From a virus, in the IMG/VR virus record IMGVR_UViG_3300043436_000890, positions 1 through 29,230 of that record: a DNA stretch of 29,230 nucleotides. One strand, 5' to 3'. Made by a program: the position numbers and the translations under genes. How positions within the stretch are numbered: position 1 is the first letter of the stretch; the number at the start of each line of letters is the position of its first letter. Positions 1-29,230 of this stretch are shown in pieces. The notes beneath the pieces were generated by a model, which made no database searches, was not told where the DNA came from, and saw only the letters and a program-made list of their open reading frames with translations.

Positions 1-402
1 TTGCATTTCTGGTTGCATTTCAGGCATCATTTCCTCAGCAGCTCCTTGTTCTTCTTGAATCTTTTGTACAACTGCTTGTATAATCTGACCAGCTTGTTCT
101 TCAGGAATACCCTGTTCTACTAATAATCCTAATATATCTTCAGGACTATCACCATTTTGTAAAGACTGAACAATAAACTGAATAATCTGCTCTTGCATAT
201 TTTCAGGAGACTGCTGAGGAGCTGCCATAGGTCCTCCATCTTGATAGACAACAGTTTCTTTTAACATCTCCATTTCTGGAAAAGCTTGAAAGAAAGACTC
301 TTCTGTAGGAAATTTTTTAAGAAATTCCTTTTCATCTTTAACCCCTGCTTTTTTCAAAAGCATTTTAAAAGTGGGATTATATCCTGAAGACGAATGATTC
401 AT
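1..402 (-). CDS. Probable capsid cargo/virion protein, C-terminus cut by window edge
   Basis: An open frame of 134 codons starts at ATG 402-400 and runs without a stop off the left edge, so only the N-terminal part is present. The first ~45 residues are a helical, lysine- and phenylalanine-rich domain (SGYNPTFKMLLKKAGVKDEK, then EKEFLKKFPTEESFFQAFPE). A 'YQDGGPMAAPQQ' linker follows, then a Gln/Glu-rich helical stretch with two similar segments, SPEDILGLLVEQGIPEEQA and QIIQAVVQKIQEE. It lies just downstream of the 864-aa probable cargo protein and shares its 'GG' linker style. By position and composition it resembles the cargo proteins packed in crAss-like capsids and ejected with the DNA; this is inference from context. 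A weak terminator lies just upstream, so it may have its own transcript. No known enzymatic motif is visible. Confidence 0.6.
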   Translation of the reverse strand, partial: MNHSSSGYNPTFKMLLKKAGVKDEKEFLKKFPTEESFFQAFPEMEMLKETVVYQDGGPMAAPQQSPENMQEQIIQFIVQSLQNGDSPEDILGLLVEQGIPEEQAGQIIQAVVQKIQEEQGAAEEMMPEMQPEMQ

Positions 403-484
403 TATCTAAAATTTTGTTATGTAATCTAAACTTTAAAAAGTTATACTTTTATAATTTACAATGTAGTCCTCTATTTAAATATAC

Positions 485-506
485 AAAAAAAATAGGAAGA
501 CGCCTA
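485..506 (-). terminator. Weak intrinsic terminator candidate after the 864-aa gene
   Basis: On the minus strand, directly after the TGA stop at 514, a short hairpin (TAGG, 6-nt loop, CCTA) is followed by eight T residues. The stem is only 4 bp, with two more A-T pairs beyond a mismatch, so termination would be inefficient. The rest of the 403-513 gap is very AT-rich and shows no convincing promoter. Confidence 0.35.
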
Positions 507-513
507 ATTATAT

Positions 514-3108
514 TCACTTATACTTATTCAACCAAGACCCTCCATTCTTATACATAGAAACTGAAGATTGTAGATTAGGTATAGATATATCTCCACCATA
601 TTCAGCTTGATCTTGCATTTCATCTTCTGTACAGTTAGCTCCAAAACAACGTCCTTGACGTCTGATACCTTTTCTTGTTTTTCTTCTATTGTTCCATTCT
701 TCATAAGGATATTTAATATTTTCTTTCCACCAATCTCCAAAGCTATTTTCACGTTCTTCTCTAGGTTCTGCCCATTGTGTAGGATACCATCCTCCATGTA
801 TAGGAGTTGTATATGATTGTACAGCATACGGATTATGCTCCATGTCTGTTAACTCACTAGGAATACTATGTCTCTTCATAAAAACCACATTAGGATGTTT
901 TAAAAATGCTTTAGCTGTTGCTCTTGCACTATTAAGATCACTAACCTTTCCAGTTCTTTCATTTTTATATTTATTAGCTGCCCCATATAATGTTTCATAA
1001 AAAGGATCCATAGCTGTGTAGGCATCAGATCCAAGTTCGATTAATCTTTGTTTGTCACATGGTACGACATTTCCTTTATCATCTTTGCATAGTCCACCAC
1101 CCTTTTTCATCATAGGAAATTCTGTTACACTGTTTCCATCATATTCATAGTCTTCTCCTGGATACATCATTTGTACATCTCCAAAATCTGAGATTCCTAG
1201 TACAGGGTAAGGTACTCCTTGCATAGTTATATAAGGAGAGTTAATCTGTGTTATCTCTCCAGGGTGAGCCCATTGTCCCATATCATCTTGAATAATTCCA
1301 CCTTCATAATACTTACGTAATGAACCTCCATTTTTGTTAATGGCTGCTGAAATACTAGAAATTTGTGGAGTAGCAACTTGTGCAATAGGTTCAACTTCTG
1401 GAACATTTTGTGATATATCTTTAATTCCTGTTTTTGTTTGATCTGCACTACCTTTTACTATCTTATCTTTAATTTTCTTTTCAACATATTTAGCAACGCT
1501 ACCCTCTTCAATAGCTGTCATAATTTTTCCAAAATCCTGAATAGGTTTAATAGGATTAAACATTTTTTTACTAAGTAAATTACCAGCACTAAGTTCTGGG
1601 TTTAACATAGTATACGCAGCTATTGTTAAAGCAGGATCTGCAACTGCAGATACCCAAGGCATAACACTACCTGTTTCTTCAGTTAGTTCAGGAGCTTTTG
1701 CAAAACCAGATGTCCAATCTGTAAGTTTACCAAAAGGGTTATATTCTTCTATAATATTTCTACCAGAATAGTAGTCACTTGAATTTCCAACAGATAAATT
1801 ATTTTCTATATTCTGTCCCCAAACATATGCTTTTTCAGACTTATCCATCTGATCAAAAGTTTTGGTTCTTCCATCAGGAAACGTAAATGGTTTATTATTT
1901 TTTATAGTATCTTCAGCACTTTTTATTTCTTTTTGTTTTTGTTCCCACTCTTCTTTCTCTACGTCTAACTTCTGTCTTTTTTCACCTGCCACTTTATTCA
2001 AATTAAAAACATCAGGTGTTGTAGCAACATTTCTATTTTTTCTATCATACTGAGTTTTTGTTATTCCTTTTACAGTTTCTTTCGGTGTAGTGGCTGCCTG
2101 ATTTTGTCTACGTACATTTTGAAGAGCTTGTTGAAAAGATATACCAGGATATTTTTTTTGATAAGCTTGGGCCTGTTCTGTTTCTGTATTAACTATCTGA
2201 GCAGTTCTTTGAGCACCTGGATTAACCACTGATGTAGAACTAGAAACAGCTCTAGGGGCAACAAAGTCTGTCACTCCTGGAATGTTTATTCCTTTTTGAG
2301 CCATAGGAATTATAGAACCATCTTCACTAATTGTCTTAGGTTTCCAATCTAGTCCATGTTGGTAGTAAGACATTAATCCACCATTTTCATATTTAACTCC
2401 ACCAACATATTCTCTTCCTCTTGCAGCAGTTGTTCCATCTGGAAGAATACCTTTATCTGATAAATATTGTATTGCTTTTCTTTTATTTTTATCACTAACA
2501 AAAGGAATAGATGCTGCAACTGATCCTACAAAATTATTAATAACGTCTTCTGCACCCTCTTTAACTTGCATAAGATTAGCACGAGGATCAGTCAAACCAA
2601 CCAACTCATGACCAATTCCTAATGCGTTTGCTCCAAGGAACCCTAGTGTATTTGATAAAATTGGAATATTTCCTGTTTTATCTTGAATAGCTTTGCTAGT
2701 TTCCATTGCTGTATATGCATGTCTAAGAGTGTCTAATTCTTTTGCATTTCTTTTTTTAACAGCATCATATGAATAATCTACACCTCTAGATTTCGGACCT
2801 TCCAAATATCTATTTACATTTTTTTCTAGAGTTTTTAATTTCTTACCAGCTTGTGCACTAGGCATTGTCTTCTTTGCATAAGGACCTTCTGAAGGAGCAG
2901 GACTGTTCGTACGTGCGTATGTAAATCCCACAGCTCCTGGCATAACATTACCACCTAATTGAAACTGTCCACCCCATGCAGGAGAATAGTTTCTACCTAG
3001 ATTACTATAGCCTTCTCCCATCCATCCTTTAGGAGCAGATGAAGATCCTTCATTAGCGTTAGCTTCTTCTCCGTAATTATCTAACCAACCTTTTGTTTTC
3101 TTTGCCAT
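514..3108 (-). CDS. crAss-like probable capsid cargo (ejected) protein, 864 aa
   Basis: Large virion protein of the kind found downstream of the muzzle gene in crAss-like phages; such proteins are carried in the capsid and ejected with DNA. The assignment rests on remembered family sequences and gene order. Visible features: a (G/S)WL(D/N)xY motif at both ends (GWLDNY at residues 7-12, SWLNKY at 858-863); internal 'NGG-x-L/M-xx-YY' repeats near residues 242 and 594; a conserved HPGEI...MYPGEDY...FPMMKKGGG segment near 613-675; and Lys/Glu-rich helices near 375-400. Residues 57-66 carry PGAVGFTYAR, nearly identical to the major capsid protein N-terminus. The start overlaps the upstream stop as TAATG at 3106-3110, so translation is probably coupled. 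The stop is TGA, followed one codon later by TAA. No catalytic motif was recognised. Confidence 0.7.
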   Translation of the reverse strand: MAKKTKGWLDNYGEEANANEGSSSAPKGWMGEGYSNLGRNYSPAWGGQFQLGGNVMPGAVGFTYARTNSPAPSEGPYAKKTMPSAQAGKKLKTLEKNVNRYLEGPKSRGVDYSYDAVKKRNAKELDTLRHAYTAMETSKAIQDKTGNIPILSNTLGFLGANALGIGHELVGLTDPRANLMQVKEGAEDVINNFVGSVAASIPFVSDKNKRKAIQYLSDKGILPDGTTAARGREYVGGVKYENGGLMSYYQHGLDWKPKTISEDGSIIPMAQKGINIPGVTDFVAPRAVSSSTSVVNPGAQRTAQIVNTETEQAQAYQKKYPGISFQQALQNVRRQNQAATTPKETVKGITKTQYDRKNRNVATTPDVFNLNKVAGEKRQKLDVEKEEWEQKQKEIKSAEDTIKNNKPFTFPDGRTKTFDQMDKSEKAYVWGQNIENNLSVGNSSDYYSGRNIIEEYNPFGKLTDWTSGFAKAPELTEETGSVMPWVSAVADPALTIAAYTMLNPELSAGNLLSKKMFNPIKPIQDFGKIMTAIEEGSVAKYVEKKIKDKIVKGSADQTKTGIKDISQNVPEVEPIAQVATPQISSISAAINKNGGSLRKYYEGGIIQDDMGQWAHPGEITQINSPYITMQGVPYPVLGISDFGDVQMMYPGEDYEYDGNSVTEFPMMKKGGGLCKDDKGNVVPCDKQRLIELGSDAYTAMDPFYETLYGAANKYKNERTGKVSDLNSARATAKAFLKHPNVVFMKRHSIPSELTDMEHNPYAVQSYTTPIHGGWYPTQWAEPREERENSFGDWWKENIKYPYEEWNNRRKTRKGIRRQGRCFGANCTEDEMQDQAEYGGDISIPNLQSSVSMYKNGGSWLNKYK

Positions 3109-3974
3109 TATTTATAAGATATTTGAGCAGGTGTAACAATGAATTGAGAAACAAGATGAGCATCTGAACGATTGTCAAGAATGTGTCTCACCTTAAGATC
3201 TTTTGCTCTCAGAGGTTCCTTCTTAAAGGATCTCTTGCCATAGTCCATGTTTGATTGGTTTACAATCTTATCTATAGACAGGCTCTCGCACGTGCGTGTG
3301 AAGAGAGGAATTGATTTATTTTTAACCAAAGACCAGAACGTATTGTATTGATAGAAGTTATCACTCTTTGTATACGTAATCACTTTACTATCAGTATTAT
3401 ATATTGGATACTTCATGTATTCCTTTAGGTTGTTTGCAGGCTTTGGAACAAGCTCAAGCATACCTGTAGACTGTTGTCCATTGTACAATACAGCTTTATT
3501 AAACCAAACATTATCAGTTTCCACCTTGTCACACTCATCCATTACACCATCTGTATCAGCAAGATATCTATAAGCTTTTGTGTAGTCTTTTACATTCTGA
3601 AGAATCTCATCTTGGTATAGATATGTGAAAGGATATTCAATGACATAAGGTTCTATGTTTCCATAGAAGTAGTTGTATATTGTTGGGTTCTTCAAATGTT
3701 TCCATAGACATGCTGTTGATGTTTGTACATATTTGTATTCAGCATATTCAAATTCCGTGGTTTGCGTTAAAGGAAATGCCTTTCTTATATTACAATCACT
3801 TAACGATTCTAAAACAATTGCTGTAACATCGTTGTCTACAGAATATGCAACTCCTCTGATTAGAAGTCTTTTTGAAACATTTGTAGCCAAAACATTTCCA
3901 AAGTTATCCGTAATCTTGAAAGGTCCTGATCTAGGACCAGACTTCAACAGCTTTATGTTTATAACTTTTGACAT
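3108..3974 (-). CDS. Conserved crAss-like tail protein following the muzzle gene (crAssphage gene 75-like)
   Basis: A 288-aa protein in the position of the conserved, uncharacterised protein that follows the tail stabilisation gene in crAss-like genomes. Residues ~5-65 form a small module with the pattern I-x-L...G..SGPF...(V)SK..L..G...D-x-T.I...S...C, also present at the N-terminus of the 152-aa protein at 13731-14189. It is therefore probably a shared beta-rich adaptor domain (my comparison). The remainder is rich in aromatic residues and has no known motif. The gene begins 7 nt after the muzzle stop and its TAA overlaps the next start, placing it firmly in the tail operon. It is probably a tail or muzzle-associated component; a fibre adaptor is an alternative reading. 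Confidence 0.6.
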   Translation of the reverse strand: MSKVINIKLLKSGPRSGPFKITDNFGNVLATNVSKRLLIRGVAYSVDNDVTAIVLESLSDCNIRKAFPLTQTTEFEYAEYKYVQTSTACLWKHLKNPTIYNYFYGNIEPYVIEYPFTYLYQDEILQNVKDYTKAYRYLADTDGVMDECDKVETDNVWFNKAVLYNGQQSTGMLELVPKPANNLKEYMKYPIYNTDSKVITYTKSDNFYQYNTFWSLVKNKSIPLFTRTCESLSIDKIVNQSNMDYGKRSFKKEPLRAKDLKVRHILDNRSDAHLVSQFIVTPAQISYK

Positions 3975-3981
3975 CTTAGGA

Positions 3982-6900
3982 TTATATATTAAGGGTTGTA
4001 TTTACGCAAGTTCCAATTTGTGAAGCCCCTCCTACAGTATATCCAACGCTACCTTGCAATATCATTTCATAAGGACTTGTAGGATTAACTAGATAAATAT
4101 TTCCATCTGTGTCTACAATGAATATGTTACAGTTACATTCGTAGATAGCTGTAGGATTTGTTATCTCAGAAGGAATCAGTATATCAACCTCTGGTGTGCC
4201 TAATGCATAATCATACTGAGTTAAGTAGTAATCAAATGTTATTGTATCTTGAGAAATTACCAGAAGCTTATCTGTTGTTGTATACAACATGTTTCCAATT
4301 ACAACTCTTGTAGGTGTACTAACCTTTGTTGTAGATGTGGCAGTTGTAGTTGTAATATCCAATTCAACAATAGAAGATGTAGTTAGATCAAATGCAACAA
4401 GCGTTGTATCATTTATTGCTGTTATTCCTGAAGTTGTTGTAAATCCTGCAGGGAATGTTATATTCCTATTGAAGGTTGCTGAGAATGGAGAAAGTGCAAT
4501 ATCCCACTCATCAATCTGAGTGTTTATAGCCCAGAACTTAGTTGCAGAGTTTGCTATTCCATAAGAAGGAATGAATCCTGGTATAATCAATGTAGGATCA
4601 TATATTGGGATTTCATTTGGACTTATGTAATTAACTACATCAGTTGAGTTTAGGAATATTCCACAGCACTCAGTTACGTATGGCGGATTTGGAACAGGAA
4701 CTGGTACAGGTTCATCAGAACAAACACAGGTTTGTATATCTACAATCTCTCCTGATATAACTTGGTACATTTCTGGTCCTGTTACATTAAAGCTACTACC
4801 AATAGTATTTATAAAATACCAACCGTTTGGTAGGAACGTACATTCCATAGTATCTCCTTGGTATATAGAACTACCTATAGAAAGACTATTTGTAGAAACT
4901 ACAATAGAATAGATTTCAGGATTTCCAGGAATGCTTTGGTTCAAATATGTAGATGCAGCACATGCATCAGCAAAGCTTCCTGTACTATCAATGTCACTAT
5001 ATCCTACAACAAAATTATAATAAACTTGAGAAGGAGGTCTTTCACACATAGCTGGAGGAATTGGAGGGATTGGTGGAGGAACTGTTATATAAGCATCTCC
5101 AGAAAGTTCACAATTTGTAATTACAATATCTGCAGCGAAGTCACAATCTAATACAATGATTGGTTCTTCTTCTGTAGGTATCACATAAGTATTAGGAGGA
5201 ACTACAGTTCCAGGCTTATTTGTTCCACCTTTGTTTACAGAACCGCTAAACAAAGAGAATGATGTATCTAATGAAATATCATCACAACATCCATTTAGTC
5301 CTGAATAGAAGAAGTTATTCTCAGCTATGTACCAGTTAGGAAGGTAGCTGTGGAAACTAATCCAACTCTTGGTGTTGAAGTTGAATGATATTGTCCAAGA
5401 CTTGTTACAGAAGAACTCTTCATCTGTAAGATAGATTTGTGTTCTTACAGTTCCTCCTGCTAGAGATTCCTCATAGTAGAAGTTTTTGTCTGTAGGATCG
5501 TATACAATGTTCTTATCTAAAGGAACGTAGTCTAGTTTTGTCAATATGATTCTGTCGTATTTAGAATCATACACTCCATGTAAACCAGCTCCTGTGAAGT
5601 GGTTATCTGTATCAACTCCTTTTATCACGATTCTTTCTCCATTAACCACCTTTTCTAAATCAGGGAAATATTTATATATCTCAAATGCCAAGTGATCAGT
5701 GAACCATCTGTTCATTCCTGAACCAAAAGCAGTGAGATCTGTAGCACCATTGCCAGAGATGAGGAACACTTGTCCTCTCTTAGCATCTACAGTGATCTGT
5801 CCTTGAGGAATCTTCAAGAGCATTTTGTTCTGACTTCCTACATAACCAAGATCTGTTTCTGCAAAGTCAATAGGAGGAGCTGCTTTAAACAGTGTATCGT
5901 TTCCTAAGTATGCTGCTTGAGGATTACTAGTCTGAACTGTAAGCATAGTGTTATAAAGCAATGACTTGTTCTCAAATCGAGCAAGTACAGCTTTATTCTG
6001 TATACCATCCAGAGAAATAAGTTCTCCGTAATTCTGAGGGAAATCAAAAAATGAAACAGGACGATATATCAACCAACTATCTCTTTGATCATCAGAATAT
6101 ATTGCTCTGAAAGGGAAGTTTGTAAAACAAAGTTTCTCCTCCCAGTCTATAGGTAGATGTGAGAAGAAGTTCTCTTTATCATTCTGCTTAGAGAAAGTTA
6201 CATTATAGTAATATGTATTGTCCTGAGCGATAGTTACATTATCTTCTTGGAACCAATCATCAGGAATACCTGTGCTCACGTGAGGCCAGAAGTCACCTTC
6301 TTTATTATTAAATGCCTGACGAAGATCTGTATTTATAGAGGTTTCACAATAGAATGCTGGAATTCCGTACGCAAATTGGTACATCTTTCCATCATAATAC
6401 GTTCTTCCAGGATTTGAAAATCCACCTATAAACTGCTCCTGATTATTAGGGCAATCAAAGTTGTGAGCTTTGATTGATATAAAGTTTGTAAGCTGCGTGT
6501 TGTTTGCAGTACCATTTGTCAAAACAGATCTAGAAGAATGCCAGTATTGAGGATATGCAACATTACCAAGTTCATCATAGAACACATCAGAATCATCAGG
6601 AGCGTTTACACGATTGTCTATAAAGAAGGGAAGCTTTGTTTTAAATCCAAATCTACTAATGAAAGTATCTCCTCCAAATACAGTGAAAGATGCAGATCCT
6701 GTAATTGTACTAAAGTCTTTTTGGAATCCTGTATCAATTGTATCATAAGAATACATTTGACCCCATTGATTTACAAACGTATTTTTTAAAGAAGCATAAT
6801 ATACAACGCTATTTACATGAATGTTCTTTCCAGGATTGTTACAATCTGCTCCTCTGGAAGATTCTGAAAGTGTGAATCTTGTATCATCTTCAACAATAGG

Positions 6901-9900
6901 ATTTCCAGAAGGCCCTGTTAAACTAGCTGTTTCGCTTGGGAAAGGTAAAGCAGGAGTGTTTCCAGTGTAATACGTATTTGAAGAAGAAACAGCAATTATT
7001 GTAAAATTAGAACTAGCAGATGCTGGAATAAATATGTTGGGTACTATTACTGGAGAAATATATGAATCTACTATAGTACAAGTTGCTGGGTTTAAAGTTA
7101 TTGACGTTGTTCCTATAACTATATCCTCATATATGAATATCAATGAGTATCCTGAACCTACAACATTGTTATTACAAATTTGATAGGAAGTGTAAGGTTT
7201 TGCAAGAGTTTTAACCTTGTTAGAAGTCTTCAGATAAACAGAAGATTCTCTGTTCCAGTTATTGATATTTAGATCATCTCCTACAGACTGAACACCTGGA
7301 ATTAGATATTGTGCAATGTCTAATTGTCTTTGCTTAATTCCAAGATCATTTGCAATCTCCGCACTATAACAATATTTTACTAAAGAGTTGAATGACCAAC
7401 TGTAGTTTCTTCTTGTAATACCATTTACATATATTGTAAGATATGCTTGATATGCAGCAAAGGTTGCTGCAGGATTACCTCCTGAAATACTTGAGGAACT
7501 GGCCAAAGCATCTTCTTGTGCTTCTCTTGTCAAAAACTTATAGAACGCATTTTTTCTAACTTGTGTAAAGTGTGCTTCACCAGCACCAAAGATTACATTC
7601 TCAAGTTTAAGAATGTCTCCAAGGAAAGGTTGTCCAAATGATGTTTCTGGAGAATTGAATACAAGTCTGTATTTATTATTTAGTTCTACAAAAGCATCTA
7701 AGTTTTCAGGCAAACATGTATCATATCCATATTTAGCTATCTCGGTTATTTCAGCATCTGATAATCCTGTACCATCCCAAAAAGGTTTGATAAGAGAATC
7801 AAAATACCAAACATATCCACAATCTTGTCCACCATAACTACAAAGAGTTGTTACCTGACTGTAAGGAACTTCTTTTAAACATGCATCACATCTGTATCCT
7901 TCTGCAAATCCAGAATCACCTCCTGGAGGAAGATTTATACAATAATCAACCCATGTAGTAAATGGTGCTGGAGGAGTTCCATTAGGAGCTTGCCAAGATG
8001 CTACTGTGTGCCAATTTGCACCTCCTGTAGGTGTTGAGTTTTTTGGAATGTTTGATGGAATTGCTCTAAATCCACCACCTCTTGCTTTAACACCCCATCT
8101 TGTATAAGTGTTACAAGTGACGAATCCTTTACCTTGTATAATGTTTGGTTTAGGGAAACTAAGACTACATAATTCTACAGTTTTAGTTTCTGTACCTTTT
8201 GTATTATCTATTTGCTTTGTAGCTAACTGATTTGTAAAACAGTCAAGATATTCAACTATTAAAAGTTCTCCAGCAGCTGCATATATGTTAAAGCTTCTAC
8301 ACAATGTGTTACCACTAGTAGAAGCATTTGCTGTATACGCATTGTTCTTATCCATCAAGAATGGATCTTTGCGAATATCGTTATATGGATAGTTTGGAAA
8401 ATAGTATTCTGTTCCTTCTCTTTCATACTTTCCGATATTCCTTAATATCCCCTTTGCAACAATAGATTTGTTTGTACCTCTGTTACCACGAACAATCTTA
8501 AATCCAGCTATATCATCTTTCTGCTCCTGAGTGAGGTCTGTAGATGCTTGTATGAAGGAATAGATTTGTTGTGAATCAACCCTCACCCCTAATGGAAAAA
8601 CAGCATTCTGCTCCATCACCATAGCTGAAGGAGATGAGAAAATCTTTGATTCAAATACAGGACTTACAAGTACGTCTGGGAATTTGTGGTGTCTGATTGG
8701 TTGATCTGCAAGATCTCCCCACACATTATCATTACAAGGATATCTTTCTGTAGACTCCCAATAAGAAAACTCTCCGTATTGGTATGGTCCTTTATATCCA
8801 GGATCTGTTGTATATTGACTTGATGTTCCTGAGACAGATGCTGTATTGTATATCTTCCAATAAGGACTATATCCTATTCCTGTAGAAGCATCTGTATAAT
8901 CTGGAATTCCTATAAAGTCATTGTTTGTATCTGGAACATCTGGTCTAATGTCGTTAAAGTTCTTATCTCTACCAGGAATGTGGAAACCGTCTGTTTGTTT
9001 ACCATTTCTCAACAAGAATACAATCTCAAATGCATACACCTCATCACGTAAATATCCACGTAGGTTCGTAGCATTTAGTTCGTCTGCATAATTTTCTGTT
9101 TCTGGAATTCTCCAGGTTTCCCATTTAAGGGATATGTTATTTGCAATCTTCTGATAGTTGATTCTATCAATAGATGTGAGATTGTCCCATACAAGAACAT
9201 CTTGTACGGACGTAAGATCTTGAGCAATATCGTAATAAGGAAACTTTTCAATTATATCGTTAATTACTAAACGTATGTTTGTAACATTCTGACCAGTGTA
9301 AATCACCTCATCTGAAGAATTGTTAATAGAATATGTTCCTATAAGTTCTACAGAAGTGATGTTATTTATTGTTTTTATTACAGCTACATTGTAATATTCA
9401 TAATATCCAGTGATGTCTATGTTGCTGACATTTAATATAATAGACCTACCCACCTGATAATTAAAATTAGGTGTGGTAAGTGGGGGATCGGCAATAGGTG
9501 TAGGATTTGTAACAGAGTAGTAGGATGTATATCCATCTCCATTAGCATCACAATATTGTACGGCAAATTGATATGTTCCTGCCTGAAGATCTCCACCAGT
9601 TCTTACATCCACAACACTCAATTGAGGTATGTCAAAGTTTGGTTGAATCTTTAGTTTGTTACAATCAATTTCATTAATTGTCTCACCATCACAAACATCT
9701 GTACCAGGCTTAATCTTCAAAGGAGGTTCTACAAGATCTAAATATCTTCTAGGATTTATTCCATCTGTCCAATATATTTCTGTAGAACAATCTGTAATTC
9801 TGTGAATAGATTTATGAATAGGGTAGTTGGAATTGAAATTAAGACAGTCTGCATTAATGTATTGGTGGTAGACACAATCATTGTTCTCCATATAACCAAT

Positions 9901-10194
9901 CTCAGATCCGCCTGTTTCAGGGTTTACAAGAAAGAATATGTGCTTGTTCTGTTCATTAATGAAATGTTCTCCAATTAGAACATATCCAGTTGGAAACTGT
10001 AGACAAAATTCATTACCAGGTTCGTTCTGGTAGTTGATAGAATTTGCATCAAAGTTTTCAACAGAAGCGTTCAGTGCATACGTCAAAGCTCCCTTAGGGA
10101 TTTGATTCACGGTGTTATCCATGTTCAACCCTGTGGTAGCAGTGTTATACTCAACCTTGATATTACCTTGATTAGTTGTTTCTTCTCCAGCCAT
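3982..10194 (-). CDS. crAss-like tail stabilisation ('muzzle') protein, 2070 aa
   Basis: Homologue of the P22 gp10-like tail stabilisation protein of crAss-like phages, which forms the distal end of the short tail. Recognised from the N-terminus (IPKGALTYALNASVENFD, YQNEPGNE) and from late core segments such as SGMNRWFTDHLAFEIYKYFP and KSWTISFNFNTKSWISFHSY. The conserved core ends near residue 1660. Beyond it come two Pro-rich linkers (PPPIPPIPP near 1705; VPVPVPNPP near 1830) flanking a Cys-containing module of about 100 residues, then a C-terminal domain of about 235 residues with short beta-repeats such as DGNIYLVN, possibly a beta-propeller. These C-terminal parts look like accessory domains exposed at the tail tip, perhaps for host contact (inference). 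The start overlaps the end of the tubular-protein gene by 23 nt. It is one of the largest genes expected in such a phage. Confidence 0.85.
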   Translation of the reverse strand: MAGEETTNQGNIKVEYNTATTGLNMDNTVNQIPKGALTYALNASVENFDANSINYQNEPGNEFCLQFPTGYVLIGEHFINEQNKHIFFLVNPETGGSEIGYMENNDCVYHQYINADCLNFNSNYPIHKSIHRITDCSTEIYWTDGINPRRYLDLVEPPLKIKPGTDVCDGETINEIDCNKLKIQPNFDIPQLSVVDVRTGGDLQAGTYQFAVQYCDANGDGYTSYYSVTNPTPIADPPLTTPNFNYQVGRSIILNVSNIDITGYYEYYNVAVIKTINNITSVELIGTYSINNSSDEVIYTGQNVTNIRLVINDIIEKFPYYDIAQDLTSVQDVLVWDNLTSIDRINYQKIANNISLKWETWRIPETENYADELNATNLRGYLRDEVYAFEIVFLLRNGKQTDGFHIPGRDKNFNDIRPDVPDTNNDFIGIPDYTDASTGIGYSPYWKIYNTASVSGTSSQYTTDPGYKGPYQYGEFSYWESTERYPCNDNVWGDLADQPIRHHKFPDVLVSPVFESKIFSSPSAMVMEQNAVFPLGVRVDSQQIYSFIQASTDLTQEQKDDIAGFKIVRGNRGTNKSIVAKGILRNIGKYEREGTEYYFPNYPYNDIRKDPFLMDKNNAYTANASTSGNTLCRSFNIYAAAGELLIVEYLDCFTNQLATKQIDNTKGTETKTVELCSLSFPKPNIIQGKGFVTCNTYTRWGVKARGGGFRAIPSNIPKNSTPTGGANWHTVASWQAPNGTPPAPFTTWVDYCINLPPGGDSGFAEGYRCDACLKEVPYSQVTTLCSYGGQDCGYVWYFDSLIKPFWDGTGLSDAEITEIAKYGYDTCLPENLDAFVELNNKYRLVFNSPETSFGQPFLGDILKLENVIFGAGEAHFTQVRKNAFYKFLTREAQEDALASSSSISGGNPAATFAAYQAYLTIYVNGITRRNYSWSFNSLVKYCYSAEIANDLGIKQRQLDIAQYLIPGVQSVGDDLNINNWNRESSVYLKTSNKVKTLAKPYTSYQICNNNVVGSGYSLIFIYEDIVIGTTSITLNPATCTIVDSYISPVIVPNIFIPASASSNFTIIAVSSSNTYYTGNTPALPFPSETASLTGPSGNPIVEDDTRFTLSESSRGADCNNPGKNIHVNSVVYYASLKNTFVNQWGQMYSYDTIDTGFQKDFSTITGSASFTVFGGDTFISRFGFKTKLPFFIDNRVNAPDDSDVFYDELGNVAYPQYWHSSRSVLTNGTANNTQLTNFISIKAHNFDCPNNQEQFIGGFSNPGRTYYDGKMYQFAYGIPAFYCETSINTDLRQAFNNKEGDFWPHVSTGIPDDWFQEDNVTIAQDNTYYYNVTFSKQNDKENFFSHLPIDWEEKLCFTNFPFRAIYSDDQRDSWLIYRPVSFFDFPQNYGELISLDGIQNKAVLARFENKSLLYNTMLTVQTSNPQAAYLGNDTLFKAAPPIDFAETDLGYVGSQNKMLLKIPQGQITVDAKRGQVFLISGNGATDLTAFGSGMNRWFTDHLAFEIYKYFPDLEKVVNGERIVIKGVDTDNHFTGAGLHGVYDSKYDRIILTKLDYVPLDKNIVYDPTDKNFYYEESLAGGTVRTQIYLTDEEFFCNKSWTISFNFNTKSWISFHSYLPNWYIAENNFFYSGLNGCCDDISLDTSFSLFSGSVNKGGTNKPGTVVPPNTYVIPTEEEPIIVLDCDFAADIVITNCELSGDAYITVPPPIPPIPPAMCERPPSQVYYNFVVGYSDIDSTGSFADACAASTYLNQSIPGNPEIYSIVVSTNSLSIGSSIYQGDTMECTFLPNGWYFINTIGSSFNVTGPEMYQVISGEIVDIQTCVCSDEPVPVPVPNPPYVTECCGIFLNSTDVVNYISPNEIPIYDPTLIIPGFIPSYGIANSATKFWAINTQIDEWDIALSPFSATFNRNITFPAGFTTTSGITAINDTTLVAFDLTTSSIVELDITTTTATSTTKVSTPTRVVIGNMLYTTTDKLLVISQDTITFDYYLTQYDYALGTPEVDILIPSEITNPTAIYECNCNIFIVDTDGNIYLVNPTSPYEMILQGSVGYTVGGASQIGTCVNTTLNI

Positions 10195-11101
10195 ATCTGT
10201 TTGTTCTGTTTGGTAGTTCGTACATGTTAAATCTATTCAAATCATTCTTTATCCTTCTCTGCTTTGCATACACATCTTGCTTCTTGATTTCAATATCAGC
10301 CATAATGAATGCTTCATCAGACAATTGCTTGTAGTATGCAAGCTTTGCCTGAATCTGTTGGAAAGTCTCATCGTTTATTTGATTAGACAAGGTTTCAAAC
10401 ACTTTGTATTTAATAAATGCCTCAACATATTCCCTAATACGATAGTTATCTGGAATCATTTGATTTCCTGCATTATCATATTCTGTTGCATAGAATATCA
10501 AATAAACTCTACCGTTTCTAAAGTTTGTTACAAACTTGTTGTCTCTAATATCAAAAGAATCTGCAGATGAGCTTCCAAGGTTTTTGCAATCCAAAGTACA
10601 GTTAGCTCTTACAGAAATATTTCCTGGTTTTAGGAGATATTGTTTTGTAATGTGAACTGAAGACTGATTGTTTGTTTTATAGACAGCCTGAATAAGCTCA
10701 GGCATACATGTTCCCTCACACTCAGGATTTGTACATGTAGGATTGTTACAAGGAGTTCCTCCTATTGTAAGAGGGCTCACTTGTATTGTTGTAGCTGATG
10801 CAGACTGTGTGTATAAAGAATTTGGTGTTTGAAAAGGATAGCTATCCACTTCTGTGCACAACCAAGCTTCTCTAACAGCAAAGAAGTTGTCTGGAAGTCT
10901 TGCTTGGAAGTCTTGTATATGTAATAGTTCCTCTGTAATGACATACGTTGCTCTACCTAGTTTTCTTAAGCATTTGTCAAGATAGGTGGGAAACATAAGA
11001 TCATCTATTGCTCCTGTATCGAAGTAGCTCTTAAGCTCTTCCTTTACAGTGGAATAAACAATCTCAGGAGATGTAAAGTTGTATTTGTAGTAGTATGACA
11101 T
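10172..11101 (-). CDS. Tail tubular/ring protein (P22 gp4-like, crAss family), 309 aa
   Basis: Structural neck/tail component directly upstream of the muzzle gene, the position of the P22 gp4-like tail tubular protein in crAss-like phages. The N-terminus (YYYKYNFTSPEIVYSTVKEE...LDKCLRKLGRA) is helical and matches remembered family members. The C-terminus is a long basic helix (IMADIEIKKQDVYAKQRRIK), typical of ring subunits that pack against neighbours. An unusual loop at residues 118-132 holds four cysteines with regular spacing (C118, C123, C128, C132), so metal binding or disulfides are possible. It overlaps the muzzle gene by 23 nt and starts 6 nt after the HU-like ring gene stops, so translation is likely coupled. 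Its upstream sequence is AT-rich without a Shine-Dalgarno motif. Confidence 0.75.
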   Translation of the reverse strand: MSYYYKYNFTSPEIVYSTVKEELKSYFDTGAIDDLMFPTYLDKCLRKLGRATYVITEELLHIQDFQARLPDNFFAVREAWLCTEVDSYPFQTPNSLYTQSASATTIQVSPLTIGGTPCNNPTCTNPECEGTCMPELIQAVYKTNNQSSVHITKQYLLKPGNISVRANCTLDCKNLGSSSADSFDIRDNKFVTNFRNGRVYLIFYATEYDNAGNQMIPDNYRIREYVEAFIKYKVFETLSNQINDETFQQIQAKLAYYKQLSDEAFIMADIEIKKQDVYAKQRRIKNDLNRFNMYELPNRTNRYGWRRNN

Positions 11102-11107
11102 TTTATT

Positions 11108-11581
11108 TTATTTTAACCATTCTCTGTAGAGGTGTTGATACTTCTCATCAGTTTTAATGTAATGTGAAAGAAGTCTTGATGTTGTTCTTGTTGGTTTAAA
11201 ATACCAAAGTTCACAGTTCTTTAATCTAGCAGTTTCTTTGAACCACAACCATCCGAAGAAATATCCTTCTGTGTGATAGTTAAAGTTGTAGATGATTTTT
11301 CCTTTCTCTTTGGTTTTTTTCCAATCTACAGGAAGATTTACAAACTCGTTATTCAATCCTTTTAACTTTCTCCTCTTCTTCTTATTGATGGAGAATTCCC
11401 CAAAGCCAAAAGGGAGCTTTGCTCTCTCCCCTGTTTCAAGTATGTAATCTTTGAATGATTCGTTAAATGAATAGATTATGTTTCTCCATTCATCGAACGT
11501 GAGTTTTATTGTAGGATGTTTCTTACAAAAACTTGTGTAGTTTTCTCTACTTGCACTTCTCCAATCTATTTTTACTCTCAT
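11108..11581 (-). CDS. IHF/HU-like ring protein of the neck (crAss family), 157 aa
   Basis: A crAss-like neck protein annotated in this family as an IHF-subunit-like protein. The HU/IHF signature is visible: a helical segment at residues 28-50 (FDEWRNIIYSFNESFKDYIL), then ETGERAKLPFGFGEFSINKK, which parallels the 'L..Ge.v.L.GFG.F' core of HU/IHF, followed by a very basic KKKRRKLK stretch. It is longer than a true HU (~90 aa) and has an aromatic C-terminal extension (FFGWLWF near 108-114). In crAss-like phages such proteins are thought to form rings of the connector rather than bend DNA; this comes from family knowledge. It overlaps the previous stop as TAATG at 11579-11583. Confidence 0.7.
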   Translation of the reverse strand: MRVKIDWRSASRENYTSFCKKHPTIKLTFDEWRNIIYSFNESFKDYILETGERAKLPFGFGEFSINKKKRRKLKGLNNEFVNLPVDWKKTKEKGKIIYNFNYHTEGYFFGWLWFKETARLKNCELWYFKPTRTTSRLLSHYIKTDEKYQHLYREWLK

Positions 11582-12309
11582 TATTTACCTGCAGGTGCGT
11601 TTGGTGATTGTCCATCTACACCATCGTCTGTCATATCTGTTTTAATTTGGAAGTATGTAGATAGGAGCTTTTTAGATGTTAATTCCAACACTTGACTTTC
11701 CAGATAACCAGGGAGTGCAAATTCTTTGTCTAAAGGATTTTTGCACCATTCCTCATCTGTTGCTTGAGGTGTTCCACAGTCACATTCAGGATACATCACT
11801 TCATTAGGAACATCTTGTTCAAAGAATGCAGAAATCCTAATTGCATGCATTAATGGGTTGCTTACATATAAGTAACCATTCATAATCCAATAGTAGTGTT
11901 CCTTCTTGATTATTGGGAGTTTAAGAAGATTTACATATCTATTCACTGTAATCTCTTTGAACTTTGTACCAGTTCCACCCATTGCATTAATTGAATAAAC
12001 TCCCTGTATAACATACTGATAATTTCCTTCAGATATGCGTGGGAGTTTGTATCTGCTTCTTGCTATTGTACATTCATCAACATATTCACAACATTCAGAA
12101 ATAGGAACTTCCACCATCTCTAAACAAGGAATGGTGGTAAACAATGTATTAGTTGCCCAAAGTTTTCTAAGATTAGTTTCTCTTTTTACAAGAAGGAGGG
12201 TGTTATTTCTAATTTCAGAACCAATCACCCTATCTGTAATAAGGCTATCTGTAGACAGCAACTTGTGCATACCACGTACGTCTGAAATAAGTTTTCTAAG
12301 TGTTGACAT
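11581..12309 (-). CDS. Neck ring/connector protein (crAss family), 242 aa
   Basis: Second member of the ring pair that precedes the tubular and muzzle genes in crAss-like phages. The order 242-aa, 157-aa, 309-aa, 2070-aa matches the crAssphage order (two IHF-like proteins, tubular, stabilisation). Residues 1-60 are helical and basic. Two cysteine clusters are visible (C62, C73, C74, C80; and C176, C178, C189). The C-terminal ~50 residues include LESQVLELTSKKLLSTYFQI, a helix such as those at ring interfaces. It has no recognisable enzymatic motif. Both ends overlap neighbours by a single base as TAATG (12307-12311 and 11579-11583), implying coupled, roughly equimolar translation. Confidence 0.65.
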   Translation of the reverse strand: MSTLRKLISDVRGMHKLLSTDSLITDRVIGSEIRNNTLLLVKRETNLRKLWATNTLFTTIPCLEMVEVPISECCEYVDECTIARSRYKLPRISEGNYQYVIQGVYSINAMGGTGTKFKEITVNRYVNLLKLPIIKKEHYYWIMNGYLYVSNPLMHAIRISAFFEQDVPNEVMYPECDCGTPQATDEEWCKNPLDKEFALPGYLESQVLELTSKKLLSTYFQIKTDMTDDGVDGQSPNAPAGK

Positions 12310-13559
12310 TATAAATACTGTTTGAATATATTTGTCATACCATTATGCATTTCTATAAGGAAAGCCGTAAGTTCTCCTTTAGAGCATGTATAACCATTCT
12401 TATCGTCCCATTGACTTTTAGCATTAGAGAATGCTGGGATTTGATAGAACTTAATTCCGTTAAAGTCTTGAGACAACTCATGGTGTTTGTCTCCTGTAAA
12501 GATGTAGAAGTTGTCAAAATAAGACCACTCATCTTTAAATTCCATTGGAAAGATTCCAGCCAGCTTTGCAGGTTTTATTGCATCACCATGATTGAACATC
12601 ATTGCTGTATTTCCGTAAGCCAGATATTTCCTATACTTAGGACTATCGTCAAATGCCACTCTTTTCTCAGTTCTGAAGAATGTTGATAACCAACTAATTA
12701 GATGCCAACCAACATACTCATCGTGATTTCCAGGTACATAAACTACATCAACATCTTGACAATAGTTTAGCAGAAGTGTGATCACTTGTATCTCATGCTC
12801 ACAAATCCTTTTGAAGGATTCCTGATAAGAGACAATGTTTGTTTGAGGAGTTCCTTTTGTGGTGGCATTAGTCCACTCACTGTTAAACTCATCAGAACCT
12901 ATTATGTATTTAATCTGATCTAGGTTGTTTGAAAGTTTTGCTTGACCTAAGATGGTTTCTGTCTTTTCCATAATAACAGCAAACCTTTCATCCATATTGT
13001 TGTTCCCATCAACATCAAATTTGTTTAAATGGGAGTCCTGTTTGTTTATTACCAGACAAGCATATTGCTTTTGTGGTTCTATCTTTGGAGCAATTATTGC
13101 TTGAGAAGATGGTTGATATTCCTTTAGAAACTCAACAAATGAATCTTGGAACGCTTGCTCATTTGTCTTTTTGCTCAACCAAGCTTTAACTTGCCAATGT
13201 GGAGTTTTTGAATTACCCCAATAGTTCTGTACATACTTTGTTATTTCCCACTTGTCTGTATCAATCTTACACTTAACTATAAGATCTTCTAAACTTCTAA
13301 TTTCCTCTAGTGTATTAATGACAATCTCCCCAGTGCCTTTGGAGAGATCTTCTTCATACTTTATAACTTGTTCTTCAAGTTCACTTATGTAGTTTCCAAC
13401 TTCTGCATCATTCCCAATTTCCTCTCGATTCTTTAGTTCTTTCATGAGATCATCAACCTCACTCTCTGTTATATTTAATCTATCTGCGTAAAACTTCTTG
13501 CTTTTTTTCCATTGAAGCATCTGCTCCAATTGGAACAATAGGTGCTGATTAGCTGACAT
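12309..13559 (-). CDS. HTH-metallophosphoesterase fusion protein, 416 aa
   Basis: Calcineurin-like metallophosphoesterase with an N-terminal extension. Motifs in order: DSH at residues 175-177 (DxH motif), GSDEF at 221-225 (GD-type motif), GNHDE at 277-281 (the GNH(D/E) signature), NHGD at 323-326, and GDKHHE at 356-361, where the usual GHxH has Asp in place of the first His. Residues ~10-42 (QWKKSKKFYADRLNITESEV) look like a helix-turn-helix, followed by an acidic helical linker at 50-100. Such a protein could cleave phosphodiesters in nucleic acid or nucleotides; the substrate is unknown. It is the first gene of the neck/tail operon, behind a candidate promoter and after the terminator of the preceding block. 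Phosphoesterases at this position occur in crAss-like phages as far as I recall. The fold is sure; the biological role is not. Confidence 0.8.
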   Translation of the reverse strand: MSANQHLLFQLEQMLQWKKSKKFYADRLNITESEVDDLMKELKNREEIGNDAEVGNYISELEEQVIKYEEDLSKGTGEIVINTLEEIRSLEDLIVKCKIDTDKWEITKYVQNYWGNSKTPHWQVKAWLSKKTNEQAFQDSFVEFLKEYQPSSQAIIAPKIEPQKQYACLVINKQDSHLNKFDVDGNNNMDERFAVIMEKTETILGQAKLSNNLDQIKYIIGSDEFNSEWTNATTKGTPQTNIVSYQESFKRICEHEIQVITLLLNYCQDVDVVYVPGNHDEYVGWHLISWLSTFFRTEKRVAFDDSPKYRKYLAYGNTAMMFNHGDAIKPAKLAGIFPMEFKDEWSYFDNFYIFTGDKHHELSQDFNGIKFYQIPAFSNAKSQWDDKNGYTCSKGELTAFLIEMHNGMTNIFKQYL

Positions 13560-13606
13560 ATGTAAGTTTTAGTTACGAAATTGTAATAAAGGTACGACAT
13601 TATTTT

Positions 13607-13614
13607 CAAATATA
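13607..13614 (-). promoter_or_regulatory. Candidate Bacteroidota-type promoter -7 box for the neck/tail operon
   Basis: The minus strand reads TATATTTG, an exact match to the Bacteroides -7 consensus TAnnTTTG, 48 nt ahead of the phosphoesterase start and just downstream of a strong terminator. The -33 region is weak (only GTTAG-like sequence near the expected place), so a single-box match in AT-rich DNA could be chance. Confidence 0.45.
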
Positions 13615-13661
13615 CCAAATTATTTTAACTAACTTAATTATATAGATTAACGAAATTAGTT

Positions 13662-13691
13662 AAAAAACCCCCAGCATAGAAATGCCAGGGG
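13662..13691 (-). terminator. Strong rho-independent terminator closing the fibre operon
   Basis: As minus-strand RNA, CCCCUGGCAU and AUGCUGGGGG pair over 10 bp (two central G-U wobbles) around a UUCU loop, followed directly by six U residues. It lies 39 nt after the stop of the 152-aa gene and before the promoter of the next operon. The wobble pairs and the U-tract position make it work only in the minus direction. Confidence 0.85.
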
Positions 13692-13696
13692 ATGTT

Positions 13697-13720
13697 CCCT
13701 GTAAAACCAACAAAACAGGG
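13697..13720 (-). other. Second hairpin just upstream of the terminator
   Basis: CCCTGT (13697-13702) and ACAGGG (13715-13720) form a perfect 6-bp stem with a 12-nt loop. It sits between the stop codon of the 152-aa gene and the terminator hairpin, giving tandem hairpins that may protect the transcript 3' end. An overlapping AAAACC/GGTTTT pairing is also possible. Confidence 0.5.
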
Positions 13721-13730
13721 TTTTGATATT

Positions 13731-14189
13731 TTAACATACGCTAACGTCTACAATCAACCCATCTCCAAGAGTTATATAATAAACGTTGCCTTCATAGGAG
13801 TATATACCGTTTGGTGCTACTGTTGTTAGTCCTGAGTCTGTATAAACTGTACATCCAAGTCCAAAACTAATAGCACATGCTGATGTAACGTAATAAGTTG
13901 TAGGAGTTGCTCCACACGCTGCTTCTGGTGTAGTTGCATCATATCCAAGAAGAATAGCTTCTCCTAGAGATGGTCTGATGACTACATCTATGTAATTTGT
14001 ACAATTACCACTAGACTTTATTCTAATTGTGGTTGCTACATCTGGTACCAAAGAAGATGAATATCCTGCAAGAAGAGCACTTTTGGTTATTCCTGTCTCA
14101 AAAGGAGAAGAATATCCATCTGTATTTGAGTAGAGATCAAAGGGACCTGAGTCTGTCCCAGCTGTTGTTAGTGTTATTAATACTGTCAT
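13731..14189 (-). CDS. Small two-module virion/fibre-associated protein, 152 aa
   Basis: Last gene of the fibre block. Residues 1-~68 carry the SGPF module (ITLTTAGTDSGPF...ITKSALLAGYSSS...DVATTIRIKSSGNC), also seen at the N-terminus of the 288-aa tail protein. Residues ~95-152 carry a second Cys-containing module (ACAISFGLGCTVYTDSGL, then PNGIY, then YYITLGDGLIVDVSVC) whose pattern recurs in the muzzle C-terminal region. Both modules look beta-rich. From memory, similar small modules are common in phages of Bacteroidota. It is probably a fibre-associated or adaptor protein; no enzymatic motif was found. The start has no Shine-Dalgarno sequence but has the leader AACCAAATAGATATG, similar to other genes here. 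A terminator follows the stop. Confidence 0.55.
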   Translation of the reverse strand: MTVLITLTTAGTDSGPFDLYSNTDGYSSPFETGITKSALLAGYSSSLVPDVATTIRIKSSGNCTNYIDVVIRPSLGEAILLGYDATTPEAACGATPTTYYVTSACAISFGLGCTVYTDSGLTTVAPNGIYSYEGNVYYITLGDGLIVDVSVC

Positions 14190-14202
14190 ATCTATTTGGT
14201 TT

Positions 14203-15687
14203 TTATGTTGTTGTTGTTGTGTTTACCTTTTTCCAGGTTGGAACATTATCAACCTTAAATACAATTGAAGCATCGTCCACTCTATAGAACATTTCTCCTA
14301 CAACAGCACTTGTTGGAAGAGGAGCACCTGCATCAATAATAGCAAGTCTCAATCCTCTAGATGAGTTTCCTTGATCAACATACCCATCTATATAAGTGGC
14401 ATTTGATTGTATTCTAACAATACCTTTCTGATAGAATGGATCTAAAGGATCATCTTCTTCTGTAGTAGTAACATAAGCTGTTCTTTCGTCCAAATCTGTT
14501 ATTGGGAAATCTCCGTCTATAACTGAGTTGTTTATCCAAACTGCAGGAGCTACACCATTTGAAATAAATGTAAAACCTGTTGTATTTAACGTACCACTTC
14601 TTACACCAGTGATTGGAACAAAAGCACCTGTAAAATCATCTCCTATTTCGTAACTTCTGATTGTGTAAGTTTTTCCAGAGATCCATCCAGGGAACACACT
14701 TCCAAAAGCATTTGGTGTGGTAGTATCAATCCAAGTATCGCTCCATTGAGGTTTTGATACTCTTTCATCAAAGTAGTGAGCTTGTAGTGAAGAATCTGCA
14801 TTAGTTCCCACCATATTCTCAAGAATCTGGAAAGCAACACCTGATGGATATCCACTAGGATATTCTGCAGGAATCCAAGGTTTTACATTAGTTAACCAAT
14901 ATGTAAACGCATTATATGCAGGATTTGGAAGACTGTTGTATTGATAATTTGTTGTCCACATTGCTGTAGAAGATCTAAATGAAATTATTCTACTTCTTGA
15001 TCCTGCTGGTGTAATAGCAATGTTGTCAAATGTATCTAGTGCAGCTAAATTCCTTGAAAATGTAAATTCAGATTGTGGAGTTTGTCCAACTGTTTTATTC
15101 TGAAATATTAAAGCAAAGTTAGATAACTCAATCGCAGTGTTAGTAAGTAATGTTCCTCCCAATTTGACTGTTGTGCCAGTTTTGGTAAGACCATTGTTTA
15201 CTGTTAAATTGCCTATTGTAGAGTTCGAAATGTTTGTAAGTAGTGTGCTGTATGTAGCCTGTTGAATATTACCACTACCATCTGTTACAAGAATGTTTGT
15301 AGGAGTGTTGTTTGTTGTAAGTCCTGCAAAGTTCAACGGAGTTGTTGGACTTGTTGTAATTGTTGTAGCTTGTGTCAATGTTCCTCCAAGAACAATATTT
15401 CCTCCAGTTGCTACAGCCAAACCATTAGAAGCACCTACAACAGATCCCACCTTTTGGACAAGATCTGCATTAGCTATCCCATTTGCATACCAATATTCTA
15501 CAATAGGACCAGCTCCAGATTTAATACCTACAGTGAGTCCTATGTAACGTTGGTAGCTAGGAGTTGCATTATTTGCATTAGTTACGCTTGTGTAATATCC
15601 TGTAGTTCCAAGAAGAGTTGTTCCAAACCTATTGTCTGTAGGTTTTCCTGCTCTAGTATCTATATTGTCATTAAGTATGATAGCCAT
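14203..15687 (-). CDS. Tail/head fibre protein with type-A anchor, 494 aa
   Basis: Fibre-like protein, low in charge and rich in Thr, Asn, Gly and Ser. Residues 1-~80 form an anchor shared with the neighbouring 719-aa fibre (IILNDNIDTRA, KPTDNRFG, PSYQRY, GLTVGI, VEYW). Residues ~85-180 contain two copies of an 'NGL...V.LGGTL...T.I' repeat, typical of triple-beta fibre shafts in phages of Bacteroidota. The part after ~200 is unique and aromatic-rich (PWIPAEYPSGYPSG) and is the likely receptor-binding region. The protein ends in five threonines encoded by a GTT/TGT repeat. It lies in tandem with the 719-aa paralogue (14-nt gap), upstream of the 152-aa gene. A head fibre is as possible as a tail fibre. 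Confidence 0.7.
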   Translation of the reverse strand: MAIILNDNIDTRAGKPTDNRFGTTLLGTTGYYTSVTNANNATPSYQRYIGLTVGIKSGAGPIVEYWYANGIANADLVQKVGSVVGASNGLAVATGGNIVLGGTLTQATTITTSPTTPLNFAGLTTNNTPTNILVTDGSGNIQQATYSTLLTNISNSTIGNLTVNNGLTKTGTTVKLGGTLLTNTAIELSNFALIFQNKTVGQTPQSEFTFSRNLAALDTFDNIAITPAGSRSRIISFRSSTAMWTTNYQYNSLPNPAYNAFTYWLTNVKPWIPAEYPSGYPSGVAFQILENMVGTNADSSLQAHYFDERVSKPQWSDTWIDTTTPNAFGSVFPGWISGKTYTIRSYEIGDDFTGAFVPITGVRSGTLNTTGFTFISNGVAPAVWINNSVIDGDFPITDLDERTAYVTTTEEDDPLDPFYQKGIVRIQSNATYIDGYVDQGNSSRGLRLAIIDAGAPLPTSAVVGEMFYRVDDASIVFKVDNVPTWKKVNTTTTT

Positions 15688-15701
15688 GTTTATTTATTAT
15701 T

Positions 15702-17861
15702 TTAAGGTACTAACGCTATTGTTTTCCAAGCAGAACCATTCCAAACCTGAAGACCAGATACTGTATCGTAATATATATCTCCTGTTGATGGAGAACCTGG
15801 TGCAGATCCTGATGGTGTCAATCTTAATACATCAGTTATAGATGTTCCAACAACTTTTGAATTTCCATTTACATAGAGCTTTACACCAACTGCAGGAACT
15901 GAAACAGCAGCACCTATTACTAATTTTGGATCTAGAGAAAAAGATACACTACTAGATACTGGATTAAGTTCTACACTTCCGTTTCCAAACATTGTAAATA
16001 TACCATCAACACTTCCAGCAACAGTTCCAATAGTAGCGTCTCTTTCTAAATAATTAAATCTAGTTTTTGTTGTTGTTCCAGTAGATTGTGTAACAAATTG
16101 ATATTCAAATCCTGGATAACGACCATCTGCATTTAAATATGCACTGTTTCCAAGAGCATACGCTACTCCAGCATTGACTACATTGTTAGTTGTATAAACA
16201 CCAAATTTATGATCACCATTCCATTCAACAGCAAACCTTTCATAAGGCAATCTCATTGTTCCAGACTCTAGTAATGTTAAAGATCTAAGAACATTTGGAG
16301 TAACAAGTACTGGCGATCTTGCTGAAACATCTTGGAAAAGTGAAACTTTAGTAGAACCGTTGTCTCTAATTACACCATCTCCTAAAGTGTTAGTTGCTGT
16401 AAATCTTGCAACTCTAGCAATAGTACCACTAACTGTAGGAATTGTTGGTAGAGTGTTCCAAGATGGAGCAACCCCTACACCATTAGATTTTAGATATTGT
16501 CCAGATGTTCCATAGTCTGGAACTGGTCCAAGTCCTAATGGTCCATTTATAATTGCAGTTGTACATTGGAATGTGCCATTAACATCTAGTTTATACGCTG
16601 GTGTTATAGTTCCAATACCAATGTTAGTTCCATTATCGTAAATTTGACTATCTACAACTGTAGTACCTGCAACATCCCATTTCAGAAGTCTGTAACCAGT
16701 TCCTGAAGAAGTTATAATTGGGATTGAGAGATTTCCTGTAGCGTCTGGAAAGTATGTGTTATTAATACTAAGTGCAACAGTTCCAGTGGCATTAGGGAAA
16801 CTAATGATTGGTGTACCTGTTATTGTTGGAGCATCAATGGTTAAAGTTCCACCACTCGTAACATCACTAAATGTAAGTTGTGTAGTTGAAAGAGTTGAAC
16901 TATATGAAAGATCGCTTAATGTAATTATTGTACTCGTCATGGAGATTGATGCTCCCGAGACTGTATTGTTTACAGCAATATCACCAAGTCCAAGGTTTGT
17001 CTCTAGTCCTAAACCATCTACAAGGTTTATATCATATCCTGTAGAGGTTTGTGTAGGAGTTATAGCCAACACTTGTTGTAATGTTGGAGTGGATGGAGGG
17101 TTTGTACTAAGATAGTCTGTAAGTGCATTTACAGAAACATAGTTTGTAGTGCTAGTAGGATTAGCAACAATACCTGATGCATTCAACACTCTATTAGCAC
17201 TGTTCTCTGGAACAAATCCAAGTCCTGTATCAATTATATCCCAATCAGTATCTGTAAGTATGCCTGGAGAATTTACAAGTGCTCTCACACTAGCTCCCAC
17301 AGCTACAGGAATCATGTTTAGAAATCCTGCAGAAGAGATGAACCATATATCTCCTTTTAGAATAGTTCCACCACCACCACTACCTCCTGTAGAAGGGTAG
17401 TTTCCTGGGGATGCTATAGGAGCTGGGTAATTTCCTCTATCGTTCAAAAGACCCACAACTAAACCATCTACGTACGATTTCGTAGCTTTTACAGAAGGAT
17501 ATTTTGCATCACTAGCAGCATCTCCAGGTATATCTGTTGAGATGTTTGTTGTAAGCTGTGTAGGAGTGGTTACAGCAATTGTAGGATTTGTTGCAGTTCC
17601 TGTTATAGCAATACCAGAACCTGCGGTTAAGTTTTCAACATTTCCTGCAGAGGATTTCTGTATTAGGTCTAGATCACCTGTTCCAGACTTAAACCAATAT
17701 TCTATAACATTGGTTGTACCAATACCAACAGTTAAACCAACATAACGTTGATATGAAGGAATTGCAGCAATCGCTGCTGCTGTAGAAGCATAGGGACCAA
17801 ATCTATTATCAGTTGGTTTATTGGCCCTTGTATCTATATTATCGTTTAGTATAATTGACAT
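15702..17861 (-). CDS. Fibre protein with type-A anchor and large variable shaft, 719 aa
   Basis: Long fibre protein whose first ~75 residues match the anchor of the 494-aa neighbour (IILNDNIDTRANKPTDNRFG, PSYQRYVGLTVGI, IEYW). The shaft follows, with fibre-type segments: AKYPSVKATKSYVDGL near 120-135, a Gly-rich hinge TGGSGGGG near 158-165, repeated short beta segments at 270-400, and NIGIGTITPAYKLDVNGT near 420-440, a motif frequent in bacteroidotal fibres. The C-terminus has the common GDIYYDTVSGLQVWNGSAWK ending. I see no C-terminal S74 peptidase chaperone. Only 3 nt separate its start from the stop of the upstream 476-aa gene. It probably makes trimeric fibres; the attachment site is unknown. 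Confidence 0.7.
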   Translation of the reverse strand: MSIILNDNIDTRANKPTDNRFGPYASTAAAIAAIPSYQRYVGLTVGIGTTNVIEYWFKSGTGDLDLIQKSSAGNVENLTAGSGIAITGTATNPTIAVTTPTQLTTNISTDIPGDAASDAKYPSVKATKSYVDGLVVGLLNDRGNYPAPIASPGNYPSTGGSGGGGTILKGDIWFISSAGFLNMIPVAVGASVRALVNSPGILTDTDWDIIDTGLGFVPENSANRVLNASGIVANPTSTTNYVSVNALTDYLSTNPPSTPTLQQVLAITPTQTSTGYDINLVDGLGLETNLGLGDIAVNNTVSGASISMTSTIITLSDLSYSSTLSTTQLTFSDVTSGGTLTIDAPTITGTPIISFPNATGTVALSINNTYFPDATGNLSIPIITSSGTGYRLLKWDVAGTTVVDSQIYDNGTNIGIGTITPAYKLDVNGTFQCTTAIINGPLGLGPVPDYGTSGQYLKSNGVGVAPSWNTLPTIPTVSGTIARVARFTATNTLGDGVIRDNGSTKVSLFQDVSARSPVLVTPNVLRSLTLLESGTMRLPYERFAVEWNGDHKFGVYTTNNVVNAGVAYALGNSAYLNADGRYPGFEYQFVTQSTGTTTKTRFNYLERDATIGTVAGSVDGIFTMFGNGSVELNPVSSSVSFSLDPKLVIGAAVSVPAVGVKLYVNGNSKVVGTSITDVLRLTPSGSAPGSPSTGDIYYDTVSGLQVWNGSAWKTIALVP

Positions 17862-17864
17862 ATG

Positions 17865-19295
17865 TTATATATTTCTTAGTTCCATACTTCCAACAACAGA
17901 TGTAGTGTAATTACTAATATACATCTTAAAGCTAATTGTGTTCCAATATCCATTTGGACTAGTTACGTTTGCTGTTTGAATAGCACCGAAAAGATCTGTA
18001 GGAGTTCCTATGCTACCGTTATTCAACGCTGTAACATACCACTTTGTTTTTGATGTAAATGCTGCAGCGTGAGCCACCCAAAGATATTGAGCAGTTCCAT
18101 TATTGAACGGAACTACTATAGTTCCACCTGCAGGTAGAATAACCTTGTTTGCTGTACCACCAACAATAGAAGCTGCAATAGTTGCTGTTGTAGGAGGTGT
18201 TGGAGAAGTTCCCCAGAAGAACGGATATATGCCAGTGAATGTTTCGATTCCACTTATTGCTGTACCAGCAGCTTGTGGATTATTTACACCAGATCCAAAA
18301 GGTCTAGTATCAATTGTGTTATCACTTCGTAGCTTAGGAAGACCTTGGTTGTACAATCCTGAGAACTGATATGTCACAGTGGAAAATGTTCCACTAGGTG
18401 CAGGGATTGTTAGGTTTTCTGTATATTGAGTGCTTGTATATGTAACATTTGGACTATTAGGATCAGCAAATCCAAACTCTGTACCAAATGCTGCTCCTGT
18501 TGTTGCAGTAAGACTTGTGTAGGTTGTTATTGTAGGAATTCCACCATTTACAGTTTTTGATATACTCAATGATGTAAAAGCTCCTCCGTCCCACTTATCT
18601 CCTATACCTGTAGCAGTAATTGAAACAACTGAACCAACCTCGCTATATGTAGGTGGTGTAGGAATGAAAGTCATTGTAACATTTGGAACAATGTACGTTG
18701 GAAATCTTAATGGAAACAAGATTGCATCAAGTACTTCAACTAAAGACTTAGTTTTCCAAACACTTGCAGCTGTAGGAACAGCTCCACCAACTGCTACAGA
18801 TATTGTTGCATTGTCTACAGTGGTGTTGTATAATGTAGAAAGATTAGTTTGTCCAGGGTTTGTCCAAACAAGACCTACATTATTACTTAGAGTGATTGCT
18901 TGTCCAGCAGAAGTTAATACAAACTTTTTAAGAACACCTGCTGCATCTTGTGTAATTACATAAGCTGGAGGTCCAACTTCAGTCTGTAAATTAGTTATAG
19001 ACAGAGAGTTACCATTTACATTTATGACTGTAGCTTGAGTGAGAGATCCTCCAAGCCTAACATCATTACCAACTTTGTTAAGACCATTGCTTGCAGTTAT
19101 TCCTGCTGCAGAGAAATTAGAAATAGCAGCATCTACTTTTTGAAATGCTAAACAAAGATTATCAAGATTATCAATTCCTGTATTAGGAAGAGCTGGACCA
19201 TAGTATAAAACTCCTTCACAACTAGAACTACTAGCTGCTACGCAAGGATCAACTACCGTACTATTATAACAGGGATTTCCTGGATGACAAGACAT
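17865..19295 (-). CDS. Fibre-like virion protein with type-B (Cys-rich) anchor, 476 aa
   Basis: Low-charge, Thr/Ser/Gly-rich structural protein. The N-terminus is Cys-rich (MSCHPGNPCYN, DPC, SSCEG) and continues into YYGPALPNTGIDNLDNLCLA, which aligns with the N-terminus of the collar-domain fibre immediately upstream (Y.G...P..GI.N.D.L). Near residues 68-92 one copy of the 'NGL...V.LGGSLTQAT.I' repeat also found in the 494-aa fibre is present. The middle and C-terminal parts look like consecutive beta-sandwich domains, with Ig-like character around 200-320. The exact function is unrecognised, but composition and position between two fibre genes argue for an adhesin or fibre. The gene is tightly packed: 3 nt to the next start and 20 nt from the upstream stop. 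Confidence 0.6.
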   Translation of the reverse strand: MSCHPGNPCYNSTVVDPCVAASSSSCEGVLYYGPALPNTGIDNLDNLCLAFQKVDAAISNFSAAGITASNGLNKVGNDVRLGGSLTQATVINVNGNSLSITNLQTEVGPPAYVITQDAAGVLKKFVLTSAGQAITLSNNVGLVWTNPGQTNLSTLYNTTVDNATISVAVGGAVPTAASVWKTKSLVEVLDAILFPLRFPTYIVPNVTMTFIPTPPTYSEVGSVVSITATGIGDKWDGGAFTSLSISKTVNGGIPTITTYTSLTATTGAAFGTEFGFADPNSPNVTYTSTQYTENLTIPAPSGTFSTVTYQFSGLYNQGLPKLRSDNTIDTRPFGSGVNNPQAAGTAISGIETFTGIYPFFWGTSPTPPTTATIAASIVGGTANKVILPAGGTIVVPFNNGTAQYLWVAHAAAFTSKTKWYVTALNNGSIGTPTDLFGAIQTANVTSPNGYWNTISFKMYISNYTTSVVGSMELRNI

Positions 19296-19315
19296 AGTGT
19301 TAATTATTTAAAAGA

Positions 19316-20416
19316 TTATAGAGGGATGTACATTATATAATAAGAACCAATTCCTGGTTGGAAATTTGGATGAGCATTACCACCTCCTTCAGGAACAACA
19401 GTTAAATCTTGTTTACTTACAGTGATTCCTGTTTTTGCAGAGTTTGTTGTAAATGTGTTTGGACCATTTAAGTCAACACTTGATGTACCATTTCCAGGAT
19501 TACCTTTATCCAAATAAGTAAAGGTGTGAGCGTGTCCAGGATCATTTAATTCTACTACAATTTTAGATCCAGGATGACTGTGCAAAGGCATCTGTGTTTT
19601 GTCAAGAGTGACAAAGTTTGATCCAAGAGGAACATTCAACAAATAGTTAGGATTTCCTAATGAAGGGTTTACATCAGAGCTGTAAGCACCTCCTCCCATT
19701 CCAGTGGTTACACCAACTAGCGTTCTACCTCTAAGATCTGGTGTTCCGTTTTGACCATTACAAAGATATATCCTTTCCCAGATAGTTCCAACAAATCCTG
19801 CACCACTTGTGTCAAAACTTCCATTAGGATTTCCAAACCAAGCAACTGCTGTATAAGGAACCATCTTCTCAGAAACGTTTCCTGTAGTTACATTATTTGC
19901 TATGTAGTTTTGAATGATTGTCAATACATCTGCGTCAGTTGTATATGAGGCTTCTACAGTAGTTATAAATGAACAAAGTGTAGTAATAACAGCCTGAAGA
20001 ATATTGTGTGTTCCAGAAGTTGATGTAACCCCTTGTAAACAAGTATTGATGTTGTACGGACCCTCAAGTGTGGTTAATGTATTGTTTATGGTCGAAATAC
20101 TTCCGTTTATTGCTGTGATTTGCGTTTGTAAATCACATGCAGCTTTTACCAAAGCTTCAAATAACACTGGTGCAGTGATTTCACCACACGTAGGAAGATA
20201 CTGAGTCACAAGAGTACAATACACGCTTGGATCAAGAGTGATTATAATTCCACTACCGTCTAGAGTGGACGTTAAAAACCCTATCAATGCTTGTTCTACA
20301 TATGATAGGGAATCTCCATTTTGAATACCTAAAACAGGAATATCTATTCCTGTATATCTAACACACTGATCTGATACGATTTGTGTGCAACCATTATAGC
20401 AATTTGAGCAACTCAT
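19316..20416 (-). CDS. Collar-domain fibre protein (phage tail collar / T4 gp12-like tip), 366 aa
   Basis: The C-terminal half is a phage tail collar domain: WERIYLCNGQNGTPDLRGRTLVG near 213-235, MPLHSHPG (H279, H281), DPGHAHTF (H295, H297) and a closing GGGNAHPNFQPGIGSYYIMY. The paired HxH motifs are like those that bind metal in the T4 short tail fibre; metal binding here is inferred. The N-terminus is a Cys-rich anchor (MSCSNCYNGC, then YTGIDIPVLGIQNGDSLSYV) shared with the 476-aa neighbour. Residues ~95-120 form a heptad-like helical linker (LQTQITAINGSISTINNTL), suitable for trimerisation. Its product likely contacts the host surface or decorates the head. Close spacing on both sides puts it in the fibre operon. 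Confidence 0.85.
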   Translation of the reverse strand: MSCSNCYNGCTQIVSDQCVRYTGIDIPVLGIQNGDSLSYVEQALIGFLTSTLDGSGIIITLDPSVYCTLVTQYLPTCGEITAPVLFEALVKAACDLQTQITAINGSISTINNTLTTLEGPYNINTCLQGVTSTSGTHNILQAVITTLCSFITTVEASYTTDADVLTIIQNYIANNVTTGNVSEKMVPYTAVAWFGNPNGSFDTSGAGFVGTIWERIYLCNGQNGTPDLRGRTLVGVTTGMGGGAYSSDVNPSLGNPNYLLNVPLGSNFVTLDKTQMPLHSHPGSKIVVELNDPGHAHTFTYLDKGNPGNGTSSVDLNGPNTFTTNSAKTGITVSKQDLTVVPEGGGNAHPNFQPGIGSYYIMYIPL

Positions 20417-20418
20417 TA

Positions 20419-20685
20419 TTATCTATTTTTTAAAAGTTTAATTTTACTTCCTATTTGATTCACTGAGAAAGAACCTGCATAGTCACAGTTACAGAGTCTG
20501 TATGTAAGGATTCTTTTATAGTTCAAGAGATCACTCATAACTGTTCCATCAAAAGGTTTATTCAGTGAGAATACAACATTGTTGTATTGGATCTTTGCAA
20601 GATCTGCAAGTTTTTCATCTATCTCGCAGAGAAGCAAAGCAATATTAGAACATTCTAAACATTCTGAAAGTCTTGGTGATAACAT
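20419..20685 (-). CDS. Small conserved structural protein, 88 aa
   Basis: A small helical protein (ECLECSNIALLLCEIDEKLA, LAKIQYNNVVFSLN, LLNYKRILTYRLCNCDYAGS). It has a CxxC pair near residues 9-12 and a CxC pair near 69-71. Similar small proteins occur beside the fibre genes in crAss-like phages as far as I recall, but no function is known to me. The ATG at 20685 lies inside the 3' end of the zinc-ribbon gene (41-nt overlap in another frame), and only 2 nt separate its stop from the collar-fibre start. This suggests tight translational coupling of the fibre genes. Confidence 0.6.
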   Translation of the reverse strand: MLSPRLSECLECSNIALLLCEIDEKLADLAKIQYNNVVFSLNKPFDGTVMSDLLNYKRILTYRLCNCDYAGSFSVNQIGSKIKLLKNR

Positions 20686-20794
20686 CTTTTATTCGTTTTG
20701 TTCCTTTTGAAGCAGCAAAACATGCTGCACAAAGACCGTTAGTTAATTGACATCCGCAGCCAAATTTAGCTCCACAGTTTCTACATTGTGCCAT
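20645..20794 (-). CDS. Zinc-ribbon-like microprotein, 49 aa
   Basis: A 49-codon frame starting at ATG 20794, one base after the stop of the 186-aa gene, and ending in TAA at 20645-20647. The first 25 residues contain six cysteines arranged CxxC (C4, C7), CxC (C13, C15) and CxxC (C22, C25), the layout of a small zinc-binding ribbon. A basic tail follows (SKGTKRIKD, KTFRMFRMF). It overlaps the 88-aa gene by 41 nt. It is real rather than chance because the cysteine spacing is regular and it exactly fills the gap between two genes. It may be a minor virion or assembly factor; no function is known to me. Confidence 0.65.
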   Translation of the reverse strand: MAQCRNCGAKFGCGCQLTNGLCAACFAASKGTKRIKDVITKTFRMFRMF

Positions 20795-20795
20795 A

Positions 20796-21356
20796 TTAAT
20801 AGAAGTTGGTTACATAATTATTTCCAGAACAGTTACAACCGTTCCTAATAAAATTGTTCAACATTTTGTCTGCTTGATTGTAAAGCTTGTTTGCTTCAAT
20901 CACAGCACAGTTGTTAGCAGCAGCAACAGCTCCTTGGATAAAGAAGTATATGCTGTTTAACGTCACTTTTGCTTGAGTTTTAATAGCCATATCACATTCC
21001 ATCATATCAAGTCTCATGAATGCACTGTCAAACTTCTCTTGAAGTTGATCAACACGCATGATTGATTTTTCTACAAAGTAAGTGAATGCAGGAGCAACAG
21101 TGTATTTCAAAAAATAAACCCCATCAGGAAGAGGTATGATTGCATCTGTAGCACCTGTTATTCCTAGAGAGGTTGAATTAAATACGTTTGTTGTATTAAT
21201 GTTGAACGGAAGATTGACTGTTCCGAATCCTCCAGGAATTGTAATTTCTATAGATGGGGCAGATGGAGTGACATTATAAGTTGATATGTCCTTTACAGAC
21301 AACAATCTAGTGTCATACGTAGGAACTACAATTATATCTAAAATAAAATCTGCCAT
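20796..21356 (-). CDS. Conserved crAss-like structural protein, 186 aa
   Basis: Two-part protein. Residues 1-~95 are beta-rich (FILDIIVVPTYDTRLLSV, IEITIPGGFGTVNLPF, LPDGVYFLKYTVAP). Residues ~95-175 are helical (IMRVDQLQEKFDSAFMRLDM, then FFIQGAVAAANNCAV, KLYNQADKMLNNF). It ends with a CNC motif (GCNCSG). The N-terminal MADF start and position resemble the 365-aa protein upstream. The pattern is familiar from structural modules of crAss-like phages and other phages of Bacteroidota, but the function is unassigned; a fibre adaptor or head decoration component is likely from context. It starts after an intergenic hairpin and is followed without spacing by the zinc-ribbon gene. Confidence 0.6.
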   Translation of the reverse strand: MADFILDIIVVPTYDTRLLSVKDISTYNVTPSAPSIEITIPGGFGTVNLPFNINTTNVFNSTSLGITGATDAIIPLPDGVYFLKYTVAPAFTYFVEKSIMRVDQLQEKFDSAFMRLDMMECDMAIKTQAKVTLNSIYFFIQGAVAAANNCAVIEANKLYNQADKMLNNFIRNGCNCSGNNYVTNFY

Positions 21357-21371
21357 GTTGTTTAAAATAAA

Positions 21372-21416
21372 TATGCCAGAGGATTTTGAGAATATCCTCT
21401 CTCACCCTCTGGCATA
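21372..21416 (-). other. Intergenic 11-bp hairpin with competing inner stem
   Basis: TATGCCAGAGG (21372-21382) and CCTCTGGCATA (21406-21416) are perfect inverted repeats. An alternative stem, AGAGGAT (21378-21384) with ATCCTCT (21394-21400), shares the AGAGG bases, so the two pairings exclude each other. It lies just after the stop of the 365-aa gene and 16 nt before the next start; the minus-strand RNA continues AUUUAUUUUAAACA. It may be a partial terminator or an mRNA 3'-end stabiliser. Confidence 0.7.
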
Positions 21417-21441
21417 GGTTATATGATTTGTTACTTATCTC

Positions 21442-22539
21442 TTATACCGTAGTAGGAGTTCCTAATGCAGCAACCAAAATTGCTTCGATACCTGCTGTAG
21501 CTCCATTTGGAACAGCAATGATAACCATTGAATCTTCATGAATGTAATCACCCCACTGATAGGTTGATTCATCATATTGGTTAAACTTGATGTAGTAAAG
21601 TGTGTAAGCAATACCACTAGCTACCCATGATTCAAAGTTCTCATTGTAACCATTCATTCTGTAAAGATGCTTCAAGTAACCAGCTTGGTAGCTATAGTAG
21701 TTCTTTTCCAATTGAGCAACTTCAGCAGAAGTTCCACTAGGATAAGAAGCAATTTGAGTTACAGTTGATTCAGCAACAATGTTACAAGCATCAGCAACGA
21801 TGAAATCCGCAGTGGTAGCTGGACCAGTGTATACAAAGCTACGGAAATACATACGATCATACTCGTAAGGGAAAGCTGCAACATCACAAGGTTGTCCGTA
21901 AACAGTCAATGGTTTACCAGTGATAACCAATTTTGCAGCTGCTCCTGTACCAGTTGTAGTGAACGCAAAGAATGTGTTGAAGCTAATGTTGTCTGGGTTT
22001 GTACCAGGAGCTTGTGCTTCAAATGCTGCAATGATGTCAGCAATCAAAAGCTCAACGTCAACATTCTCACAAGGATCACCACCACATTCTAAGCAAGCTG
22101 CCTGAACAGTTACTGAACGAGTGAAACCATTGAAATACAATGTGTCAATGTAGCTAGAATGAGCACGTAAGGTAACTGTTACAATATCACCAGGTTTAAC
22201 GTTCCAAGTATCAATTTCTGTGATTTGAACGTTAGCTGTGGTAGAACCAACAGTTTTGTACCATTCAGTTACATTAGTTCGGTTAGAACCACCATTTTGA
22301 AGAGCACCAGCAATCTTGTCAGAACGCTTGCTTCCTTGCAAATAAGTGTTTGTTCTACCTTGAGCAACGTAGAAATACTTTACACCAGCACCAATAATTG
22401 TAGCAGCTGTTGCAGCACCGTAGTTAGGTAAGAAGATACCAAACTCACCAGCGTTAAGGTCTTGCGTAGGACTACCAGAGGTAGGTAATGTGTTACCAAC
22501 TGGCACTACGAAGAGCGTAGTTAATGAAAAATCAGCCAT
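21442..22539 (-). CDS. Probable abundant virion protein (head decoration/auxiliary candidate), 365 aa
   Basis: Structural protein with beta-rich composition, almost no lysine-rich stretches and a conserved feel in its C-terminal half (YYSYQAGYLKHLYRMNGYNE, YTLYYIKFNQYDESTYQWGD). A Cys cluster lies at C149, C152 and C157. Most of its arginine codons are CGT (for example in RSDKIAG, HSSY..., DRMYFRS), as in the major capsid gene and unlike the AGA used in most neighbours. This suggests selection for high expression and therefore an abundant virion component. A hairpin directly follows the gene. It is probably an auxiliary head or major tail-associated protein; the sequence does not show which. 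The start follows AAATAAATAAACAATGG, with no Shine-Dalgarno motif. Confidence 0.55.
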   Translation of the reverse strand: MADFSLTTLFVVPVGNTLPTSGSPTQDLNAGEFGIFLPNYGAATAATIIGAGVKYFYVAQGRTNTYLQGSKRSDKIAGALQNGGSNRTNVTEWYKTVGSTTANVQITEIDTWNVKPGDIVTVTLRAHSSYIDTLYFNGFTRSVTVQAACLECGGDPCENVDVELLIADIIAAFEAQAPGTNPDNISFNTFFAFTTTGTGAAAKLVITGKPLTVYGQPCDVAAFPYEYDRMYFRSFVYTGPATTADFIVADACNIVAESTVTQIASYPSGTSAEVAQLEKNYYSYQAGYLKHLYRMNGYNENFESWVASGIAYTLYYIKFNQYDESTYQWGDYIHEDSMVIIAVPNGATAGIEAILVAALGTPTTV

Positions 22540-22567
22540 TGTTTATTTATTTAAAATGTGAAAAAAA

Positions 22568-23299
22568 TTATTCGTTCGTTTGAATTCTCATCTGTGAGCT
22601 TTGTACAGCAGATTGATTCTCCGTGTACATAGCGAGATTTTGTACTGTAAGATCAAGAAGCTCATCTTCAAGATAGGTTTCTAGTTCACAGTCTTGATCT
22701 GCAGACGGTGTACCATCAAACTTTACATATCCTGATTTATCGATGTAAACTGGATATCTCATGTAACTTATATAAATCTGTGATGGTGTAAAAGTCCCAT
22801 CAGTAAATATAGAAATCTCGTCAGAAGAGATAAAGTTAAATGTCTCTTGATATTCAAACGATGGTTTATAGTGGTCATTGTTTAAAATGAACTGTAAATC
22901 ACCGTGTTTAGCAAGATCTCTATTGATCCAAATCTTTCTATCTTTACATCTTCCTTTATCAGCTAAAACATAACTATCTATGTAGAACATGTATTTAGGA
23001 GAAAGATTGTGAATATAAGCTGTCCACTGATTTATTTCTTTATTTTTCAGTGTTAGCGGTAACTTACCATTAATGTAATTTACCACAAGACTCTGAAGAT
23101 CCTCATAACGCTTCTTGAAAGAATCAAGACCAAGACCGCTCAATGTGCTGAATCCATCAACTTTTTGTTTGATCAGTTTGATTTGAGCTTCATTCAAAGC
23201 TAAAATCTTATCTTCTAACTGAATCTGCTGATGTTCATTAGTAGATAGTTTATTTAGTCTTTGATCAATCTTATATAATAAACTATCTACAGGTATCAT
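22568..23299 (-). CDS. Head-tail connector/ring protein candidate, 243 aa
   Basis: The N-terminal ~60 residues form a heptad-type helix (LLYKIDQRLNKLSTNEHQQI). The C-terminal region (ISYMRYPVYIDKSGYV, DGTPSADQDCELETYLEDEL, LDLTVQNLAMYTENQ) resembles the ending of phage connector proteins in Bacteroidota, where the DCEL..YL..E+.DL.V helix is typical. I therefore suggest a portal-proximal ring or adaptor, from remembered patterns only. Its ATG overlaps the TGA of the 322-aa gene (ATGA at 23296-23299), so the two are translationally coupled. It lies three genes after the portal-scaffold-capsid set, as expected for a connector. Confidence 0.5.
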   Translation of the reverse strand: MIPVDSLLYKIDQRLNKLSTNEHQQIQLEDKILALNEAQIKLIKQKVDGFSTLSGLGLDSFKKRYEDLQSLVVNYINGKLPLTLKNKEINQWTAYIHNLSPKYMFYIDSYVLADKGRCKDRKIWINRDLAKHGDLQFILNNDHYKPSFEYQETFNFISSDEISIFTDGTFTPSQIYISYMRYPVYIDKSGYVKFDGTPSADQDCELETYLEDELLDLTVQNLAMYTENQSAVQSSQMRIQTNE

Positions 23300-24264
23300 A
23301 TTGACGCTAGTTTCTTAGTTTTTAATTTTTGTTCAAGAGTGATTAGATCTTCCTGATTATCATCATCAGCTAAATACTTAACCAACTCTTCTTCATCTTG
23401 TGCAACCTCAAACTCTCCCTCATAAACTTTACCACTAGGCTTCACTCTGTATATGGAATGTGTTATAGCTTGTTTTACCAAGTCTTTAATATGGAGAAGA
23501 TTTTCCTTCATATCAGCAAACCTTGTGAACACTTCAACAGGGTTAAGTCCTTGATACTTACCTGCTTTGAATTCAGTTTGCTTTAGAACATTATCTACCA
23601 AGTTATAAACAGATTCTTCTTTTGTATCATCGGTTACTGGTAATCCAAGTAAGCGAGCAACCTTTCTTTTCTTATCAGGAGTCATAGAATCAAACTTAAC
23701 AATAGCCTTGTTAATCATTTGCTTCTTCTTGAACATCACTGCACTTTCAATCTCTTCATCTACAACATAGAATTGAGTTTCTGCAGAATATTCACCACGC
23801 TCCCAAGCTTGATAAGAACTTGCAATTGTAGGATGCACACGCAACCAAGCAAAAGCTAATTCTTGAAGAGGTACTGTTAAATCAAAGTAGTTATCTCCAT
23901 CTAACAGCTTTACAGACTGTACATGCATGGTATCTTCAGTAGAAGTAGAAAGTCCGTAGTTCCAAAATTTAGAACGTGGACTAAGATCAATTCCTCCAAG
24001 AGCATCCTCAAGTTTTGTGCGAAGTGCTGTAACACGCTCCACCTCAAGTTCTCTTTCTGTAGGATCTTGAATTCTACGGATATAAGATGCTTCTGGATCA
24101 AGACCTGTTCTGTATCTTCCATCAAGTTCCTTGTAAGGATACTTAAATACACCAGTACCAGGAATTCTTGTCAGCCCCTTAGTAGATAAACCACCTTGCA
24201 TTGTCTGCAATTGTGAATTGTTATAATCTTTCTTAATAGTAGAAATTTTTCCAATCTTTCCCAT
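23296..24264 (-). CDS. Conserved crAss-like structural protein downstream of the capsid gene, 322 aa
   Basis: Recognised as a crAss-family protein that follows the major capsid gene; no biochemical function is known to me. Visible segments: GTGVFKYPYKELDGRYRTGL near 37-56, IDLSPRSKFWNYGLS near 91-105, PLQELAFAWLRVHPTIASSY near 131-150, and FDSMTPDKKRKVARLLGLPV near 190-210. The C-terminus is acidic then basic (DDDNQEDLITLEQKLKTKKL). It is a soluble, helical protein, possibly a head-completion or internal virion component. The ATG at 24264 follows a long structured intergenic RNA and the leader ACCAAATAAACAACTACAT, which is nearly the same as that of the scaffold gene. Stop TGA overlaps the next start. 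Confidence 0.6.
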   Translation of the reverse strand: MGKIGKISTIKKDYNNSQLQTMQGGLSTKGLTRIPGTGVFKYPYKELDGRYRTGLDPEASYIRRIQDPTERELEVERVTALRTKLEDALGGIDLSPRSKFWNYGLSTSTEDTMHVQSVKLLDGDNYFDLTVPLQELAFAWLRVHPTIASSYQAWERGEYSAETQFYVVDEEIESAVMFKKKQMINKAIVKFDSMTPDKKRKVARLLGLPVTDDTKEESVYNLVDNVLKQTEFKAGKYQGLNPVEVFTRFADMKENLLHIKDLVKQAITHSIYRVKPSGKVYEGEFEVAQDEEELVKYLADDDNQEDLITLEQKLKTKKLASI

Positions 24265-24283
24265 ATGTAGTTGTTTATTTGGT
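24265..24283 (-). promoter_or_regulatory. Repeated A-rich translation leader (322-aa gene)
   Basis: Minus strand ACCAAATAAACAACTACAT directly before ATGG. The same leader, with only two extra bases (TA), precedes the scaffold gene. It has no Shine-Dalgarno core and is A-rich, as in Bacteroidota initiation regions. Confidence 0.55.
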
Positions 24284-24290
24284 TTGTTAG

Positions 24291-24348
24291 CAGAGTGATA
24301 CCCATCGAAGGGAGTAGCGATTGGGAATTCCCCAGTCCAACCACTCTG
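24291..24348 (-). other. Multibranch RNA structure candidate in the capsid downstream leader
   Basis: CAGAGTG (24291-24297) and CACTCTG (24342-24348) form a perfect 7-bp outer stem. Inside, as minus-strand RNA, two small hairpins can form: UGGG-gaauu-CCCA and CCC-uucgau-GGG. The segment lies between the capsid 3' hairpin and the start of the 322-aa gene. It is too short (58 nt) and lacks the D and anticodon arms for a tRNA. Confidence 0.45.
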
Positions 24349-24354
24349 TAAGTT

Positions 24355-24397
24355 GAGAAGAGCTCCCCCACCGTGATGTGGGGGGCATTCTCTTCTC
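24355..24397 (-). other. Long GC-rich hairpin following the major capsid gene
   Basis: GAGAAGAG (24355-24362) pairs with CTCTTCTC (24390-24397), and inside it CCCCCAC (24365-24371) pairs with GTGGGGG (24378-24384) around a 6-nt loop, with a small asymmetric bulge. It begins 33 nt after the capsid stop. No U-tract follows on the minus strand, so it is not a classical terminator; a 3'-end stabiliser or RNase processing site is more likely. A GTGCAC repeat with 5-nt spacing (24409-24424) lies between it and the capsid stop. Confidence 0.7.
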
Positions 24398-24429
24398 GAT
24401 GATATAAGTGCACATAGAGTGCACAGTTA

Positions 24430-25983
24430 TTAGAATTGTGGAATCTCTTCGATCAACACAGTGCGAGACAAATCTTCGATAAATACATCGCAACGGTCTT
24501 TCATCCAGATTTCATATCCTGGGAATTTGTTAGCAGAACTCATACCCTGAGATTTAGCAAAACCTAAGTGGTGACGAGTACCATCGATATAACCCCAAGT
24601 CATTGAAGGAGCACCCTTCATACGTACTTCACGGATGTTGTTTACCATTGAACCATCGCTCATTGGAGAAACGTCAAACACCATGAATACAGGAGTTGAT
24701 TTCTTGTTCTGACCAAATTCCAAGTTAGATTGTGGCAAATCAAGTTCTTTCAAGTGGATCAATTCAACACGACCTGTTTCACGTGTAACCATTGCATCGA
24801 AAGCAAAGTTATAAGTGATGTGTTGTCCTTCTCCTTGCATATAACGATTTCCAGAATCAGCCATGAAAGTAAGACCGCTATTTAAAGCGTCAGTCTTCAA
24901 AGCTTGTTGGAACACGTCAAAACCAGCTTCGTTTGTGTACATTTTAACCTTACGATCTTTAACATCCACACGACGATAGAACAAATCTCCAAATACAGAA
25001 CGGATCAAGTTAGCAGAGAACTCACCACGATTGTATTGAACCAAGTTACCATTGTTACGCATTCTGTGGTAAACACCTGCAGATGTACGCTTCAACTCTT
25101 GTTTAGAACCGTTAGTCTTAACAGTACCTGGCTTAGACCAGATCATACGCTTAACTTTCAATTCCAACATGCTCTTACGCATCCAGAACTCAATGAATGG
25201 TTCCCATTTAACATCATTACGAGTTAAAGGCAACTGATTTCTACGCTGAGGAGCATATACTAGGATGTCTAAAGGATTACCTTTGCTATCTCTCATCATT
25301 TTGTCATCAGCCCACTCAGTGATCTTGTGCTCATAACCATATGCAGAACCCAAAGATTCGAACATAGTGATTTGCTCACCCAAACGAGGAAGACCTAACA
25401 AGTCTTGATCGAATTCACCGATTGCAGCATCAACCAATTCCAATTCAACACCAATTTGTAAGAATGTATCACTTACGAAATCTACAGTTGGATTGTCAGT
25501 TACTAGGTTGAAAGTGTATAAATATCCCATGTTCCAAGGAACTGGATCTTTGATAACGTAGAAACGAGGACCATATTGACGAGAACCTACAGAAACGATA
25601 GCGTTCTTAGAGAATTCGTTAGTGTCCAATACCAATGTAAATTCCTGACCATCGATACCTGGTTTCTCCAGAGCTTCTGTAGCAGCAGGAATGTCGATGA
25701 TTTTAGGGAATTTGTAAGGAACAGCTACTTGCCATTTCCAAGCATCACTATTATTATCGATGTAATACGGTGTGCTTTTGTTAATCATGTCCAAGAAATC
25801 ATTGCTATACAATGAACTTTGGGTGTAGAGACTGATGATTTTCTTATCATAATCAGCAGGCTCTGTGCTGTGGAAGCTCTCTAGGTGGTTAGCATCAGTG
25901 AGTTTGCCCACAGCACGCTTGTCCATAGAGGCCACTCTCGCATAAGTGAATCCAGTTAAACCTGGAATTGTTTGAATTGCCAT
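24430..25983 (-). CDS. Major capsid protein (crAss family, HK97-like fold expected), 517 aa
   Basis: Major capsid protein of a crAss-like phage, recognised by its sequence style and position after the scaffold-like gene. Segments typical of the family include IPGLTGFTYARVASMDKRAV (residues 6-25), SLYTQSSLYSNDFLDMINKS, SVGSRQYGPRFYVIKDPVPW and, near the C-terminus, DVSPMSDGSMVNNIREVRMK. The length is in the usual range (~490-520). The HK97 fold is known for the family, not shown here. About four in five arginine codons are CGT, in contrast with AGA in most neighbours, consistent with very high expression. PGLTGFTYAR at residues 7-16 recurs in the cargo protein. The gene is followed by a long GC-rich hairpin and preceded 32 nt upstream by the scaffold stop. 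Confidence 0.9.
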   Translation of the reverse strand: MAIQTIPGLTGFTYARVASMDKRAVGKLTDANHLESFHSTEPADYDKKIISLYTQSSLYSNDFLDMINKSTPYYIDNNSDAWKWQVAVPYKFPKIIDIPAATEALEKPGIDGQEFTLVLDTNEFSKNAIVSVGSRQYGPRFYVIKDPVPWNMGYLYTFNLVTDNPTVDFVSDTFLQIGVELELVDAAIGEFDQDLLGLPRLGEQITMFESLGSAYGYEHKITEWADDKMMRDSKGNPLDILVYAPQRRNQLPLTRNDVKWEPFIEFWMRKSMLELKVKRMIWSKPGTVKTNGSKQELKRTSAGVYHRMRNNGNLVQYNRGEFSANLIRSVFGDLFYRRVDVKDRKVKMYTNEAGFDVFQQALKTDALNSGLTFMADSGNRYMQGEGQHITYNFAFDAMVTRETGRVELIHLKELDLPQSNLEFGQNKKSTPVFMVFDVSPMSDGSMVNNIREVRMKGAPSMTWGYIDGTRHHLGFAKSQGMSSANKFPGYEIWMKDRCDVFIEDLSRTVLIEEIPQF

Positions 25984-26015
25984 CTTAGTTACTTTTTAGA
26001 TTATTGTTTAAATGT

Positions 26016-27284
26016 TTATAAAAACCATGAACTAGGTTTCTGCCCTGATGAGGATTTAGATCCTGTTTTACTCACTTGTCTTGCAACCTCACCAAACAGT
26101 TCATTAGATTTTTTACTTATTCCTGTTTTTTGAATTGTAGAAAGAGTAGGATCTTTTTCCATAATCTTCATGATGAGAGCAAGCTTAACTTTTGATTGGT
26201 GATTCTCTGGTCTTTTCAGTTCCAGGATAGCACGATCAAAGTCTGTAATTGTCTCTCCAGAAGATGTTTTGTATTTATCTACTAATAGATAGTCTTGTAA
26301 TTCTGAAGCAAGCTTAGGATTCAAAGGAATACCGTCAAACTCTTTTGCTTTCAATTTATCCTGCAGAATAGCGTTAACGTTATTTACGTATTGATTCTTA
26401 ATAGCTTGTCTTTGTTGCAATTGTCTTTCAGACTCTTGCTCTAACTGTTGAAGCTTTGCTGCTTCCTTCTTAACCAGCACTTTGTGGTGTTTGGTTGCTA
26501 CAGTTTCAAGATCACCATAGTTTTTCAATCTTTCAACCTCTGAGTTGATATCTTCAGGTTCGAACCCTTGATCAGCTAGAGCTTGTTTAATGATTGTAAC
26601 TTGGTTTGATTCATCTCCAAGATCCATTTCAGCAAAACTTACAGCAGCGTTATATGTGCCAAAATACTCCTTAGGATCAACTCCTTTTACAAATATGGCT
26701 TCAAACGCTTGTTGATAATCTTCTCCAAACTGTCCAATGAAGTTGTTTACCACTTCAATAGCACCTTTCTTTTTCTCTTCTTGGAATCTCTCCAGGAATT
26801 CTTCAGGTGTAGAGATGTCAACATCCTCATCTTCATCTTGGGAAAATACACCAAGTTTTACAAGATCTTTAGCAAGAGCACTAAACTGAGAACCTTCTGG
26901 TTCAGTTTCATCACTCTCAGAATCATCTGTTGATTCAGCTTCTTTAGATTTGGATTTTGTAGGAGTAGCAGGTTTGCTATCCTCTTCTTCCTCTTCTTCC
27001 TCATCATCTCCTAATAGGAAATCTGATAAGCTTTTTTTACTGTCTTCTTCTTCTTTCTTTCCTGGTTCAGCCTCATCGATTTGTTCTCCAACTGATTTAG
27101 CAGGAGCTTTCTTTGTAGGTTTAGGTTCAGGATCATTAGTAATTTCCTTGATGTCATCAGGATTACTAGAAGCAGTTTCTGGAGACATGAGATCGCTCAA
27201 AAGTTCAGCGTTTCCCATTCCCATTCCCATGGTATCCTCGATACCAAAGTTGCCAAATGATGGATTATCTAAATTCTCAGCCAT
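26016..27284 (-). CDS. Probable capsid scaffold protein, 422 aa
   Basis: Located between the portal/SPFH genes and the capsid gene, where crAss-like phages and most tailed phages carry a scaffold. Residues 1-125 are acidic and disordered, with a run of Asp/Glu at 93-102 (DDEEEEEEED) and Pro/Lys-rich patches. Residues ~150-330 are strongly helical (FLERFQEEKKKGAIEVVNNF, then the coiled-coil region VKKEAAKLQQLEQESERQLQ). The C-terminus (from ~385) is basic (ISKKSN, VSKTGSKSSSGQKPSSWFL), which is the usual capsid-binding feature of scaffolds. No protease motif was seen. A candidate promoter lies 30 nt upstream. The start is preceded by the same A-rich leader as the 322-aa gene. Confidence 0.75.
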   Translation of the reverse strand: MAENLDNPSFGNFGIEDTMGMGMGNAELLSDLMSPETASSNPDDIKEITNDPEPKPTKKAPAKSVGEQIDEAEPGKKEEEDSKKSLSDFLLGDDEEEEEEEDSKPATPTKSKSKEAESTDDSESDETEPEGSQFSALAKDLVKLGVFSQDEDEDVDISTPEEFLERFQEEKKKGAIEVVNNFIGQFGEDYQQAFEAIFVKGVDPKEYFGTYNAAVSFAEMDLGDESNQVTIIKQALADQGFEPEDINSEVERLKNYGDLETVATKHHKVLVKKEAAKLQQLEQESERQLQQRQAIKNQYVNNVNAILQDKLKAKEFDGIPLNPKLASELQDYLLVDKYKTSSGETITDFDRAILELKRPENHQSKVKLALIMKIMEKDPTLSTIQKTGISKKSNELFGEVARQVSKTGSKSSSGQKPSSWFL

Positions 27285-27305
27285 ATGTAGTTGTATTTAT
27301 TTGGT
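27285..27305 (-). promoter_or_regulatory. Repeated A-rich translation leader (scaffold gene)
   Basis: The leader before the scaffold ATGG begins ACCAAATAAATA and ends CAACTACAT, differing from that of the 322-aa gene only by two inserted bases. It contains no Shine-Dalgarno motif. Confidence 0.55.
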
Positions 27306-27313
27306 TTTCAATG

Positions 27314-27344
27314 TAAAAGTATGTAATAGCTTCGTAACTGCAAA
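27314..27344 (-). promoter_or_regulatory. Candidate Bacteroidota promoter for the scaffold-capsid operon
   Basis: The minus strand has TTTG (27341-27344), a 19-nt spacer, then TACTTTTA (27314-27321). The Bacteroides consensus is TTTG-N19-21-TAnnTTTG, so only the last base of the -7 box differs. It lies in the 118-nt gap between the SPFH gene and the scaffold gene. It would allow scaffold and capsid to be made in excess over portal. Confidence 0.55.
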
Positions 27345-27402
27345 GAGATGAAACACTATATAAATCAATTTTGTGGTTAATATAGCATTAATGTATTTTC
27401 TT

Positions 27403-27933
27403 CTAATCAAGTTTGTTTGTAACTACATCATTTATTAGTCTGAAACTCCTGATAGGTGCTAAATCAGTGAGTGTCACTTGACTAATTTCCACTCCCCACT
27501 TTTTAACTTCCACTCTAGCTTTCTTTGTTAGAATATTATCTATCTCTGGATCAATACACTCTTCTACAGTCTTTGACATAATAATATTCTTGATGATGCT
27601 TTGGGTCATATCTGATATAGCATCTTGTGCGTCATACACCTCTAATAGAAAAACTTTGACATCTGCTATCTTATATTTAACCACTCCCTTCACTACAATA
27701 TTCTGTTTGTCAATAGTGTATAACGATTGAGCTGGTAAGCTTAGTGTAGTTGTAACTGTATATTGTGTAATAACTTCATCAAGTATTGGTATCTTGAAGT
27801 GAATTCCAGGAGTGATTACCTTTTTAAATTTACCTATTCTATTGATAACACCTTCCTCATAAGGATTAACAATAACAAAAGGAGCTAGTAGACTAGCCCA
27901 ATTTGTTATTATATCTATGAGTTTTTCAAACAT
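27403..27933 (-). CDS. SPFH/band-7 (stomatin/prohibitin-like) domain protein, 176 aa
   Basis: The sequence is clearly an SPFH domain: EGVINRIGKFKKVITPGIHF at residues 27-46, IPILDEVITQYTVTTTLSLP, then QNIVVKGVVKYKIADV (77-92), and WGVEISQVTLTDLAPIRSFR (146-165). The family forms membrane-bound oligomeric rings or cages (stomatin, prohibitin, HflK/HflC). Here the protein is essentially the domain alone, with a short hydrophobic N-terminus (IITNWASLLAPFVIV, 8-22) that may insert into or lie along a membrane; it lacks the long C-terminal coiled coil of flotillins. It sits between portal and scaffold, and its ATG overlaps the portal stop (TAATG at 27931-27935). It ends in TAG, the only one here. 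Role unknown: it could organise assembly at the membrane, or interfere with the host FtsH-HflKC system (both are speculation). Confidence 0.85.
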   Translation of the reverse strand: MFEKLIDIITNWASLLAPFVIVNPYEEGVINRIGKFKKVITPGIHFKIPILDEVITQYTVTTTLSLPAQSLYTIDKQNIVVKGVVKYKIADVKVFLLEVYDAQDAISDMTQSIIKNIIMSKTVEECIDPEIDNILTKKARVEVKKWGVEISQVTLTDLAPIRSFRLINDVVTNKLD

Positions 27934-29230
27934 TATTTACCTTTTTTAGATGCTCTGTTCTTAGCATTTTCTTTTGCAATAGCAAGATCGTTTGCTTGGT
28001 TCTCTCTAGCCACTTGGAGCTTTTCTCTCTCAATTGCTAATTTATCAGCAGCTTGTTTGTTCTTAGCACCAATATCAGCCATCTTCATTTGATAATCTCT
28101 TGAAGCTTTCTGTTGTTCATTTGCCAACTTGCTCACCTCAAAAACATCAGGTACTGTGTTTTGATTAATGTCTTCGCTTTCTACATTACCAAATCCTGTA
28201 GCTTGAATGATAGCAATCTCTTTCTTATTGATTCTATCAAGTTCTTTTTGGTAATCATCGTGTGCCAATTTCTCTTCAGCTTGTTGCTGTTGTAACTGCA
28301 ATTGAGCTTGTGCTTGTTCAGCTTGTTGTTGCTGCTGTTGTTGTTGCAATTGCATTTGCTGATTTTGCATAGCTTCTTGTCTTTCTTTCAGAGTTTTAAA
28401 CACCTTCTTCATCTGACGTACAGACTTGGTGCTATACAACTCAATGATATCGTACAATGAACCACCATTCTGAATAACAGCCTGAGACAATGCTCTAATC
28501 TCTTGGAACATCTGATTATCTTCAGGTCTGTTAGTAAGGAACACTTTGAGATCACGGAATCTGAGTTCAGAACCATTAACCTGTACAAAAGCTGATTCTC
28601 CTTCAGACGTAATGTATGATAGGGTGGATTGTGGTTTTTTGCTCTCAATATACAAAGCTGCATCAATAATTGCTTGATACAATTGGCCCATTATATATTC
28701 ATGAGCTACAAACAAAGGTTCTGTTTGAGCATATGATTGTTGAATAGCTGTACTTGTACCTGTTGCAGATTCACTAGCTGTTACAGATCCCATTCTTTGT
28801 CTTGACATACCTACAAGTTCCCAACACTCATTCTTCAATTGCATAGCAAGATTGTAACGAGATTGAATCTCCTGTGTACGTGTAAGATCGATATCTCTAA
28901 ACTGGTTAAATGAGCTTGGAGATTTTAGGTTTTCAGGACTATCGTCTATAAATACAACACCTCTGTTACGTGCTTCCATTTCCCAAACATCTAATGCATC
29001 TTGTGCATCACCATCTTTTGGAACTGGTACGTGTCTGATAGATGTCAAATAAACCTTACCAACTTCTTTCTCAAGGAGTTTGTAAAGCTGGTTCATGCAG
29101 ACATTATATAACACCTGGAAAGGTTTCATCATGTCTACAAGACTCTTAGCTTCTGTATTTTTAACTTCGTGAGTTATACCTATAATAGGACAATAGTTAA
29201 GAAGTTTGAATGGTTTGATGTGGTAGATGT
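27933..29230 (-). CDS. Portal protein (crAss family), C-terminal part; N-terminus off the right edge
   Basis: The frame is open to the right edge, continuing upstream of the first in-window ATG (29132), so the true start lies outside. The readable ~432 codons include SLVDMMKPFQVLYNVCMNQL, YLTSIRHVPVPKDGDAQDAL, SRYNLAMQLKNECWELVGMS and SYAQTEPLFVAHEYIMGQLY, which belong to the portal of crAss-like phages. The portal forms the dodecameric DNA-packaging vertex. The C-terminal ~170 residues are an unusual Gln-rich coiled-coil tail, including eight consecutive Gln, then charged heptads (KLAHDDYQKELDRINKKE, KLAIEREKLQVARENQ) and a basic end. This tail probably reaches the capsid interior. The stop overlaps the SPFH start. 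Confidence 0.85.
   Translation of the reverse strand, partial: IYHIKPFKLLNYCPIIGITHEVKNTEAKSLVDMMKPFQVLYNVCMNQLYKLLEKEVGKVYLTSIRHVPVPKDGDAQDALDVWEMEARNRGVVFIDDSPENLKSPSSFNQFRDIDLTRTQEIQSRYNLAMQLKNECWELVGMSRQRMGSVTASESATGTSTAIQQSYAQTEPLFVAHEYIMGQLYQAIIDAALYIESKKPQSTLSYITSEGESAFVQVNGSELRFRDLKVFLTNRPEDNQMFQEIRALSQAVIQNGGSLYDIIELYSTKSVRQMKKVFKTLKERQEAMQNQQMQLQQQQQQQQAEQAQAQLQLQQQQAEEKLAHDDYQKELDRINKKEIAIIQATGFGNVESEDINQNTVPDVFEVSKLANEQQKASRDYQMKMADIGAKNKQAADKLAIEREKLQVARENQANDLAIAKENAKNRASKKGK
28323..28346 (-). repeat. CAA/CAG trinucleotide repeat (poly-Gln) in the portal tail
   Basis: Eight consecutive glutamine codons (CAA and CAG mixed) inside a broader Gln-rich region of the portal C-terminus. 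Interruption by two CAG codons reduces slippage, but the tract length could vary between isolates in multiples of one residue. Confidence 0.75.

Follow-up and report, generated by a model that had tools for sequence, protein, structure and literature searches.

SPFH genes of phages and the moron concept are both already known, and in phage CSP3 the SPFH gene orf75 has been described as a moron (PMC10269572). The protein gp91 of phage crAss001 is annotated as SPFH. The gene directly 3' of the crAss001 portal gene encodes a head-fibre protein, gp21 (PMC10172136). Here we analysed a stretch of viral DNA of 29,230 nucleotides, referred to throughout as the window, in which a short SPFH gene lies between a portal gene and a putative scaffold gene, with the major capsid gene following (Table 1). 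In the literature searched (SPFH, stomatin, prohibitin) neither a mini-SPFH in crAss-like phages, nor a cargo slot between portal and scaffold genes, nor alternation of such a gene with a zincin-like pair was described. The gene is very probably accessory (moron-like) exchange cargo of an aquatic crAss-like clade, housed in a slot that extends from the portal stop to the putative scaffold promoter.

Results

The ORF matches Pfam Band_7 (PF01145) with E = 4.8e-24 and 85.8 bits (cut-off 23.6), and in its AF2 model (mean pLDDT 80) residues 1-171 take the fold of the SPFH domains of stomatin, QmcA, HflK/C and prohibitin. Score and fold together place the 176-aa protein in the SPFH/Band_7 superfamily, which confirms the identity proposed for it in the preliminary description. 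Its architecture is an N-terminal amphipathic helix followed by the SPFH domain, and its C-terminal end falls where the coiled coil of stomatin begins. This coiled coil, which forms the cage wall and is typical of full-length family members and not of the domain itself, is missing, and all intact members of the window type (type A) are 176 aa long; sequence and model thus agree with the earlier remark on the shortness of the protein and its lack of a coiled-coil tail.

Residues 1-18 have a hydrophobic moment of 0.59 in the window protein and of 0.55-0.71 across 25 type A sequences, with helices at residues 2-10 and 12-16 of the model. No classical transmembrane segment is predicted at the N-terminus by hydropathy or by the model, and the KD19 maximum of the protein is 1.56. 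The model is poor over the last 13 residues despite their high conservation, and they fall within a highly conserved LTD(L/I)AP(I)RS(F/Y)R..NKLD segment whose columns are invariant or near-invariant. The mini-SPFH is under strong purifying selection, with a dN/dS of ~0.05 that is similar to that of the capsid gene.

Table 1. Positions of the mini-SPFH gene, its neighbours and related features (window coordinates unless a locus is named).
Feature	Position	Strand	Details
Mini-SPFH (Band_7), cargo gene	27403-27933	(-)	176 aa, ATG start
N-terminal amphipathic helix, predicted in-plane membrane anchor	27880-27933	(-)	codons 1-18, conserved
C-terminal tail, unstructured in model	27403-27444	(-)	codons 164-176 + stop; pLDDT <50 at 164-176
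Portal protein, C-terminal part, cut by window end	27933-29228	(-)	P22_portal 1.7e-10; phrog_6547 8.5e-51
Putative scaffold, acidic, 422 aa	26016-27284	(-)	phrog_16294 6.7e-9; position 5' of capsid gene
crAss-type major capsid protein	24430-25983	(-)	Pfam Crass_capsid 1.8e-27; phrog_11589
Conserved promoter-like region, downstream slot border	27285-27402	(-)	alignment of 118 loci; pairwise breakpoints
12-mer AATGCTATATTA	27378-27389	(-)	<=160 bp before scaffold gene in 120/136 loci
TTTG-N19-TACTTTTA	27314-27344	(-)	conserved columns
Zincin cassette loci	L124:5085-5550; L073, L087, L091, L094, L111-L113, L122, L126, L155-L234		

The portal ORF is of P22/crAss type, and the Crass_capsid and phrog_6547 matches identify the phage as Crassvirales-type. 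The putative scaffold is weakly similar to crAss001 gp31 (E = 0.002), and phrog_16294, which it matches, has no assigned function. Among the Pfam matches of ten late-region proteins scanned there was no NfeD/STOPP neighbour, the genes on either side of the SPFH gene being those for the portal and the putative scaffold. Another late-region protein, encoded at 21442-22539 (-), gave a weak Peptidase_A4 match (E = 0.0055) that lies below the cut-off.

In the window the portal stop TAA overlaps the SPFH start codon as TAATG (...GGTAAATAATGTTTG...), which verifies the coupling noted earlier. Searching with the SPFH protein recovered viral relatives at 58 loci (58-94% identity), and at all of these the order portal, SPFH, scaffold, capsid is kept as far as the contigs reach. 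Because 58 loci keep this gene order, and because of the low dN/dS, the locus must reflect more than chance, and the fixed position claimed for the gene holds in that every short SPFH found in the crAss-like clade occupies the portal-scaffold slot. The TAATG geometry occurs with SPFH-A at 44 loci and also with a pair of zincin-like genes at 14 loci, and the coupling is therefore a property of the slot and not a specific link between SPFH and portal.

The preliminary description had also placed the gene within a single head-assembly operon. This needs correction, in that a promoter-like stretch of ~120 bp separates the SPFH gene from the scaffold and capsid genes. As this stretch is conserved 5' of the scaffold gene, the SPFH gene is probably the tail end of a portal unit and not the middle of a head operon. 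Across loci, AATGCTATATTA and then TTTG-N19-TANNTTTTA lie 5' of the scaffold gene, and both this motif and the form found in the window resemble the Bacteroidota -33/-7 promoter consensus (TTTG / TANNTTTG). Such a resemblance points to a host among the Bacteroidota and to scaffold and capsid genes with a promoter of their own. The 12-mer is present in a single copy in the window and is absent from the rest of the 1.68 Mb of the 136 loci; a recurrent late promoter was considered and rejected, since AATGCTATATTA recurs neither in the window nor elsewhere in the loci, and it is possibly an activator site or another single-copy signal. Promoter matches in the SPFH region were no more frequent than in shuffles, terminator-like sites numbered 3 against 1.5 expected, with none at the end of the SPFH gene, and Rfam gave no match in the region.

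Since a search with the SPFH protein favours loci that carry the gene, a reverse search was run with the capsid protein. In the 81 non-redundant loci found in this way, the portal-scaffold slot was empty in 43 and held SPFH-A in 23, SPFH-B (a divergent SPFH of about 28% identity) in 5, the zincin pair in 9 and another ORF in 1, while the 51 clusters formed at 95% core identity comprised 26 empty, 18 SPFH, 6 zincin pair and 1 other, although part of the loci were ranked by similarity to a distant capsid protein and the exact proportions depend on sampling. An SPFH gene is thus present in 28/81 loci and 18/51 clusters, and not in all close relatives that share the same head genes. Empty slots measure about 50-153 bp. 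The preliminary description had held that sporadic presence together with occurrence in other genomic positions would count against its proposal; presence is indeed sporadic, at about a third of relatives, but the position is always the portal-scaffold slot.

Twelve records of 91-117 kb (classed linear; completeness likely) have no Band_7 match anywhere, while ten records of 95-125 kb carry a Band_7 gene at the slot. The zincin pair was present in 3/20 records tested, none of those three with SPFH, and the two cargos were never found in one genome. In the nearest named relatives, Leptolyngbya phage Lbo-JY46 and Cellulophaga phage phi14:2, no gene separates the portal from the scaffold position, and in crAss001 genes for head fibres, tail and other functions take up about 13 kb of this interval. 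At one locus (L066:4628-5050) an endonuclease VII-type, possibly homing, gene precedes the SPFH gene in the slot. An ORF of 64-68 aa (MLEFRNPIPVVVE...) between portal and SPFH at L024:5797-5997, L033:5802-6008, L035:558-752 and L255:3817-4023 is a further cargo gene.

On a core tree built from the portal, the capsid and two neighbouring proteins, slot state changes 16 times against a shuffled mean of 51.6, and SPFH-A alone requires 13 changes, at least 10 of them forced by well-supported branches. Close sisters differ in slot state, with SPFH in L005/L006 and the zincin pair in L166, and a further difference between L013 and L175. In pairwise DNA alignments the portal end is conserved and its stop codon marks an abrupt fall of identity to the background level; identity returns before the scaffold gene at TTAGAGTAAA...AATGCTATATTA, an element also written TTAGAGTAAA...AATGCTATATTAT. 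Alleles are exchanged as well, since the core proteins of L025 and L101/L106 are 6% different and their SPFH proteins 30%, and the zincin genes of L122 and L124 are identical though the core differs by 16%. Variable presence, a fixed junction, clean borders and exchange are all found at this slot, as in moron or accessory cargo.

The zincin pair consists of genes of ~79 and ~89 aa, the second with a strictly conserved LHEHFHLKHPDWSE (HEHFH, HExxH zincin-like), and has no convincing relative in Pfam, PHROG, NCBIfam or PDB. Its AF2 model, with a mean pLDDT of 61, is of too low quality to speak for a zincin fold and there is no sequence relative in PDB, so the HEHFH motif stands as sequence evidence only. 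The pair is common to crAss-like phages and to phages of ~30-35 kb, and the members of the latter group that carry SPFH-B or the zincin pair have neither a crAss capsid nor a crAss portal. There the cargo lies 3' of an exonuclease or metallophosphoesterase gene in 8/8 SPFH-B and 39/39 zincin loci with enough upstream sequence, close to the endopeptidase/lysis region, with an M15 endopeptidase and small membrane proteins just upstream. The alternation of two unrelated cargos therefore recurs at an equivalent position in an unrelated phage group, and we propose that the two are functionally equivalent, position being the sole basis. Directly 5' of SPFH-B in the small phages there is a 139-aa protein with a hydrophobic N-terminus (L145:4589-5008, L150:4580-4999), which belongs to phrog_1365 (unknown function), is a possible SPFH-B partner and is not seen in the crAss-like slot.

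In the genome contigs and plasmids searched no cellular relative exceeded ~32% identity over most of the domain, the best cellular matches being about 25-32% identical as against 58-94% within the viral family. The short viral SPFHs (A, B and ctgrD200) form a group separate, at 93/93 support, from the cellular and long phage proteins sampled, on long branches that leave the detail uncertain. An AU test (p = 0.20, with the B row L145 entered as A) did not reject a monophyletic origin of types A and B. These results uphold the earlier suggestion of a dedicated viral version, in that no closer cellular relative turned up in the collections searched. The ctgrD200 gene (L332:3935-4498), from an unrelated podovirus, is likewise a short SPFH without coiled coil and lies directly 3' of the terminase large-subunit gene.

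Discussion

The explanation that best accounts for these observations as a whole, to which we assign a probability of about 0.6, is an accessory cargo gene whose product acts at the host membrane late in infection. The TAATG overlap would permit late expression through translational reinitiation while leaving the scaffold/capsid promoter undisturbed, and the amphipathic N-terminal helix, for which membrane binding is predicted, would keep the SPFH domain on the cytoplasm-facing, inner side of the host membrane. Since it has no coiled coil to build a cage wall, the mini-SPFH is predicted to form a small ring, or to co-assemble with and disturb a host SPFH assembly that could be HflK/C-, QmcA- or stomatin-like. 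HflK/C-FtsH and stomatin/QmcA are the natural candidates for a target within the SPFH family. The outcome would be altered FtsH-type proteolysis or altered local membrane properties late in infection, from which the phage could benefit through host takeover, counter-defence or the timing of lysis, and the zincin pair would meet a host pressure of this kind by other means. We put forward this mechanism of host membrane and SPFH-protease action tentatively. More tentative still is the wider proposal that the mini-SPFH family and the zincin-like pair are alternative tools against one host function linked to membranes or proteolysis, swapped at a dedicated slot, with the alternation repeated in unrelated phages; on this proposal the mini-SPFH may poison or cap host SPFH-protease assemblies.

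One concrete version of action at the host membrane, a factor at the inner membrane that governs lysis timing or superinfection exclusion, is rather unlikely. The late position and predicted membrane-type N-terminus of the mini-SPFH would suit such a role, and so would the setting of SPFH-B and the zincin pair in the ~30-35 kb phages, close to the lysis module and just 3' of genes for small membrane proteins and an M15 endopeptidase; however, no lysis gene was recognised beside the slot in the crAss-like clade, and neither Pfam, PHROGs and NCBIfam nor PADLOC, which gave no convincing match, revealed similarity to known lysis or exclusion proteins. An accessory virion or head-decoration protein, comparable to the optional head fibre gp21 found 3' of the crAss001 portal, is improbable. 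Optional decoration proteins are common in phages, the slot lies in the late structural region, and crAss001 likewise has genes for head fibres and tail between portal and scaffold, but an SPFH domain preceded by an amphipathic helix of membrane type does not resemble a decoration protein, and trading places with a zincin-like pair is at odds with decoration.

The preliminary description had favoured a part in building the capsid over a moron: the SPFH protein would provide the membrane platform on which the portal nucleates, or would keep a host protease in check while heads are assembled. Wherever a relative carries the gene, it overlaps or closely follows the portal stop and precedes scaffold and capsid, and it is strongly selected, all of which would accord with such a role. 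Against it, the gene is missing from ~2/3 of the relatives in the capsid search, whose capsid proteins are mostly 95-97% identical, and from the 12 near-full-length records of ~110 kb; unrelated genes replace it at the same coupling geometry, the swap with the zincin-like pair occurring between near-identical phages; and in unrelated phages SPFH-B sits behind a lysis/exonuclease module and not beside the portal. This part of the earlier proposal is not supported and is very improbable, and the reverse search together with the records devoid of Band_7 rejects head-assembly essentiality. That the phage recently acquired a stomatin or HflK gene from its host is hardly credible and was rejected, for although SPFH genes are near-universal in bacteria and do occur as morons of phages (CSP3 orf75, PMC10269572), no close cellular relative was found in the collections searched and the short viral forms stand apart from the sampled cellular SPFHs both in identity and in the tree.

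The reading as accessory cargo that acts at the host membrane takes a testable form, as the exchange slot belongs to a widespread aquatic crAss-like clade and offers natural sister pairs with SPFH, the zincin pair or nothing. That two unrelated phage groups have these two alternatives at equivalent positions points to a shared host pressure, such as defence or a membrane quality-control complex, and a minimal SPFH without cage wall would offer a natural and useful means to probe how SPFH rings and FtsH-type proteases function.

Comparison with known systems

With stomatin and QmcA the window protein shares the SPFH1-SPFH2 fold over residues 1-171 (best PDB matches 9zd2, TMq 0.77, and 8gn9, VIA Z 17.3 over 102 residues), but identity is only about 24%, it has neither coiled coil nor C-terminal domain, an amphipathic helix takes the place of the membrane hairpin, and no NfeD partner adjoins it. 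The FtsH modulators HflK and HflC likewise share the SPFH domain (NCBIfam hflK, 71.8 bits), although scores remain below the equivalog cut-offs for both hflK (71.8 versus 159.4) and hflC (48 versus 134.4); the window SPFH is a single protein of half the length, and no partner subunit or FtsH was recognised beside its gene in the window.

The long phage SPFHs (OLIVR1, Skarpretter, Rhizobium phages and crAss001 gp91) are also phage-encoded SPFH domains but differ in their size of about 280-410 aa, their extended C-terminal tails, their genomic positions and their distance in the tree. A form of ~405 aa is shared by crAss001 and the window relative G010, and G010 also has the slot SPFH; longer genes of this kind (about 260-405 aa) elsewhere in crAss-like genomes are found at L346:2262-3479 (G010), 93381-94598 in crAss001 (gp91) and 3866-4648 in Lbo-JY46. 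Closer in architecture are two short, one-domain phage proteins, the prohibitin-like protein of ctgrD200 (187 aa) and UniProt A0A6J7WFI0 (173 aa; TMq 0.85), which belong to other phages and are about 26-28% identical to ours. Finally, the slot SPFH differs from phage moron genes in being coupled to the portal stop, and in that a promoter and terminator of its own were not recognised, but it has in common with them variable presence, exact insertion between conserved genes and exchange between lineages.
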